DNA of 64,000 bases. Origin: an uncultured Propionivibrio sp. Its GTDB lineage: Bacteria > Pseudomonadota > Gammaproteobacteria > Burkholderiales > Rhodocyclaceae. The notes below the pieces were generated by a model that worked only from the letters and a program-made list of their open reading frames with translations, was not told the origin of the DNA and made no database searches. This document shows positions 1 through 64,000 of the stretch, piece after piece; the first letter of the stretch is position 1, and each line of letters opens with the position of its first letter. Position numbers and translations under genes: made by a program. The stretch covers positions 1,426,001 through 1,490,000 of the forward strand of contig NZ_OY762656.1 in NCBI RefSeq assembly GCF_963666255.1, given 5' to 3'.

Positions 1-1
1 C

Positions 2-349
2 GTCGGCCTCGCCGGCTGGGCGCTGTCTTCCGATCCGTATGAAGCCGGTGAGGAAAAGCCTTTGCGCTTCGGCGTTTTCGGCGCAGCGCTCGTGGCTTTT
101 TTCCTTGCCGAATTCGGCGGCAAGGCGCAGGTGGCGACGCTGGTCATGACGGCGCAGAGCAAGGCCGTGGTCAGCGTGGTGGCCGGTTCCTCGCTCGGCG
201 TGCTGATCGCGACGCTGCCGGCGGTCCTGCTCGGTGACCGGCTGTCCGGACGTTTGCCGGTGGAGGCGGCGCACTGGCTGGCGGCCGGGTTGTTCGCCGT
301 GCTCGCCTATGTGGCGTTCTTCGGCGGGGGCGCGCGCTTCGGTTTTTAA
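2..349 (+). CDS. GDT1/TMEM165 (UPF0016) family transporter, C-terminal part
   Basis: The reading frame is open from the first bases of the window to the TAA at 347-349, so the 5' end lies outside. What remains is the second half of a small membrane protein. It has a charged segment (DPYEAGEEKP), a long helix ending in LAEFGGKAQ, and a C-terminal helix (HWLAAGLFAVLAYVAFFGG). The E-x-G-D/G-K type motif, seen here as EFGGKAQ, is the family signature, and GDT1 proteins carry it twice. The family transports Mn2+/Ca2+ in cation homeostasis. The substrate here is not readable from the sequence. Confidence 0.75.
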   Translation, partial: VGLAGWALSSDPYEAGEEKPLRFGVFGAALVAFFLAEFGGKAQVATLVMTAQSKAVVSVVAGSSLGVLIATLPAVLLGDRLSGRLPVEAAHWLAAGLFAVLAYVAFFGGGARFGF

Positions 350-386
350 GCGCTGCTGGTGTCGGGTCGTCGGGTAGAATGCCCCG

Positions 387-2465
387 ATGACTACATCATC
401 CGATGCCTCGCGCGGGTTGAGGCACAGCGTTTGCCCGCATGATTGTCCGAGCGTCTGCGCGCTCGCCGTCGAACTTGAGGCGCCCGATCGCATCGGGCGC
501 ATCCGCGGCGCCGATCAGCCCTATACCGATGGGATTATCTGCGCCAAGGTCGCACGCTATGCCGAGCGGATTCACCATCCCGAACGCCTGATGCATCCGT
601 TGCGGCGTGTCGGCGCAAAAGGCAGCGGAGGCTTCGAACGCATTTCCTGGGAGACCGCTTTCGATCTGCTCGCCGGGCGACTCGGTTCGGTCGTCGCGCA
701 GGATGGGCCGCAGTCCGTCTGGCCCTATCACTATGCCGGGACGATGGGTCTGGTGCAGCGCGCGGCGCTGCGCCGTCTCGGGCATCTGGCCGGCTGGTCG
801 CGGCAGCGCGAGACCTTCTGCGTGGCGCTGGCCGACGCCGGCTGGCTCGCCGGTGCCGGCGTCAAGCGCGGCATCGACACGCGCGAAATCGTCGATTCTG
901 ATTTGATCATCATCTGGGGCGGCAATCCGGTTCATACGCAGATCAATTTCATGCACTGGGCGCAAAAGGCGCGGCGCGCGCGCGGTGCCCGGCTGGTCGT
1001 CGTCGATCCCTACCGTACGCCGACGGCGGCACAGGCCGATGTGCACCTGGCGCTCCGACCGGGGACCGACGGTGCGCTGGCCTGCGCAGTGATGCACGTC
1101 CTGCTTGCCGAGGGGCTGGCCGATCGCGATTACCTGGCGCGTTACACCGATTTCTCGCCGCAGATCGAGCAGCACCTGGCGACACGGACGCCGCAATGGG
1201 CCGCGGAGATCACCGGCCTGACGGTTGAGGAAATCGTCGATTTCGCGCATGGCTATGGGCGAACACCGAACAGCTTTCTGCGCATCGGCTATGGGTTTAC
1301 GCGTCAGCGCAATGGTTCGGCGGCAATGCATGCCGTGTCCTGTCTGCCGGCGGTCAGCGGCGCCTGGCGGCATCGCGGCGGCGGCGCGCTGTTCGGACAG
1401 AGCGGGCTGTATGGGCTGAATACGGCTTTCCTGAATGGGCTGGACGCCGTCCGGCCCGACACCCGCCTGCTCGATATGAGCCGCATCGGTGCCGTGCTCG
1501 CCGGTGATCGGGGAGATCTTGGAGAAGGACCGCCGGTCAGGGCAATGATCGTGCAGAACACCAATCCGGCCGTGGTGGCGCCCGAGAGCGCGCGGGTGCG
1601 CGCCGGGCTGATGCGCGAGGATCTGTTCCTTTGCGTGCACGAGCATTTCATGACCGACACGGCGCAGTTGGCCGATCTTGTGCTGCCGGCGACGATGTTC
1701 CTCGAACATGACGATCTCTATCAGGCCTCAGGGCATACTTTCCTGCAATCGGCGGAGGCGCTCATTCCGGCACCCGGCGAGTGCCGCTCGAACCATGCTT
1801 TCATCAGCGAACTGGCGGGACGCCTGGGCGTTGCGCACGGCGCCTTCGGGATGTCCGCGGCGGCGGTGATCGACCGCGTGCTGGCCGATTCCGGGCGACC
1901 GTCGGCGAGCGAAATCCGCGCGCAAGGCGGGCTCGATTGCGCCTTGCCCTTCGAGCGTGCGCATTTCCTCGACGGCTTCGGTCATCCTGACGGCCGTTTC
2001 CGCTTTGCCCCCGACTGGGCCGCACGCGGCGCTGGGGCGGCAGCGATGCCGGTGTATCCCGACCATCAGGCGGTGATCGACGCGGCGACGCCGGATAGGC
2101 CATTTCGACTGGTGGCGGCGCCGGCGCGGACCTTCCTCAACACGACCTTCACCGAGACGCCGACCTCGTGCGCCAAGGAAAAGCGGCCGACAGTGAAGGT
2201 ACATCCGGAGGTCTGCCGGACGCTTGGTCTTGCCGACGGGGAAATCGTCGCGCTCGGCAATGCGCTCGGGTCGGTGCGCCTGCATGTCGAGGTCTGCGAC
2301 GGCATGCAGCCGACGACGCTGATCGTCGAAAGCCAGTGGCCGAATGCTGCCTTTCTCGATGGCATCGGCATCAACACGCTGACCAGTGCCGAGCCCGGTT
2401 ATCCGGCCGCGGGCGCGGTCTATCACGACACGGCGGTGTGGCTGCGGCGTGCGCCGACGGCGTGA
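387..2465 (+). CDS. Molybdopterin oxidoreductase, DMSO reductase superfamily
   Basis: This 692-aa protein is a molybdopterin-guanine-dinucleotide enzyme of the formate dehydrogenase/DMSO reductase superfamily. Four N-terminal cysteines (C16, C20, C24, C52, starting HSVCPHDCPSVCAL) bind a 4Fe-4S cluster. Cys145 in RETFCVALADAGW sits where related oxidoreductases carry the molybdenum ligand. The C-terminal dinucleotide-binding domain is intact (ESQWPN...GIGINTLTS). There is no twin-arginine leader, so it should be cytoplasmic. No iron-sulfur or membrane partner is adjacent, so the electron partner and substrate are unknown. A TAGAAT hexamer at 375-380 lies just before the ATG, suggesting a very short or absent 5' UTR. 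Confidence 0.85.
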   Translation: MTTSSDASRGLRHSVCPHDCPSVCALAVELEAPDRIGRIRGADQPYTDGIICAKVARYAERIHHPERLMHPLRRVGAKGSGGFERISWETAFDLLAGRLGSVVAQDGPQSVWPYHYAGTMGLVQRAALRRLGHLAGWSRQRETFCVALADAGWLAGAGVKRGIDTREIVDSDLIIIWGGNPVHTQINFMHWAQKARRARGARLVVVDPYRTPTAAQADVHLALRPGTDGALACAVMHVLLAEGLADRDYLARYTDFSPQIEQHLATRTPQWAAEITGLTVEEIVDFAHGYGRTPNSFLRIGYGFTRQRNGSAAMHAVSCLPAVSGAWRHRGGGALFGQSGLYGLNTAFLNGLDAVRPDTRLLDMSRIGAVLAGDRGDLGEGPPVRAMIVQNTNPAVVAPESARVRAGLMREDLFLCVHEHFMTDTAQLADLVLPATMFLEHDDLYQASGHTFLQSAEALIPAPGECRSNHAFISELAGRLGVAHGAFGMSAAAVIDRVLADSGRPSASEIRAQGGLDCALPFERAHFLDGFGHPDGRFRFAPDWAARGAGAAAMPVYPDHQAVIDAATPDRPFRLVAAPARTFLNTTFTETPTSCAKEKRPTVKVHPEVCRTLGLADGEIVALGNALGSVRLHVEVCDGMQPTTLIVESQWPNAAFLDGIGINTLTSAEPGYPAAGAVYHDTAVWLRRAPTA

Positions 2466-2477
2466 CCGCCGCCGCGT

Positions 2478-2867
2478 TCAGGCGGTGATTTCGATGCGGT
2501 TGCCGTCCGGGTCGATGATGACACTCTCATAGTAGCCGTCGCCGGTCCGACGCGGGCCGTCGAGAATGGAGATGCCGTCGTCACGCAGGCGTTGGGTCAG
2601 CGCGTCGACGGCTGTGTCGCTGCCGACCGCGATCGCCAGGAGCGTCCAGCCCATGCGTTGCGCGCCGGGTTCGGCCGCCAGCGGCGCGAGTCGGGTGGTC
2701 TGCATCAATTCGATTCGGGCGCCGTCGGCGAAGCACAGGAAGCGGGAGGCGAAGCCCTTGGCGGGGTTTTCGTAACGCGCCCCGGGCCGGGCGTCGAAGT
2801 AGCGCGCATAGAAATCGGCGAGGCGGTCGAGGTCGTCGGTCCAGAGGGCGATGTGGTCGATGTGCAT
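2478..2867 (-). CDS. VOC (glyoxalase/bleomycin-resistance) family protein
   Basis: This small protein of about 129 aa starts [13 protein letters not shown] and ends DPDGNRIEI, which are the two characteristic ends of a vicinal-oxygen-chelate beta-alpha-beta-beta-beta fold. The metal-ligand pattern fits: a His near the start, and the Glu in the final DPDGNRIE strand. Members include glyoxalases, dioxygenases and resistance proteins, and the substrate cannot be assigned here. I chose the ATG at 2867 because the family begins with this strand. An upstream in-frame ATG at 2882 would add MPTRT. It converges on the molybdoenzyme gene with 12 bases between the stops. Confidence 0.8.
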
Positions 2868-2971
2868 GGTGCGGGTCGGCAAGGTGTCATGACATTATCG
2901 TCTTTGCGGGGTGGCGACGAAAGTGTGCTTGTGGAACTTGTGTCGCCGGTCCGTGCCCAATCGGCGAATCA

Positions 2972-4537
2972 TTGCCGATGCCTGCCATGCTGAATTTCGA
3001 TAATCGTTGGGTGCGCGAATTGCCGGGAGATCCGGAGACGCGCAATGTGCCGCGCCAGGTCGAGGGCGCCTTGTGGTCGCCCGTCGCGCCGACGCCGGTG
3101 GCGGCGCCGCGCCTGTTGGCGCATTCGCCTGAAGTGGCGCAACTGCTGGGACTCGATGCCGACGCGTTGGCGTCGCCGGCCTGGCTCGCGGCGCTGGCCG
3201 GCAATGCTCTTCTGCCGGGCATGACGAGCTATGCCACCTGTTATGGCGGGCATCAGTTCGGTTCCTGGGCGCGGCAACTCGGCGATGGCCGGGCGATCTA
3301 TCTCGGCGAGGTGCTGACTGCCGCCGGCGCGCGCTTTGAGCTGCAGCTGAAGGGGGCCGGGCGCACGCCGTATTCGCGCGGGGCCGACGGGCGCGCCGTA
3401 TTGCGTTCCTCGATTCGCGAATTCCTGTGCAGCGAGGCGATGCATCATCTCGGTGTGCCGACGACGCGTGCCTTGTCGCTGGTAACGAGCGGCGAGGCGG
3501 TCGTCCGCGACATGTTCTATGACGGGCGTCCGGTCGAGGAGCCGGGCGCGATCGTCTGTCGCGTTGCGCCCTCGTTCGTGCGCTTCGGCCATTTCGAGTT
3601 GCCGGCGTCGCGCGGCGATGTCGACTTGTTGCGCCGCCTCGTCGATTTTGTCATCGACCGCGATTTCCCGGCGCTGGGGCCGGTCGATGATGATCGCATC
3701 GTGCGCTGGTTCGTCGAGGTCTGCGAGCGCACGGCGCGACTGATGGTCGATTGGATGCGCGTCGGCTTCGTGCACGGCGTCATGAACACCGACAACCTTT
3801 CGATCCTCGGCCTGACAATCGATTACGGTCCCTATGGCTGGATCGACAACTTCGATCCGGGCTGGACGCCCAACACCACCGATGCGAAAGGACGGCGCTA
3901 TTGTTTTGCGCGGCAGCCGGCGATCGCCCGCTGGAATCTTGAACGGCTGGCCGAGGCACTGGCGCCGCTGGCCGATGCCGACGCCCTGGCGGCAGGGATT
4001 ACGCGCTATGGCGAGGTCTATAACGAGGTCTTCGCCGCCGCCTTTGCCGCGAAATTCGGCTGGGTGGCATGGCGCGAGGGCGATGCCGAAAGTGTCGATG
4101 CCGTCTTTGACCTGATGCAGCGGGCCGAGGTGGATATGACGATCTTTTTCCGGCAACTGGCGCAGGTCGATCCGCTGTCGCCGGACCCGAAGGTGCTGGA
4201 AGAGGCGTTCTACCTGCCCGAGGCGCTGGCCGCCGAGCATGATGCCTTGACGGAATGGTTGCGGGTCTGGGGGCAGCGTGTTGTATCCGATGGCGAGCCG
4301 ACGGCCCGACGTGTCGCGCGCATGAATGCGGTCAATCCGCGCTATGTGCTGCGCAACTATCTGGCACAACAGGCGATCGATCGCGCCGAGCAGGGTGATC
4401 ACGCGCTGGTGCTGGAGTTGCTCGACGTGCTGCGCCGGCCGTACGAGGACCAGCCGGGACGCGAGCGTTTCGCTGCGCGACGTCCCGACTGGGCGCGCGA
4501 CAAGCCGGGCTGCTCGATGCTCTCCTGCAGTTCCTGA
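2972..4537 (+). CDS. selO: SelO/YdiU protein adenylyltransferase
   Basis: This 521-aa protein belongs to the SelO pseudokinase family, which transfers AMP from ATP to Ser, Thr or Tyr of target proteins, notably in redox stress. Diagnostic segments are [17 protein letters not shown], the nucleotide-binding [12 protein letters not shown], the catalytic-loop-like [12 protein letters not shown], and [15 protein letters not shown]. The C-terminus ends in SCSS. Many bacterial homologues keep Cys there, where eukaryotic SelO has selenocysteine. The start is uncertain among three nearby ATGs (2972, 2978, 2987), and the conserved domain begins at MLNFDN. It stands alone, divergent from the VOC gene. 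Confidence 0.93.
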
Positions 4538-4581
4538 TTCCGCGTAGAATGAGGCTTCCAACCGATTCTCACGGAGTCTGT

Positions 4582-4839
4582 ATGCCGTTCTCGACCGACC
4601 TGATGCATGAACTCAACGCCCTCCTTCGCTTCGATCCTGATTCCGGGCAGCAAGGGCTGAAGGTCCACAAGACGGCCGGCGACGAGGTAATCGTCGCGAT
4701 GAAGCGCCTGCATGCCAAAGGCTTGGTGACGCAGGCTGACGGCGGCTATCTGACGCCGCTCGGGCGCGAGGCGGCGAGCCACGCACAGGCGCTGACGGGC
4801 TTGCTCACGGCTGGCGTCGCCGCCCAGGTCGGCGCCTGA
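4582..4839 (+). CDS. TIGR02647-like small DNA-binding protein
   Basis: This 85-aa protein has the start MPFSTDLMHELNALLRFD and a body (LHAKGLVTQADGGYLTPLGR) that resembles a winged-helix half ending in a turn. I recognise this pattern from a small conserved proteobacterial family, TIGR02647, of unknown function. The ATG at 4582 is chosen because GGAG lies at 4573-4576 and because homologues begin MPF. An upstream in-frame start (4549) has no such support. A TAGAAT box at 4545-4550 could be its -10 element. It is not in an obvious operon. Confidence 0.7.
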   Translation: MPFSTDLMHELNALLRFDPDSGQQGLKVHKTAGDEVIVAMKRLHAKGLVTQADGGYLTPLGREAASHAQALTGLLTAGVAAQVGA

Positions 4840-4858
4840 ACCCGCCCCGGGTGACGAA

Positions 4859-6625
4859 CTACTCGCGGCGCAGCGTGGCGAGCGTCGCGAGGAACGTCTC
4901 GGTGTTCTGAAAGCCGACGACGCGCGTGTCGGTGATTTCTGCGCCGGTGCGATCGAAAAAGATCATGCCGGGCGGGCCGAAGAGCTGGAAGCGCGCGAGC
5001 AGCGCCTTGTCATCGGCATTGTTGGCGGTGACGTCGGCGCGCAATAAGGTCCAGCCGCTGAAGGCCTGCTGGACGCGCGCGTCGGAAAATGTCTTGCGCT
5101 CCATTTCCTTGCAGGTGATGCACCAGTCGGCGTAGAAGTCGAGCATGACCGGTTGCCCGGCGGCGCGCACCCGCGCGTCGAGCTCTGCCACGCTGCGGAC
5201 GGATTCAAAGGCCAGGTGTTTGCTGACGCCGCGTTGACGGTCGCCGGTGAAGCTCGCGAACAGTTCGGGAACGCTCTTGCCGCCCGAGAAGGCGTTGGTC
5301 AGCAACAGGCAGCCGGCAATCAGCATGGCGACGCCGACCAACTTGATGACGCGCTGCGGGCCAGTGACGCCGGTCTTCGGCAGCGGCCGGTAGGCCTTCC
5401 ACAGGATCGCCGGAATGACGAGCAGCAGCCCCCAGCCACCGGTCTCGACGGCTGGCGGGAGGAAGGGCGAGATGAGCCACAGCGCCGTGCCAAGCAGGAT
5501 GAAGCCGAAGGCCTTCTTGACCGATTCCATCCACGGACCGGCTTTGGGCAAGAGCGTGCCGGCCGACAGGCCGACCAGCAGCAGCGGTACGCCCATGCCG
5601 AGTGCCATGGTGAACAGTGCCGTGCCGCCGAGCACGGCGTCGCCGGTCTGGCCGATGTAGAGCAGCGCGCCGGCCAGCGGCGCAGCGACGCAGGGGCCGA
5701 CGATCAGAGATGAGAGCGCGCCCATGATCGCCAGCGCCGGCAGCGAGCCACGGCGGAACTGCAGCGCTTCGGCGGAAACCCGCGTTTGCAGGAAGGCCGG
5801 CAGTTGCAGTTCGTAGACGCCGAACATCGAGAAGGCGAGGGCGACAAAAATCAGCGCGAAGCCGCCGAGCGCCCACGGCGTCTGGAAGGCCGATGACAGC
5901 AAGGTGCCGGTCAGCGCCGCGCCGATACCGGCGGCGGCATAGGTGACCGCCATGCCGAGCACATAGGCGAGCGAGAGGACGAAGCCGCGGCCGTGGGAAA
6001 TGCCCTGTTCCTGGCGGCCGGCATTGACGATGATGCCGGAGAGGATCGGCAGCATCGGCAGCACGCAGGGCGTCAGCGACAACAGGAGACCGAAGCCGAA
6101 GAAGCTGACGATGACGAGCCAGAAGTCGGCATGCTGCAACAACTGGGCGATGCGTCCCGACTCGTCGCCGCTGCCGGGTGCAGGGGCTTTCGGTGTCGTC
6201 GCCGGGTCGGGCAGATCGACGCGCAACATCTGCTGCTGCGGCGGATAGCAGATGCCGTCCTCGGCACAGCCCTGCGAGGTGACTTTCAGCGTGACCGGCA
6301 GGATGCCCGAGACGTTGCGTTCGACCGGAATGCGGATCGCCGCCTGCTTGTAGAGAACCTCGACCTGGCCGAAGGTCTCGTCGTGCTTCTGCTTGCCCTT
6401 GGGCAGGGTCGGCACGCCGATCGACAGCGTCGCCGGTTCGATGCCGAAGCGGAACTTGTCGCGGTAGAGGTAGTAGCCCGAGGCGATGTCGAAGCGCACT
6501 TCGACCGTGTCGCCGTCGAGCGCGCGCGCGCTTGGCCGGAAAGCCTGATCGGGTGGCAGGAACTGGGTGGCCAGGGCTGGCGCGGTGCACAGCAGGAACG
6601 AGAAGAGCAGAAAGAGACGTCGCAT
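4859..6625 (-). CDS. dsbD: Thiol:disulfide interchange protein DsbD
   Basis: This 588-aa protein moves reducing equivalents from cytoplasmic thioredoxin across the inner membrane to periplasmic DsbC/DsbE-type proteins. After a signal peptide (MRRLFLLFSFLLCTAPALA) comes the periplasmic alpha domain, with C120 and C126 in QGCAEDGICYPP. Next is the eight-helix beta domain, with C187 (LTPCVLPMLP) and C312 (VGPCVAAPLAG), then the thioredoxin-like gamma domain with WCITC (C502, C505). All six catalytic cysteines are present. The ATG at 6625 begins the signal peptide, and the frame upstream runs into cutA. It follows cutA by 13 bases, and dsbD next to cutA is a common pairing. Confidence 0.96.
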   Translation of the reverse strand: MRRLFLLFSFLLCTAPALATQFLPPDQAFRPSARALDGDTVEVRFDIASGYYLYRDKFRFGIEPATLSIGVPTLPKGKQKHDETFGQVEVLYKQAAIRIPVERNVSGILPVTLKVTSQGCAEDGICYPPQQQMLRVDLPDPATTPKAPAPGSGDESGRIAQLLQHADFWLVIVSFFGFGLLLSLTPCVLPMLPILSGIIVNAGRQEQGISHGRGFVLSLAYVLGMAVTYAAAGIGAALTGTLLSSAFQTPWALGGFALIFVALAFSMFGVYELQLPAFLQTRVSAEALQFRRGSLPALAIMGALSSLIVGPCVAAPLAGALLYIGQTGDAVLGGTALFTMALGMGVPLLLVGLSAGTLLPKAGPWMESVKKAFGFILLGTALWLISPFLPPAVETGGWGLLLVIPAILWKAYRPLPKTGVTGPQRVIKLVGVAMLIAGCLLLTNAFSGGKSVPELFASFTGDRQRGVSKHLAFESVRSVAELDARVRAAGQPVMLDFYADWCITCKEMERKTFSDARVQQAFSGWTLLRADVTANNADDKALLARFQLFGPPGMIFFDRTGAEITDTRVVGFQNTETFLATLATLRRE

Positions 6626-6638
6626 GATGGCGGGAATT

Positions 6639-6962
6639 CTAGGGGTGCGAGGTTTCGGCGGCGACCCAGGCCAGATAGTCCGGCAGTCCGTGTGCAACCG
6701 GGATGGCGATGATTTCGGGCACGTCGTAAGGGTGCTGCGCGCGGATGGCGGCTTCGAGCGCAGCATAGCTGGCCTCGGTGGTCTTGATCAGCAGCGGGAT
6801 TTCGTCGGCATGTTCGACCGCATCCTTCCACCGATAGACCGAGCGACAGGGCGCGAGGATGTTCACGCAGGCGGCGAGGCGCGCATCGACCAGCGCGGCG
6901 GCGAGGCGGTCGGCGCTGGCCTGGTCGGGCAGATTGGTGAGGACGAGCAGAACGGTCTTCAT
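6639..6962 (-). CDS. cutA: Divalent-cation tolerance protein CutA
   Basis: This 107-aa protein covers the full family length, with VLTNLPDQASADRLA, LAACVNILAPCRSVYRWKD and HPYDVPEIIAIPV. These are the conserved strands of the trimeric, ferredoxin-like CutA1 fold, and they include the conserved Cys of AACVN and the YxW core. CutA is linked genetically to copper tolerance and to DsbD maturation, but its molecular role is unsettled. The start MKTVLLVL at 6962 is 13 bases from the stop of the hydrolase gene, so this is probably one transcript with the genes on both sides. Confidence 0.93.
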   Translation of the reverse strand: MKTVLLVLTNLPDQASADRLAAALVDARLAACVNILAPCRSVYRWKDAVEHADEIPLLIKTTEASYAALEAAIRAQHPYDVPEIIAIPVAHGLPDYLAWVAAETSHP

Positions 6963-6975
6963 CGACGGGATTCTA

Positions 6976-7614
6976 TCAGTGCCGCCAGCCGCGCAGGACG
7001 ATGTCGCGGATCGTCTGCAACTGGCCGTGGAAGAAATGGTCGGCACCGGGAATGACGGTGACCGGCAGACGTTGCGGTTCGGCCCAGGCGAGGACATTGA
7101 CGAGCGGCACCGTGTCGTCGTTGGCGCCGTGGATGAGGAGGCTGTCGCGCGGGACTCTCTCGGCTTCGTAGTGGCGGTCGCCGGCGATCGTGCCGGTGGC
7201 GAGTCCGACCAGCACCAGGCCCTGCGCCGCGTGTCCGGCTTCCTGCAGGCGCCGGGCGACGCGCGTCTGCACGTAGGCGCCGAACGAGAAACCGGCCAGC
7301 GCGACCGGCAGCGCGCCGTGCCGTGCCTCGGCGTCGGCGATGACGGCGAGCAGGTCGTCCGTCTCGCCGAGTCCGTTGTCATGGGTCCCGGCGCTGTCGC
7401 CGACGCCACGGAAGTTGGGGCGCAGCGCGAGGTAGTCGAGTTGCGCGAAGCTGCGGGCCAGCGTCTGCGCCACCTTGTTGCTGGCAGCGCCGCCGTAGAG
7501 CGGATGCGGATGGGCGACGATGGCGATGCCGCGCGGCGATGCGGGGGCGTCGACCAGCAGTTCGATCGTGCCGGCCGGACCGTCGATGCGCCGGATTTCC
7601 TCGTGCGGCCTCAT
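6976..7614 (-). CDS. Alpha/beta hydrolase (dienelactone/COG2945-like)
   Basis: This 212-aa single-domain hydrolase has the oxyanion segment HPHPLYGG and the nucleophile elbow GFSFGA. The remaining triad members are an acid in GANDDTV and a histidine in GADHFFHG. The HPHPLxGG start is typical of a compact family of serine hydrolases, often annotated as alpha/beta hydrolase or dienelactone hydrolase-like, whose substrates are unknown. Its ATG overlaps the stop of the upstream ferredoxin gene by four bases, which suggests translational coupling. No signal peptide is seen, so it is cytoplasmic. Confidence 0.85.
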   Translation of the reverse strand: MRPHEEIRRIDGPAGTIELLVDAPASPRGIAIVAHPHPLYGGAASNKVAQTLARSFAQLDYLALRPNFRGVGDSAGTHDNGLGETDDLLAVIADAEARHGALPVALAGFSFGAYVQTRVARRLQEAGHAAQGLVLVGLATGTIAGDRHYEAERVPRDSLLIHGANDDTVPLVNVLAWAEPQRLPVTVIPGADHFFHGQLQTIRDIVLRGWRH

Positions 7615-7928
7615 GCCGACGGTAGTTTGAGGCGTTCAACGACGCGGCCGTTGACCAGGTGTTCCTGAATGATTTCCTCGATGTCGTTGGTGTCGACGTA
7701 TTGGTACCAGACGCCTTCGGGATAGACGACGAGGACCGGGCCGTCATCGCAGCGGTCCATGCAACCGGCCTTGTTGATGCGGATCTTGCCCTTGCCTTTC
7801 AGGCCGAGCTGGCCGATGCGGTCCTTGGCATAAGTCTGCGCGGTCGTCGCGCCGAGCGCGTTGCAGCAGCTTTCGCCGTCGGGGCGCTGGTTGCAGCAGA
7901 AAAAGACGTGGTGCTTGAAATAGCTCAT
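7611..7928 (-). CDS. Thioredoxin-like [2Fe-2S] ferredoxin
   Basis: This 105-aa protein begins MSYFKHHVFFCCNQRPDGES. Cys residues at 11/12 and 21/22 form the N-terminal pair, and C56 and C60 of GCMDRC form the C-terminal pair. That is the cluster-binding pattern of thioredoxin-fold 2Fe-2S ferredoxins. The middle (GKGKIRINKAGCMDRCDDGP) and the end (GVWYQYVDTNDIEEIIQEHL) match the family closely. It is a small electron carrier whose partner is not evident. It is the first gene of a tight unit with the hydrolase, cutA and dsbD, so a redox theme for the unit is plausible but unproven. Confidence 0.9.
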   Translation of the reverse strand: MSYFKHHVFFCCNQRPDGESCCNALGATTAQTYAKDRIGQLGLKGKGKIRINKAGCMDRCDDGPVLVVYPEGVWYQYVDTNDIEEIIQEHLVNGRVVERLKLPSA

Positions 7929-7984
7929 GAACGAACCCTTTCGTCGTGATGTCGGGAAGTCTGACCGTGGAAATGCGCGATGAT

Positions 7985-9019
7985 TCAGCGTCGGCGTCCG
8001 AACAGGCTCAGGCACGGCAGTGCCAGGAACGGCCAGAGGCTGGCGGTGAGGCGGGTGAGACCGTTGAAATTGAGGAAATGCCCCTGCTTCCAGACGTTCA
8101 TGACGATGACGGAGTAGGGGTTGGCCGGGGCGATGTTGACGAGGACCGTGCCGGCCATGAGCATCATCCCGGCGATGGCAACGCGTCCGGCCGGCGGCAG
8201 CAGCAGGCACAGGGCGATCAGCAGGATGCCGAACGAAATACCGAGTCCGGCGCCGGGGGTGAGCCAGTCGAGCGCTTGCTGCGGGCCGAGCAGGATCATG
8301 GCGGCGCCGGTACGGACCGCGAGCGCGACGAGGAAGAAGCTGCCCAGCAGTGCCAGCGAAGGCTGTTGCGGCGCGAGCAGCGAGCGCACGATCAGGCCGA
8401 TGGCGACTGTGTTGCAGAAGACGATACCGGCTTCGAGGGCAAAAAATGACGAGGGCGCATAGGCGACTGTCGGCGGGATGTCGAAGAGATGGCGCAGGTC
8501 GCCGCTCCCGAACAGGAAGGTTTCCGGCGACAGCAACGTGAATAGCCACAGGCCGACGAGGACGACGGCGACTTCGATATGCGGTGTCGGCGCCAGGCGG
8601 CGCTGCAGGCGCGTCAAGGTGGCGGTCAGCCAGCGTCCGAGCGCGAGGGCGAGCAAGGCGCCGAGCGCGGTACCGAGTGTGTTGCAGGCAAGGTCGAGAT
8701 TTGATGGAACGCGCGACGGCAGCCAGGTCTGGATCGCTTCGACACCGAAACTGAGCAGACCGCCCAGCATCGTCGCGACCAGCGCCGCCAGCCATTGCCC
8801 CGGGGCCCGCTGCAGGGCCAGGGTCAGGAGCAGGCCGAGCGGCAGGTAGGCGAGCACGTTGGCGACCATGTCGAACGCGGTCCAGTATTGCGGCCACTCG
8901 GTGGTCAGGAAGGCCAGCGGCGAGACGGCGGTGTCCCGCCAGCCGGAGAAGGGATGCAGGCTGGCATAGACGATCAGTGCCGTGTAGACCGGAGTCAGGT
9001 AGCGCGGCAGGCGGGTCAT
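7985..9019 (-). CDS. VanZ-like membrane protein
   Basis: The predicted 344-aa protein has multiple hydrophobic segments. Its N-terminal half contains the VanZ-like signature: LIVYASLHPFSGWR, DMVANVLAYLPLGLLLTLAL, and FGVEAIQTWLPSRVPSNLDLACNTLGTALGA. The C-terminal half adds further helices. VanZ domains are found in teicoplanin-resistance protein VanZ and in many uncharacterised integral membrane proteins. No glycopeptide cluster is nearby, so no resistance role is implied. I chose ATG 9019. An in-frame ATG at 9049 would overlap the upstream symporter gene. Confidence 0.75.
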   Translation of the reverse strand: MTRLPRYLTPVYTALIVYASLHPFSGWRDTAVSPLAFLTTEWPQYWTAFDMVANVLAYLPLGLLLTLALQRAPGQWLAALVATMLGGLLSFGVEAIQTWLPSRVPSNLDLACNTLGTALGALLALALGRWLTATLTRLQRRLAPTPHIEVAVVLVGLWLFTLLSPETFLFGSGDLRHLFDIPPTVAYAPSSFFALEAGIVFCNTVAIGLIVRSLLAPQQPSLALLGSFFLVALAVRTGAAMILLGPQQALDWLTPGAGLGISFGILLIALCLLLPPAGRVAIAGMMLMAGTVLVNIAPANPYSVIVMNVWKQGHFLNFNGLTRLTASLWPFLALPCLSLFGRRR

Positions 9020-9035
9020 GGCAGTTCTCGGCCGT

Positions 9036-10469
9036 TCAGTGTGCTGCAACCTGCGTCGTCGCGACGCCGATTCGCTGAGGCAACAGGGAGCCGGCGATCA
9101 TTGCCGCGATGGCGGCGGCGAGACCGATGATCTGGGCCGGAATCAGACTGGCATCGCCGAGCGTGAGGTCGAAAGCGAGCCAGGTGCCGACGCCGCAGAA
9201 AATGGCGGCGAGCGCTCCTTGCGTCGTCGCGCGCTTCCAGTAGGCGCCAAAGAAGAGCGGGACAAAGGCGCCGGCCAGCGTGATCTTGTAGGCGCTCTCG
9301 ACCATCTTGAAGATCGAGGCGTTGGTGTTGAGGGCGAAGCCGAGCACGACGCAGGTGAAGCAGACGATGGTGATCCGCATCAGTCGCAGGAAGGCGCGAT
9401 CGCTGATGCCGGGGAAGAAGCCGCGCACGACGTTTTCGGAAAAGGCGACGGACGGCGCCAGCAGGGTTGCCGAGGAGCAACTCATGATCGCCGACAGCAC
9501 GGCGCCGAAGAAGATCGCCTGGGCGAATACCGGCGTGTGCTGCAGCACCAGCGTCGGCAGGACGAGTTGCGAGTCGTTCTGCAGCAGGCCGTTGAAAAGC
9601 TCCGGATCGATCAGCGTCGCCGAGTAGGCGATGAACATCGGCACGAAGGTGAAGGCGAAATAGGTCAGGCCGCCGAGGACCGAGCCGATGATGGCGATGC
9701 GCGCGCTCTTGGCCGAGGTGACGCGCTGGAAGACGTCCTGCTGCGGGATCGAACCGAGCATCATGGTGAGCCAGGCGCCGAGGAAGGCGAACCACTGCGA
9801 TACGTCGGCCTCGGGAAAGAAATCGAGCTTGCCGGCAGCGGCGGCGTGGCTGACGACGGTGTCGACGCCGCCGGTCATGCCGGCCATGAGATAGGCGATG
9901 AACAGCATGCCGCCCATGACGACGCCCATCTGCACGAAGTCGAGGATGGCGACCGAGAGCATGCCGCCGAAGGTGGTGTAGGTGAGGACAATGGCGGCGC
10001 CGAGGATCATGCCGGCCGGTTGCGAAATCGCGTCGGCGGTGACGACGTTGAAGACGAGGCCGAGCGCCTTGATCTGGGCGGAAACCCAGCCGAGGTAGGA
10101 GGTGACGATGCAGAGCGTGGCCAGGATCTCGACGCTGCTGTTGAAGCGGATGCGGAAGAAGTCGCCGAGCGTCAGCACATTGAGCTTGTACAGGCGCGTA
10201 CCGTAGAACAGCCCGGCGATGACGAGGCAGAGGCTCGAACCGAAGGGGTCGGCAACGACACCGCGCAGGCCGTCCTTGACGAAGGTGGCGGAGACGCCGA
10301 AGACCGCTTCGGCGCCGAACCAGGTGGCGAAAACGGTGGCCATGACGACCGGCAGCGGCAGGCAGCGTCCGGCAACGGCAAAATCCTTGGTGTTTTCGAC
10401 GCGGGTGGCGACGTAAAGACCGACGCCGATCGAGAGCGCGAGATAGGCGACGACGAACCAGATGAGCAT
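9036..10469 (-). CDS. Sodium:solute symporter (SSS family)
   Basis: This 477-aa protein has about 13 hydrophobic segments. Family landmarks are a GRCLPLPVVMATVFATWFGA region near the N-terminus, YTTFGGMLSVAILDFVQM in the middle, and SIPQQDVFQRVTSAKSAR (the conserved PQ...R region). These place it among sodium/solute symporters of the proline, pantothenate or carboxylate type. The substrate is not readable. A sodium-driven importer fits an organism that also encodes a sodium-pumping decarboxylase about 7 kb away. The next gene, VanZ-like, starts 16 bases after the stop. Confidence 0.9.
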   Translation of the reverse strand: MLIWFVVAYLALSIGVGLYVATRVENTKDFAVAGRCLPLPVVMATVFATWFGAEAVFGVSATFVKDGLRGVVADPFGSSLCLVIAGLFYGTRLYKLNVLTLGDFFRIRFNSSVEILATLCIVTSYLGWVSAQIKALGLVFNVVTADAISQPAGMILGAAIVLTYTTFGGMLSVAILDFVQMGVVMGGMLFIAYLMAGMTGGVDTVVSHAAAAGKLDFFPEADVSQWFAFLGAWLTMMLGSIPQQDVFQRVTSAKSARIAIIGSVLGGLTYFAFTFVPMFIAYSATLIDPELFNGLLQNDSQLVLPTLVLQHTPVFAQAIFFGAVLSAIMSCSSATLLAPSVAFSENVVRGFFPGISDRAFLRLMRITIVCFTCVVLGFALNTNASIFKMVESAYKITLAGAFVPLFFGAYWKRATTQGALAAIFCGVGTWLAFDLTLGDASLIPAQIIGLAAAIAAMIAGSLLPQRIGVATTQVAAH

Positions 10470-10664
10470 GCGCGTGTCCAGCAGGCGGGTATATTGATAA
10501 AAAACAGCGCATTATACGTTTTTGCCGGCGTCATGCGCCAACCCTTTTTCGGTCGCGGCGCGCGTCCGTCTCGGGCCTTGAGGCGCCGGGCTCGGCGCGG
10601 TGTCCTGGGCATTGCCGCGGACCGGTTCCGGCCGCTGTTGTTGCCTCCCCGTTTTGGCCCCGGT
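10470..10664. other. Intergenic stretch between symporter and transglycosylase
   Basis: This is the upstream part of a 446-base divergent intergenic region. I see no convincing coding frame. The AT-rich segment next to the symporter start (10490-10520) probably holds the symporter promoter on the minus strand, but no clear -35/-10 pair stands out. The rest, up to the promoter at 10665, is GC-rich without obvious repeats. Confidence 0.4.
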
Positions 10665-10693
10665 TTGACAAGGTATTGATTCCTCAGTAGTAT
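10665..10693 (+). promoter_or_regulatory. Strong sigma70-type promoter
   Basis: A perfect -35 TTGACA (10665-10670) is followed by a 17-base spacer and the -10 TAGTAT (10688-10693). Transcription should begin near 10700, about 215 bases before the transglycosylase start. This is the best sigma70 match I saw in the window. Confidence 0.75.
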
Positions 10694-10721
10694 CGCGCCC
10701 CTGTCGTGCTGGGCGGGCCCA

Positions 10722-10761
10722 TTCCGGGGCCGCGGCGCGGCCGGAACTCTTCCTTTTTTGG
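10722..10761 (+). terminator. Terminator-like hairpin inside a 5' leader
   Basis: The left arm TTCCGGGGCCGC (10722-10733) pairs with GCGGCCGGAA (10737-10746), with a two-base bulge. A T-rich tract follows (CTCTTCCTTTTTTGG, 10747-10761). It lies only about 22 bases after the predicted start site of the promoter at 10665. It could therefore attenuate transcription into the transglycosylase gene or end a short RNA of about 60 nt. Confidence 0.6.
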
Positions 10762-10915
10762 CGTATCGAACGCCTTTCATCTTGAGGAGCATGGGAGAGT
10801 TGCCCCGCGATCTTTCCGATCGCGTTCCTGGGTCTAACGGTCTGTTATCCACCCGCCTGTAACCGCTTGTCGCACGGCTTGTCTTGCGCGATGACAACAG
10901 TGAAGGAGAGTGAGC

Positions 10916-11617
10916 ATGTCAGCTTCAATTTCGCTCAAACAACAAAGGTCCCGACGTGCCGATGCGGCACTGCATCTGGCGCAACATTGCCTGATGATCG
11001 TCGGCCTCATCTTTGTCCTGGATTTTATCAATCTGACGCTCGGCGATCCCGTCTCCGAGCTTTTCCGGTCGTTTGCACCGGAGTCCGGTATCGTCGCCGT
11101 CGGCGCACCGGAAAACGATGCGGCCGAAACGACCGCATCGAGCGCGGTCGATGCTTCGTTGGCCGCCTTGTCGCCGCAAATGCGCGGCGCCCTGTCTTAT
11201 GTCGCCCAGCGCTACAAGGTCTCGGCCGAGGCCGTGCGTCCGGTTTTCGAGGCAGTTCAGCTCGTCGGCCAGGAGCGTCGGATCGATCCGTTGCTCATCG
11301 TCGCCATCATCGGCGTCGAGTCGGGCTTCAATCCGTTCGCCGAAAGCGCCATGGGGGCGCGCGGCCTGATGCAGGTCATCCCGCGTTTCCACATGGACAA
11401 AGTGCCGGATGGCGGCGGGCGCGGCGCTTTCCTCGATCCGGTCACCAACATCCGCATCGGCACCTCGGTGCTGCAGGAAGCCATCCAGCGCCGCGGCGGT
11501 CTGGCGGCCGGGCTGCAGTACTATGCCGGCTCGTCCGACCCGCAGGGCGTCTACGCCAGCCGCGTGATCGCCGAGCGCGCCCGTCTGGAACAGGCTGCCC
11601 GCCGCGCCGCCGGCTGA
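10916..11617 (+). CDS. Lytic transglycosylase (SLT domain), membrane-anchored
   Basis: This 233-aa protein has one N-terminal hydrophobic anchor (HCLMIVGLIFVLDFINLTL), then a spacer, then a lysozyme-like SLT domain. Within the domain, the catalytic Glu lies in VAIIGVESGFNPFAES, followed by GARGLMQVIP and GLAAGLQYYAGSSDPQGVYASRV. Such enzymes cleave peptidoglycan between MurNAc and GlcNAc and leave 1,6-anhydro ends. The ATG at 10916 is chosen for GGAG at 10905-10908, eight bases upstream. The long leader with its terminator-like hairpin suggests expression is regulated before translation begins. It converges on plsB, with 13 bases between the stops. Confidence 0.88.
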   Translation: MSASISLKQQRSRRADAALHLAQHCLMIVGLIFVLDFINLTLGDPVSELFRSFAPESGIVAVGAPENDAAETTASSAVDASLAALSPQMRGALSYVAQRYKVSAEAVRPVFEAVQLVGQERRIDPLLIVAIIGVESGFNPFAESAMGARGLMQVIPRFHMDKVPDGGGRGAFLDPVTNIRIGTSVLQEAIQRRGGLAAGLQYYAGSSDPQGVYASRVIAERARLEQAARRAAG

Positions 11618-11630
11618 TTCCGTGCGCCGC

Positions 11631-14084
11631 TCAGGCTGAACTCGTCATGCGCCGGATGGCCTGGCGGGCCTCGGCCGGCAGCACCAGTTCGGCCTGCGCC
11701 AGCGGCGTCGTCAGTGCGTCGTCGAAATGCAGCAAGCCGGATTCGTCCTCGCGCAGCAGGTCGGCATCGATCAGATGCGTGATCAGGACTGCGAAGGCCG
11801 ACTTCTCGGCGTACTCGGGCGATTCGCTGGTGTAGAGCAGGGACAGGCGCTGGGCGAGCAGGTGGCAGTCGTTCTCGAGCTGCTGCCGGGTCTTCATGCC
11901 CGGGCCGCTGTGCTGCAATAGCGACAGCGTCAGGAAATGCCGTTCCAGCGTCGGCCGCAGGGTCTCGCCGAGCATGCGCAATTCCACCGATTCCGGGCGA
12001 CTCGCTTCCGGGGCGCTGAGCACGTCGCGATCGTCGCATTGAAGCAGGGCGCGGCCGGTCAGCACGGTGACGATGCCGTTGATGATGTGCGTCAGTTGGT
12101 CAGGGGGCCAACGCAGGAACAGCTCGGTACGCATCAGGTCGTAGATGCCGCTGACCGCTTCGATGATCCGTTGCCGGCTCAGGTGGCGGTTATGGCTGAT
12201 CAGGCAGGCGATCAGCGCTGGCAGCGCAAAGAGGTGCAGGACGTTGTTGCGGAAGTAGCTCAGTAACGGTGCCGTGCCGTTCGGGAGACTGATGAGGTCG
12301 CCGAGCGGGTGCGCCACCCGGGTGGCGATGCCGAGGCGCTCGCCGTAGGCGACGATTTCCGCCGGGGTCTGTGTACACAGCACTGTTGCTTCGGCATAGC
12401 GCGCTTCGGCGGCAATGGCCTGGTAATGCGCGATCATTTTCAGCAGGACCTGTTCGTCGGCGGTGTGCCTCGGTGTGGCGAGCAGGACGAGGGCGAGCAG
12501 GTTGATCGGTGTGATGACGGCGCCGTCATTGAGACGGGTGGCGAGGGCGATGGCGGCCTGCCGCGTCGCATCGCGCGACCAGTCGCCGGGTTTCTCGCCT
12601 TGCCAACCGGGGCGGCAGGTCTCGAGAAAGTGGCCGAGATCGAGCGGTTCGCCGAAGTTGATGTGAACCTTGCCGTATTCCTTGCGAATCTTGCGTGCGC
12701 TGCGCAGGACGGCCCACAGGGATTCCTTCTCCTTGGGTTTGCCGGCCAGTTCGCGCAGGTAGGTCTTGCCCTCGAGCAGTTTTTCGTAGCCGAGATAAAC
12801 GGGGACGAAGACCAGCGGACGGTGGTGTTCGCGTACGAAACTGGCGATCGTCATGCCGAGGATGCCGGCCTTGGGGTTGAGGGTGCGGCCGCTGCGGCTG
12901 CGTCCGCCCTCGATGAAGTATTCGAGCGGGAAACCCCGTGTCAGCATCAGGTGCAGGTATTCGTTGAAGACGGCGGCATAGAGCGGTTCGCCCTTGAACG
13001 TACGACGCAGGAAGAAGGCGCCGCAACGGCGGAGCAGGGGGCCGATCAGCGCCATGTTGAGATTGGCGCCGGCAGCGATGTGGGGTGGCGTCAGTCCGTT
13101 CTTGTGCAGGAAATAGGACAGCACCAGATAGTCGATATGACTGCGGTGTGCCGGTACATAGACAATGCTGTGACTGGGGGCGATGCGCAGGACGGTGTCG
13201 AGGTGGTAGATGTCGATGCCGTCGTAGAGGCGTGACCACAGCCAGGAAAAGAAGATTTCGAGCGCGCGCAAGGCGCCGTAGGAGTAGTCCGAGGCGATTT
13301 CCAGCGCGAAGCGCCGCGCCCGTTGCTGGGCGTCCTTGGCGCTAATGCCGCGGGCGGCCGTCTCGTTGGCGATCGCCGTCTGTACCGATGGCGCGGCGAG
13401 CAGTGCCTCGATTTGCGTGTTGCGGTGCGACAGGTCGGGGCCGATGGCGATTTCGCGCTGCCGCCTGAAATGGACGCGCAGGACGCGCGAAAGCTTGCGT
13501 AGCGCCAGGGCCTCGTCAAGGTCGCCCGTCGCCAGTCCGTGGAGCGAAATCGGCGGGTTGAAACGGACGAGTACATTGCGTCCGTGCAGCAGAATGGTGA
13601 GCAGGCGGCCGAGGCGGCCGACCTGCTGCCAGGTTTCGGAGAAGAGCGCGCCGAGGATCGATTCCTGTTTGTCGGGGCTGCGTCCCCACAGAATGACGAC
13701 CGGAACAATCTGGATGTCGAGATCCGGATGGGCCAGCATTTCGTCGATGAGCGTGCGCATTAATATCGGGGGTGCGTAGCGTTCGCGGGCGCTGGCCATT
13801 GGCGAATGGCGACGGTTGAGGAAGAAACGGGCATGTTTGGCGAGTGTGCGATCGCCGATCTTGAGCGGCTTTTCCGCCGGCGGCAGCCCGGCGCGCCGCG
13901 ATTCCTCGAAGAGCACGCTCTGATTCGAGAGGTGTTCGTCCTGCAGGACGTAGCAGACGGGTTTGTTCGGGTCCAGGCGGAGGTCGGCCGGGGTTTCCGG
14001 GAAAACGGTGGTACGAACCCAGAGGTAGAGTGCGCGGCGGACGAGTTGGGCGGTCCAGCCGGGGAGATCGAAAAATCCGGTCAT
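11631..14084 (-). CDS. plsB: Glycerol-3-phosphate acyltransferase PlsB
   Basis: This 817-aa protein matches the length of the large PlsB enzymes, which acylate sn-glycerol-3-phosphate at position 1 using acyl-CoA or acyl-ACP. That is the first step of membrane phospholipid synthesis at the inner membrane. The acyltransferase blocks are in order: HX4D at H313-D318 in VPAHRSHIDYL, GPLLRRCGAFFLRRTF (block II), EYFIEGGRSRSGRT (block III), and VFVPVYLGYEKL (block IV). The start MTGFFDLPGW matches the usual N-terminus, and the gene stands alone. Confidence 0.95.
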   Translation of the reverse strand: MTGFFDLPGWTAQLVRRALYLWVRTTVFPETPADLRLDPNKPVCYVLQDEHLSNQSVLFEESRRAGLPPAEKPLKIGDRTLAKHARFFLNRRHSPMASARERYAPPILMRTLIDEMLAHPDLDIQIVPVVILWGRSPDKQESILGALFSETWQQVGRLGRLLTILLHGRNVLVRFNPPISLHGLATGDLDEALALRKLSRVLRVHFRRQREIAIGPDLSHRNTQIEALLAAPSVQTAIANETAARGISAKDAQQRARRFALEIASDYSYGALRALEIFFSWLWSRLYDGIDIYHLDTVLRIAPSHSIVYVPAHRSHIDYLVLSYFLHKNGLTPPHIAAGANLNMALIGPLLRRCGAFFLRRTFKGEPLYAAVFNEYLHLMLTRGFPLEYFIEGGRSRSGRTLNPKAGILGMTIASFVREHHRPLVFVPVYLGYEKLLEGKTYLRELAGKPKEKESLWAVLRSARKIRKEYGKVHINFGEPLDLGHFLETCRPGWQGEKPGDWSRDATRQAAIALATRLNDGAVITPINLLALVLLATPRHTADEQVLLKMIAHYQAIAAEARYAEATVLCTQTPAEIVAYGERLGIATRVAHPLGDLISLPNGTAPLLSYFRNNVLHLFALPALIACLISHNRHLSRQRIIEAVSGIYDLMRTELFLRWPPDQLTHIINGIVTVLTGRALLQCDDRDVLSAPEASRPESVELRMLGETLRPTLERHFLTLSLLQHSGPGMKTRQQLENDCHLLAQRLSLLYTSESPEYAEKSAFAVLITHLIDADLLREDESGLLHFDDALTTPLAQAELVLPAEARQAIRRMTSSA

Positions 14085-14176
14085 GTGCGAGGTCGTTTAT
14101 TGTTGTCGCGAGCGATAGTGTGACCGGCCGGCAGCCTCGGCGAACCAACGTTCGCGCCCGGCGAGCACCACGGTAG

Positions 14177-14208
14177 CCAGCAAGTGCCTGAAAATCGGCG
14201 CTTGCTGG
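14177..14208. repeat. Long intergenic stem-loop
   Basis: CCAGCAAGTGCC (14177-14188) pairs with GGCGCTTGCTGG (14197-14208), with one G-T pair and the eight-base loop TGAAAATC. It lies between the end of the EF-G-like gene and the start of plsB, both on the minus strand. It has no T tract, so it may be a Rho-linked 3' end or an mRNA-stabilising hairpin rather than a classical terminator. Confidence 0.5.
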
Positions 14209-14263
14209 CGTTGGTCAAAGCCGTTCTGACGGTGACGGTCGGGCGCAGTGTAGCGCGGGAACG

Positions 14264-16321
14264 TCAGTCGTCGTCAAGCCCGGTGAGCTTGTGTCCCGAG
14301 GCCAGTTGCTGCTGTGTTTGTGCCGGGACCGGCGCGTAGTGCGAGAAGACGATACTGTACGAGCCCTGACCGCCGGTGAGCGACTTCAGTCGCCCCTGGT
14401 AGTCGTCGAGTTCGGCGAGCGGCACCTTGCCCGAAATCGACATCGTTCCCGATCCACGCGGCTGCGTGCCGGTCACCTGCCCGCGCTTGCTGGACAGGTC
14501 GCCGGCGAGATCGCCGACCGCGTGTTCCGGCGAGGAGATCTCGATGTCGACGATCGGTTCGAGGATGATCGGCGTCGCCGCCCGGATCGCCTCGATCACC
14601 GCCTTGCGGCCGGCCGTGAAGAAGGCGATGTCCTTGCTGTCGACCGCGTGCGATTTGCCGTCGCTGACGACGACGCGGATGTCGGAGACGGGGAAGCCAC
14701 CGACGACGCCGTCCTCAAGCGCCTGGCGTACGCCTTTCTCGACCGAGGCCATGAACACGCCGGGGATCGCGCCGCCCTTGACCTCGTCGACGAATTCGAA
14801 GCCGCCGCCGCGCGGCAACGGTTCGACGCGCAACATGACTTCGCCGAACTGGCCGGCACCGCCCGTCTGCTTCTTGTGACGGCAATGCCCCGGCGCCTTG
14901 CCGGTGATGGTCTCGCGGTAATCGATTTGCGGCGGCTTGGTGTCGAGTTCGATCTTGTACTGCTGCGCCATGCGGGCGAGTTTCGCGCGCAGGTGCATTT
15001 CGCCGAGACCGCGGATGACGGTTTCATTGGTGGTCGGATGGCGTTCAACCTTGAAGCAGGGGTCCTCGATTTCCAGCTTGTGCAGCACGTCGAAGAGGCG
15101 CTGCTCGTCGGACTTCTTCTTGGTCTCGACGGCCAGGCCCTGCATCGGTAGCGGGAATTCAAGCGGCTTGAGGTGGATATGGTCCTCGTCATGCGAGTCG
15201 TGCAGGACGCAATCGAATTCGATTTCGTCGACCTTGGCAATGGCGCCGATATCGCCCGGGATCAACTGGTCGACCTCGACGTATTCCTTGCCCTGCAGGC
15301 GATACAGGTGGCCGATTTTGAACGGCCGCTTGACGTCGCCGACGAACAGTTGCGATTCCTTCTTGATCGTGCCCTGATGGACGCGGAAAACGCCGAGCTT
15401 GCCGACGAAGGGGTCGCTGACGACTTTGAAGACGTGCGCCAGTACATGCCGTTTGGGATCGGCGATGGCGTCGAACGGTTCGGCGTTCTCGTCGATGGGT
15501 TCGCCTTTGTAGAACGGCGGCGGGTTGCCTTCGGTCGGGTTGGGCGCGAGCTTGGCGAGCGCGTCGAGCAGTTGCGGGATGCCGGCGCCGGTCTTGGCGG
15601 AAACGAAGAGGATCGGGATCAGGTGCCCGGCCCGCAACGCCTTTTCGAACGGCGCATGCAGGGCGTCTGAACTTGGGTCGGCGCCATCTTCGAGATATTG
15701 GGCGAGCAGGTCTTCGTCTTCCTCGACGATCTGGTCGATGAGGGCGCGGTGGGCGTCGACGACCGATTCGAAATCGCTGTCGCCGCTGTTGTGTTCGAGT
15801 ACTTCGATAACGTCCTGGCCGTGATGGGCCGGGAGGTCGAGAATCATGCATTCACGGCCGAAACGCTCGCGGATGTCGGCGAGCAGCCTGGGCAGGTCGA
15901 CGTTTTCGGCGTCAATTTTGTTGATGACGATCATGCGACACAGATTGCGCGCCGCGGCGAGCTTCATCATCCGTTCGGTCGACAGTTCAATGCCGTTCTG
16001 CGCGTTGATGACGACCAGCGCCGTGTCGACACCGGCGAGCGCGCTGATGGCGGGGCCGGCAAAATCGGGATATCCCGGGGTATCGATGAGGTGAACCTGC
16101 GCGTCGAGCCAGTTGAAGCTGGCCACGGCGGAGTTGATGGAGTGACCGAGTTCCTTTTCCTGGGGATCGAAATCGCAGACGGTATTGCCCTTCTCAACGA
16201 GCCCTCGTGTGGTGATGGCGCCGGCGGCGGCGAGCAGCGTTTCGGCAAGGGTAGTCTTGCCTGCTGCGCCGTGGCCGACAAGGGCTACGGTACGAAGGTT
16301 GGCGGTAGTGTGCTGACCCAT
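14264..16321 (-). CDS. Elongation factor G paralogue (FusA2-like)
   Basis: This 685-aa translational GTPase has the EF-G domain order, with P-loop GHGAAGKTT, G3 DTPGYPD and G4 NKID. It ends with EF-G domains IV and V (GHCRHKKQTGGAGQFGEV; SPEHAVGDLAGDLSSKRGQV). It departs from canonical EF-G in two places. GHID before the P-loop is GHGA, and the switch I GITI motif is GHSI, so the usual threonine is serine. These changes mark the divergent EF-G2/FusA2 class, whose role in translation is not settled. No ribosomal-protein or tuf genes adjoin it. I chose the start MGQHTTANLRTVALVGH at 16321, because an upstream extension would be an unstructured leader. Confidence 0.88.
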   Translation of the reverse strand: MGQHTTANLRTVALVGHGAAGKTTLAETLLAAAGAITTRGLVEKGNTVCDFDPQEKELGHSINSAVASFNWLDAQVHLIDTPGYPDFAGPAISALAGVDTALVVINAQNGIELSTERMMKLAAARNLCRMIVINKIDAENVDLPRLLADIRERFGRECMILDLPAHHGQDVIEVLEHNSGDSDFESVVDAHRALIDQIVEEDEDLLAQYLEDGADPSSDALHAPFEKALRAGHLIPILFVSAKTGAGIPQLLDALAKLAPNPTEGNPPPFYKGEPIDENAEPFDAIADPKRHVLAHVFKVVSDPFVGKLGVFRVHQGTIKKESQLFVGDVKRPFKIGHLYRLQGKEYVEVDQLIPGDIGAIAKVDEIEFDCVLHDSHDEDHIHLKPLEFPLPMQGLAVETKKKSDEQRLFDVLHKLEIEDPCFKVERHPTTNETVIRGLGEMHLRAKLARMAQQYKIELDTKPPQIDYRETITGKAPGHCRHKKQTGGAGQFGEVMLRVEPLPRGGGFEFVDEVKGGAIPGVFMASVEKGVRQALEDGVVGGFPVSDIRVVVSDGKSHAVDSKDIAFFTAGRKAVIEAIRAATPIILEPIVDIEISSPEHAVGDLAGDLSSKRGQVTGTQPRGSGTMSISGKVPLAELDDYQGRLKSLTGGQGSYSIVFSHYAPVPAQTQQQLASGHKLTGLDDD

Positions 16322-16586
16322 GTTATCTCCCGTGAATGATGAACACGCTCTGTTCGGGGCGAAAACCGGATGAAGCCCCGTTCGGAGCAACTAGCTACTC
16401 TGGATTCCTGCGCAACGGATTCATTCTACATCTTGACGTCATTAAGGGAATATACGGAAGCAACTGTTTTGAAGCCTTCCGGCCGAATAGCCATGACGAT
16501 GTGTTTGGTGTGGCGGCGCCTGTGACCTGTTTTGTGCAAGATCTGCGCAGATGTTGATTTTGCCGAGGTTTGAACGTGATTTTGCG
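16322..16586. other. Intergenic stretch upstream of decarboxylase operon
   Basis: This divergent intergenic segment lies between the EF-G paralogue (minus strand) and the decarboxylase operon promoter. It contains several AT-richer patches that could hold the minus-strand promoter. A plus-strand open frame at 16336-16557 has no ribosome-binding site and no recognisable protein character, so I do not call it a gene. Confidence 0.4.
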
Positions 16587-16616
16587 TTGACCCGATGCCG
16601 GCCGGAGGACGATAAT
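16587..16616 (+). promoter_or_regulatory. Promoter of the decarboxylase operon
   Basis: TTGACC (16587-16592), an 18-base spacer and GATAAT (16611-16616) form a good sigma70-type promoter. Transcription would start near 16623 and give an 86-base leader before the delta-subunit gene. Confidence 0.65.
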
Positions 16617-16631
16617 TCGAAGTTATATCAT

Positions 16632-16684
16632 TTGCCGCCGGGCTTTTTTTCTGCAGGCGGCAATCGATGGGCCGGCTTTTTTTT
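16632..16684 (+). promoter_or_regulatory. Structured leader of the decarboxylase operon
   Basis: TTGCCGCC (16632-16639) pairs with GGCGGCAA (16656-16663) around a loop that contains a T7 run. GGGCCGGC (16669-16676) is then followed by eight Ts (16677-16684). GCCGG and CCGGC segments can also pair in an alternative fold that ends at the T8 tract. This could be an attenuator, but neither stem is strong enough to be sure. Confidence 0.35.
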
Positions 16685-16708
16685 GATGAGAGATTGTGAG
16701 GGAGATCG

Positions 16709-17140
16709 ATGGAAAATCTAGGCTGGGGTTTACAGATGACCGTTCTCGGTATGGGACTGGTCTTCGCCCTGCTGGCGCTGTTGTGGGTTCTGCTGACGCT
16801 GGTGCTCAAGCTCGACAAGGAAGAGGAAGAAGTCCATGCGAGCGCCGAGGCCGACGAGGAGGAAGCCGATGCGACAGTAACGGCGGCGGGTACGGCGGAG
16901 CTGGCTGCCGATCTGGTGGCGGCGATTACGGTTGCCGTGGCCAAGTATCGGGCACAGCGCATGCCGGCGGATCTGGCGGCGGCGATCACGGTCGCGGCCT
17001 TGGAGCACCGCAAGGCGACCGGGCCGTGGAAGCCCGCGGTTGCGCGCTCGTTCTGGCCGGGTACCGGTCCGAGCCGGTGGACGACGGAAGGTCGGGCTCG
17101 GGCTCGGCAAACGAATAACTGGAATCCTTGGGGAAAGTAA
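16709..17140 (+). CDS. mmdD: Sodium-pumping decarboxylase delta/gamma (OadG/MmdD) subunit
   Basis: This 143-aa protein has the OadG plan: one N-terminal membrane helix (LGMGLVFALLALLWVLLTLVL, residues 13-33), an acidic stretch (EEEEVHASAEADEEE), and a soluble C-terminal tail ending NNWNPWGK. In oxaloacetate and methylmalonyl-CoA decarboxylases this subunit holds the carboxyltransferase and beta pump together. The mmd assignment, rather than oad, rests on the methylmalonyl-CoA mutase genes next door and is an inference. The start is supported by GAGGGAG just upstream. Its TAA overlaps the next ATG by one base (TAATG). Confidence 0.8.
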   Translation: MENLGWGLQMTVLGMGLVFALLALLWVLLTLVLKLDKEEEEVHASAEADEEEADATVTAAGTAELAADLVAAITVAVAKYRAQRMPADLAAAITVAALEHRKATGPWKPAVARSFWPGTGPSRWTTEGRARARQTNNWNPWGK

Positions 17141-17622
17141 TGCGACGCTACACAGTAAATATTGGCAGCAAGGAATATGTCCTTGACGTTGAGGCGACCG
17201 ACTTCGATCAGTTCGAAGTGCATGTGGGCGGACAGGCCTATGTGGTGACGCTGAGCGAAGACCAGGCGGGCGGGGCGACGATTGTGCCGGCGGCAGCGCC
17301 TGCACCCAAGGCTGCTCCGGTTGCCGCTCCGGCGGCTGCGCCTGCTGCGGCTGCTGCCCCGGCTGCTGCTGCGCCGAAGAAGCAACCGGCGGGTGGTGGC
17401 GGCAAGGGCGCGCTGAAGGCACCGATGCCTGGCGTGATTCTGGAAGTGAATGTCAAGGCTGGCGACAAGGTTGCACGTGGTCAGCAAGTGGCGATTCTGG
17501 ACGCGATGAAGATGCACAACGTGATTGGTGCGCCGCGTGACGGCGTTATCGGTGAAGTGTGCGTGGCGGCGGGACAAAGCGTCGGCCATGGTGACGTCAT
17601 CGTCACCTTCAAGGAGGATTGA
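17140..17622 (+). CDS. mmdC: Biotin carboxyl carrier subunit, copy 1
   Basis: This 160-aa biotin carrier has three parts: an N-terminal module (MRRYTVNIGSKEYVLDVEAT), a flexible Ala/Pro linker (about residues 50-80), and a biotinyl domain with Lys124 in the DAMKMHN motif. The carboxyl group from the substrate is moved onto this biotin and then decarboxylated by the beta pump. The start is ATG 17140, directly on the delta stop, with GGGGAAAG before it. The last 80 residues are almost identical to those of the next gene, at both protein and DNA level. Confidence 0.9.
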   Translation: MRRYTVNIGSKEYVLDVEATDFDQFEVHVGGQAYVVTLSEDQAGGATIVPAAAPAPKAAPVAAPAAAPAAAAAPAAAAPKKQPAGGGGKGALKAPMPGVILEVNVKAGDKVARGQQVAILDAMKMHNVIGAPRDGVIGEVCVAAGQSVGHGDVIVTFKED

Positions 17623-17627
17623 AAATA

Positions 17628-18125
17628 ATGCGACGCTATACATTGAATATTGGCAACAGGGAATTTGTCGTTGACGTTCAGGAAACGGACTTCGACCAGT
17701 TCGAGGTCCAGGTTGGAGGCGAGGCGTACGTTGTGACGCTGGCTGAAGACCAGGCGGTGGGTGGCGTGGCGATTGCGCCGGCTGCTGCTGCGCCGGCACC
17801 GGCGCCGAAGGCTGCCCCGGCTGCTGCTCCGGCGGCTGCGGCTGCGCCTGCTGCTGCGGCTCCGGCTGCGGCTGCGCCGAAGAAGCAACCGGCGGGTGGT
17901 GGCGGCAAGGGCGCGCTGAAGGCGCCGATGCCTGGCGTGATTCTGGAAGTGAATGTCAAGGCTGGCGACAAGGTTGCACGTGGTCAGCAAGTGGCGATTC
18001 TGGACGCGATGAAGATGCACAACGTGATTGGTGCGCCGCGTGACGGCGTTATCGGTGAAGTGTGCGTGGCGGCGGGACAAAGTGTCGGTCACGGCGACGT
18101 GATCGTCACCTTCAAGGAGGACTGA
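17628..18125 (+). CDS. mmdC: Biotin carboxyl carrier subunit, copy 2
   Basis: This 165-aa paralogue of the preceding carrier has the same order: N-terminal module (MRRYTLNIGNREFVVDVQET), a slightly longer Ala/Pro linker, and a biotinyl domain with Lys129 in DAMKMHN. The first 50 residues differ clearly from copy 1, while the biotinyl domain is the same. The gene begins five bases after the copy 1 stop. AAGGAGG (17611-17617), which also lies at the end of copy 1, provides its ribosome-binding site. The beta gene follows with one base between them. Both copies are intact, and the copies probably supply biotin domains to one complex or to two. Confidence 0.9.
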   Translation: MRRYTLNIGNREFVVDVQETDFDQFEVQVGGEAYVVTLAEDQAVGGVAIAPAAAAPAPAPKAAPAAAPAAAAAPAAAAPAAAAPKKQPAGGGGKGALKAPMPGVILEVNVKAGDKVARGQQVAILDAMKMHNVIGAPRDGVIGEVCVAAGQSVGHGDVIVTFKED

Positions 18126-18126
18126 G

Positions 18127-19254
18127 ATGATCGATCAAGAAACGATCGGCCTGCTCATGAAAGGCGTCAATGGCGTCACATGGCAGTCGCTGGTCATGAT
18201 CGGCGTGTCGTTTGTCCTGTTCTATCTTGCGATCGTCAAGGACTACGAACCGCTGCTGCTGCTGCCGATTGGCGCGGGCTGTCTGCTCGCCAACCTGCCG
18301 CTGTCGCCGTTGATTGCCGAAGACGGGATGCTGAAGATTCTGTACGAGATGGGCGTGGGCAACGAAATGTTCCCGCTGCTGGTCTTCATCGGGATTGGTG
18401 CGCTGACCGACTTTGGACCGCTGCTGGAGAACCCGAAGTTCGTGCTGCTGGGTGCTGCGGGTCAGTTCGGGATCTTCCTGACGCTGATTCTGGCGCTGAT
18501 TCTGGGCTTCACGCAGAAGGAAGCGGCCTCGATCGGTATCATTGGCGCGATTGACGGACCGACGTCGATCTACGTGTCGGGCATTCTTGCACCGCATATG
18601 CTTGGGCCAATCACGGTGGCTGCGTACAGCTACATGTCGCTGGTTCCGATCATCATGCCGCCGGTGATTTACGCGCTGACGACGAAGCATGAGCGTGCGA
18701 TCCGCATGCCGTATGCGTCGCGCAAGATCAGCACGCGGACGCGGATCATGTTCCCGATCATCGTGACGGTGATGGTGGGTATCCTGGTGCCGTTTGCGAC
18801 GCCGCTGATCGGCATGCTGATGCTGGGCAACCTGATGAAGGAATCGGGTGCGGTGGAACGTCTGACGAAGGCCTCGTCGAACGAGATCGCGAACACGGTG
18901 ACCTTGTTCCTGGGTCTGGCGGTTGGCGGCACGATGGTTGGCACGGACTTCCTGAAGTACTCGACGCTGTTCATTCTGGGTCTGGGTCTTCTGGCGTTCG
19001 GTGTTGACTGTGCGGCCGGGGTGATCTTCGCGAAGATCCTGAACGTTCTGACGGGCGGCAAGGTGAACCCGATCATCGGCGCGGCGGGTATCAGCGCGTT
19101 CCCGATGGCGGCGCGGGTTTGCCAGCGCGTGGCGCAGGACGAGGACTTCGAGAACTTCCTGCTGATGCACGCGATGGGTGCGAACGCTGCGGGTCAGGTG
19201 GCCTCCGTGGTTGCCGGCGGTGTGGTGCTGGCGCTGATGGGTGCTGGCGGCTAA
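18127..19254 (+). CDS. mmdB: Sodium-pumping decarboxylase beta subunit (OadB/MmdB/GcdB)
   Basis: This 375-aa membrane protein with about nine to eleven helices decarboxylates carboxybiotin and exports Na+. Signature segments are ALTDFGPLLENP, IIGAIDGPTSIYVSG, KVNPIIGAAGISAFPMAARV and the final MHAMGANAAGQVASVVAGG. The aspartate of GAIDGPT corresponds to the residue considered essential for sodium binding in this family. The gene is the last of the operon and ends at a strong terminator. No carboxyltransferase alpha subunit lies up- or downstream, so it must be encoded elsewhere. Confidence 0.93.
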   Translation: MIDQETIGLLMKGVNGVTWQSLVMIGVSFVLFYLAIVKDYEPLLLLPIGAGCLLANLPLSPLIAEDGMLKILYEMGVGNEMFPLLVFIGIGALTDFGPLLENPKFVLLGAAGQFGIFLTLILALILGFTQKEAASIGIIGAIDGPTSIYVSGILAPHMLGPITVAAYSYMSLVPIIMPPVIYALTTKHERAIRMPYASRKISTRTRIMFPIIVTVMVGILVPFATPLIGMLMLGNLMKESGAVERLTKASSNEIANTVTLFLGLAVGGTMVGTDFLKYSTLFILGLGLLAFGVDCAAGVIFAKILNVLTGGKVNPIIGAAGISAFPMAARVCQRVAQDEDFENFLLMHAMGANAAGQVASVVAGGVVLALMGAGG

Positions 19255-19276
19255 GCCGTTCGAACCGTAGTCATGC

Positions 19277-19306
19277 AAAAAGCCCGCCTCACGGCGGGCT
19301 TTTTTT
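19277..19306 (+). terminator. Rho-independent terminator of the decarboxylase operon
   Basis: AGCCCGCC (19281-19288) and GGCGGGCT (19293-19300) form a perfect eight-base stem with loop TCAC. It is followed by a T run to 19306 and preceded by As, so it may also work from the other strand. Confidence 0.9.
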
Positions 19307-19322
19307 ATGGGCGTGGGCCGGG

Positions 19323-19349
19323 CAAAAAAACACCCGCCGGAGCGGGTGT
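19323..19349 (-). terminator. Rho-independent terminator of meaB
   Basis: ACACCCGC (19330-19337) and GCGGGTGT (19342-19349) form a perfect eight-base stem. On the minus strand the right arm is followed by seven Ts (the A run at 19324-19330), so it ends transcripts from the minus-strand meaB gene. Confidence 0.85.
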
Positions 19350-19381
19350 TCGATGTGCCGGGTAGCGATGCCGTTGCCGGA

Positions 19382-20392
19382 TCAGCTTTCGTGCAGGAAA
19401 TCGAGCAGCATGTGGGCGGCGGCGCCCGGCGTCATTTCGCCGGCGGCAACCTTGCGCGAAATCTCGGGCAGGGCCGAGTGGACCGAAGGGTTTTTGCGGA
19501 AACGGTAATGCAGACCCGACTCGATCATGCTCCACATCCAGGCGAGTGCCTGTTTCTTGCGCTTTTCCTCGAATTCTCCGGAGGTCTTCATGGCCGTGCA
19601 ATAGTTCTGGATTTCCTTCCAGAACTCGTCCATGCCCTGCTTCTGCAGCGCGCTGACGTTGATGACCGGCGGGCGCCAGTTCGGCGAGGTCGGGCGCAGC
19701 ATGTGCAGCGCCTGCTTCCACTGGGCGCGGGCGACGGCCGACATCTGCGGGTTGATGTCGCTCTTGTTGATGGCGACGAGGTCGGCGATTTCGACGATAC
19801 CCTTCTTGATCGCCTGCAGGTCGTCGCCGGCATTCGGCAACTGCACCAGCACGAACATGTCGACCATGCCGGCCACCGTCGTCTCGCTCTGGCCAACACC
19901 GACAGTCTCGACGAGGATGACGTCGTAGCCGGCGGCTTCACAGGCCAGCATCGATTCGCGCGTCTTTTCAGCCACGCCGCCGAGCGATCCGGCCGAGGGG
20001 CTGGGGCGGATGAAAGCTTCGTGACGCATGCACAGCTGTTCCATGCGTGTCTTGTCGCCGAGAATCGAGCCGCCCGAAACCGACGACGAAGGGTCGACCG
20101 CGAGGACGGCGAGTTTGTAGCCCTGGTCGATCAGCCAGACGCCCAATGCTTCGATGAAGGTCGACTTGCCGGCACCGGGGACGCCCGAAATGCCGATGCG
20201 GATGGCCTTGCCGGAATGCGGCAGGAGTCGTCCGAGAACCCGGTGGGCGCGGACCTGATGGTCGTCGCGGGTGGATTCAATCAGCGTGATGGTCTTGGCG
20301 AGTGCGCGCCGCTGGCCGGCGAGGACGCCGTCGATCAGGTGTTGATCGTCTGCGGTGAGGGCATTGCTGGGCGGGGTGGTGGTCGCATCCAT
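19382..20392 (-). CDS. meaB: Methylmalonyl-CoA mutase GTPase chaperone MeaB/ArgK
   Basis: This 336-aa P-loop GTPase of the SIMIBI class has G1 GISGVPGAGKST, Walker B-type AVDPSSS, DVILVETVGVGQSE (G3 region) and base-recognition NKSD. The protein protects methylmalonyl-CoA mutase from inactivation and gates adenosylcobalamin loading. I chose ATG 20392, since the frame continues upstream only to a TTG at 20470 and the conserved family region starts inside. It lies downstream of the mutase gene on the same strand but behind a terminator, so it may have its own promoter or receive read-through. Confidence 0.93.
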   Translation of the reverse strand: MDATTTPPSNALTADDQHLIDGVLAGQRRALAKTITLIESTRDDHQVRAHRVLGRLLPHSGKAIRIGISGVPGAGKSTFIEALGVWLIDQGYKLAVLAVDPSSSVSGGSILGDKTRMEQLCMRHEAFIRPSPSAGSLGGVAEKTRESMLACEAAGYDVILVETVGVGQSETTVAGMVDMFVLVQLPNAGDDLQAIKKGIVEIADLVAINKSDINPQMSAVARAQWKQALHMLRPTSPNWRPPVINVSALQKQGMDEFWKEIQNYCTAMKTSGEFEEKRKKQALAWMWSMIESGLHYRFRKNPSVHSALPEISRKVAAGEMTPGAAAHMLLDFLHES

Positions 20393-20489
20393 GGGAAAGT
20401 GTCTTTGGCTTGTAGCTGAAATCGGGACTGTGTAGACAATGCGTGCGGGTGAGGTTCCCGCCAACTGCAATTTCGTCCGCTCAAAAAGC

Positions 20490-20525
20490 GAAAAGCCAAA
20501 CCCCGGCGTCTGCCGGGGTTTGGCT
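20490..20525 (-). terminator. Terminator downstream of methylmalonyl-CoA mutase
   Basis: AGCCAAACCCCGGC (20494-20507) and GCCGGGGTTTGGCT (20512-20525) form a perfect 14-base stem with loop GTCT. On the minus strand a T-rich tract (TTTTCGCTTTTTGA) follows the stem. It separates the mutase gene from meaB. Confidence 0.85.
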
Positions 20526-20538
20526 GCTTACGACATGA

Positions 20539-22695
20539 TTAAGCCTTCTTGGCCTTGCGGATCTCTTCGAGCACCTTGCGGGCCGAGTCTTCGATACGCG
20601 TACCCGGGCCAAAGACGGCCTTGGCACCACCGGCGAACAGGGCATCGTAGTCCTGGGCCGGGATAACGCCACCGGCGAAGACGACGATGTCGTTAGCGCC
20701 TTGAGCCTTGAGCGCTTCGACGAGTTGCGGCACCAGGGTCTTGTGACCGGCGGCCAGCGACGAGCAGCCAACGGCGTGCACATCGTTTTCGATGGCCAGA
20801 CGGGCAGCTTCTTCCGGCGTCTGGAACAGCGGGCCGACGTCGACGTCGAATCCGAGGTCAGCGTAAGCCGTCGCAACCACCTTGGCGCCGCGGTCGTGAC
20901 CGTCCTGACCGAGCTTGGCGATCATGATGCGGGGGCGACGGCCTTCTTCGGCAGCGAACTTCTCGATGTCGGCCTTGATCGTTTCCCAGGTTTCCTGTCC
21001 TTGCACAACGCCTCCGTAGATGCCGGAAATGGTCTGGTTGTTGGCGCGGAAGCGGCCGAAGATCTTCTCGAGCGCATCCGACACTTCGCCGACCGTAGCG
21101 CGCAGACGCATGGCCTTGATGGCGAGATCCAGCAGGTTGCCTTCGCCGGTTTCGGCACACTTGGTCAGTGCGTCGAGAGCGGCTTGAACAGCGGCAGCGT
21201 CGCGGGTGGCGCGGATCTTCTTGATGCTGGCGATCTGCGACTCACGCACGGCGTGGTTGTCGATGTCGAGGATTTCGAGTTCGGCTTCCTTGGCCAGCTT
21301 GTACTTGTTGACGCCGACGATGACCTTCTTGCCGGAGTCGATGAGCGCTTGCGTTTCGGCAGCGCAGGTTTCGACCTGCATCTTGGCCCAGCCCGATTCG
21401 ACGGCCTTGACCATGCCGCCCATCTTGTCGATTTCCTGAATGATGGCCCAGGCCTTGTCGGCCATGTCTTGCGTCAGCTTTTCCATCATGTAGGAACCGG
21501 CCCACGGATCGACCACGTTACAGATCTTCGTTTCTTCCTGGATGATGATCTGCGTGTTACGGGCGATACGTGCCGAGAATTCGGTCGGCAGCGCGATCGC
21601 TTCGTCGAGCGCGTTGGTGTGCAGCGACTGGGTGCCGCCGAAAACGGCTGCCATGGCTTCGATCGTGGTGCGGATCACGTTGTTGTACGGATCCTGCTCG
21701 GTCAGCGACCAGCCGGAGGTCTGGCTGTGCGTACGGAGCATCATCGACTTCGGGCTCTTGGCGCCGAAACCGCTCATGATGCGATGCCACAGCATACGGG
21801 CAGCGCGCATCTTGGCGATTTCGAGGTAGAAGTTCATGCCGACGGCCCAGAAGAACGACAGGCGGCCAGCGAATTCATCAACGTCCATGCCCGAAGCGAT
21901 ACCGGTGCGAACATACTCGGCACCGTCGGCCAGCGTGAAGGCCATTTCGATCGCCTGGTTGGCACCGGCTTCCGAGATGTGGTAGCCGGAGATCGAAATC
22001 GAGTTGAACTTCGGCATGTTTTGCGCGGTGTAGCCGAAGATGTCGGCGATGATCTTCATCGACGGCTTGGGCGGGTAGATGTAGGTGTTGCGGACCATGA
22101 ACTCCTTCAGAATGTCGTTCTGAATGGTGCCGGTCAGCTTGTCCTGCGAAACGCCTTGTTCTTCAGCGGCGACGACGTATCCGGCCAGAACCGGCAGCAC
22201 GGCGCCGTTCATGGTCATCGAAACCGAAACCTTGTCGAGGGGGATGCCATCGAACAGGATCTTCATGTCTTCAACGGAGTCGATCGCCACGCCGGCCTTG
22301 CCGACGTCGCCGACGACGCGAGGATTATCCGAGTCATAACCGCGGTGCGTGGCCAGGTCGAACGCGACCGAGACGCCTTGGCCGCCGGCGGCCAGCGCCT
22401 TGCGGTAGAACGCGTTGGATTCCGTGGCGGTCGAGAAACCGGCATATTGACGGATCGTCCAGGGGCGGGCAGCGTACATGGTCGCTTGCGGGCCGCGGGT
22501 GTAGGGAGCGAAGCCAGGCAGCGTGTCGGTGCAGGGCAGGTCGGCAACGTCGGCCTTGGTGTACAGCGGCTTGACGGTGATCCCCTCGGAGGTGATCCAG
22601 TTCAGCTTCTCAATATCGCCACCCGGCGCAGACTTGCTGGCAGCCTTTTTCCAAGCGTCCAGATTGGACGAATCGGAGAATTTTTCGTTCGACAT
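20539..22695 (-). CDS. scpA: Methylmalonyl-CoA mutase, adenosylcobalamin-dependent
   Basis: This 718-aa single-chain mutase interconverts succinyl-CoA and (R)-methylmalonyl-CoA by a radical mechanism. The N-terminal TIM barrel includes [29 protein letters not shown] and the R-S-H-x-x-T-S-G region seen as [11 protein letters not shown]. The C-terminal cobalamin-binding domain has D598-x-H600-x-x-G603 in [11 protein letters not shown]600 being the lower cobalt ligand. The length fits the homodimeric type. ATG 22695 is preceded by AAGG. In a fermentative organism this enzyme runs toward methylmalonyl-CoA for propionate formation, and in a respiring one the reverse. The sequence does not tell which. 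Confidence 0.96.
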
Positions 22696-22809
22696 GACTT
22701 TACCTTTCAGGAAGTAAAAACCGGGGCGTCATACGGCCATCTGCACGTTTTTCCGGCGCGGACCGTTTGTCCGGGCCGTCATGCGGCTGTAATCTGCCAT
22801 GAGCCATAA

Positions 22810-22838
22810 ATCGTACTTTAACGACACCCCCCTCACAA
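22810..22838 (-). promoter_or_regulatory. Possible promoter of the mutase gene
   Basis: On the minus strand TTGTGA (22838-22833), a 17-base spacer and TACGAT (22815-22810) lie about 115 bases before the mutase ATG. Spacing is ideal but both hexamers deviate from consensus, so the call is tentative. Confidence 0.35.
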
Positions 22839-22941
22839 GGCGAAGGCAGTCGAAATGTGGAAATCCACAAACGAAATAGGGCGATAGCGCCGGTTTCCAG
22901 GCTATGCCGCGGCACTATTTCCGGGGTTTTGCGCGGTCGCG

Positions 22942-23820
22942 CTAGAGGGCGATATAAAGTGCCAGCGGCACGAAAATGAGCGAGGCAATGTTGCCGACGA
23001 CGACGATCGCCGAAACCAGTCCGGGATCCTGTCCATAACGCTCGGCAAAGATGTAGTTCATGACTGCCGGGGGCAGCGCCGCGTACAGGATCAGCAAGCC
23101 CTGCATCGGCGGCGTCAGTGGCAGGAGCTTGGTCAGTGGCCAGGCGATCAGCAGGCTGGAAATCGGACAGAGGACGGCGCCAACGATGCCGATGCTCCAG
23201 TTCGACACGCGAAAGGTCGAAAAGCCGACGCCGAGCGCGAACAGGCCGAGCGGAATGGCGGCGTCACCAATCATGCGCAGGCTGCTGGCGAGCCAGTCGG
23301 GCAGGGCTAGGCCGGCCAGGCTCATCAGGACGCCGAGAATCATCGCCCAGAGCATCGGGCTCTTGAGTGTGCCGCGAATGTCGGTGCCGGGCGCGCAGAT
23401 GCGGATGCCGAGGGTGAAGTGGATCAGGCTGAAGATCATGAAGATCGATACGGCGGCCGGCAACAGGTCGGCGCCGAAGGCGAACAGCGTCAGCGGCAGG
23501 CCCATGTTGGCGACGTTGGAGAAGACCATCGCCGGGACGAAGGCCGGCACGCTGTATTTGAGCAGGCGGGCAACGCCCCAGGCGATGAGGCCGGATCCGA
23601 ACAGCATGATGATCGAACCGAGCAGCAGCGGCAGGTATTCGACGATATGGAAGTCCTTGGCGGCCATCGCCGAAAAGATCAGCGCCGGAAAGAGGACGTC
23701 GACCGACAGGCGATTGACCCAGCGCATGTCCGGCTTGGCGATGCGGCCATAACCGAAACCGATGGCGGAGACGACAAGTACCGGCGTGATGATACCGATG
23801 ATGCGAATGAAGAGATCCAT
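22942..23820 (-). CDS. AEC (auxin efflux carrier) family transporter
   Basis: This 292-aa protein has about ten membrane helices. Family hallmarks are the N-terminal LVVSAIGFGYGRIAK, NVANMGLPLTLFAFG in the middle, and the C-terminal ALPPAVMNYIFAERYGQDP. The proteobacterial AEC branch includes malonate and other carboxylate carriers as well as uncharacterised exporters, so the substrate is open. It follows the MFS gene by 67 bases on the same strand. Confidence 0.85.
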   Translation of the reverse strand: MDLFIRIIGIITPVLVVSAIGFGYGRIAKPDMRWVNRLSVDVLFPALIFSAMAAKDFHIVEYLPLLLGSIIMLFGSGLIAWGVARLLKYSVPAFVPAMVFSNVANMGLPLTLFAFGADLLPAAVSIFMIFSLIHFTLGIRICAPGTDIRGTLKSPMLWAMILGVLMSLAGLALPDWLASSLRMIGDAAIPLGLFALGVGFSTFRVSNWSIGIVGAVLCPISSLLIAWPLTKLLPLTPPMQGLLILYAALPPAVMNYIFAERYGQDPGLVSAIVVVGNIASLIFVPLALYIAL

Positions 23821-23887
23821 GTCGGGGAAATGCAGGCGTCTGCGGGTTGTCTGGTATGGCAGTTTAACCCGAGAACCGGGCGCTGCG

Positions 23888-25108
23888 TTACTTTGCCTGG
23901 GCGACCGGTGCAGCGACCGGGGCTTCGCGGATCGGCAGGTTCACCAGCGCGGCGAGGCCGGCAAGCGTGATGTCGGCATACCACATCCAGCTATAGTCGC
24001 CGAAACGGGTGATCGAGATGCCGCCAAGCCAGGCGCCGAGGAAACCGCCGATCTGATGCGAGAGCAGCGTCATCCCGAACAGCGTGCCGAGGTAGCGGAT
24101 GCCGAACAACTTGCCGACGATGGCGGCGGTCGGTGGGACGGTGGCCAGCCAGGTGAAGCCGAGGCCGGCTGCGAACAGGTAGAAGGTCAGGTCGGTACGC
24201 GGCGAAGCGAGGTAGAGTGCGATGAGCACGGCGCGCGAGCCGTACATCCAGAACAGCACGTATTTGCTGCGATAGCGGGCGACGCAGGCACCGGCGACGA
24301 GGCTGCCGAGGATGTTGGCGGCGCCGATGATGGCCAGCGACCAACTCGCGACCGAGGCCGGCAGTCCGCACAGATTGACTTCTCCCGGCAGGTGGGTCAC
24401 GAGAAAGGCGATGTGGAAGCCGCAGGTGAAAAAGCCGGCGTGCAGCAGCAGATAACTGCGGTCGCGGAAGGCATCCTTGAGACTCTGCCAGAGTCCTGCC
24501 CCCTGGGCGCCGTGACCGTGGTGGTCGGGCGCATGCGGTTCGGCGACCACGCGCACGAGCGGCAGGGCGGCCAGCGTGACGGCAGCGAGCGCCCACATTG
24601 CCCCCATCCAGCCCATGACCTGGATCAGTTTCTGCAGGATCGGCGCGAAAATGAACTGACCGAAGGAGCCGCCGGCGTTGATGATGCCGGACGCGGCACC
24701 GCGCGTTTGCGGTGGCAGGCGGTTGCTGACCGCGCCGATCAGAACGGAGAAACTGCCGGCCCCCGAGCCCATTGCCGAAAGGAGGCCGAGCGAGAGGATC
24801 AGTCCCGAGGTGCTGTCCATCCAGGGCGTGATGGCGCTGCCGATGGCCAGGGTGACGAGGCCGCAGGCGAGTACCTTGGCCGGGCCGTAACGGTCAGCGA
24901 AGGCGCCGGCGATCGGCTGGATCAGTCCCCACGTGAACTGGCCGACGGCCATCGCCAGACTGATGGCAGCAATGCCGAGGCCGGTACTGTCGTTGAGCGG
25001 CGCCAGGAAAAGGCCGAGCGATTGTCGCGCGCCCATCGTCACCATCAGGATGCCGGCGGCGGCAAGGGTGATGATCCAGAGGGCAGGCGTGTTGAGCGAT
25101 TTGAACAT
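23888..25108 (-). CDS. Major facilitator superfamily transporter
   Basis: This 406-aa protein has twelve predicted membrane helices and a central loop rich in His (PHAPDHHGHGAQGAG). The start is MFKSLNTPALWIITLAAAG. The motif A-like segment after helix 2 is AGAFADRYGPAKV, and the helix 5 segment is GIINAGGSFGQFIFAPILQ. The overall pattern is that of MFS carriers annotated as oxalate/formate-type or NNP-type antiporters, with no resolvable substrate. The His-rich loop could bind metal or simply be a linker. It is read in the same direction as hslR upstream, with a 59-base gap. Confidence 0.88.
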   Translation of the reverse strand: MFKSLNTPALWIITLAAAGILMVTMGARQSLGLFLAPLNDSTGLGIAAISLAMAVGQFTWGLIQPIAGAFADRYGPAKVLACGLVTLAIGSAITPWMDSTSGLILSLGLLSAMGSGAGSFSVLIGAVSNRLPPQTRGAASGIINAGGSFGQFIFAPILQKLIQVMGWMGAMWALAAVTLAALPLVRVVAEPHAPDHHGHGAQGAGLWQSLKDAFRDRSYLLLHAGFFTCGFHIAFLVTHLPGEVNLCGLPASVASWSLAIIGAANILGSLVAGACVARYRSKYVLFWMYGSRAVLIALYLASPRTDLTFYLFAAGLGFTWLATVPPTAAIVGKLFGIRYLGTLFGMTLLSHQIGGFLGAWLGGISITRFGDYSWMWYADITLAGLAALVNLPIREAPVAAPVAQAK

Positions 25109-25167
25109 GGATGGACGAGGTCGGCTGGAGGGGGTTCGAACGCGCCGGAACGGCGGAGTTCAATGGG

Positions 25168-25566
25168 TCAGGTGTTGTCGGTGAAGCGGTGGATCTGGCG
25201 GCGGTCGCGCTTGGTCGGGCGCTCGCCGCGCTCGCTGCCTGGCGCCGGGGCGAGTCGTCGCGCTTCCTGCTCGGTCGCACGCCGTTGCGCGCTTTGCTCG
25301 GTTTCCCGGTAAAGCTGCTGGGCGGCGCTGGCCGGTCCGCGTGTCGTGGCAATGGCGTGAACCACGATGCTCCAGCGCTGGTGACCGATGCTGAGATCAA
25401 TGGTGTCGCCGGGGCGCACTTCACGCGCCGGTTTGACCGCCGCGCCGTTGAGCCGGACATGGCCGGCATCGATGGCGGCCGTGGCGAGCGAACGCGTCTT
25501 GAAAAAACGTGTGGTCCACAGCCATTTATCGATCCGCAGGCTGGCCGACGTGGATTCTGCGCTCAA
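25168..25566 (-). CDS. hslR: Hsp15-like S4-domain RNA-binding protein
   Basis: This 132-aa protein opens with an S4 domain (LRIDKWLWTTRFFKTRSLATAAIDAGHVRLNG, in parts) followed by VRPGDTIDLSIG. It ends in a highly charged Arg-rich tail (RPTKRDRRQIHRF). Hsp15 binds free 50S subunits carrying nascent chains and helps recycle stalled ribosomes. The gene lies four bases after the RND pump stop, so it is likely co-transcribed with an unrelated efflux system. Confidence 0.9.
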   Translation of the reverse strand: MSAESTSASLRIDKWLWTTRFFKTRSLATAAIDAGHVRLNGAAVKPAREVRPGDTIDLSIGHQRWSIVVHAIATTRGPASAAQQLYRETEQSAQRRATEQEARRLAPAPGSERGERPTKRDRRQIHRFTDNT

Positions 25567-25570
25567 TCGA

Positions 25571-28500
25571 TCAGTCCTTCTCGGCGTCGACGTTCATGTG
25601 CGCGGCTTCCTCGCGCCGGGTGAAGCGGTCGAGGTAGAGGTAGATGACCGGCGTCAGGTAGAGCGTCAGCAACTGCGACAGCAGCAACCCGCCGACCACG
25701 GCCAAACCGAGCGGTTGCCGCACTTCGGCGCCGGCGCCGATGCCGAGGGCGATCGGCAGTGTGCCGACGAGCGCGGCCATCGAGGTCATCATGATCGGCC
25801 GGAAACGGATCAGACAGGCCTGGAAAATCGCGTCGAAGGCCGGCAAGCCGGCGCTACGCTGCCGGTCGAGCGCAAAGTCGATCATCATGATGGCGTTCTT
25901 CTTGACGATGCCGATCAGCATGATGACGCCGACAAAGGCGTAGAGGCTGAGGTCGATCTGGAAGATCAGCAAGGTCAGGAGCGCGCCGACAGCGGCGGAG
26001 GGCAGGCCCGAGAGGATCGTCAGCGGGTGGATGAAACTCTCGTAGAGGATGCCGAGCACGATATAAACGACCACGATGGCGATCGCCAGCAGGACGCCGA
26101 GGCCTTGCAGCGACGCCTGGAACGCCTGGGCGGTGCCTTGCAGGCTGGTGTTGAGCGATACCGGGAGGCGCAGTTCGCGCTCAAGTTCCTTGATGCGATC
26201 GACCGCCTCGCCGAGCGAAACGCCGGGCATCAGGTTGAAGGAGATCGTCACCGACGGCAGTTGGCCTTGATGGTTGATGGTCAGCGCCTGCGTCGATTTG
26301 GTCAGGCGCGTGACGGTGTCGAGCGGCACCAGCTTGCCGCTGCTGGCACGTACATACAGGCGCGACAGCATCGACGGGTCGAGCTGAAATTCCGGCGCCA
26401 CCTCAAGGATGACCTGATACTGGTTGGCGGTGCCGTAGATGATCGAAATCTGGCGGGCGCTGAAGGCGCTCTGCAAGGCATCCTCGACCTGGGCGAAGCT
26501 GAGTCCCAGCGTGGCGATCTTGTCGCGGTCGACGGTCAGCGAGACGACCGGGCTCTTGTTGTTGAGCGTGCTCGATACGTCCACGATGCCGGGAATCTGA
26601 CGGATCTTGTCCAGCAGGGTGTTCGTCCATTGATAGAGTTCGGCGAGATCGGTGTCCTGCAAGGTGTATTGGTATTGTCCGGCCGTGATCTGTCCGCCGA
26701 TGCGGATCACCGGCGGGTTTTGCATATAGACCCGGATGCCGGGCACGGCGGCCAGTTTGGGGCGCAGTTCCTGGATGATCTGGTCCGGTGTGAGCTTCCG
26801 TTCGTGCGCCGGCTTGAGCATGATCGACAGCGTGCCGGTATTCGAGGTCGGGCGTTGGTTGGTGGCGCCGACGCTCGACATGAACGAGCGGATGTTCGGG
26901 TCCTGCGCAATGATCTCGGCGATCGCCTGCTGGTGTTCGACCATGTAGGCAAACGATGCGTCCTGCGGGCCTTCGGTGGTCGCCGTGATCTGGCCGCTGT
27001 CGCCGCTTGGCAGGAAGTCCTTGGGTACCTTGCCGAACAGTACAGCGGTCAGCGCGATGGTCAGGAAGAAGCCGACGAGCACCGTGCGCGGGTGCGCCAT
27101 GGCGACGCGCAGGCTGCGCTCGTAGCTGTTGAGCAGTGTGTCGAAGAAGCGTTCGAATGCCTTGAAGACGCGCCCGTGGCTTTCCGTGTTGGAATGTTTG
27201 AGATAGCGACTGCACAGCATCGGCGTCAGCGTCAGTGAGACGATGCCCGAGACGAGAATGGCGGCGCAGATGGTGACGGCGAATTCGTTGAGCAGGCGCC
27301 CGACGATGCCGCCCATGAAGAGGACCGGGATGAACACCGCGGTCAGTGAGAAAGTCATCGAGATGATCGTGAAACCGATCTCGCGCGAGCCCTTGATCGC
27401 CGCGTGCAGCGGTGTCTCGCCCATTTCGACGTGGCGGACGATGTTCTCGAGCATGACGATCGCGTCGTCGACGACAAAGCCGACCGACAACGTCAGCGCG
27501 AGCAGCGACAGGTTGTCGAGGCTGAACTTCATCGCGTACATGACGGCGAAGGTGCCGATCACCGAAATCGGTAGCGCCAGCGCCGGAATCGTCGTCGCCG
27601 AGAGATTGCGCAGGAAGAGCAGGATGACGAGGATGACGAGGAAACCGGCAAGCACCAGCGTGAATTGGACGTCGTCGATGGCTTCGCTGATGGTGACGCT
27701 GCGGTCGTAGAGCGTCGTCATGTGGATGGCGGCCGGGAGTTTTGCCTGGAAGCTCGGCAGCACGCGCTTGACGGCGTTGACCGTTTCGATGGTGTTGGCG
27801 CCGGGCTGGCGGAAAATGGCGAGGACGATGGCGCGCTTGTCGACGTTCCAGGCGGCGATCCGCTTGTTCTCGACGCTGTCGATTGGCGTCGCGACTTCAT
27901 CGAGCCGGACCGGCGCGCCGTTGCGCCAGGCGACGATGATGTTGCGGTAGGCATCGGCATTGCCGAGTTGGCCGTTGTCCTTGATCGAGAACGCCTGATG
28001 CTCGCCGTCGAACAGGCCGACCGGTTGATTGACGTTGGCCTGGGCGATGGCTTGCTGCAACTCGTCGATGCCCATGCCGCGGGCGCTGAGCTGGTCCGGG
28101 TTGGCCTGGATGCGGACGGCGAATTTCTGCGAACCGAAGACCTGGACTTGTGCCACACCGGTGATTGTCGACAGGCGCTGGGCGAGTTGCGTCTCGGCGT
28201 ATTCGTTGACGACCGGTAGCGGCATCGTCGGCGATGACAGGGCGATGAAGAAGATCGGCGCGTCGGCTGGGTTGATTTTGCGGAACGAGGGCGGGACCGG
28301 CATGCTCGGCGGCAGTTTGCGCTGGGCGGCGGCAATGGCGGCCTGGACGTCCTGGGCAGCGGCGTCGATATTCTTGTTGAGCGAGAACTGCAGCGTGATG
28401 GCGGTCGAGCCGAGGGCGCTGACCGAACTCATCGAGTCGAGACCGGCGATCGTGGCGAACTGGTTTTCGAGCGGCGTCGCTACTGCTGCGGCCATGGTTT

Positions 28501-28669
28501 CCGGCGAGGCGCCCGGCAGGTTGGCGGTAACCGAGATGGTCGGGAAGTCTACGCTAGGCAATTCGGAAACCGGCAGGGCGCGATAGGCAATTAGCCCAAA
28601 TATGACAAACGCTGCCATCAGCAGCGTCGTCATCACCGGGCGGCGAATACACAGTTCAGGCAGGTTCAT
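25571..28669 (-). CDS. RND multidrug efflux permease (MdtB/MdtC/AcrB-like)
   Basis: This 1032-aa inner-membrane proton antiporter has the HAE1 layout: a start helix (MTTLLMAAFVIFGLIAYRAL), a large periplasmic loop, helices 2-6 with the proton-relay region LSLLALTLSVGFVVDDAIVMLENIVRH (in parts), a second loop, and the C-terminal helices with GIVKKNAIMMIDFALDRQR. The two aspartates in GFVVDDAIVM are the proton-relay pair. Sequence features are closest to MdtB/MdtC-type pumps, but only one permease is present. It pairs with the adaptor gene just upstream. No outer-membrane channel gene is in the window, so one from elsewhere is needed. Confidence 0.93.
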   Translation of the reverse strand: MNLPELCIRRPVMTTLLMAAFVIFGLIAYRALPVSELPSVDFPTISVTANLPGASPETMAAAVATPLENQFATIAGLDSMSSVSALGSTAITLQFSLNKNIDAAAQDVQAAIAAAQRKLPPSMPVPPSFRKINPADAPIFFIALSSPTMPLPVVNEYAETQLAQRLSTITGVAQVQVFGSQKFAVRIQANPDQLSARGMGIDELQQAIAQANVNQPVGLFDGEHQAFSIKDNGQLGNADAYRNIIVAWRNGAPVRLDEVATPIDSVENKRIAAWNVDKRAIVLAIFRQPGANTIETVNAVKRVLPSFQAKLPAAIHMTTLYDRSVTISEAIDDVQFTLVLAGFLVILVILLFLRNLSATTIPALALPISVIGTFAVMYAMKFSLDNLSLLALTLSVGFVVDDAIVMLENIVRHVEMGETPLHAAIKGSREIGFTIISMTFSLTAVFIPVLFMGGIVGRLLNEFAVTICAAILVSGIVSLTLTPMLCSRYLKHSNTESHGRVFKAFERFFDTLLNSYERSLRVAMAHPRTVLVGFFLTIALTAVLFGKVPKDFLPSGDSGQITATTEGPQDASFAYMVEHQQAIAEIIAQDPNIRSFMSSVGATNQRPTSNTGTLSIMLKPAHERKLTPDQIIQELRPKLAAVPGIRVYMQNPPVIRIGGQITAGQYQYTLQDTDLAELYQWTNTLLDKIRQIPGIVDVSSTLNNKSPVVSLTVDRDKIATLGLSFAQVEDALQSAFSARQISIIYGTANQYQVILEVAPEFQLDPSMLSRLYVRASSGKLVPLDTVTRLTKSTQALTINHQGQLPSVTISFNLMPGVSLGEAVDRIKELERELRLPVSLNTSLQGTAQAFQASLQGLGVLLAIAIVVVYIVLGILYESFIHPLTILSGLPSAAVGALLTLLIFQIDLSLYAFVGVIMLIGIVKKNAIMMIDFALDRQRSAGLPAFDAIFQACLIRFRPIMMTSMAALVGTLPIALGIGAGAEVRQPLGLAVVGGLLLSQLLTLYLTPVIYLYLDRFTRREEAAHMNVDAEKD

Positions 28670-28679
28670 CGTGCCGATC

Positions 28680-29828
28680 CTATTGGGCTTTTGGCGCTTC
28701 TGTACTGGCTTTGTCGGCCTTGTCTTCCGGCTTGGCGTCCTTGTCCTTGTCGCGGATCCTGGCGCCCGGTGTCAGGCGAAGGTGGCCGTCGGTGACGACG
28801 GTGTCGCCGGCGGTTAGTCCGCTGGCGATGGCCGTCAGGCCGCCGTCGGTCGCAGCGACCTGGACTTTGCGCATTTCGACGCTGCTGTCTTCTTTGACGA
28901 TGTAGACGAAGTTGCCGTCGGCGCCTTGCTGGATGGCCTCGCCGGGGACGGTCACGGCCTTTTCAAGCACGTCGAGAATCAGCGAGATGTTGAGGAATTG
29001 TCCCGGCGTCAGCTTTTCATCCTCGTTCGGCAGCGAGGCTTTCATCAGGATCGTGCCGGTGGCGGTATCGACGGCATTGTCGATGAAGATGACCTTGCCC
29101 GTGAAGTGCTGGGATTTGTCGCTCGGCAGTGTGATGTCGACGCGCATTTCGCCGGCCTTGAAGGTGCTGCGCAGGCGAGCCAGGTGTTTCTCCGGAATCG
29201 AAAAGGAAACGAGCAGCGGGCGGACCCGATTGACGACGGCCAGCGTCGTGTCATTGACCTTGACTGCGGATCCCGGAAAAACCACGCGGGCGCCGACGAT
29301 GCCGGTGAACGGTGCGCGGATCGTGGCGTAGGAGAGCTGCAGTCGGGCAACTTCTGCCGCTGCCTGGCTGGCGCGCAGGTTGGCGGTCGCCGCCGCTTCG
29401 CTGGTGCGGGTGTCGTTGACCTTCTCTTCGGAAACGAAATTGCGATTCCTGAGCGCCGTGTAACGGGCCGTGTCGGCACGCGACTTGGCGATCAGTGCCT
29501 CGTCCCGAGCGACCGCAGCCTCGGCCTGTTGCAGGCGCGCGGCGAAATCGGTCGGGTCGAGGCGGATCAGCACATCGCCTTGCTTGACGTGTTGTCCCTC
29601 GGTAAAGAGCACCGCGGCAACCTGGCCGTCGACGCGGGGCTTGAGCGTGACGCTTTCATAGGCTTCGGCGCGTCCGACCACCCGCAGGGCGACCGGAATG
29701 TCTGCTTCGGTCGCCTTGGCTGTCGTTACCGGGACCGGCGGCGGGGCCGGCTTTTTCTTGGCGTCTTCGGAACAGGCCGCCAGCGCGAGCGCGGCGGCCG
29801 TCAGCAGGGCGACAGGCGCGAGTCTCAC
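28680..29828 (-). CDS. RND efflux periplasmic adaptor lipoprotein
   Basis: This 382-aa membrane-fusion protein begins with a lipoprotein signal (LTAAALALAAC, lipid-attached Cys19). It then has the biotinyl-lipoyl half (VDGQVAAVLFTEGQHVKQGDVL), an alpha-helical hairpin and a beta-barrel domain. The C-terminus is Lys/Asp-rich and disordered. It bridges the pump to an outer-membrane channel. The start is GTG 29828, overlapping the lysA stop by four bases (GTGA). The pump follows after 10 bases. Confidence 0.92.
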   Translation of the reverse strand: MRLAPVALLTAAALALAACSEDAKKKPAPPPVPVTTAKATEADIPVALRVVGRAEAYESVTLKPRVDGQVAAVLFTEGQHVKQGDVLIRLDPTDFAARLQQAEAAVARDEALIAKSRADTARYTALRNRNFVSEEKVNDTRTSEAAATANLRASQAAAEVARLQLSYATIRAPFTGIVGARVVFPGSAVKVNDTTLAVVNRVRPLLVSFSIPEKHLARLRSTFKAGEMRVDITLPSDKSQHFTGKVIFIDNAVDTATGTILMKASLPNEDEKLTPGQFLNISLILDVLEKAVTVPGEAIQQGADGNFVYIVKEDSSVEMRKVQVAATDGGLTAIASGLTAGDTVVTDGHLRLTPGARIRDKDKDAKPEDKADKASTEAPKAQ

Positions 29829-31069
29829 GGCAGCAGGTTCTCCAGGGTGTAGAGTTCCTCGACGGTCTCGCGCCGGCGGATGAGGTGAGCCTGGTCGCCG
29901 TCGACCATGACTTCGGCGACGCGCGGACGCGTGTTGTAGTTCGAACTCATCGTCATGCCGTAGGCGCCCGCCGAGAGAACGGCGAGGAGGTCGCCCGGTT
30001 CGAGCGCAAGTTCGCGGTCGTGGCCAAGGAAATCGCCGGATTCGCAGATCGGACCGACGATCTGCCAGGTCTGCGCGGCGACGTCACGCGGCTTGACGGC
30101 GACGATGTCATGCCAGGCGTCGTACAGCGCCGGCCGCGCCAGATCGTTCATGGCGGCATCGATGATCGCGAAGTTCTTGACTTCGCCCGGCTTTAGGTAC
30201 TCGATCTTCGTCAGCAGCGCGCCGGCGTTGCCGACCATGCGACGGCCTGGTTCGAGGATGATCTTGAGGCCGCGGCCCTTGAGCTTGGCGAGCAGCGGCT
30301 GCAGGTAGCTCTTGGCCGTGGGCGCCTCTTCGTCCTTGTAGCGGATGCCGAGGCCGCCACCGAGGTCGATGTGGTGCAGGTGGATGCCGCTGGCAGCCAG
30401 TTGGTCGACCAGGATCAGGATCTTGTCGAGGGCTTCGGCGACCGGCGACGGGTCGAGGAGCTGCGATCCGATGTGGCAGTCGATGCCGGTGATTTCGAGG
30501 TTCGGCAGCGATGCGGCGCGCTGGTACAGGGCGAGCGCATCCTCGTAGGCGACGCCGAACTTGTTCTTCTTGAGGCCGGTCGAGATGTAGGGGTGCGTCT
30601 TCGGATCGACGTTCGGGTTGACGCGGAAGCTGATCGGCGCCTTCTTGCCCAAACGGCCGGCCACTGCGTTGAGCCGTTCGAGTTCGGGCGCCGACTCGAC
30701 GTTGAAGCAGAGGATGCCGACGTTGAGGGCGTATTCCATTTCCTCGACCGATTTGCCGATGCCCGAGAAAACGACCTTCTTCGGATCGCCGCCGGCGGCC
30801 AGCGCTCGCTTCAGTTCGCCGCCGGAAACGATGTCGAAACCGGCACCCTTGCGGGCGAACACGTTGAGCACGCCGAGGTTGGAGTTCGACTTGATGGCAA
30901 AACAGACGAGCGCGTCGGTGCCGGCCAGTTCCTGATGGTATTCGTCGAGCGCAGCTTCGAGTGCGGCACGCGAATACACATAGCAGGGCGTACCGAAACG
31001 GGCGGCGATGTCGGACAGGGCGACGGATTCGGCGTAGAGCTCGCCGTTCTTCAGGGTAAAGGCATTCAT
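29825..31069 (-). CDS. lysA: Diaminopimelate decarboxylase
   Basis: This 414-aa PLP enzyme converts meso-diaminopimelate to L-lysine, the last step of lysine synthesis. Motifs are the PLP lysine in CFAIKSNSN, HIDLGGGLGIRY, the phosphate-binding EPGRRMVGNAG, and the catalytic Cys region GPICESGDFL. The start MNAFTLKNGELY at 31069 overlaps the end of the LptM gene by four bases. Its own stop overlaps the adaptor gene. LptM followed by LysA is a conserved pairing in proteobacteria. Confidence 0.95.
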   Translation of the reverse strand: MNAFTLKNGELYAESVALSDIAARFGTPCYVYSRAALEAALDEYHQELAGTDALVCFAIKSNSNLGVLNVFARKGAGFDIVSGGELKRALAAGGDPKKVVFSGIGKSVEEMEYALNVGILCFNVESAPELERLNAVAGRLGKKAPISFRVNPNVDPKTHPYISTGLKKNKFGVAYEDALALYQRAASLPNLEITGIDCHIGSQLLDPSPVAEALDKILILVDQLAASGIHLHHIDLGGGLGIRYKDEEAPTAKSYLQPLLAKLKGRGLKIILEPGRRMVGNAGALLTKIEYLKPGEVKNFAIIDAAMNDLARPALYDAWHDIVAVKPRDVAAQTWQIVGPICESGDFLGHDRELALEPGDLLAVLSAGAYGMTMSSNYNTRPRVAEVMVDGDQAHLIRRRETVEELYTLENLLP

Positions 31070-31305
31070 CTGGAGGCTTCCTTGGTCGTGGTAGTATCTG
31101 CTGCAGTTGTTGCGTCTTGACGCTGAGTCTGAGAGTCTTGCTCCTGCTTGGCTTGTTTCTGCGCCTGCTGCCGCGCTTTTAGCCACGCCTGCTGTTCGGC
31201 CATTTGCGTGGGGGTGAGTGTTACCGGTCCCCGGGTGCCACAGGCACCGAGCATGACAAGCGTCGCCAGCAGAGCGGATTGCGCAAGACGAATGGGCATG
31301 GTCAT
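31066..31305 (-). CDS. lptM: Small lipoprotein, LptM (YifL) family
   Basis: This 79-aa protein has a signal peptide and a lipobox (LVMLGACG, lipidated Cys22), then GPVTLTPTQ and a Lys/Gln/Thr-rich tail. Small lipoproteins of this type upstream of lysA belong to the LptM group, which assists oxidative folding of the LPS translocon LptD. The tail is longer than in Escherichia coli. The start may be ATG 31305 or ATG 31299; neither has a strong ribosome-binding site. It is divergent from cyaY, with only 29 bases between the starts. Confidence 0.75.
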   Translation of the reverse strand: MTMPIRLAQSALLATLVMLGACGTRGPVTLTPTQMAEQQAWLKARQQAQKQAKQEQDSQTQRQDATTAADTTTTKEASR

Positions 31306-31334
31306 TTAACCAAAAGCGGGAATGTTAGCACAGG

Positions 31335-31652
31335 ATGAATGAGTCGGAATTCAATGCGTTGGCCGATCAAATGCTGGATCGGATCGAAGCTGCGCTCGAT
31401 CGTTGGGACGCCGATCTCGATTGTTCGCGTTCGGGTGACGGCGTGCTTGAGATCGAGTTCGACGACGGCGGCAAAATCATCGTCAATCGACACGTTGCGG
31501 CACAGGAAATCTGGGTGGCGGCACGTTCGGGCGGATTTCATTTTCGTTGGGACGGCGCCGTCTGGCGCGATACGCGCGATGCGTCCGAATTGATCGAGGC
31601 GCTTGCCCGCCTGGTCTCGGCCCAGTCGGGCGAGGCGGTCAGCTTCGACTGA
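31335..31652 (+). CDS. cyaY: Frataxin homologue CyaY
   Basis: This 105-aa protein has the acidic first helix (MNESEFNALADQMLDRIE), then strands with VLEIEFDDGGKIIVNRH and the frataxin signature QEIWVAARSGGFHF. It ends in a helix (ASELIEALARLVSAQSG). CyaY binds iron and modulates IscS activity in iron-sulfur cluster assembly. It is short, complete and convergent with the PBP1A gene, whose stop is 12 bases away. Confidence 0.93.
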   Translation: MNESEFNALADQMLDRIEAALDRWDADLDCSRSGDGVLEIEFDDGGKIIVNRHVAAQEIWVAARSGGFHFRWDGAVWRDTRDASELIEALARLVSAQSGEAVSFD

Positions 31653-31664
31653 CCGCCGTCGGGT

Positions 31665-33995
31665 TCAATCAACCGGTTTCGAATTCGGGTCCTGTCGCGG
31701 CTCCGGATCAACGCTTGACGGCACGTTTTCACGGTAGAAAAACTCCTTCGCCGGTCCCTTGCCGTTGCCCGGCGCATCAACGGCGACCAGTCCGGTCGGC
31801 TGCGGCATGAAGGATTCAGGGACGTCCTTGAGTACCTTGGACATGTAGCCGATCCAGGCCGGTAGCGCTGTCGTACCGCCGGTTTCGCCGTTCCCCATGT
31901 TCTTGGGGTGGTCGAACCCGACCCAGGAACAACCGACGACGGTGCGCTGGTAACCGCAAAACCAGGCATCGACGTGTTCGTTGGTCGTGCCGGTCTTGCC
32001 AGCCAGATCGCGGCGCTTGAGCGTCGCCGAGGCGCGGGCGGCGGTGCCGTAGATGGTGACGTCGCGCAGCATGCTGTCCATCATGTAGGCGTTGCGCGGA
32101 TCAATCACCAGCAGGGATTCGTCTCCGGCCTGGACCGGTTGTGCCTGGGCCAGCACCTGATCTTTCTCGTCACGAATTTCGCTGACGATGTACGGCTGGA
32201 TGCGATAACCGCCATTGGCGAAAACGGCGTAGGCCGTCACCATCTGCCAGGGGGTGACCGAGCCGGCACCGAGTGCCATGGTCAGGTAGGGCGGGTGCCT
32301 GTCGGCATCGAAACCGAAGCGGGTTGCGTAGTCCTGAATGAAATGCACACCGCTGGCCTGGAGCAGTCGGATCGATACCATGTTCTTCGATTTGGTCAGC
32401 GCCGTCCGCATGCGCATCGGACCTTCGTACTTGCCGTCGTAATTCTTCGGTTCCCAGGCCTGGCTACCGGTGACGGATGCCGGAATGCTGATCGGCGAAT
32501 CTTCGATGATCGAGGTCGGTGTGAATCCCTTTTCAAGCGAACCCGAGTAGATGAACGGCTTGAAGCTGGAACCGGGTTGCCGCCATGCCTGCGTCACATG
32601 ATTGAACTTGTTGCGGTTGAAATCGAAGCCGCCAACGAGTGCGCGGATGGCGCCGGTGTCGGGCATGGCCGACAGGAACGCCGACTCGACCTCGGGCATC
32701 TGGGTGATTCTCCAGGCATTCTTGTCGTCGGTCATGACGCGGATGATGGCGCCCCGGCGCAGGCGCTTGTTCGCCGGGGTCTTTTCGTCGAGCCAGCGGG
32801 CGCCGAGCTTGAGTCCGTCTCCGGTGATGGTGATGATTTCTCCGCCTTTCCGGTAGGCACGGATCTGCTTGGCGTCGGCTTCGAGGATGACTGCCGGATG
32901 AAGATCCGGTGAATCGCTGAAGTCCTGAAGAACTTCATCGAGTCCTTCGTCCTGGTCCGATTTGATCTCGCCCATTTCGACATAGGTTTCGGCGCCGCGA
33001 TAGCCGTGCCGGCGATCGTAGTCGAGCACGTTGCGCCGCAGGCTGAGATAAGCGGCTTCCTGATCGTTCTTGAGAATCGTCGTGTAGACCTTGAGCCCGC
33101 GCGAATACACCTCTTCCGGGAAACGTTCGGCCGCCATCTGTCGGGCCATCTCGGCGACATATTCGGCATGGACGGCGAATTCATTGGTGTCGCGCTTGAT
33201 GATCAGCGTCTGCTTGATCGCGTCTTCGTGCTGTTTGTCGTTGAGAAAGCCGAGTTCGCGCATGCGGCGCAGTACGTATTGCTGGCGCAGGCGTGCGCGC
33301 TTCGGGTTGACGACCGGGTTGAAGGCGGACGGCGCCTTGGGCAGGCCTGCCAGCATCGCTGCTTCTGCCGGTGTGATGTCCTTGAGCGATTTGCCGTAAT
33401 AGATCTGCGCGGCCGCACCGAACCCGTAGGCGCGTTGGCCGAGGTAAATCTGGTTGATATAGAGTTCGAGGATCTGGTCCTTGCTCAGGTTCGCTTCGAT
33501 CTTGAACGACAGCAGAGCCTCGTACAGTTTTCTTGCGTACGTCTTTTCCGAGGACAGGAAGAAATTCTTGGCGACCTGTTGCGTGATGGTCGATGCGCCC
33601 TGCTTCTTGCCGCCGCCGACGAGATTGCTGGCCGCGGCCCGGACGACGCCAAGCGCATCGATGCCCCCGTGTTGATAGAAACGCTCGTCTTCGGCCGCGA
33701 GGATGGCCTGCTTCATGACCTCCGGGACGTCCTGGATATGGACGACCTCGCGTCTTTCTTCCCCGAATTCTCCGATCAGGTAGCCGTCGGCGGTGAAGAC
33801 GCGCAACGGAATCTTCGGGCGATAATCAGTCAGAATCTCGAGCGAAGGGAGGTTGGGATAGGTGAGTACAAGCACCACGGCAACCATCGCGGCAATCATC
33901 GCCACGGTACCGATGAGCAAGAAAATGGGATAGAGAATCCAGCGCGAGACGTTGGGCAAGGGAGTGTCCGGATCGAATGAGACAGAGTCGCGCAT
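31665..33995 (-). CDS. mrcA: Penicillin-binding protein 1A
   Basis: This 776-aa class A bifunctional peptidoglycan synthase has a cytoplasmic tail and one membrane anchor (FLLIGTVAMIAAMVAVVLVL). It then has a glycosyltransferase domain (AILAAEDERFYQHGGID, QGASTITQQVAKNFFLS, LELYINQIYLG), an OB-like insert and a transpeptidase domain. Transpeptidase motifs are the active-site Ser in PGSSFKPF, SKN in LTKSKNMVS and KTG in LAGKTGTTNE. The tail is short and polar. It is divergent from pilM with a 161-base spacer, a placement common in proteobacteria. Confidence 0.95.
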   Translation of the reverse strand: MRDSVSFDPDTPLPNVSRWILYPIFLLIGTVAMIAAMVAVVLVLTYPNLPSLEILTDYRPKIPLRVFTADGYLIGEFGEERREVVHIQDVPEVMKQAILAAEDERFYQHGGIDALGVVRAAASNLVGGGKKQGASTITQQVAKNFFLSSEKTYARKLYEALLSFKIEANLSKDQILELYINQIYLGQRAYGFGAAAQIYYGKSLKDITPAEAAMLAGLPKAPSAFNPVVNPKRARLRQQYVLRRMRELGFLNDKQHEDAIKQTLIIKRDTNEFAVHAEYVAEMARQMAAERFPEEVYSRGLKVYTTILKNDQEAAYLSLRRNVLDYDRRHGYRGAETYVEMGEIKSDQDEGLDEVLQDFSDSPDLHPAVILEADAKQIRAYRKGGEIITITGDGLKLGARWLDEKTPANKRLRRGAIIRVMTDDKNAWRITQMPEVESAFLSAMPDTGAIRALVGGFDFNRNKFNHVTQAWRQPGSSFKPFIYSGSLEKGFTPTSIIEDSPISIPASVTGSQAWEPKNYDGKYEGPMRMRTALTKSKNMVSIRLLQASGVHFIQDYATRFGFDADRHPPYLTMALGAGSVTPWQMVTAYAVFANGGYRIQPYIVSEIRDEKDQVLAQAQPVQAGDESLLVIDPRNAYMMDSMLRDVTIYGTAARASATLKRRDLAGKTGTTNEHVDAWFCGYQRTVVGCSWVGFDHPKNMGNGETGGTTALPAWIGYMSKVLKDVPESFMPQPTGLVAVDAPGNGKGPAKEFFYRENVPSSVDPEPRQDPNSKPVD

Positions 33996-34077
33996 TATAA
34001 ACTTTGCGCAGATCGGCGTGGCGAGAGGGCCGCCGTTTCATCGTTTCGGGGGAGAAATTTCTTTACATGCCGAATGC

Positions 34078-34106
34078 TTGTTGCTAGCATCTAAAGACGA
34101 TTATCT
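34078..34106 (+). promoter_or_regulatory. Possible promoter of the pil operon
   Basis: TTGTTG (34078-34083), a 17-base spacer and TTATCT (34101-34106) lie about 50 bases upstream of pilM. An alternative -10, TATAGA near 34128, lies closer. Both are weak matches. Confidence 0.35.
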
Positions 34107-34156
34107 GTGTACCCGCTAACTGCTCGTTATAGAAGGGTTTTTTAGCAAAAGGGGGC

Positions 34157-35239
34157 GTGTTGCGGCTCGACCTGTCATTCCTAAATCCCAAGGTGCGGTC
34201 CCTGATCGGCGTCGACATCAGTTCGTCTGCGGTCAAAATGGTCGAACTGGGCGGAGACGGGAAAAAGAATTACCGTCTCGAGCGTTATGCCATCGAGGTG
34301 ATGCCGCGCGACGCAGTGTCTGACGGCAATATCGTGAACCTCGAGGCGACGGCCGAGACGGTGCGGCGTGCCTGGAAAAAACTGGGTGCGGCGACGCGTC
34401 TTGCCGGACTGGCGCTGCCAGCCTCGCATGTGATCACCAAGAAAATCATCGTTCCGGCCGGGTTGCGCGAGGATGCGCTCGAAGTGCAGGTGGAATCGGA
34501 AGCCAATCAATACATCCCGTTTGCGCTGGAGGAGGTCAATCTCGATTTCCAGATCGTCGGACCGGCACCTTCCTCCCCGGAAGAGATCGAAGTCCTGATT
34601 GCGGCATCGCGCAAGGAAAAGGTCGAGGACCGGGTGGCGGCCGTCGAGTCCGCAGGGCTCAAGGCGGTCGTGATGGATGTCGAGTCCTACGCGGTGCAGG
34701 CAGCGTTCGAGCTGATCACGAAACAGAGGGGCGATGACGTGCAGGGGCAAGTCATCGCTTTGGTTGATGTCGGCGCCAACGCCATGAATCTGACCGTCTT
34801 GCGCGACGGACAGTCCCTGTACGTGCGTGAACAGGCGTTTGGCGGCAACCAGCTGACGCAGGACATTGCTCGTGCATACGGCATGACTTTCGAAGAGGCC
34901 GAAGCCGAAAAAAGGCGCGGTAATCTGCCGCCGGATTATGAGCAGGATTTGCTTCGACCATTCATGGAGAGCATGGCGCTCGAGATCGTCAGGACCCTGC
35001 AGTTCTTTTATACCTCGACGCAGTATTCGCAGGTCGATGTCATCGTTCTGGCAGGTGGCTGTGCCGTGTTGCCGGGAGTGGCCGATGTCGTGACGGAGCG
35101 GACGGGCATCGAGGTGCATGTGGCCAATCCGTTTGCGGGCATGAGTCTGTCGGATCGTGTCACGGCCAAGCGCCTGCAGGCTGACGCACCGTCGCTGCTG
35201 GTAGCCTGCGGTCTGGCGTTGCGGAGATTTGACGAATGA
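34157..35239 (+). CDS. pilM: Type IV pilus assembly protein PilM
   Basis: This 360-aa actin-like cytoplasmic protein has the nucleotide-binding start IGVDISSSAVKMVEL, followed by ALVDVGANAMNLTVL and VIVLAGGCAVLPGVADVV. PilM binds the N-terminus of PilN and links the ATPases to the inner-membrane alignment complex. The start is GTG 34157, after AAAAGGGGG. It is the first of five genes that overlap by four bases each (ATGA or GTGA), so the operon pilMNOPQ is translationally coupled throughout. Confidence 0.94.
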   Translation: MLRLDLSFLNPKVRSLIGVDISSSAVKMVELGGDGKKNYRLERYAIEVMPRDAVSDGNIVNLEATAETVRRAWKKLGAATRLAGLALPASHVITKKIIVPAGLREDALEVQVESEANQYIPFALEEVNLDFQIVGPAPSSPEEIEVLIAASRKEKVEDRVAAVESAGLKAVVMDVESYAVQAAFELITKQRGDDVQGQVIALVDVGANAMNLTVLRDGQSLYVREQAFGGNQLTQDIARAYGMTFEEAEAEKRRGNLPPDYEQDLLRPFMESMALEIVRTLQFFYTSTQYSQVDVIVLAGGCAVLPGVADVVTERTGIEVHVANPFAGMSLSDRVTAKRLQADAPSLLVACGLALRRFDE

Positions 35240-35802
35240 TCCGCATCAACCTTCTCCCGCACCGCGAAGAGCGGCGTAAGGCGCGGCGCCAGCAGTTCTA
35301 CGGACTGCTCGGGTTGGTGGTCGTGCTGGCCGGGATGATCGTTTTTCTCGTGTATTCGATTATCGGTGGCTATATTTCGGCGCAGGAGAGCAAGAACGAT
35401 TTCCTCAAGAAGGAAATCGCCGTTCTCGACAAGCAGATCGAACAGATCAAGCGTCTCAAGGAGCAGACGCAGGTGCTGCTGGCGCGCAAGCAGGTGATCG
35501 AGTCGTTGCAGCGCGATCGCGCCGAAGCCGTTCGTCTGCTGGCGGAATTGGCAAGGCAGATGCCGGAGGGCGTGTATCTCAAGTCCATAAAGCAGGACGG
35601 GCAGCGCGTCGCATTGAGCGGCTATGCCCAGTCGAATGCGCGCGTTTCAGCCCTGATGCGCAACATCGAAGCCTCGCCCTGGCTGGAGAAGCCGCTTCTG
35701 ATTGAGATCAAGGCGATGACCGTCGATAAGCGTCGCCTCAATGAATTCAGCATGACCGTCTCACTCAAACGCGATGCGGCGACGGACGGAGGGAAGCGAT
35801 GA
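35236..35802 (+). CDS. pilN: Type IV pilus assembly protein PilN
   Basis: This 188-aa bitopic protein begins with the PilM-binding peptide MIRINLLPHREERR. One membrane helix (FYGLLGLVVVLAGMIVFLVYS) follows, then a periplasmic coiled coil and a small alpha/beta domain. It pairs with PilO to form the alignment subcomplex. It overlaps pilM and pilO by four bases at each end. Confidence 0.95.
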   Translation: MIRINLLPHREERRKARRQQFYGLLGLVVVLAGMIVFLVYSIIGGYISAQESKNDFLKKEIAVLDKQIEQIKRLKEQTQVLLARKQVIESLQRDRAEAVRLLAELARQMPEGVYLKSIKQDGQRVALSGYAQSNARVSALMRNIEASPWLEKPLLIEIKAMTVDKRRLNEFSMTVSLKRDAATDGGKR

Positions 35803-36473
35803 AGAAGCCCTCCTTTGGAAAAATCGATCTGCAGATGCTCGCCGACGATTTTCGCAACCTCAATCCGCAGGATGTCGGAGCCTGGCCGCTGGCGCCCAGG
35901 GTCGCCGTTCTGGTCGGGGTCTTTGTCGTGGCGATGATTGCCGGTTGGTGGTTCCTGTGGAGTGATCAGTTCGACCTTCTGGCCCTGAGGCAGCAGGAAG
36001 AGATCAAACTGAAAGAGGAGTTCGTCGCCAAGAAGACGCAGGCGGTGAATCTTGACCTGTATACCCAGCAACTGAACGAAATCGATCGCTCATTCGGCGC
36101 GCTGCTCAAGCAGTTGCCCAACAAGGCGGAAGTGGAGTCCTTGCTGGTCGAGATCAACCAGTCGGGTATGGGGCGAGGCTTGCAATTCGAATTGTTCAAG
36201 CCTGGACAGGAGTTGAGCAAGGATTTCTATGCGGAGTTGCCGATCAGCGTGCGCCTGACCGGCAATTATCATGACTTCGGCGCGTTCGCCAGCGATATCG
36301 GGCGTCTGTCGCGGATTGTCACGCTCGGCAATATCGCGATCGCCACCAACACTTCTGGGAAAGACGGCGGACTGACGATGGATGCCGTGACGAAGACCTA
36401 CCGCTATCTTGATGAAGAAGAGTTGGCGGCCAAGCGCAAGGCGGCGCAGGCGGCCAAAGGGGGCAAGAAATGA
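35799..36473 (+). CDS. pilO: Type IV pilus assembly protein PilO
   Basis: This 224-aa bitopic protein has a short cytoplasmic stretch and one helix (VAVLVGVFVVAMIAGWWFL). A coiled coil (QQEEIKLKEEFVAKKTQAVN) follows, then the family core FGALLKQLPNKAEVESLLVEI and LTGNYHDFGAFASDIGRLSR. It partners PilN in the periplasm. The C-terminus is a Lys/Ala-rich tail. Confidence 0.95.
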   Translation: MKKPSFGKIDLQMLADDFRNLNPQDVGAWPLAPRVAVLVGVFVVAMIAGWWFLWSDQFDLLALRQQEEIKLKEEFVAKKTQAVNLDLYTQQLNEIDRSFGALLKQLPNKAEVESLLVEINQSGMGRGLQFELFKPGQELSKDFYAELPISVRLTGNYHDFGAFASDIGRLSRIVTLGNIAIATNTSGKDGGLTMDAVTKTYRYLDEEELAAKRKAAQAAKGGKK

Positions 36474-36991
36474 AAGCCCCGGTGCTGCTTTTCGTTTCGG
36501 TGATGCTGCTGGCCGGATGCTCAAGCAACGAGCATGAGGATCTGCGGCAATGGATGGCGGAGGCTTCGCAAAACATCAAAGGGCGCATCCCGCCTTTGCC
36601 CGAAGTGCGTCCATATGAACCGGTGCCCTACGATGCCGGAAATCTGATTGAGCCGTTCAAGCCTGGCAAGATCGGCGTCGAAACGAAAAAGAGTGGCGGA
36701 GGCTTGCGTCCGGATCTCGATCGCCCGCGCGAACCGCTCGAGGCGTATCCGCTCGAATCGCTGCGATTCGTTGGCGTAATGGTGCGGAAGAACATCCCCT
36801 ATGGGCTCGTGCAGGCCGATGGCGCCTTGTATCAGGTGCGTACCGGCCGATACATGGGGCAGAACTACGGCGTCATCGTGCGGATTTCCGATGCCGAAAT
36901 CGTCGTCAAGGAACTGGTTCAGGATCCGGTAGGCGACTGGGTTGAGAAGGAAAATTCGCTGCAGTTGCAGAATCAGGAGGTCAGAAAGTGA
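36470..36991 (+). CDS. pilP: Type IV pilus lipoprotein PilP
   Basis: This 173-aa lipoprotein (signal ending LLAGCSSN, lipid Cys17) has the usual Pro-rich linker (IPPLPEVRPYEPVPYDA). Its small beta domain contains LRFVGVMVRKNIPYGLVQADG and YRVRTGRYMGQNYG-type strands. PilP connects PilNO to the secretin PilQ. It overlaps both neighbours by four bases. Confidence 0.93.
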   Translation: MKAPVLLFVSVMLLAGCSSNEHEDLRQWMAEASQNIKGRIPPLPEVRPYEPVPYDAGNLIEPFKPGKIGVETKKSGGGLRPDLDRPREPLEAYPLESLRFVGVMVRKNIPYGLVQADGALYQVRTGRYMGQNYGVIVRISDAEIVVKELVQDPVGDWVEKENSLQLQNQEVRK

Positions 36992-39081
36992 AGAAAGCGA
37001 TGCGTTTCCTGCTCGGCGTGGTCTGGTTGGTGAGCACGTCGGTTCTGGCCCAGGAGAGTCCGCGCAACGCGATCGAGTCGATCACGGCAGCGCGTCAAGG
37101 CGGGTCCCTGAATGTCAAATTGACGTTTTCCAAGCCATTGATGGCGTTGCCGGCAGGCTTCAGTGTGGCCAAGCCGGCGCGAATCGCGCTCGATTTTCCT
37201 GGAGTCGAGAACGGTCTGGGGCGGAGCGTCCAGACCTTCAACGAAGGCGATCTCAAGAGTGTCAATATCGTTCAGGTTGAAGGGAAAACCCGCTTGGTCT
37301 TCAATCTGAATCAGGCGATGGTTTATGAGAGCCGTGCGGATGGGCGAGGTTTGCTGCTGGTGCTGACGCCGAGCGCGGAAAAGGAATGGCAGCGGAGCGG
37401 CGGGAGCGTCCCGGTTGAGCATTTTTCGCAGGCGGCGACGCCGGCGAACAATACCTTGCGTGACGTGACGTTCCGGCGTGGCAAGGACGGCGAGGCCCGC
37501 ATCCTGGTTGATTTGAGCAATGCAGCAACGGCAATCGATCTTCGCCAGCAGGGACAGTCGCTGGTTGTCGATTTCGTCAAGACGAGCGTACCGGAGGTTC
37601 TTCGGAAGCGTCTCGATGTGACTGATTTCGCCACGCCAGTGGTGTCCGTCGATACGGTCCAGCAAGGCCCTAATGCAAGAATGACGATCACGCCGCGCGG
37701 CGCCTGGGAGCACAACGCCTATCAGTCGGACAGCCAGTTTGTGATTGAGGTCCGACCGGTGGTCGAAGACCCCAACAAACTCGTTCAGGGGTCGCGGCCC
37801 GGGTATCAGGGCGAGAAACTGTCGCTCAATTTCCAGAATGTCGATGTGCGCCGCCTGCTGCAGGTGATCGGTGAGTTCACCGGAATGAACATGGTGGTCA
37901 GCGACTCGGTCGGCGGTGCGATCACGCTGATTCTAAAGGATGTTCCCTGGGATCAGGCGCTGGATATCATCCTCAAGCAAAAAGGGCTGGATATGCGCAA
38001 GAATGGCAATGTCATTCTGATTGCGCCGCGCGATGAAATCGCGACCAAGGAAAAGCTCGACTTCGAGGCGCGGGCGCAAATCGACGATCTGGAGCCGTTG
38101 CGGACCGAGAGCTTCCAGATGAACTATGTGAAGGGCGAGGACGTGCGCAAGCTGCTGGCCGATCCGAAGCAGACGCTGCTGTCGAAGCGCGGTAGCGCGG
38201 TGCTCGACAATCGCTCGAACATCATGTTTGTAAAGGACACGCCGAATCGTATCGAGGATATTCGCAACATGATCGCCAAGATCGATATTCCGGTACGGCA
38301 GGTGGTCATCGAAGCGCGAATCATCGAAGCCGAGGATTCGTTCGCCAAGAATCTTGGCTCGAGGCTGGGCTGGGGCGGCACGACGGCGAGCAGTGGCGGG
38401 ACGCTTGCCTTTGCCAACGGAACGCCTACAGGCCAGATTGGCGGGGCGCAGACTCTGATTGGTGGCATGTATTCGACCAATGCCAGCGTCAATTTGCCGG
38501 CGACGCCAGCGGCGGGGGCGGCCGGAACCTTCGGTTTCATGCTTTTCAACAGTGCGCAGACGCGCTATCTGACAGCCGAGATTTCGGCGCTCGAATCCGA
38601 CGGGCGGGGGAAAATCGTGTCGAGTCCGCGTGTCATGACTGCCAACCAGATCGAGGCGCTGATCGAACAGGGGGTCGAGATTCCCTATCAGCAGGCGACG
38701 AGTTCCGGGGCCACGAGCGTTTCGTTCCGTAAGGCGAACCTTTCGCTCAAGGTCAAGCCGCAAATCACGCCGGATGGCAAGATCACGATGACGCTGGATA
38801 TCAACAAGGACTCGCCGAATACCTCGATTTCCACGGGTTCGGGCGTCGCCATTGATACCAAGCATGTCAAGACGGAGGTCCTCGTCGATAACGGCGGCAC
38901 GGTGGTGATCGGGGGGATTTACACCGAGAATATCCAGAATACCTCGCAGCGCATTCCGTTCTTCGGCGATTTGCCCTATCTTGGCTGGTTGTTCAAGAAC
39001 ACCGCCTGGACCTCGACCAAGAAGGAATTGCTCGTTTTCATCACGCCGAAGATCGTTGCGGAAGGACTGGCAGTGCGCTGA
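36988..39081 (+). CDS. pilQ: Type IV pilus secretin PilQ
   Basis: This 697-aa outer-membrane secretin has a signal peptide, two AMIN domains (about residues 25-250) and an STN/N0 domain (KLSLNFQNVDVRRLLQVIGEF, in parts). An N1 domain follows (NYVKGEDVRKLLAD), then the C-terminal secretin barrel with VSSPRVMT, KTEVLVDNGGTVVIGGIY and RIPFFGDLPYLGWLFK. The start is GTG 36988, after AGGAGG (36975-36980). An ATG 12 bases later is less well placed. It ends the operon before a terminator. Confidence 0.95.
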   Translation: MKKAMRFLLGVVWLVSTSVLAQESPRNAIESITAARQGGSLNVKLTFSKPLMALPAGFSVAKPARIALDFPGVENGLGRSVQTFNEGDLKSVNIVQVEGKTRLVFNLNQAMVYESRADGRGLLLVLTPSAEKEWQRSGGSVPVEHFSQAATPANNTLRDVTFRRGKDGEARILVDLSNAATAIDLRQQGQSLVVDFVKTSVPEVLRKRLDVTDFATPVVSVDTVQQGPNARMTITPRGAWEHNAYQSDSQFVIEVRPVVEDPNKLVQGSRPGYQGEKLSLNFQNVDVRRLLQVIGEFTGMNMVVSDSVGGAITLILKDVPWDQALDIILKQKGLDMRKNGNVILIAPRDEIATKEKLDFEARAQIDDLEPLRTESFQMNYVKGEDVRKLLADPKQTLLSKRGSAVLDNRSNIMFVKDTPNRIEDIRNMIAKIDIPVRQVVIEARIIEAEDSFAKNLGSRLGWGGTTASSGGTLAFANGTPTGQIGGAQTLIGGMYSTNASVNLPATPAAGAAGTFGFMLFNSAQTRYLTAEISALESDGRGKIVSSPRVMTANQIEALIEQGVEIPYQQATSSGATSVSFRKANLSLKVKPQITPDGKITMTLDINKDSPNTSISTGSGVAIDTKHVKTEVLVDNGGTVVIGGIYTENIQNTSQRIPFFGDLPYLGWLFKNTAWTSTKKELLVFITPKIVAEGLAVR

Positions 39082-39096
39082 GGCGTTTGCGGGACG

Positions 39097-39125
39097 AAAA
39101 GACCGGCCGTGCCGGTCTTTTTTTT
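39097..39125 (+). terminator. Terminator after pilQ
   Basis: GACCGGC (39101-39107) and GCCGGTC (39111-39117) form a perfect stem with a three-base loop and a T8 tract. A run of As precedes the stem. Confidence 0.88.
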
Positions 39126-39155
39126 GGATGGGGCCGGGTACGGTAGAATGCGGGT

Positions 39156-39692
39156 ATGGAGAACAAGTACGCTTCACGCAACATTTTTCTTGTCGGTCTC
39201 ATGGGGGCTGGCAAGACGACGGTCGGGCGCATGCTGGCGAGGCGTCTCGGGCTTGGCTTTGTCGATTCGGATCGCGAGATCGAGAATCGGACCGGGGTTG
39301 TTGTTCCCACGATTTTTGAAATCGAAGGTGAGGACGGTTTTCGGCGACGCGAATCTCAGGCGATTGCCGACCTGACCGCCCTGAACAGCCATGTTCTGGC
39401 GACCGGCGGCGGTGCCGTGCTTCGGGAAGAGAACCGCATGAATCTCAAGGCCAACGGCTTCGTCGTCTATCTCAATGCACCGCCCCAGGTGCTCTGGGAG
39501 CGGACGCGCCACGATAAGAACCGGCCTCTGCTCAAGGTCGAGGATCCGTTGCGCAAGTTGCAGGAGTTATTTGTCATCAGGGACCCGCTGTATCGTGAGG
39601 TCGCCGACTTCGTTGTTGACGACGGCAAGGGGAATGCACAAATGGTTGTGCAAATGCTGGCGAGAGAGGTCGGTGAGCGATGGAATGCGTAA
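39156..39692 (+). CDS. aroK: Shikimate kinase
   Basis: This 178-aa enzyme phosphorylates shikimate in aromatic amino acid synthesis. Motifs are the P-loop [14 protein letters not shown], the shikimate-binding [18 protein letters not shown] and the GGGAVLR segment. LID-region arginines are in HDKNRPLL. The ATG lies seven bases after a TAGAAT box (39144-39149), so the message may be leaderless. It overlaps aroB by 13 bases. The order pilQ-aroK-aroB is conserved in proteobacteria. Confidence 0.95.
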
Positions 39693-40762
39693 GTGTTGAG
39701 CTTGCCTCCCGCACCTACCCGATACATATCGGCCCGGGTTTGCTCGATCGCGTCGATCTGATCCTGCCGTATCTCAAGCAGGCGCGGGTGGCGGTGGTTT
39801 GCAATACCACCGTGGCCGGCTTGTATCTGGGCCGGTTTGCCGCCTCGCTGCGGACAGCGGGTGTTGCCGTCGTCGAGATCGTTCTACCGGACGGGGAAGC
39901 CTACAAGAACTGGGAAACGCTCAACCTGGTCTTCGATACGCTATTGCGAGAGCGCTGCGAGCGCTCCACCACCCTGATCGCGCTGGGCGGAGGCGTGATC
40001 GGTGACATGACCGGGTTTGCCGCTGCCTGTTATCAGCGCGGTACGCCCTTCATCCAGATCCCGACGACGCTGCTTTCGCAGGTTGACTCGTCGGTGGGCG
40101 GCAAGACGGCAATCAATCATCCTGCCGGCAAGAACATGATCGGTGCGTTCTACCAGCCGCGCCTGGTGCTGGCCGATACCGATGTTCTCAAAAGCCTGCC
40201 GGACAGGGAATTGCGGTCCGGTCTCGTTGAAGTCATCAAGTACGGTTTGATTCGCGATCTGGCGTTCTTCGAGTGGCTGGAACGAAACGTCGAGCACGTG
40301 CTGGCGCGTGATACTGCGGCATTGGAGCATGCGATCGGTGTGTCCTGTCGGCATAAAGCAGAGGTTGTTGCAGCGGACGAGCACGAGCACGGCGAGCGGG
40401 CGTTGCTCAATCTCGGGCATACCTTCGGTCACGCGATCGAGACCGGCATGGGCTATGGCGAATGGCTGCACGGAGAGGCCGTGGCGGCCGGGACGATGAT
40501 GGCGGCGGAGCTTTCCCGGATGCGGGGTTGGCTGAGCGTCGACGATGTGGCACGTGTTGAGCATTTGTTCGTTCGTGCCGGCGTGCCGGTGCGGGGGCCG
40601 GCGATGGCGACCGGGAAATACGTCGAACTCATGCGCCACGACAAAAAAGTCCAGGATGGACGGCTGCGCTTGATTCTGCTTCGGCGCATTGGGGAAGCAC
40701 TCATCGACGATGCCTCCTCGGTCACACAGATCACTGCGGCGATCGACGCGAGAATCGGGTAG
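39680..40762 (+). CDS. aroB: 3-dehydroquinate synthase
   Basis: This 360-aa NAD- and metal-dependent enzyme makes 3-dehydroquinate from DAHP. It shows [14 protein letters not shown], the [19 protein letters not shown] cofactor region, and [27 protein letters not shown] in adjacent segments. Metal ligands are in [12 protein letters not shown]. The start at 39680 lies inside aroK and has GAGAGAGG upstream. It ends before a bidirectional terminator. Confidence 0.96.
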
Positions 40763-40784
40763 TTCGCCGTTTTTCTGCGGCTAC

Positions 40785-40820
40785 AAACAACAACGCCCGC
40801 AATTGCGGGCGTTGTTGTTT
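40785..40820. terminator. Bidirectional terminator between aroB and pntB
   Basis: AAACAACAACGCCCGC (40785-40800) and GCGGGCGTTGTTGTTT (40805-40820) form a perfect 16-base stem with loop AATT. It serves the convergent genes on both strands. Confidence 0.85.
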
Positions 40821-40832
40821 CGGGGGGGACCG

Positions 40833-42251
40833 TTACTTGCCGCTGGTCAGCGCACCGAGCACTTCGTCCAGCATCTTCTTGGCGTCGCCGAAGAGCATCC
40901 GGTTGTTCTCCTTGTAGAACAGCGGATTGTCGACACCGGCATAACCCGACGCCATCGAGCGCTTCATGACGATTGAGGTCTTTGCCTTCCAGACTTCGAG
41001 CACCGGCATGCCGGCGATCGGGCTGGACGGGTCTTCCTGGGCGGCTGGGTTGACAATGTCATTGGCGCCGATGACCATTGCCACGTCGGTATCGGGGAAG
41101 TCCTCGTTAAGTTCGTCCATTTCGAAGACGATGTCGTACGGCACCTTGGCTTCGGCGAGCAGCACGTTCATGTGGCCAGGCATCCGGCCGGCGACCGGGT
41201 GGATGCCGAAGCGCACGTTGACGCCCTTTTCGCGCAGGTGCGAGGTGATCTCGTTGACGATGTGCTGGGCTTGCGCGACCGCCATGCCATAGCCCGGCAC
41301 GATGATCACGTTCTTGGCTTCGCGCAGCAATTCCGCCGTTTCGGCGGCCGAGACGGCGGTGACTTCGCCTTGCGGCTCGGCACTGCCCTTGGCTGCCGGG
41401 GCTGGCTTGGCGCCGTCGGACCCGAAACCGCCGGCGATGACGCTGATGAAGTTGCGGTTCATCGCGTTGCACATGATGTACGAGAGGATCGCGCCGCTCG
41501 AACCGACCAGTGCGCCGGTAACGATCAGCAGGTCGTTCTCGAGCATGAAGCCCGTCGCCGCAGCCGCCCATCCGGAGTAGCTGTTGAGCATCGACACCAC
41601 GACCGGCATGTCGGCGCCGCCGATGGCCATGACCATGTGCACGCCGAAGGCCAGCGCGATGATCGTCATCACCGTCAGCGGCAGGACGCCCTGACCCATT
41701 TCGGCGTGCAGGAATTCACGGCCGAAATAGATGACGACCAAGAGGCCGATCAGGTTGATCATGTGACGGCCCGGGATCAGAACCGGCTTGCCGCCGATCT
41801 TGCCCGAGAGCTTGCCGAAGGCGATCAGCGAACCCGAGAAGGTAATTGCGCCGATCAGGATGCCGACATAGATTTCGACTTCATGAATCGCCTTTTCCGC
41901 GCCCGTGAAACTGATCGACGTGTCGATGTAGCTCGCGTAGCCGACCAGACAGGCGGCAAGACCGACAAGGCTGTGCATCAGCGCAACGAGTTCCGGCATC
42001 TGGGTCATCTGCACGACGCGGGCGGCATAGAGGCCGATCGCGCCGCCGACGACCATCGCGCCGATGATCCAGGACAGGCCGGCAGCACCGACGCGCGGAC
42101 CGAAGACGGTGGCGACCACCGCGATGGCCATGCCGAGCATGCCGTAGAGGTTGCCGCGCCGGGCCGTTTCCTGATCGGAAAGGCCGCCGAGGCACAGGAT
42201 GAAGAGGATGGTTGCTCCGAGATAGGAGACGGTAGCCAGACTTGCAGACAT
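40833..42251 (-). CDS. pntB: NAD(P) transhydrogenase beta subunit
   Basis: This 472-aa membrane subunit has about nine helices ([23 protein letters not shown] at the N-terminus) and the C-terminal NADP-binding domain with [16 protein letters not shown]. The NADP site continues with [18 protein letters not shown] and [13 protein letters not shown]. With PntA it uses the proton gradient to drive hydride transfer from NADH to NADP+. It starts 13 bases after pntA, with AAGGAGAA before the ATG. Confidence 0.96.
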
Positions 42252-42264
42252 GTTTACATTCTCC

Positions 42265-43854
42265 TTATTTGCGGAACATTTCCAGCATGCGCCGGGTCAC
42301 GGCGAAGCCGCCGAACATATTGATGGTGGCCAGCGCGATCGAAACGACCGCCAGCCAGCGGATGACCACGTCGGGACGCGAGATGTCGGCTGCCAACGGC
42401 GGCGCGATCTGCACCAGAGCGCCGATGGCGATGATGCTGCTGACTGCGTTGGTAACGCTCATCAGCGGCGTGTGCAGCGACGGCTTGACGTTCCAGACCA
42501 CCATGTAGCCGACGAAGCAGGCCAGCACGAAAACCGTGAAGTGGCCGAGGAAGGCGGCCGGTGCGTAGGCGCCAATCAGCCAGAACAGCGCAGCCGCGAC
42601 GGCGATGACGATCGCCACCTTGTTGGCCGGCATTGGTTCGCCGCCACCATGGCCGTGCGCCGACTTCTTGGCGGCCGGTGCGGCTGCCGCTGCGGCGGGC
42701 TTTGCCGGCGGGGCAGGAAGGTTGAGCGGAGGGGCCGGCCAGGTGATGTTGCCGTCCTTGACGACCGTCAGGCCGCGCAGGGCGTCATCTTCCATATTGA
42801 CATTGATGATGCCGTCCTTGGTCTTGCACAGTTCTTCGGCCAGACGCAGCAGGTTGTTCGAGTACAGCATCGAGGACTGCTTGGCGAGGCGGCTGGGAAG
42901 GTCGGTATAGCCGATGATGGTGACGCCGTGGCGGACGACGGCTTCACCTGGCACCGTCAGTTCGCAGTTGCCGCCCTGTTCGCCGGCCATGTCGACGATG
43001 ACGCTGCCCGGCTTCATGCTCTGCACCATTTCGGCGGTGATCAGCTTCGGCGCGGGTTTGCCCGGGATCAGCGCGGTGGTGATGATGATGTCGCATTCCT
43101 TGGCTTGCTTGGCGTACATTTCGCGCTGTGCCGCCTGGAAGCCCTCGCTCATGACCTTGGCGTAACCGCCGCCGCCTGAGCCTTCTTCCTCGTAATCGAC
43201 CTTGACGAATTCGCCGCCCAGCGACTTGACCTGGTCGGCCACTTCGGCGCGCGTGTCGTTGGCGCGCACGATGGCGCCGAGATTCGCCGCGGTACCGATT
43301 GCCGCCAGACCGGCGACGCCGGCGCCGGCGATGAAGACCTTGGCCGGCGGCACTTTGCCGGCAGCCGTCATCTGACCGTTGAAGAAGCGGCCAAAGGCGT
43401 TAGCCGCTTCAATGACGGCGCGATAGCCGCTGATGCCGGCCGTCGAGGTCAGGGCGTCCATCTTCTGGGCGCGCGACAGTTGGCGCGGCAGGCAGTCGAT
43501 GGCGAGAACCGTGGCCTTCTTGGCCGCCAGTTTCTGCATCAGGTCCGGGTTTTGTGCCGGCCAGATGAACGAAATCAGCGTGCCGCCTTCGCGCATCAAG
43601 CCGACTTCGGCCTCGCTCGGGCCGCGAACCTTGAAGACGATATCGGAGGCAGCCCAGAGCGCCGCAGTGTCCGCAATAATCTCGGCGCCCGCTTCTTGGT
43701 AGGCCTCGTCGCCAAAGTTGGCAAAGTTGCCGGCGCCCGATTCGACAACGACCTTGAAACCCAGCTTGATGAGCTTTGCGACGACTTCGGGCACTGTTGC
43801 AACCCGTTTCTCGCCGGCAAAGACCTCTCGAGGTACTCCGATAGTCAGTGGCAT
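42265..43854 (-). CDS. pntA: NAD(P) transhydrogenase alpha subunit
   Basis: This 529-aa single-chain PntA has the NAD-binding domain ([39 protein letters not shown]-type loop as [13 protein letters not shown]). An Ala/Pro-rich linker follows, then the C-terminal membrane part with about four helices. Here the soluble and membrane halves are fused, as in Escherichia coli, rather than split as in Rhodospirillum. The start at 43854 is chosen because GGAG lies about six bases upstream. An in-frame ATG at 43866 overlaps that ribosome-binding site. Confidence 0.94.
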
Positions 43855-44221
43855 TCGGTTCTCCATCAGATAGTCACATGATTGATTCATGCTTGTTGAA
43901 AAGATCGATCCGCATTGTGCAAACCAATTTCATTGTAAAAAACGCAACAAAAAAACCGCCGCGAATCATGCTCAGAACCCAATGTGGCTGGCAAAAAACG
44001 CACCGAACGCCTGTCTCCCCTTGTCCCCCGCGATGGAAAAGGCGCATTGTCGTGGCGGTAGTCCTATTGTGGAAAACCGATATTAGCATGCTCCTCGGCG
44101 GGAGAAAAAGCGTAAGCAAAGGGATTCATTGAGGATTTCCCCTTTGCCCGTATGGCGGCACCAAAGTGGTGCATTGGCAACACTGTTTTGGTGCGCAATT
44201 GCTTGATTTCAAAGGAGGTGA
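43855..44221. other. Divergent intergenic region between pntA and gltB
   Basis: This AT-richer region of about 370 bases holds the pntA promoter on the minus strand and upstream control sequence for gltB. Open frames on both strands (for example 43848-44132) have no protein-like composition. The segment 44150-44200 has short inverted pieces (CACCAAAGTGGTG) but I cannot assign a binding protein. Confidence 0.4.
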
Positions 44222-44251
44222 ATGGTTGGTCTGAGCGTTTTTTTGTTATAG
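44222..44251 (+). CDS. Possible nine-codon leader ORF upstream of gltB
   Basis: AAAGGAGGTGA, a near-perfect Shine-Dalgarno sequence (44211-44221), precedes ATG and an eight-codon frame (MVGLSVFLL) that ends at TAG 44249-44251. The extended -10 box of the gltB promoter overlaps the end of this frame. It may therefore be translated only from an earlier promoter, or the Shine-Dalgarno match may be chance. Confidence 0.25.
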   Translation: MVGLSVFLL

Positions 44252-44252
44252 A
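44244..44252 (+). promoter_or_regulatory. Extended -10 promoter for gltB leader
   Basis: TGTTATAGA (44244-44252) is an extended -10 element. A weak -35 (TTGGTC, 44226-44231) lies 15 bases upstream. Transcription would start near 44260. Confidence 0.5.
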
Positions 44253-44281
44253 ATCAAAGACCGCCTTTTCGGGCGACAGAG

Positions 44282-44308
44282 AAAGCTGGCCTCGTGCCAG
44301 CTTTTTTT
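44282..44308 (+). terminator. Terminator-like hairpin in the gltB leader
   Basis: AAAGCTGGC (44282-44290) and GCCAGCTTT (44296-44304) form a perfect nine-base stem with loop CTCGT, followed by more Ts to 44308. It lies between the likely promoter and gltB, so it either attenuates gltB transcription or ends a short upstream transcript. Confidence 0.8.
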
Positions 44309-44365
44309 GCCGTTGGGCGTTTTCTCTAGGTGTCATCATCGATCCATGTTTATGAGGACTTGAGC

Positions 44366-47300
44366 GTGAAGGATTCGGCGTTACCAGAGCTGCAAGGCTT
44401 GTACGACCCCGTAAATGAACATGACGCCTGCGGCGTCGGTTTTGTGGCGCATATCAAGGGCGACAAAAGCCATTCGATCATTGAACAGGGGCTGCTGATC
44501 CTGAAAAATCTGGATCACCGCGGCGCTGTTGGAGCGGATCCCCTCATGGGAGACGGAGCCGGCATCCTGGTTCAGATTCCCGATCAGTTCTTCCGGGACG
44601 AGATGGCCAAGCAGGGCGTGGTCCTGCCGCGAGCCGGCGATTACGGCATCGGCATGGTCTTCCTGCCGAAGGAAAACGCTTCCCGCCTGGCGTGCCAGGA
44701 GGAAATCGAACGTGCCGTGCGGGCGGAAGGTCAGGTGGTGATTGGCTGGCGGGATGTTCCCGTCAATCAGGACATGCCGATGTCGCCGAACGTCAAGGTG
44801 CGTGAGCCGATCATGCGCCAGATCTTCATCGGGCGCGGTGCCGACGTCATGGTCACCGATCAGCTCGAACGCAAGCTGTATATCATCCGTCGTCGTGCCG
44901 CGAACGCGATTCGCGCGCTGGGCCTCGAACACAGCAAGGAGTTTTACCAACCCTCGATGTCGGCCCGGACGATCGTCTATAAAGGGTTGTTGCTTGCCGA
45001 TCAGGTCGGCGAGTATTACCTCGACTTGCAGGATGAGCGGTTCGTCTCGGCGCTGGCGCTGGTGCACCAGCGCTTCTCGACGAATACCTTCCCCGATTGG
45101 CGTCTGGCCCACCCCTTCCGCATGATTGCGCACAACGGGGAGATCAATACGCTGCGCGGCAACTACAACTGGATGCGTGCGCGTGAAAAAGGAACCTGGT
45201 CGCCGCTGCTTGGCCCGGATCTCGAAAAGATCTGGCCGCTGATCTACCCGAACCAGTCTGACTCGGCGTCGTTCGACAACGCGCTCGAACTTCTGGTGAT
45301 GGGCGGTTACACGGTGGCACATGCCATGATGATGCTGATTCCTGAAGCCTGGGAATCGCACACGCTGATGGACGAAAAGCGCCGCGCCTTCTATGAATAT
45401 CATGCGGCGATGATGGAACCGTGGGACGGCCCCGCCGCCGTCGCCTTCACTGACGGGCGCCAGATCGGCGCGACGCTCGACCGCAACGGCTTGCGACCGG
45501 CACGCTATCTCGTCACCAACGATGACATGGTGGTGATGTCGTCGGAAGCTGGTGTGTTGCCGATTCCCGAGGAAAAAATCGTCAAGAAGTGGCGCCTTCA
45601 GCCCGGCAAGATGTTCCTGATCGATCTTGATCAGGGACGGATCATTGACGACCTCGAGATCAAGGAGTCTCTCTCGCGGCAAAAGCCTTATCAGGATTGG
45701 GTCGCACGCATCAACATCAAGCTCGACAGCTTGCCGGAGCCCGAAAAAGCCGGAGCGCCGCAGACGCCCGAGAGCCTGCTCGATCGCCAGCAAGCCTTCG
45801 GCTACACGCAGGAAGACATCAAGTTCATCCTCGAACCGATGGCCAAGTCGGGCGAGGAAGCGACCGGGTCGATGGGCAATGATTCGCCGATGGCCGTGCT
45901 CTCGGCGAAGAACAAGCTGCTCTTCAACTACTTCCGGCAGTTGTTCGCGCAGGTGACCAATCCGCCGATCGATCCGATCCGCGAGCAACTGGTCATGTCG
46001 CTCGTGTCGTTCATCGGGCCGAAGCCGAACCTGCTCGGCATCAACGAAATCAATCCGCCGTACCGTCTCGAGGTGACCCAGCCGGTGCTGACCTTCGGCG
46101 ATATCGCCAAGCTGCGCAACATCGATGCTCATACCGATGGCAAGTTCCACTCGGCTGAACTCGATATCTGCTATCCGCTGGTATGGGGCAAGGAAGGTGT
46201 CGAAGCCCGTCTGGCGTCTCTGTGCGCCGAAGCCGAAGACGCAGTGCATCGTGGTTGCAGCATCCTGATCGTATCGGATCGCAAGCTCAACAAGGACAAC
46301 GTCGCCATCCCGGCGTTGCTGGCGACCTCGGCGGTGCATCAGCATCTGGTGACGCAGGGCTTGCGCACGCGCGTCGGCCTGGTCGTCGAAACCGGTTCGG
46401 CGCGAGAAGTGCATCACTTCGCCGTACTCGCGGGCTACGGTGCCGAAGCCGTCCATCCCTACCTCGCGCTCGAAATCCTGCAAAAGATGGGTGGCGCCGA
46501 CGGTGACAAGTACGTCAAGCACTTCGTCAAGGGGATCGGCAAGGGCCTGTTGAAGGTCATGTCGAAGATGGGCATTTCGACCTATATGTCCTATACCGGT
46601 GCGCAGATCTTCGAAGCGATCGGCCTGCAGAAGAAGATGGTCGACAAGTACTTCACTGGGACCTCGTCGCAGGTCGAAGGCATCGACGTTTTCGATGTGA
46701 TGGAAGAAGCCATCCGCGTGCATAAGCAGGCGTTCGGCGACGACCCTGTGCTGGCCAATATGCTCGAAGCCGGTGGCGACTACGCCTTCCGTTCGCGCGG
46801 CGAAGAACATATGTGGACGCCGGATGCCATTGCCAAGCTGCAGCACTCGACGCGTTCGGGCAAGTACGAGACTTACAAGGAATACGCCAAGGTCATCAAC
46901 GACCAGAGCAAACGCCATATGACGCTGCGTGGCCTGTTCGAGATCAAGTCGGCGGGACCGGCGGTGCCGCTCGAGGAAGTCGAGCCGGCCAAGGACATCG
47001 TCCGGCGCTTTGCCACGGGCGCGATGTCGCTCGGATCGATCTCGACCGAGGCGCACAGCACGCTGGCGATCGCCATGAACCGGATCGGCGGCAAGTCGAA
47101 CACCGGCGAAGGCGGCGAGGACCCCGCCCGCTTCAAGAAGGTCAAGGACGGTCAGATGCTGTCCGATGTCATCGGCAAGAGCCGGATCGAACGCGATCTC
47201 GAACTCAAGGCCGGCGACAGCCTGCGCTCAGCGATCAAGCAGGTCGCTTCCGGACGTTTCGGCGTGACGGTCGAGTACCTGGCCAACAGCGACCAGATCC

Positions 47301-49048
47301 AGATCAAGATGGCGCAGGGCGCGAAGCCGGGCGAAGGCGGTCAGTTGCCGGGCCATAAGGTCTCCGAATACATCGGCTTCCTGCGCCATTCGGTGCCGGG
47401 CGTCGGTCTGATTTCGCCACCACCGCACCACGACATCTATTCGATCGAGGATTTGGCGCAGCTGATTCACGATCTGAAGAATGCCAACCCGAGCGCCTCG
47501 ATTAGCGTCAAGCTGGTGTCCGAGGTCGGCGTCGGCACGGTCGCTGCCGGTGTCACCAAGGCGAAGGCTGACCATGTCGTGATCGCCGGTCATGACGGTG
47601 GCACGGGCGCCAGCCCGCTGTCGTCGATCAAGCATGCCGGTTCGCCGTGGGAACTCGGTTTGTCGGAAACGCAGCAAACGCTGGTGCTCAACCGCTTGCG
47701 CGGTCGCGTTCGCGTCCAGGTCGACGGACAGATCAAGACCGGTCGCGACGTGCTGATCGGTGCTCTGTTGGGCGCTGATGAGTTCGGTTTTGCGACGGCG
47801 CCGCTGGTCGTCAGCGGTTGCATCATGATGCGCAAGTGTCATCTGAATACCTGTCCGGTCGGCGTGGCGACGCAGGATCCGGTGCTGCGCCGCAAGTTCA
47901 CCGGTCAGCCCGAGCATGTCGTCAATTTCTTCTTCTTCGTTGCCGAGGAAGTGCGCGAATTGATGGCGCAGATGGGTATTCGCCGCTTCGACGATCTGAT
48001 CGGTCGTTCCGATCTGCTCGACATGAAGAAGGGCGTTGCTCACTGGAAGGCGCAAGGGCTCGACTACAGCCGCATTTTCCACGCACCGGCACGGACGGCA
48101 GGCGATCCGCTCTTCCACAGCGAGACGCAGGACCACGGGCTGGCCAAGGCGCTCGACAACAAGCTGATCGAACTGGCCAAGCCGGCGCTCGACAAGGGCA
48201 AGGCGGTGCGTGTCGAACTGCCGATCGTCAATTCCAACCGCACGGTTGGTGCCATGCTTTCCGGGCGGGTGGCTTCCAAGTACGGCCATGCCGGTCTGCC
48301 GGACGACACGATCCATCTGACCTTCAACGGTTCGGCGGGCCAGAGTTTCGGCGCTTTCCTGGCGAACGGCGTCATGGTCGATCTTGTCGGCGAAGCCAAC
48401 GACTATGTCGGCAAGGGACTGTCCGGCGGACGCATCGTGGTTCGGCCGAATCCGGACTTTGCCGGTGACCCGGCCAAGAACATCATCGTCGGCAACACCG
48501 TGCTCTACGGTGCGACCGAGGGTGAGGCCTTTTTCGCCGGGGTAGCGGGCGAACGCTTCGCCGTGCGCAATTCCGGCGCGACGGCGGTGGTCGAAGGCGT
48601 CGGCGATCATGGTTGCGAATACATGACCGGCGGAACGGTGGTCGTGCTCGGTATGACCGGCCGGAACTTCGCGGCCGGGATGTCCGGTGGCGTGGCCTAC
48701 GTTTTTGACCCCGAGGGCAGCTTCGAATCGCGCTGTAACATGGCGCAGGTTGCGCTGGAGCCCGTCGAGGACGAAATCGCTGCGCGCAAGGGCAGCGGCG
48801 TCGGCGACGAACTTGAGAGCCATGGCAAGGTCGATGTCCGCCACCTGGGACTGGCCGACGAAGTGCTGCTCAAGGGCCTGATCGAAAAACATGCCAAATA
48901 CACGGGCAGCCTGCGCGCGCGCGGAATTCTCGACGACTGGTCGAACAGCCGCGCACGCTTCGTCAAGGTCATGCCGCATGAGTATCGTCGGGCGCTGACG
49001 GAAATGGCGGCGCAGAAATCGGAAAAATTGCAACAGGAGGCTGTATAA
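44366..49048 (+). CDS. gltB: Glutamate synthase (NADPH) large subunit
   Basis: The protein is about 1560 aa. The N-terminal class II glutaminase domain starts at the Cys of [14 protein letters not shown], and the short peptide before this Cys is removed in the mature enzyme. The central and FMN-binding domains carry [28 protein letters not shown] and the 3Fe-4S cysteines in [17 protein letters not shown]-terminal beta-helix follows. It makes two glutamates from glutamine and 2-oxoglutarate. I prefer GTG 44366, with GAGG eight bases upstream. An in-frame GTG at 44330 would add 12 residues. gltD follows directly. Confidence 0.96.
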
Positions 49049-50515
49049 ATGGGAAAGCCGACCGGCTTCATGGAAAATCCGCGTCTCTCCGAGGCCTATG
49101 AGCCTGCCGAAGCGCGCTTGAAGCACTATCGTGAGTTTGTGGCCACGCTCAACGACGAGCAGGCCAGCGTCCAGGGGTCGCGCTGCATGGACTGCGGCAT
49201 TCCCTTTTGCCACAACGGTTGTCCGGTCAACAACGTGATTCCGGACTGGAACGATCTCGTTTACCGCAACAATTGGCAGCGCGCACTCGAAGTACTGCAT
49301 TCGACCAACAACTTCCCGGACTTCACCGGCCGTATCTGTCCGGCGCCGTGCGAAGCCGCCTGTACGCTCAATATCAACAACGAGGCCGTTGGCATCAAGT
49401 CGATCGAGCATGCCATCATCGACAAGGGATGGCAGATGGGTTGGGTTGTGCCGCAGGTGCCGAAGGTCAAGACCGGCAAGAAGGTGGCGGTCGTCGGTTC
49501 GGGCCCGTCGGGACTGGCCGCAGCGCAGCAGTTGGCGCGTGCCGGGCACGATGTGACGGTGTTCGAGAAAAACGATCGCCCGGGCGGACTCGTCGGTTAC
49601 GGTATCCCCGACTTCAAGCTCGACAAGTCGCTGATCGAGCGGCGTGTCAAGCAGATGCAGGCCGAGGGCGTTGTCTTCCGTACCAAGGTGCTGGTCGGTT
49701 GCAAGGACGTTCCGGCCGGCATCAACTGCGATGCGACCGAATTTGTCAGCGCCGACGACCTCAAGCGTGACTTCGATGCGGTCGTTCTGGCCGCCGGCTC
49801 GGAAGTGCCGCGCGACCTGCCGATTCCCGGGCGCGAACTCAAGGGGGTGTATGCCGCCCTGGAGTTCCTGATTCCCCAGAACAAGCAGGTGGCGACGACC
49901 AAAACGAACCCGATCAGCGCCAAGGGTAAGCATGTCGTCGTCATTGGTGGCGGCGATACCGGGTCGGACTGTGTCGGCACGAGTTACCGTCATGGCGCCG
50001 CGTCGGTGACGCAGTTCGAGGTGATGCCGTGTCCTCCGGATCAGGAGAACAAGCCGCTGACCTGGCCGTACTGGCCGCTCAAGCTGCGGACCTCGACCTC
50101 GCACCTCGAGGGCAACACGCAGCGCGTCTATTCGATCCTGACGAAGGAGTTCGTCGGCGAAAACGGACAGCTCAAGTCGCTCAATACGGTCGAAGTCGAG
50201 TGGAAGGGCGGGAAAATGGTTGAGGTTCCGGGGTCTGAGAAGACCTACCAGGCCGACCTTGTCTTCCTGGCCATGGGCTTTCTCGGTCCGGTTGGCGGTC
50301 TGCTGGATGCCTTCGGCGTCGAGAAGGATGGGCGCGGGAACGCGAAGGCGACGACCGACGGCGAAGGCTGCTATGCGACCAGTGTCAGCAAGGTGTTCGC
50401 GGCTGGCGACGTGCGCCGTGGGCAATCCCTGGTGGTTTGGGCCATCCGCGAAGGGCGTCAGTGTGCGCGCGAGGTTGATGCCTTCCTGATGGGGACGACC
50501 ACGCTCCCCCGTTAA
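49049..50515 (+). CDS. gltD: Glutamate synthase small subunit
   Basis: This 488-aa protein passes electrons from NADPH through FAD and 4Fe-4S clusters to GltB. Cysteine motifs are [14 protein letters not shown] and CPAPCEAAC. The FAD-binding GxGxxG is in [19 protein letters not shown], and the NADPH site in [13 protein letters not shown]. The ATG is immediately after the gltB TAA, with AGGAGG inside the end of gltB. A terminator follows. Confidence 0.96.
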
Positions 50516-50534
50516 TGCACCTGTCGTTAAACAG

Positions 50535-50569
50535 AACCCCGTTCCGGCTATGCCGGCGCGGGGTTTTTT
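50535..50569 (+). terminator. Terminator after gltD
   Basis: AACCCCG (50535-50541) pairs with CGGGGTT (50559-50565), with an inner CCGGC/GCCGG stem and a T6 tract. Confidence 0.85.
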
Positions 50570-50627
50570 ACTTCTGCTTCGGCGGCAGCTATGGCATAGT
50601 AGCGGCTGATTTGATCAGGGAGGGGCG

Positions 50628-51368
50628 ATGAATTCCGAGTTGCAGAGATCGTTGCAGGTCAGTGTGCTGCCCGGTTCGCTTGACGGTTACATGCTGGTCA
50701 TTCTGGTGATCATGGTTGTCGCCGGTATCGTCGGCGGTGTGGCAAATTTCTATCTCAGTGAGCGGCAGGGCGAGGCGGGGCGGCGCGACCTCGGCAAGTA
50801 CCTCACGCTTGGCGTGACGGCTGCGCTGACCGTTCCCTTGTTCCTGAACATGATTTCGAGCAATCTGCTCGAAGCGGCGAGAACGCGACCGGTCGACTTT
50901 TTCGTGTTTGCCGGGTTCTGCCTTATCTATGTCGTTTCTTCGCGACGCCTGTTCGAAAATGTCGCCAACCGGCTGCGTTTCCAGATGGACCAGATGAAGC
51001 GCGAGATGGTCGAGATCAAGGAGCAGCGGCATGAACCGCAGGCATCTCCGGTGGCCCGCGAAGAAGCTGCGGTGTCGGCTGAGTCGTCAGCGGGGCGTTC
51101 CGCTGAAAACGGCAAGGAGGCGCTGGCGTACAACGATATCGAGATCCTGCGCGCGCTGGCCGAGGAAAATTATGTCTTCGGCAATCTGGCGGGCTTGACG
51201 GAAAAGACCGGACTGGCGCGCGAGCAAGTGAGCGCACGGCTGACGGTCCTCAAGAATCTCGGCGTCATCGAAACGCGCATCAATGACAAGGGCGTGCTGC
51301 ACTGGTATGTGTCGCCGAAGGGCAAGCAGATGCTCGGCGAAATCCTTTCGGGGCAGGACGACCGCTGA
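50628..51368 (+). CDS. Membrane-anchored winged-helix protein of unknown function
   Basis: I do not recognise a named family with confidence. This 246-aa protein has three hydrophobic helices (about residues 21-43, 57-77, 89-106), then a basic amphipathic coiled-coil stretch (ENVANRLRFQMDQMKREM). A variable linker and a C-terminal winged helix-turn-helix of MarR-like form follow (YNDIEILRALAEENYVFGNL; LTVLKNLGVIETR; LHWYVSPKGKQML). It could sense a signal at the membrane and bind DNA or a protein with its C-terminal domain. The three-helix part resembles YEATS-associated membrane proteins only weakly. It stands alone between terminators. Confidence 0.7.
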   Translation: MNSELQRSLQVSVLPGSLDGYMLVILVIMVVAGIVGGVANFYLSERQGEAGRRDLGKYLTLGVTAALTVPLFLNMISSNLLEAARTRPVDFFVFAGFCLIYVVSSRRLFENVANRLRFQMDQMKREMVEIKEQRHEPQASPVAREEAAVSAESSAGRSAENGKEALAYNDIEILRALAEENYVFGNLAGLTEKTGLAREQVSARLTVLKNLGVIETRINDKGVLHWYVSPKGKQMLGEILSGQDDR

Positions 51369-51393
51369 GCGGAATCGTCCTGCCGTGGTAATC

Positions 51394-51428
51394 AAGGCCG
51401 GCTGGCGACAGTCCGGTCTTTTAATTTT
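51394..51428 (+). terminator. Terminator before glmU
   Basis: AAGGCCGG (51394-51401) pairs with CCGGTCTT (51413-51420), with one G-T pair, followed by a T-rich tract (TTAATTTT). It would end the winged-helix gene transcript 16 bases before glmU. Confidence 0.6.
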
Positions 51429-51443
51429 GAAGAAGTACGCGCA

Positions 51444-52796
51444 ATGAATATCGTCATCTTGGCGGCAGGGCAGGGAAAGCGCATGCATTCCAACTTGCCT
51501 AAGGTTCTCCATCCCATCGCCGGCAAGGCGCTCGTTTCTCATGTGATCGATACGGCGCGCAGCCTGTCGCCGCAGAAACTCTGCGTCGTCTATGGCCACG
51601 GCGGCGAAATCGTCCGCAACGCGCTGTCCGCACCAGATATCGCCTGGGCATTGCAGGAACCGCAACTGGGAACGGGCCACGCGGTGCAACAGGCGCTACC
51701 GCATCTTGACCGGCAAGGGACGACGCTGGTGCTCTATGGCGACGTGCCGCTGACGTCGGCGGAGACCTTGCGGCGATTGTTGCATGCTGCCGAGAATGCG
51801 CTGGCCGTGTTGACGGTCGTGCTGGACGATCCGAGCGGCTACGGGCGTATTGTGCGCAATTCGGCCGGCCAGGTCGTCCGCATCGTCGAACAAAAGGACG
51901 CGACAGCCGAGGAGCGGACGATACGCGAGATCAATACCGGCATCATGGCGATGCCGACGGCACGCCTCGACGACTGGTTGGGGCGTCTGTCGAACAACAA
52001 TGCGCAGCGCGAATACTACCTGACCGATATCGTCGGCATGGCTGTTGCGGAGGGCTTGCCGGTATGCACTGCGCATCCTCAGCATGACTGGGAAGTGCTG
52101 GGCGTGAACAGCAAGGTTCAGCTCGCTGAACTCGAACGCATCCACCAGCGGTGCACGGCAGATCGACTGATGGAGCAAGGCGTACGACTCGCCGATCCGG
52201 CGCGGCTCGACGTGCGCGGCGAACTGGTGTGCGGGCGCGACGTGTTCATCGACGTCAATTGCGTCTTCGAGGGACGCGTCGAGCTTGGCGATGCGGTCAG
52301 CATCGGTCCGAACTGCGTCATCAAGCAGGCAAGGATCGGTGCGGGGGCGCGAATCGCCGCGTTCACCCATATCGAGGACGCGGTGGTCGGTCCGGATGGG
52401 CAAATCGGCCCCTATGCGCGCTTGCGGCCCGGCACAGAACTCGCAGAGGATGTGCACGTCGGTAATTTTGTCGAAATCAAGAAGAGCACGGTCGCCGCGC
52501 ATTCAAAAGCCAATCATCTTGCCTATATCGGCGATGCGACGATCGGTCGCAACGTCAATGTCGGCGCCGGTACGATTACCTGCAATTATGACGGTGCCAA
52601 CAAACACCGGACTGTCATCGAGGATGAAGCCTTCATCGGCTCGGACACTCAGCTGGTTGCTCCGGTGACGGTCGGGAAGGGCGCGACGCTCGGTGCCGGC
52701 ACGACCTTGACCAAGGATGCACCGGCGGGGGCGCTCGTCATCACGCGCGCCAAGCAGACGGCGATCGAGGGCTGGAAGCGCCCGACCAAGAAGTGA
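51444..52796 (+). CDS. glmU: Bifunctional GlmU (N-acetylglucosamine-1-P uridyltransferase)
   Basis: This 450-aa enzyme has an N-terminal uridyltransferase domain ([28 protein letters not shown]). The C-terminal acetyltransferase is a left-handed beta-helix of hexapeptide repeats ([21 protein letters not shown]). Catalytic and CoA-binding segments include [19 protein letters not shown] and [10 protein letters not shown]. It makes UDP-GlcNAc for peptidoglycan and LPS. glmS follows after 41 bases, so one transcript for the two is likely. Confidence 0.96.
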
Positions 52797-52837
52797 GCGG
52801 GCGTATTCATTATTCATTTTTTGCAGTGGGCTGAATT

Positions 52838-54667
52838 ATGTGTGGCATTGTTGCAGCGGTCGCTGATCGCAATATCGTTCCCGTCCTCCTCGAGGGGCTT
52901 CGCCGCCTCGAATACCGAGGCTATGATTCGGCCGGGCTGGCGCTGGTCGACGGTGAGGGGCTGAAGCGCTTGCGCTCGGTCGGTCGGGTCGCCGAACTGG
53001 CGGCGCAGGCCGAAAGCACTGCCGCAGCGGGGGGCTCCGGCATCGCCCACACGCGGTGGGCGACGCATGGCGTGCCATGCGAGCGGAATGCGCACCCGCA
53101 TATTTCCGGCGGATTGGCCGTTGTCCATAACGGCATCATCGAGAACCACGAGAGTCTACGGACCCGGCTCAAGGCCGAAGGCTACGAATTTACCTCGGAT
53201 ACGGATACCGAGGTCGTTGCACATCTGGTGGCTTCGGAACTCCGTAAGACGCCGGAGTTTTTCACTGCGGTGCGCTCGGCGATCGCCCAGTTGCAGGGTG
53301 CTTATGCGCTTGCCATCCTGCGTGAAAGCGAGCCGGAGCGCATCATTGTCGCTCGCGAAGGTTCTCCGTTGCTGCTCGGCGTGGCGGAAGACGGTAATTA
53401 TGCGGCATCCGACGCTTCGGCCTTGCTGCAGGTGACCCGGCGCATCGTCTATCTGGAAAACGGCGATTGCGCGGAAATCACGCGCACTGGCGTGCGGGTG
53501 ATGCGCGTCGATGGGACGCCGGTGTCGCGGCCGGAATGCGAATCGCATCTCTCTGCCGATGCGGTCGAACTCGGCCAATATCGCCATTACATGCAGAAGG
53601 AGATCTTCGAGCAGCCGGTGGCCTTGGCCAACACGCTCGAAATGCTCGGTACGGCGCGCAGCATCCAGCCGGGCCTGTTCGGCGCGAAAACCGAGGAGTT
53701 GCTCAGTGATGTGCACCAGGTGCTGATCGTCGCCTGCGGCACGAGTTATCACGCCGGTCTCGTCGCGCGTTACTGGCTCGAAGGAATCGCTGGCGTGCCC
53801 TGCAATGTCGAGGTGGCAAGCGAATACCGCTATCGCGACTCGGTGTCGGACCCGCAGACGCTGGTGGTGACGCTGTCGCAATCGGGCGAGACGGCGGATA
53901 CGCTGGCGGCATTGCAGCATGCCAAGTCGCTCGGCATGACCCGTACCTTATGCATCTGCAATGTGCCGGAATCGTCGCTGGTGCGCGAGAATGCGCTGCG
54001 CTTCATTACGCGGGCGGGGCCGGAAATTGGTGTGGCGTCCACCAAGGCCTTCACCACGCAGTTGGCGGCTTTGTATTTGCTGACACTGATCTTTGCCAAA
54101 CTTCGCGGCAGGCTCGCCCCGGAGGTTGAGATGGCCGAGTTGCAGGCCTTGCGGCATTTGCCCGTCGCGGTCGGCAAGGTGCTGGCGCTGGAGTCGGCAA
54201 TCAAGACCTGGTCGGAAGATTTCGCGATGAAGCAGGATGCCTTGTTCCTGGGGCGGGGGCGTCATTATCCGATTGCGCTCGAAGGCGCACTCAAGCTCAA
54301 GGAAATCACCTACATCCATGCCGAGGCCTATCCGGCTGGTGAACTCAAGCACGGGCCGCTGGCGCTCGTCGACAAGGACATGCCGGTCATTGCCGTGGCA
54401 CCGAATGACGTTCTGCTGGAAAAACTGAAGTCGAACCTGCAGGAAGTGCGTGCGCGCGGCGGCGAGTTGTACGTGTTTGCCGACGCGGATAGCGAAATGC
54501 CGGCCTCGGACGGCGTGCATGTGATGCGCTTGCCCGAGCACTATGGGCAGTTGTCGGCCTTGCTGCATGTCATCCCGTTGCAGTTGCTCGCGTATCACGT
54601 TGCGCTGGTGCGCGGCACTGATGTCGACAAGCCGCGTAACCTCGCGAAGTCTGTGACCGTGGAATAA
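52838..54667 (+). CDS. glmS: Glutamine-fructose-6-phosphate aminotransferase
   Basis: This 609-aa enzyme makes glucosamine-6-phosphate, the first step of hexosamine synthesis. The N-terminal nucleophile Cys2 is in [12 protein letters not shown], and the glutaminase domain also has HTRWATHG. Two SIS domains bind sugar phosphate ([28 protein letters not shown]). The tail [13 protein letters not shown] is the family C-terminus. No glmS ribozyme-like element is seen upstream, as expected outside Firmicutes. Confidence 0.97.
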
Positions 54668-54718
54668 TTTCAACGGTATTGCTATGTGAGTTGAAGGAAT
54701 AGAGCGGGTCGGGCTGGC

Positions 54719-54752
54719 AAAAATGGTCGGGGGATTCTCCGGCCATTTTTTG
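54719..54752 (+). terminator. Terminator after glmS
   Basis: AAAAATGGTCGG (54719-54730) pairs with CCGGCCATTTTT (54739-54750), with one G-T pair and a nine-base loop. The right arm ends in the T run. Confidence 0.8.
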
Positions 54753-55194
54753 TTTGCCGATCGGTCTCCACGGCTGTTGATCGCAACGCTTCCGTCAGGC
54801 GAGTGTCGTCGGGCGTGCTGGCGCTGACTGGCTGAATCAACCGGGCGTTCGTTTCCCGACGATGTAGGTGGTTCGCGATCTGTTCCTGCCAGTCATCGCG
54901 GCCCGAGATGACAGATCTTTTTCAGGTCCCCGGCCCAAATATGCCCCAAGTGATCGCCGCCCGGCGCATGTGCCAGGCAAAATAGATCGCCGATTGTCAC
55001 GTCCCGCAAGGTGTCGGCGTGTTAGTATCCTGCCTTCCTCGTGTTGCCATTTATCAGTCTTGGCGACCGTCCGAAGTGGTCTGGCACTCCCGCCCGACCC
55101 GATTTACTCCCAATGTGTTTGCCCGGACTGGTTCGTGCTCAGTCGAAAAACCTTGTTTTTCGCGCACGCATGGCAAATACCGGAGCACCCCTGC
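54753..55194. other. Intergenic leader region before rhlE
   Basis: This stretch of about 440 bases has no recognisable gene. The rhlE frame is open far upstream (to 54868), but that extension has no family similarity. An eight-base inverted repeat, CGAAAAAC (55144-55151) with GTTTTTCG (55155-55162), lies about 30 bases before the rhlE start. Long 5' leaders are common for cold-inducible DEAD-box genes, but I see no classical cold-box. Confidence 0.4.
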
Positions 55195-56538
55195 ATGACG
55201 TTTACCGAACTGGGTCTCGCCCCCGAGATCCTGCGTGCCATTGCCGATCAAGGCTATGAGACGCCCACCCCGATTCAGGCGCAAGCCATCCCCGTCGTCC
55301 TTTCCGGGCGCGATCTGATGGCCTGTGCGCAAACCGGCACCGGCAAGACCGCCGGCTTTTCCCTGCCGATTCTCAACCGCCTGGCGACATCCCGTCGGAC
55401 CGGGCCGCGCAAGATCCGCGCGCTGATCCTCACGCCGACGCGTGAATTGGCCGCACAAGTTGAAGAGAGCGTGAGCACCTACGGCGCGCATCTGCCCTTT
55501 ACTTCGCACGTCATGTTTGGCGGCGTCGGCATCAATCCGCAGATCGCTGCGCTCAAGAAGGGCGTGGACATTCTTGTCGCCACCCCCGGGCGTCTGCTCG
55601 ATCACGCCCAGCAGGGCACCGTCGACCTGTCCGGTGTCGAGGTCTTCGTTCTCGATGAAGCCGACCGCATGCTCGACATGGGCTTCATCCATGACATCAA
55701 GCGCGTGATCAAGCTGGTGCCGAAGCAGCGCCAGAACCTGATGTTCTCGGCGACTTTCTCCGATGAAATTCGCGCACTGGCCACCGGTCTGCTGACCGAA
55801 CCTGAGTATGTTGAATCGGAGCGCCGCAACACGGCGTCCGAGTTGGTCAAGCAATGCGTCTACAAAGTCGATCGTGAGCGCAAGCGCGATCTCCTCATCG
55901 ACCTTATTCGTGAGAAAAACTGGCATCAGGTGCTGGTATTTACGCGCACCAAGTGGGGCGCCAATGGGCTGGTCGAAAAACTGCTCAAGGCAGGCATCGA
56001 GGCGAGCGCCATTCACGGCAACAAGAGCCAGAACGCGCGCACGCGGGCGCTGGCCGACTTCAAGAGCGGCCAGTTGCATGTGCTGGTGGCGACCGATATT
56101 GCTGCGCGTGGCATCGATATCAACGAATTGCCGCACGTTGTCAATTACGAACTGCCGAATGTCGCCGAGGATTATGTACATCGCATTGGCCGGACGGGGC
56201 GCGCTGGTGTCGAGGGGGCTGCGGTTTCCCTGGTGTGTGTCGATGAACACAAACTCCTGCGCGATATCGAGCGCCTGATCAAGAAGCCGATCGAGGTGCT
56301 GGAGCATCCGGGATATGCGCCTGATCCGACGATTCGCGCTGAGCCCATCATGATGCGCTCGGCCAGTCCCAAGGGGCGTGGCGGCCAGCGTTCGTCGGCG
56401 CCGCGATCGGGGACGGGCGCGCCGCGCGGCGGCACACCAAAACAGAAGGCGACGGCCAAAATCCAGAGCGGCGGCCAACGCAGCGGAACCGCGAAACCGG
56501 CAGGCGCCGCGCAGCATCGCGGTAGCCGACACCACTAG
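55195..56538 (+). CDS. rhlE: DEAD-box ATP-dependent RNA helicase RhlE
   Basis: This 447-aa helicase has the DEAD-box core: Q motif ([13 protein letters not shown]), Walker A AQTGTGKT (45-52), DEAD in [12 protein letters not shown] in FSATF, and [10 protein letters not shown]. The C-terminal tail is Arg/Gly/Ser-rich ([14 protein letters not shown]), typical of RhlE-like proteins acting in rRNA maturation and RNA turnover. The start ATG 55195 has CGGAG (55181-55185) upstream and begins at the conserved MTFTELGL. A longer frame upstream is rejected. Confidence 0.94.
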
Positions 56539-56621
56539 TTTCCGGGAGCCTCTGTTGCTTTTCATCGCCACGCCGCCCGACGTGCGGTGCATGCGCATGG
56601 GGCGCTCCCTTACCCGTCGGG

Positions 56622-56818
56622 TATAATTGCCCCATTCAGCCGGCGCAATGCCGCTGTTATTTCGATTCATAAGGTTTACTGGATATGTTGGAGATTGTCG
56701 CAATCCGATAACCCCTCCCTGATTTTCGGGGTGCCGGTTATCGCTATGCAAACGTCTTGGTGACACCCCCTTGGGGTCGTTGCCTGTCATGCATTCTGAT
56801 TGCTAAAGAACTTCCAAC
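56622..56818 (+). promoter_or_regulatory. Promoter and structured leader of the YjhX-type gene
   Basis: A perfect -10 TATAAT (56622-56627), lacking a good -35, would start a leader of about 185 nt. Inside the leader is a short frame, 56685-56711 (MLEIVAIR). Its stop codon lies in the left arm of a hairpin, CGATAACC (56706-56713) with GGTTATCG (56736-56743), with inner CCCC/GGGG pairs. A second hairpin follows (TGACA 56761-56765, TGTCA 56785-56789, inner CCCC/GGGG). A second tiny frame, ATG 56745 (MQTSW), ends between the two hairpins. Confidence 0.5.
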
Positions 56819-57076
56819 ATGAATATTTCCAAGCCTGAGCAGAGGACGCTCCACGTCCTCGCCAAAGGCGGTCGCATCGTGCACGGCCGCGATGAGAAGA
56901 ACCGCATCTCCTCTGTCGATTGTTTCACTCGCGATGGTTTTGTGCTGACGGACTGCTCACTTCCCGTTTTCAAGAAGCTGAGAAGCAAACGTCTCATTTG
57001 TTCCAGAAACGGGCAGCCGTACCAGATCAACAAGGCGGGCCTTCGCGCCGTCCGCGCACAACTCGACAATCAATAA
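56819..57076 (+). CDS. YjhX/TopAI family toxin-like protein (UPF0386)
   Basis: This 85-aa protein is a full-length match to the YjhX pattern: [18 protein letters not shown], then [12 protein letters not shown], ending [20 protein letters not shown]. In Escherichia coli the family member TopAI inhibits topoisomerase I and is countered by the acetyltransferase-like YjhQ. Here no YjhQ-like gene follows; the next gene is a methyltransferase on the same strand 191 bases on. The protein may thus be an orphan toxin or have another job. The ribosome-binding site is poor, and the long leader points to translational or attenuation control. Confidence 0.85.
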
Positions 57077-57267
57077 ACCTTTTCGGGCACGGTCTTCCGG
57101 AGACGCGTGTCCGTCATTTTCCGGACATACACCATGATCATCACTCGCCGAAATTGGCGCTTCCGCTCTAGCGGTCGAACTGGCAGCCTGTGCATGAAGC
57201 ATTCGCTGCTGCGACCTGTCGGCATGATTGCCCCCAAATTTCCCCATGCTCCCGAGGAGTTTTCGTA

Positions 57268-58014
57268 ATGGACATCCCAAGAATCTTCAATATCACTGAA
57301 AGCGCGCACCGCATTCATAACCCGTTTACGCCGGAGAAATTCGACATGTTGGGCGAGGCCTTGCGCCTTGAACCCGGCACCCGCATTCTCGACCTGGGCA
57401 GCGGTTCCGGTGAAATGCTCTGCACCTGGGCGCGCGATTACGGCATCCGCGGCACCGGTATCGACCTGAGCCCGCTATTTACCCGGCAGGCACAATGTCG
57501 TGCGACGGAACTCGGTGTGTCGGAACAGCTCAGTTTCATTCACGGCGATGCAGCCGGTCATGTCTCCGACGAACGCGTTGGTGTGGCGGCCTGCGTTGGC
57601 GCGACGTGGATTGGCGGCGGCGTTGCCGGCACGGTCGGGCTGCTGGCGCGGAGTCTCGCTTCCGGCGGCATCATTCTGATCGGCGAACCCTTCTGGCAAC
57701 ACCGTCCTCCGAGCGACGAAGTCGCCAGGGGATGCCTTGCCGGTGCGGTCTCTGATTTTCTCGAACTGCCGGCACTCATCGCGTCTTTCGACGCGATCGG
57801 CTACGACGTGGTCGAAATGGTGCTGGCCGACCAGAATGGCTGGGATCGGTACGAAGCCGCAAAATGGCTCACCATGCGCCGATGGCTTGATGCCAATCCC
57901 GCCGACCCGCTCGCGAAGGAGGTTCGCGACATGCTGAGTTCGGAGCCGAAGCGTTATGCCACCTATACCCGGGAATACCTCGGCTGGGGCGTTTTCGCGC
58001 TGATGGCGCGCTAG
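57268..58014 (+). CDS. Class I SAM-dependent methyltransferase
   Basis: This 248-aa protein has the SAM-binding signature ILDLGSGSGEMLC, an acidic residue at GTGIDLSP and the motif VGVAACVGATWIGGG in the usual fourth-strand place. It lacks an N-terminal targeting signal, and the substrate is unknown. The start ATG 57268 has GAGGAG (57254-57259) upstream. An open frame from 57190 is rejected. It is convergent with the ABC exporter gene. Confidence 0.83.
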   Translation: MDIPRIFNITESAHRIHNPFTPEKFDMLGEALRLEPGTRILDLGSGSGEMLCTWARDYGIRGTGIDLSPLFTRQAQCRATELGVSEQLSFIHGDAAGHVSDERVGVAACVGATWIGGGVAGTVGLLARSLASGGIILIGEPFWQHRPPSDEVARGCLAGAVSDFLELPALIASFDAIGYDVVEMVLADQNGWDRYEAAKWLTMRRWLDANPADPLAKEVRDMLSSEPKRYATYTREYLGWGVFALMAR

Positions 58015-58149
58015 GTTCCCGGGAGGACTGAGGGACGCCTTGCCTGCCGGGGTGTCCCTCGAACACAAGGCGTGACAATCAGTTCGTCATTGCGCGTCGC
58101 CGGCGTGTGGACGGTTCTCGCGCAAGGTCGCGGACGGAGCCGGTCTCTT
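58015..58149. other. Short gap between convergent genes
   Basis: These 135 bases between convergent stops contain no clear terminator with a T tract. Long antisense frames cross it but do not look like real genes. Confidence 0.3.
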
Positions 58150-60009
58150 TCAGCGCTCCATGGTGTACCGGAGCGTCGCGCGGTCGTCGCTTCGGGAGGG
58201 ACCGCCACTTTCGCCAGCGTCGTGCTGCTGCATGGCCCACATCTGTGCATAGCGTCCATTCTGCCGCAGGAGTTCGGCGTGCGTACCGCGCTCGACGATC
58301 CGGCCGGCATCCATCACCAGGATCTGGTCGGCGTTCATGATCGTCGACAGGCGGTGGGCAATGATCAGTGTCGTTCGTCCGCGAGTTGCCAGATCGAGGC
58401 TGGCCTGGATGGCTTTTTCCGTTTTCGAGTCGAGCGCCGAGGTGGCTTCGTCGAAGATCAGGAGCGACGGATCCTTGAGCAGCGCCCGCGCAATGGCAAC
58501 ACGTTGCTTTTCGCCGCCGGAGAGTTTGAGTCCCCGTTCGCCCACGACAGTTGCCAGTCCGTCCGGCAGGAGCGCGGCGAACTCGGTGAGTTGCGCGGCC
58601 TGCGCCGCCGCGAGCACTTCGTCGTGGGTGGCTCCGGGCCGACCGTAATGGATGTTGTAGAAAATACTCTCGTTGAATAGGACCGTGTCTTGCGGCACGA
58701 TGCCGATCGCTGCGCGCACGCTGGCCTGCCGGAATTCGCGCAGGTCGCGTTGATTGATCCGGATAGCGCCGCCGCTGACGTCGTAGAAGCGATAGAGCAG
58801 CCGAGCCAGCGTCGACTTGCCGGAGCCGGATTTGCCGACGACCGCGACCGTCTTGCCGGCCGGAATGACGAAATCGACACCAAACAGGATGGGCCGCTTG
58901 GCGTCGTAGGCAAAATCGACGTTCTCGAAACGGACCTCGATGTCGCCATGCGGCAGATCGACGGCGTCGGGCGCGTCGACGACTTCGCGGCGCGTCCCCA
59001 GCAGTTTGAACATGCGCTCGATGTCGGTGAGCGACTGACGGATTTCGCGATAGACGATGCCAAGGAAATTGAGCGGCATATAAAGCTGGATCAGGAAGGC
59101 GTTGACCAGCACCAGGTCGCCGATGGTCAGTTGTCCCGAGAGCACTCCCGCCGCTGCCCGCCACATCATTGCCGTGACACCGACGGCGATGATCGCCTGC
59201 TGGCCGATGTTGAGCAGCGACAGCGAGATCTGGCTGCGCGTCGTCGCGTCTTCCCATTTCTCCATGTTGCTGTCGTAACGCCGCGCCTCGAATTCTTCGT
59301 TGTTGAAATACTTGACCGTCTCGTAGTTGATCAGACTGTCGATTGCCTGCGTGTTGGCGATCGAGTCGGTTTCGTTGACCTGTCGCCGGATCGCCATGCG
59401 CCGGTTGCTGATGGTGACCGTGTACGCGATGTATGCCGTCAGCGAAAGCACGGTAATCAGTACGAAGCCGGCGTCATACTTGACGAAGAGTACGCTCAGG
59501 ACCAGCGATATCTCGACCAGCGTCGGCAGGATCGAATACAGGGTATAGCTGATCAGGCTGGTGATGGCGCGCGTTCCGCGGTCGATGTCGCGGGCGACGC
59601 CGCCGGTCTGTCGCTCAAGATGAAAGCGCAGCGACAGGTCGTGCAGGTGCCGGAACACTTCCAGCGCGACGCGCCGGACCGCGCGCTGCGTGACCCGCGC
59701 GAAGATGATTTCGCGCAGTTCGGCGAACAGCGAATTGCTGGCGCGCAGCAGGCCGTAGAGCACGAGCAGCGTTACCGGCAGCACCACCGGCATCGATTCG
59801 GCGCCGATCTCGTCGATCAGGGTCTTGAAGACGATCGGCACGGCGACGTTCGACAGCTTGGCGGCGATCAGGCAACTGAGCGCCAGCAGCACCCGTCCCC
59901 TGAACTGCAGCAGGTAGGGGGCCAGCCGTCGTAGCGTCTGGCGGCCGTTGATCGGCCCCGTCGGGGACTGATATAGATAATCGGAAGCGTTACGGGAAGA
60001 TCGACGCAT
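58150..60009 (-). CDS. Atm1/HMT1-type ABC exporter (ATPase-permease)
   Basis: This half-transporter of about 619 aa has an N-terminal six-helix membrane domain and a C-terminal nucleotide-binding domain with GKSGSGKSTLARL (Walker A), LSGGEKQRVAIARAL (signature) and LLIFDEATSALD (Walker B). The H-loop follows in IIAHRLST. The membrane domain shows the Atm1 segments GGVARDIDRGTRAI and NYETVKYFNNEEFE. Atm1 types export glutathione-linked compounds for iron-sulfur or heavy-metal handling. ATG 60009 is preferred over an upstream TTG at 60075, although neither has a strong ribosome-binding site. Confidence 0.9.
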   Translation of the reverse strand: MRRSSRNASDYLYQSPTGPINGRQTLRRLAPYLLQFRGRVLLALSCLIAAKLSNVAVPIVFKTLIDEIGAESMPVVLPVTLLVLYGLLRASNSLFAELREIIFARVTQRAVRRVALEVFRHLHDLSLRFHLERQTGGVARDIDRGTRAITSLISYTLYSILPTLVEISLVLSVLFVKYDAGFVLITVLSLTAYIAYTVTISNRRMAIRRQVNETDSIANTQAIDSLINYETVKYFNNEEFEARRYDSNMEKWEDATTRSQISLSLLNIGQQAIIAVGVTAMMWRAAAGVLSGQLTIGDLVLVNAFLIQLYMPLNFLGIVYREIRQSLTDIERMFKLLGTRREVVDAPDAVDLPHGDIEVRFENVDFAYDAKRPILFGVDFVIPAGKTVAVVGKSGSGKSTLARLLYRFYDVSGGAIRINQRDLREFRQASVRAAIGIVPQDTVLFNESIFYNIHYGRPGATHDEVLAAAQAAQLTEFAALLPDGLATVVGERGLKLSGGEKQRVAIARALLKDPSLLIFDEATSALDSKTEKAIQASLDLATRGRTTLIIAHRLSTIMNADQILVMDAGRIVERGTHAELLRQNGRYAQMWAMQQHDAGESGGPSRSDDRATLRYTMER

Positions 60010-60133
60010 GGGGGTCAGTTGGGAATCGGGCGCTGCGCCGAAGCGCGCATGGTGAGTATGGCCATTTTTATGCAATTCAGTTCGATGCGTTGGTGACCCG
60101 CGCCGATCCGTGACGCTTTTTGCCCGGATAACA

Positions 60134-60712
60134 TCAGGAAATCAGGGCGATGTCAGGAAGGTTGGCCAACACTTGATCATAGGTGCTGAAACGCTCAAGC
60201 ACCTCGACCACGATCGGCAGGGGTTCGGCCCATATCTCCGGCAGATCGCGCTCGTTCGGGTCGCGCAGCGGAAAGGCCAGCTTTTCCGTCGGCGGACAGA
60301 ATTCCGCTGCGACTCCCGGCTTGTTACCCCTGGCGTCGACCCGATACCAGCCATGCGCCTTGAGGAAGACCGCATTCAGTCCGTGCAGGCAGTACGGCAC
60401 GCCGTCGTCGTTGACCGAAAGGCGTTGATAGCACAATCCCGTCGGGATACCGTTGGCACGCAGCAGCGCCGCCAGGAGATGGCTTTTTGCATAACAGTAG
60501 CCGGTCCGGTGGCGCAGGACCTCCGAAGCCCGGCATGTCACCGGGTTGAGCTTGAAATCGGCGCTATGGCGGATTTCATCGCGAACGAAGCGGAAACATC
60601 GGTCGACCAACGCGTGCTCGGAAGCGGCGTCGTGGGAGAGTTGCCGGGCGAGCGCGGCGATCCCGGGATCTTCGAAGTCGATGTATTTGCCGGGTAACAG
60701 ATAGGGGTTCAT
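60134..60712 (-). CDS. Transglutaminase-like cysteine protease family protein
   Basis: This 192-aa protein has the transglutaminase-like core. Cys73 is in RTGYCYAKSHLLAALLRA, His110 in CLHGLNAVFL and an Asp at 126 in WYRVDARGNK, forming the Cys-His-Asp triad in the right order. Such proteins are proteases or cross-linkers in bacteria, usually uncharacterised. No signal peptide is evident, so it should be cytoplasmic. It is read in the same direction as the ABC exporter, 124 bases upstream of it. The start at 60712 has no strong ribosome-binding site. Confidence 0.8.
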   Translation of the reverse strand: MNPYLLPGKYIDFEDPGIAALARQLSHDAASEHALVDRCFRFVRDEIRHSADFKLNPVTCRASEVLRHRTGYCYAKSHLLAALLRANGIPTGLCYQRLSVNDDGVPYCLHGLNAVFLKAHGWYRVDARGNKPGVAAEFCPPTEKLAFPLRDPNERDLPEIWAEPLPIVVEVLERFSTYDQVLANLPDIALIS

Positions 60713-61017
60713 GTCGGAGGGTGCATGCGCGTCAGCGTGGGCATCAGCGTTGGTCGATGCGGTCTGTTCTTCAGCAAAACAAGAAGGCAATCCACGCAGG
60801 ATCGTCGAGAAAGGCGAGGAACATATAGCTGCCGAAACGGTAGTACAGAATCGACAGCGCTTCCGACAGGCCGGAAGGCTGTCCATGCGGCGCGAGAACG
60901 TCGGGCATCGGAAATCGTGGCTGGCGGAATGAATGGGGAAGCGTGATCGTACCACTCGGGGCGCCTTTTGCCGTGCCAACGCACCCGCCGAGGCCGGCAT
61001 CGCTTTCGCGCCGATGC
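60713..61017. other. Intergenic region between helicase and transglutaminase genes
   Basis: Both flanking genes are on the minus strand. I see no confident gene. The minus-strand frame 60771-60908 could encode a 45-residue hydrophobic peptide starting MPDVLAPHGQPSG, but it has no ribosome-binding site. At its right edge, GGCATCG (60996-61002) pairs with CGATGCC (61012-61018), a stem-loop overlapping the helicase stop codon with no T tract. Confidence 0.4.
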
Positions 61018-63114
61018 CTATTTCCACATGCCGCGCATGCGCGCGGCGAGATCGAGTGGCGGCTTCGAGGCTTCGGGATGCTGCGCCGTCCACGCCTGTA
61101 GTCCGGGCGGCTCCGGGGCCGCCGGCCAGCTGCGCTGATCGAAAGCGTTGAGCAGCCCGCTCGGGATGAAGCGTGTGCGGCTGGCATAAACATGACGGTC
61201 GCCTGACCCGCCCGGGCCATTGGTATAGAAGCGCTGCGGCAGCAGGAGGTCGAGATGGTCCTTGGCGCGGGTCATCGCCACATAAAGGAGTCGCCGCTCT
61301 TCCTCGATCTCGGCCTCGCTGCCGGTAGCCATGTCGGAAGGCATGCAGCCGTCAACAACGTTGAGGACGGTTACGGCATTCCATTCCTTGCCTTTGGCCG
61401 AATGGATCGTCGACAGGATCAGGTAGTCCTCGTCCAGCAGTGGGACGCCCGCTTCATCGCTGGTCGCCTCCGGCGGATCGAGCGTGAGTTCGGTCAGGAA
61501 TCGCTCCCGGTTCGGGTAGGTCGAGGCAATGCGTGCCAGTTGCTCGATGTCGCCGCGACGCACGTCGGCGTCTTCGTAGAGGCGATCCATCTGGGCGTCA
61601 TACCAGAGCACCACGCGCTCGAGTGGCGCCGGCCAGGTGTCGGCGCCTTGCCGCAGCCCTTCGATCAGTGCTGAAAACTCGCGCCATGCGTCGCGGGCGC
61701 CTTCCGGAACCGGTTGTTCGGCCAGCAGTTCGCAACCGGGCGTGGCTTCTTGCAGGTGATCGACAATGCGCCCGGCCGTTTTCGGGCCGATGCCGGGCAG
61801 TAGCTGGATGGCGCGAAATCCCGACACCCGGTCGCGCAGGTTTTGCGCCCAGCGCAGGATGGCGAGGAGGTCCTTGACGTGACGCGCTTCCAGGAATTTG
61901 AGGCCGCCGAACTTGATGAACGGGATGTTGCGCCGGGTCAGCTCGATTTCGAGTCGGGCGCTGTGCGAGGCGGCGCGGAACAGCACGGCCTGTGACTTGA
62001 GGCGAATGCCTTGTTCGCGCCGCTCGAGTGTGCGTTCGACGACGTAGGTCGCCTGGTCGGTTTCGTCGCGGACAGTGATCAGACCCGGTTTTTCGGAAGA
62101 GATGCGCTCGCTCCGGAGTTCCTTGCTGTGGCGTTCCTTTGCACGGGCAATGACGGCATTGGAAACGGCAAGGATCGGCTGCGTCGAGCGATAGTTCTGT
62201 TCGAGTGCAATCTGTCGGGCGGGCGGCTGGAACTGTGTTGGAAAGTCGAGGATGTTGCGTACGGTGGCGCCGCGGAAACTGTAGATCGACTGCGCGTCGT
62301 CGCCGACCACCGTCAGCCCCCGGCCGTCGGGTTTCATGGCGCGCAGGATGGTGGCCTGCAGGAAGTTGGTGTCCTGGTATTCGTCAACGAGCACATGGCT
62401 GAAGCGCGCGCCGATCTCGGCCGCCAGTTCGGGCTCGCCGACCATCTGCGCCCAGTAAAGCAGCAGATCGTCATAATCGAGCACCTGCTGCGCCTGCTTG
62501 GCTTCGACATAGGCGAGATAAAGCGCCTTGAGGTCGTGCTCCCATTCGGCGCACCACGGAAAACTGCTTTGCAGGACGTCGGCGAGATCCCTTTGCGTAT
62601 TGATGACCGATGAATAAATTGAAAGGCAGGTACCCTTGAGCGGAAAGCGTTTTCCCTTGCCGGAAAGCCCGAGGTCGTTGCGCGCCAGATTCATGAGATC
62701 GGCCGAGTCTTCGCGATCGTGAATGGTGAAGTCAGCGTTCAGTCCGATGCGCTGTGCATATTCCCTGAGCAGGCGCGCGCCAATGCTGTGGAAAGTGCCG
62801 GACCAGGCAAAGCCGCCGCCGGCGAGGCGCGCGTGGCGTGCCGAGACCTTGCTGGCGATGGCCTGGACCCGCCGCGTCATTTCGTCTGCCGCGCGGCGTG
62901 AGAAAGTGAGCAATAACAGCCGTTCGGGGTCGGCGCCCTGCGCGAGCAAATGGGCGACGCGGTGTGCGAGCGTCGCGGTCTTGCCGGTGCCCGCGCCGGC
63001 AATGATGAGCAGCGGAACGTCATCCGGCGCGATGGCCGCGTCGCGTTGCGAGTTGTTGAGCGTCTTCAGGTAGGCGGGAATGTCTTCCGATGCTGTTTGG
63101 GTGTTGTCGGTCAT
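61018..63114 (-). CDS. UvrD/Rep-family ATP-dependent DNA helicase
   Basis: This 698-aa superfamily 1A helicase has motif Q/I (LNNSQRDAAI; IAGAGTGKTAT), motif II in VLVDEYQDTN, and motif III in VGDDAQSIYSFRGAT. Motif IV is in EQNYRSTQPIL, and motif VI in LLYVAMTRAKDHLDLLLP. It is likely to unwind DNA 3'-to-5' and act in repair or in clearing replication blocks. It is shorter in its C-terminal part than canonical UvrD. The ATG 63114 overlaps the stop of the upstream zinc-ribbon gene by four bases, so the two are translationally coupled behind a LexA-type box. Confidence 0.93.
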   Translation of the reverse strand: MTDNTQTASEDIPAYLKTLNNSQRDAAIAPDDVPLLIIAGAGTGKTATLAHRVAHLLAQGADPERLLLLTFSRRAADEMTRRVQAIASKVSARHARLAGGGFAWSGTFHSIGARLLREYAQRIGLNADFTIHDREDSADLMNLARNDLGLSGKGKRFPLKGTCLSIYSSVINTQRDLADVLQSSFPWCAEWEHDLKALYLAYVEAKQAQQVLDYDDLLLYWAQMVGEPELAAEIGARFSHVLVDEYQDTNFLQATILRAMKPDGRGLTVVGDDAQSIYSFRGATVRNILDFPTQFQPPARQIALEQNYRSTQPILAVSNAVIARAKERHSKELRSERISSEKPGLITVRDETDQATYVVERTLERREQGIRLKSQAVLFRAASHSARLEIELTRRNIPFIKFGGLKFLEARHVKDLLAILRWAQNLRDRVSGFRAIQLLPGIGPKTAGRIVDHLQEATPGCELLAEQPVPEGARDAWREFSALIEGLRQGADTWPAPLERVVLWYDAQMDRLYEDADVRRGDIEQLARIASTYPNRERFLTELTLDPPEATSDEAGVPLLDEDYLILSTIHSAKGKEWNAVTVLNVVDGCMPSDMATGSEAEIEEERRLLYVAMTRAKDHLDLLLPQRFYTNGPGGSGDRHVYASRTRFIPSGLLNAFDQRSWPAAPEPPGLQAWTAQHPEASKPPLDLAARMRGMWK

Positions 63115-63299
63115 GGCGTCGCCCCGGTTGTCGTAACGCCGTTGCCGCTGGTATGCGTTCCCGTCGAAAAGATCATGCCATCGCATTCCGGACAGACGTG
63201 ACCCGCCCACGCCGTGCCATCTGCACGGTCGAGCGTGCGCGGATCAATCGGGGCGTGGCAGTGCGGGCAAATTATTCGTTGCGATGTTCGTGAGGGCAT
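63111..63299 (-). CDS. Small zinc-ribbon protein
   Basis: This 62-aa protein carries two CPxC knuckles, ICPHCHAPID and HVCPECDGMIF, that should bind one zinc ion, plus a Thr/Gly-rich tail (STGTHTSGNGVTTTG). I do not recognise a named family. The ATG at 63299 follows the LexA-like inverted repeat by seven bases. An upstream in-frame ATG at 63338 would start inside that box and is unlikely. Stop and helicase start overlap (ATGA), so the protein is made along with the helicase and may assist it or regulate it. Confidence 0.75.
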   Translation of the reverse strand: MPSRTSQRIICPHCHAPIDPRTLDRADGTAWAGHVCPECDGMIFSTGTHTSGNGVTTTGATP

Positions 63300-63305
63300 G
63301 ACGAT

Positions 63306-63343
63306 GCGAAGTGACACTGTAATAATATACAGTATCACTTCGC
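63306..63343 (-). promoter_or_regulatory. LexA (SOS) box within a long inverted repeat
   Basis: CTGTAATAATATACAG (63317-63332) fits the gammaproteobacterial-type LexA consensus CTGT-N8-ACAG exactly, with an AT-rich middle. It sits inside a larger inverted repeat, 15 of 16 positions paired: left arm 63306-63321, loop 63322-63327, right arm 63328-63343. It lies directly before the zinc-ribbon start, where LexA would block transcription of the helicase operon. Confidence 0.75.
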
Positions 63344-63353
63344 TGCGCCGATC

Positions 63354-63452
63354 TCAAGCGCCGGTGGTGCGAATATTCCAATATCCCCGGTGGAATGTCA
63401 TTTCCATGGTTGAGTTAATGACGCGGGCATGCACGGTAACGATTTCCGCCAT
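63354..63452 (-). CDS. Possible 32-residue small protein
   Basis: The frame begins MAEIVTVHARVINS and ends NIRTTGA. Its ATG at 63452 has GGAG about ten bases upstream. It is positioned directly upstream of the LexA box on the same strand. There is no similarity I recognise, and composition alone does not decide whether it is coding. Confidence 0.3.
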   Translation of the reverse strand: MAEIVTVHARVINSTMEMTFHRGYWNIRTTGA

Positions 63453-63481
63453 CGTCGATTTTCTCCGTTGCGCAGCAAAAA

Positions 63482-63511
63482 TTGAATCACTGGCGCCGAT
63501 ACCTGTCTTAT
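63482..63511 (+). promoter_or_regulatory. Possible promoter for the repeat-protein gene
   Basis: TTGAAT (63482-63487) and TCTTAT (63506-63511) are separated by 18 bases. Transcription would start near 63518, leaving a leader of about 23 nt with AAAGGAG (63528-63534). Confidence 0.4.
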
Positions 63512-63540
63512 GGGCACGGCCCCTGGGAAAGGAGTGATTC

Positions 63541-63822
63541 ATGACGACACGTATTGGCGATTTCGGCGAGCTTCGGGAAGACGTCCTTCCGCAGCAAGCC
63601 ATCTGTGCTTTCGGCGAGGAATGCGTGGACAGCGCTCCCGCAGTGGCGATTTGTGCTTTCGGCGAAGAATGCGCAGAGGCGGCGCCCTCCGTCGCGATCT
63701 GCGCGTTCGGTGAGCCGTGCAGCGATACGCCGCCCGTCCAGTCCATCTGCCTGTTTGGCGAGGAGTGCGTTGAGCGGGCGCCGATACAGCGAATCGGTGA
63801 ATTCGGTCAGGAATTACTCTGA
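63541..63822 (+). CDS. Cys-rich 16-residue tandem-repeat protein, unknown function
   Basis: I do not recognise a family. This 93-aa protein is almost wholly made of 16-residue repeats of the form (A/S)ICxFGEEC-x4-(A/P)P-x2. Four central copies carry two cysteines each (8 Cys in all). A cysteine-free copy (RIGDFGELREDV) caps the N-terminus, and a partial cysteine-free one (RIGEFGQELL) ends the protein. The period is exact, and the central units are near-identical in their first eight residues. AAAGGAG sits six bases before the ATG. There is no signal peptide. A beta-solenoid, a metal-binding scaffold or a multi-core modified-peptide precursor are all possible. Confidence 0.75.
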   Translation: MTTRIGDFGELREDVLPQQAICAFGEECVDSAPAVAICAFGEECAEAAPSVAICAFGEPCSDTPPVQSICLFGEECVERAPIQRIGEFGQELL

Positions 63823-63828
63823 TCGAAC

Positions 63829-63858
63829 AGCGCTTGCCTGAATGGGCAGGCAAGCGCT
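63829..63858. terminator. Perfect 12-base stem-loop between convergent genes
   Basis: AGCGCTTGCCTG (63829-63840) pairs perfectly with CAGGCAAGCGCT (63847-63858) around the loop AATGGG. It lies seven bases after the repeat-protein stop and 24 bases before the stop of the convergent permease. No T tract follows on either strand, so a classical Rho-independent mechanism is not assured. Confidence 0.5.
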
Positions 63859-63881
63859 TCGTCGCCCGGCGATGACTTTGC

Positions 63882-64000
63882 CTATGACTCGACGACTTCG
63901 TTGCGCTTGCGCAGGATCGCCGGGGACATTAGCACGAGCAGGATGACGACGACGGTGGCGAGCAGGACGGCGCTGATCGGTCGCGTGACGAAGACGCTGA
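63882..64000 (-). CDS. Tripartite tricarboxylate transporter TctA-like permease, C-terminal end
   Basis: Only the last 38 codons are inside the window. They read FVTRPISAVLLATVVVILLV followed by a short basic tail (LRKRNEVVES) and TAG at 63882-63884. The SxFxxRPISAxLL pattern at the last helix is characteristic of the large TctA permease subunit of citrate/tricarboxylate transporters. The rest of the gene and its TctB and TctC partners would lie beyond the window. Confidence 0.6.
   Translation of the reverse strand, partial: SVFVTRPISAVLLATVVVILLVLMSPAILRKRNEVVES

Follow-up and report, generated by a model that had tools for sequence, protein, structure and literature searches.

The repeat gene and its locus

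The window analysed here, a 64,000-nucleotide stretch from an uncultured Propionivibrio sp., carries a plus-strand gene for a 93-aa protein with an ATG start (Table 1; gene coordinates include the stop codon). The protein reads MTTR, then IGDFGELREDVLPQQA, ICAFGEECVDSAPAVA, ICAFGEECAEAAPSVA, ICAFGEPCSDTPPVQS, ICLFGEECVERAPIQR and finally IGEFGQELL, with units starting at residues 5, 21, 37, 53, 69 and 85, a step of exactly 16. The original prediction described a strict 16-residue tandem array with two cysteines in each of four central repeats, and the unit starts, the cysteine positions (C-x5-C in units 2–5) and the lag-16 self-identity all agree with it. Self-identity at lag 16 reaches 39 of 77 positions, far above chance, since the best lag among 1–32 gave at most 18 identities in 10,000 shuffles of the protein. 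The repeats had also been called exact, which holds for their spacing but not for their sequence, as the units vary and the last has only nine residues. At the DNA level TRF recovers period 48 in just 2.3 copies at 77%, and unit-versus-unit pS within the protein is high (0.57–0.89). Because synonymous divergence among the units is high, the array is old, and its unit number is fixed in the five genomes seen.

Cysteine makes up 8 of the 93 residues, and 17 acidic residues stand against 4 basic ones. The window protein has no C-C, C-x-C or C-x2-C; successive cysteines lie 6 or 10 residues apart, and the spacing in the family grows wherever a unit lacks the pair. The linkers between cysteine loops are proline-rich and acidic, and no signal peptide was evident on inspection.

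Table 1. Features at and around the repeat gene, in window coordinates
Feature	Position	Strand	Remarks
ATM1-type ABC transporter	58153-60075	-	3.5 kb from repeat gene; close match to solved ATM1-type heavy-metal exporters (PDB 4mrn, 1.9e-163) and to Fe-S exporters
Zinc-ribbon-like frame	63111-63338	-	two CxxC; overlaps start of UvrD-like helicase; Pfam scores below cut-off only
Non-coding block common to window and P. dicarboxylicus	63473..63512	+	not seen at other three orthologues
Ribosome-binding site AAAGGAG	63528..63534	+	6 bases 5' of ATG
Repeat protein gene	63541..63822	+	MTTR plus six 16-residue units, frame I-[CG]-x-F-G-[EQ]
Unit 1, IGDFGELREDVLPQQA	63553..63600	+	no Cys; IGDFGE invariant in 5/5 orthologues
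Units 2-5	63601..63792	+	C-x5-C in each (Cys 22/28, 38/44, 54/60, 70/76)
Unit 6, IGEFGQELL	63793..63819	+	shortened to 9 residues; no Cys in window protein
12-bp hairpin	63829..63858		gap ahead of convergent TctA gene; no T run; not kept in P. dicarboxylicus

Four further orthologues were found, all in genomes of the window's own genus: L003 in P. dicarboxylicus (genome G002), L004 in a Candidatus Accumulibacter metagenome-assembled genome (MAG; G005), L005 in a Propionivibrio MAG (G015) and L006 in a gammaproteobacterial MAG (G014); the window genome is G000. Histidine is absent from all five proteins, as is tryptophan. Against the P. dicarboxylicus orthologue (82% identical), 43 of the 279 coding bases differ once the stop codon is set aside, and 25 of these differences are at third positions. 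In the gene frame pS is 0.375, pN 0.087 and dN/dS 0.18, compared with 0.33–2.9 in the other five frames, and the pair L004 and L005 gives a dN/dS of 0.20 on 11 changes only. A GGAG-containing ribosome-binding site precedes all five orthologues. Given this site and the dN/dS of 0.18, the ORF is by comparative sequence a real gene under purifying selection. The original prediction had staked itself on the frame being kept in close relatives and on substitutions favouring synonymous changes; the orthologue alignment bears out the former, and the excess of pS over pN the latter. Antisense frames fared differently. The ORF at 63354-63746 on the minus strand was rejected as a gene with a dN/dS of 0.33 and an internal stop in the region in both species, and the antisense frame that is open in both species has a dN/dS of 2.2 versus 0.18 for the sense frame. 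We take these antisense ORFs to be shadows of the repeats.

The upstream non-coding block is possibly a promoter of an unnamed sigma type; no sigma-70-like match was found at it. At three mismatches the block recurs six times in its own genome, compared with none for the backwards pattern and a hand-estimated expectation of two to three. Five of these six recurrences lie within or at the edge of open frames of more than 300 codons and one lies outside long frames. The hairpin downstream may be a terminator, and an Rfam search of the locus returned no family. A plus-strand sigma-70-like site at 63298-63326 overlaps a palindrome (63306-63343) that holds a LexA-like box, CTG-N10-CAG (63317-63332), 5' of the minus-strand zinc-ribbon-like and UvrD-like frames. 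A LexA-like box of this type would mean SOS control. The palindrome is letter-for-letter identical in P. dicarboxylicus; CTGT-N8-ACAG has a single match in the window and at least one match in 30 of 100 shuffles.

In both the window and P. dicarboxylicus a UvrD-like helicase gene on the opposite strand adjoins the repeat gene on one side, the zinc-ribbon-like frame sitting between them in the window. Between the two species the helicase frame differs at its start, with lengths of 730 and 794 aa. A TctA/TctC transporter occupies the other flank in the window, also on the opposite strand, and at L013 a 678-aa frame of the same length as TctA follows the gene. The ATM1-type transporter has a 90% identical homologue at the P. 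dicarboxylicus locus and passed no cut-off among the NCBIfam matches listed. In L004 the repeat gene lies downstream of an ATP-dependent phosphofructokinase gene and adjoins a frame that resembles AhpF in its N-terminal, thioredoxin-like portion; at 221.7 bits this match stays below the cut-off for the full length. A second phosphofructokinase-like frame, of 568 aa, lies downstream in L006 and, judged by frame length, also at L004; frame lengths at L005 equal those at L004, a comparison of lengths only. Because no neighbour among those scanned is common to all five loci, the repeat gene probably acts alone.

Cysteine pairs and distribution of the family

Six units stand in register in all five orthologues. 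Every one of the 25 full units has I at position 1, F at position 4 and G at position 5, and 23 of them have Glu at position 6. Positions 2 and 8 are both cysteine in 19 of the 30 units and neither in the remaining 11, with no mixed case; counted as distinct units, 16 have both and 10 neither. Fisher's test, applied post hoc, gives 1.9e-7 for this pairing on distinct units and 3.1e-5 on 18 slots with close orthologues merged. Units free of cysteine carry Gly or Ser at position 2. By unit, the pattern runs 0-CC-CC-CC-CC-0 in the window protein and P. dicarboxylicus, 0-CC-CC-CC-0-CC in L004 and L005, and 0-CC-CC-0-0-CC, with three pairs, in L006. By these per-unit patterns the cysteine pair behaves as a single element, and the regular C-x5-C spacing that was first noticed in one protein is real and retained as a pair. 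The same patterns qualify the proposal that both end units are cysteine-free caps. It applies to the N-terminal unit, which lacks the pair in all five proteins, and not in general to the C-terminal one, since three of the five carry a pair in the last unit and none in unit 5.

The family has a narrow range. A scan of one genome per species across 84,980 species, able to pick up close relatives but not distant ones, yielded 98 pattern matches and the four loci L003, L004, L005 and L006. Of the 28 genomes in the genus, 6 gave a match at E 0.01, and an orthologue was accepted in 5; the sixth match (G001; E 0.003, 35% identity, internal stop) was left out. A two-unit profile finds the same five carriers, with strong matches. 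Relaxing the genus search to E 1 adds 11 genomes with weak matches only (best 0.022), and three such loci (L113, L114 and L115) proved on reading to hold isolated stretches that resemble one unit (KICAFGRLCAE in L114, for example) and no arrays. Searches at higher ranks used draws of genomes rather than all genomes. The family draw matched in 3 of 297 genomes including the window's own, all three of its genus. A whole-protein profile found only the window genome in the order draw (399 genomes), as did the two-unit profile in the class draw (369 genomes). In the phylum draw the two-unit profile matched 4 of 398 genomes, the window's own and three weak ones (E 0.003–0.007); of these, L116 and L118 hold one unit-like stretch at most and the L117 match was not recovered on reading.

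A phage or plasmid origin was considered and rejected, since tblastn at E up to 1 matched none of 50,697 phage records and none of 72,556 plasmid records. Viral contigs yielded 26 pattern stretches, none of them a relative; separately, a two-unit cysteine pattern matched three viral contigs, none of which carries the unit on reading. On the sequences searched, this is an orphan family limited to part of one genus. The RpoB species tree includes three of the five carriers (G014 and G015 had no RpoB match). It places G000 and G002 as sisters (100/100) and G005 in a cluster with six non-carriers (90/85). A single origin followed by losses is possible on this tree.

Family models and predicted structure

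The original prediction knew of no named family with this unit, and we likewise obtained no credible match in NCBIfam, PHROGs, PADLOC or PDB sequences. Pfam gave the window protein only scores below cut-off, Haemadin (7.1e-4) ahead of CCCH (0.0014). A literature search at listing level returned no description of the protein, and the string ICAFGE was not found.

Reversed sequences of all five orthologues, which preserve composition, period and cysteine spacing, served as the Pfam control. CCCH zinc-finger models score in all five orthologues and, up to E 1, in none of the five controls. The best stretches for PF18044 and PF18345 are 7–11 residues long and are placed at the C-x5-C loop. PF18044 passes its cut-off in L004 (7.6e-7) and L005 (6.2e-7) and stays under it in the other three, including the window protein (2.2e-4 to 0.035). 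These E-values are inflated by the repeats, since the reversed controls reach other Cys-rich families, CBM_1 among them (2.8e-4, over its cut-off in one control). An FG-nucleoporin model also scores weakly in L004 (0.0081) and L005 (0.0016), which shows that composition alone can score.

In the account given in PMC9698766, a CCCH zinc finger has three Cys and one His and is of the C-x8-C-x5-C-x3-H type. The repeat protein comes near the first part of this arrangement, with C-x9-C-x5-C across neighbouring cysteine units. It also shares with PF18044, PF18345 and PF00642 a loop of the form C-x-[F/Y]-G-x-x-C. It is nevertheless not a CCCH zinc finger, because with no His in any of the five proteins one ligand, and hence the C-x3-H end, is missing. 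CCCH fingers in addition bind zinc and nucleic acid, and the acidic charge, 17 residues versus 4 basic, would speak against binding to the latter.

AlphaFold2 gave mean pLDDT values of 47.9 and 49.6 in two models from five-row alignments. Neither contains a solenoid, so the beta-solenoid suggested in the original prediction loses ground, with the proviso that a fold dependent on metal or disulfides could escape models built on five rows. Such low values may mean either that the chain alone is unfolded or that the method reaches its limit at so few sequences; they would be compatible with a protein that folds on metal only.

Possible roles of the repeat protein

At a probability of roughly 0.4, we favour a reading in which this genus-limited protein is cytosolic, acidic and probably unfolded, and chelates a thiophilic metal through a string of two-cysteine loops. 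Within it we infer location, metal binding, identity of the metal and cellular role alike. By analogy only with the C-x5-C loop of CCCH fingers, each cysteine unit, I-C-x-F-G-[E/D]-x-C, would form a tight loop with a pair of thiolates at its base. A single loop could then hold a single two-coordinate soft ion (Cu(I), Hg or Ag), or two loops could share one four-coordinate ion (Zn or Cd). Cysteine-free units would serve as spacers that preserve the I/F/G frame, and the protein would buffer the metal, a metallothionein in use and not in family. We hold this reading likeliest because there is no evident signal peptide, the chain is rich in acid, the cysteines are strictly paired and, weakly, an ATM1-type exporter lies nearby. 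The lack of His and Trp, the scores of CCCH models and the low pLDDT also speak for it.

Several observations count against metal binding. Haemadin outscores CCCH for the window protein, and the cysteine content is low for a metallothionein. Three pairs in L006 are odd if two pairs serve each ion, and only 5 of 28 genus genomes are carriers. The exporter is a weak hint of metals, as only two loci were examined for it and it does not form one operon with the gene; its best PDB match is mitochondrial ABCB25, of the Fe-S/thiol-export kind, and need not mean metals. Bacterial metallothioneins bind several Zn, Cd or Cu ions through thiolates and are rich in cysteine clustered as C-x-C or C-x2-C, and by content and clustering (8 of 93 residues, neighbours 6 or 10 apart) the repeat protein is not one of them; no metallothionein family model matched it in Pfam or NCBIfam. 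It is like SmtA and PflQ2MT, as portrayed in PMC10612145, in small size, in cysteines as likely ligands and in a proposed buffering of metal, and unlike them in having 8 Cys in 93 residues, no His, no C-x-C or C-x2-C, and tandem 16-residue units. It is doubtful whether the loops amount to a new kind of metal site, that is, stand-alone two-cysteine loops (I-C-x-F-G-E-x-C) that recur along an unfolded acidic chain in a one-genus family and correspond to the C-x5-C half of a CCCH finger, the remaining two ligands being absent, with metal-free units able to replace metal-bearing ones.

An intra-unit disulfide would require the strict pairing of cysteines within units. A thiol redox switch or buffer, in which oxidation closes a C-x5-C disulfide in every unit and so alters the shape or partners of an otherwise unfolded chain, could work with three or four pairs alike and suits an acidic protein with no confident fold. 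The phosphofructokinase gene and AhpF-like thioredoxin frame at L004 point the same way, but they are not common to the window and P. dicarboxylicus, and no partner is known. P. dicarboxylicus is an anaerobe, in which cytosolic disulfides should be rare, and we regard the switch as rather unlikely. CP12 is the comparison for a protein that is changed by redox state and otherwise unfolded. Like CP12-type linkers, the repeat protein is small and acidic, with cysteine pairs and no confident fold; unlike them, it bears three or four pairs in repeats, and the neighbours scanned include no metabolic gene that recurs across the loci. If instead the I-x-x-F-G frame is the working motif, the protein would be a multivalent scaffold that docks one partner several times. 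Invariance of I, F and G in all 25 full units, with cysteine or without, the six units of all five proteins and the invariant N-terminal IGDFGE would then be accounted for, but the paired gain and loss of cysteines would not, and the neighbours scanned offer no constant candidate partner. We consider this scaffold unlikely. A secreted disulfide ladder or beta-solenoid draws on the strict period and on short strands beside two cysteine loops in one low-confidence model. With no evident signal peptide on inspection, proline-rich acidic linkers, and a second model without any strands, it is highly improbable.

A multi-core precursor of a ribosomally synthesised, modified peptide (RiPP), raised as conceivable in the original prediction, is weakened further and now seems very unlikely. 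Core-like repeat units do follow a cysteine-free N-terminus, and SPASM-domain proteins occur in all five carriers versus 10 of 23 non-carriers, which counts a little. The MNIO family PF05114, however, is found in none of the five carriers and in 5 of the 23 non-carriers, and the SPASM proteins of the carriers fall into more than one family. Model matches place CbpB in G000 and G015, and sequence identity places it in G002 (94%) and also in the non-carrier G004 (73%); the sulfatase-maturase type is present in G000 and, by 41% identity, in G005; the sole SPASM match of G014 lies under all cut-offs. No maturase occurs among the neighbours scanned, in keeping with the earlier remark that none is adjacent. 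The maturase families tested were MNIO and SPASM. Cysteine peptides modified by MNIO or radical-SAM enzymes resemble the repeat protein in their repeated cysteine segments within a short protein, and differ from it in that the repeat protein has no common maturase (of the two families) and keeps its frame in cysteine-free units.

The CbpB of G000 (L078:1557-3107; G000:C2, about 805,600-807,100) matches TIGR04163 at 690 bits. A 57-aa frame upstream of it, distant from the repeat gene, may hold a CbpA precursor, and the next gene downstream is presumably a cobalamin gene. An anaerobic sulfatase maturase (TIGR03942) lies at L079 1929-3281; about 6 kb on, a shorter frame (L079 8817-9308) matches a portion of this enzyme at 77% identity across 93 residues.

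Whatever its role, the repeat protein is real, conserved and unnamed, and it is a clear example of a gene confined to one lineage and kept by purifying selection, in which the unit and its paired cysteines give direct, testable predictions of ligand geometry. If metal binding is true, the family adds a short two-cysteine loop and a metallothionein-like buffer unnamed in the model libraries used; otherwise the protein is a repeat protein of an orphan family like many others.

Elsewhere in the genus we observed a stretch around GTAGTATCGCTACTTTTGGTGAGCGTACTTAACCAGG that is almost invariant and seems to be non-coding, at L045 around 1501 (G000:C1:526270-526287) and at six other loci. Rfam gave no match at the two of these loci that were searched. 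The 18-base core ATCGCTACTTTTGGTGAG occurs once per genome in 23 of the 28 genus genomes. Seven loci were aligned, and the stretch may represent a structured RNA or a regulatory element not described before.
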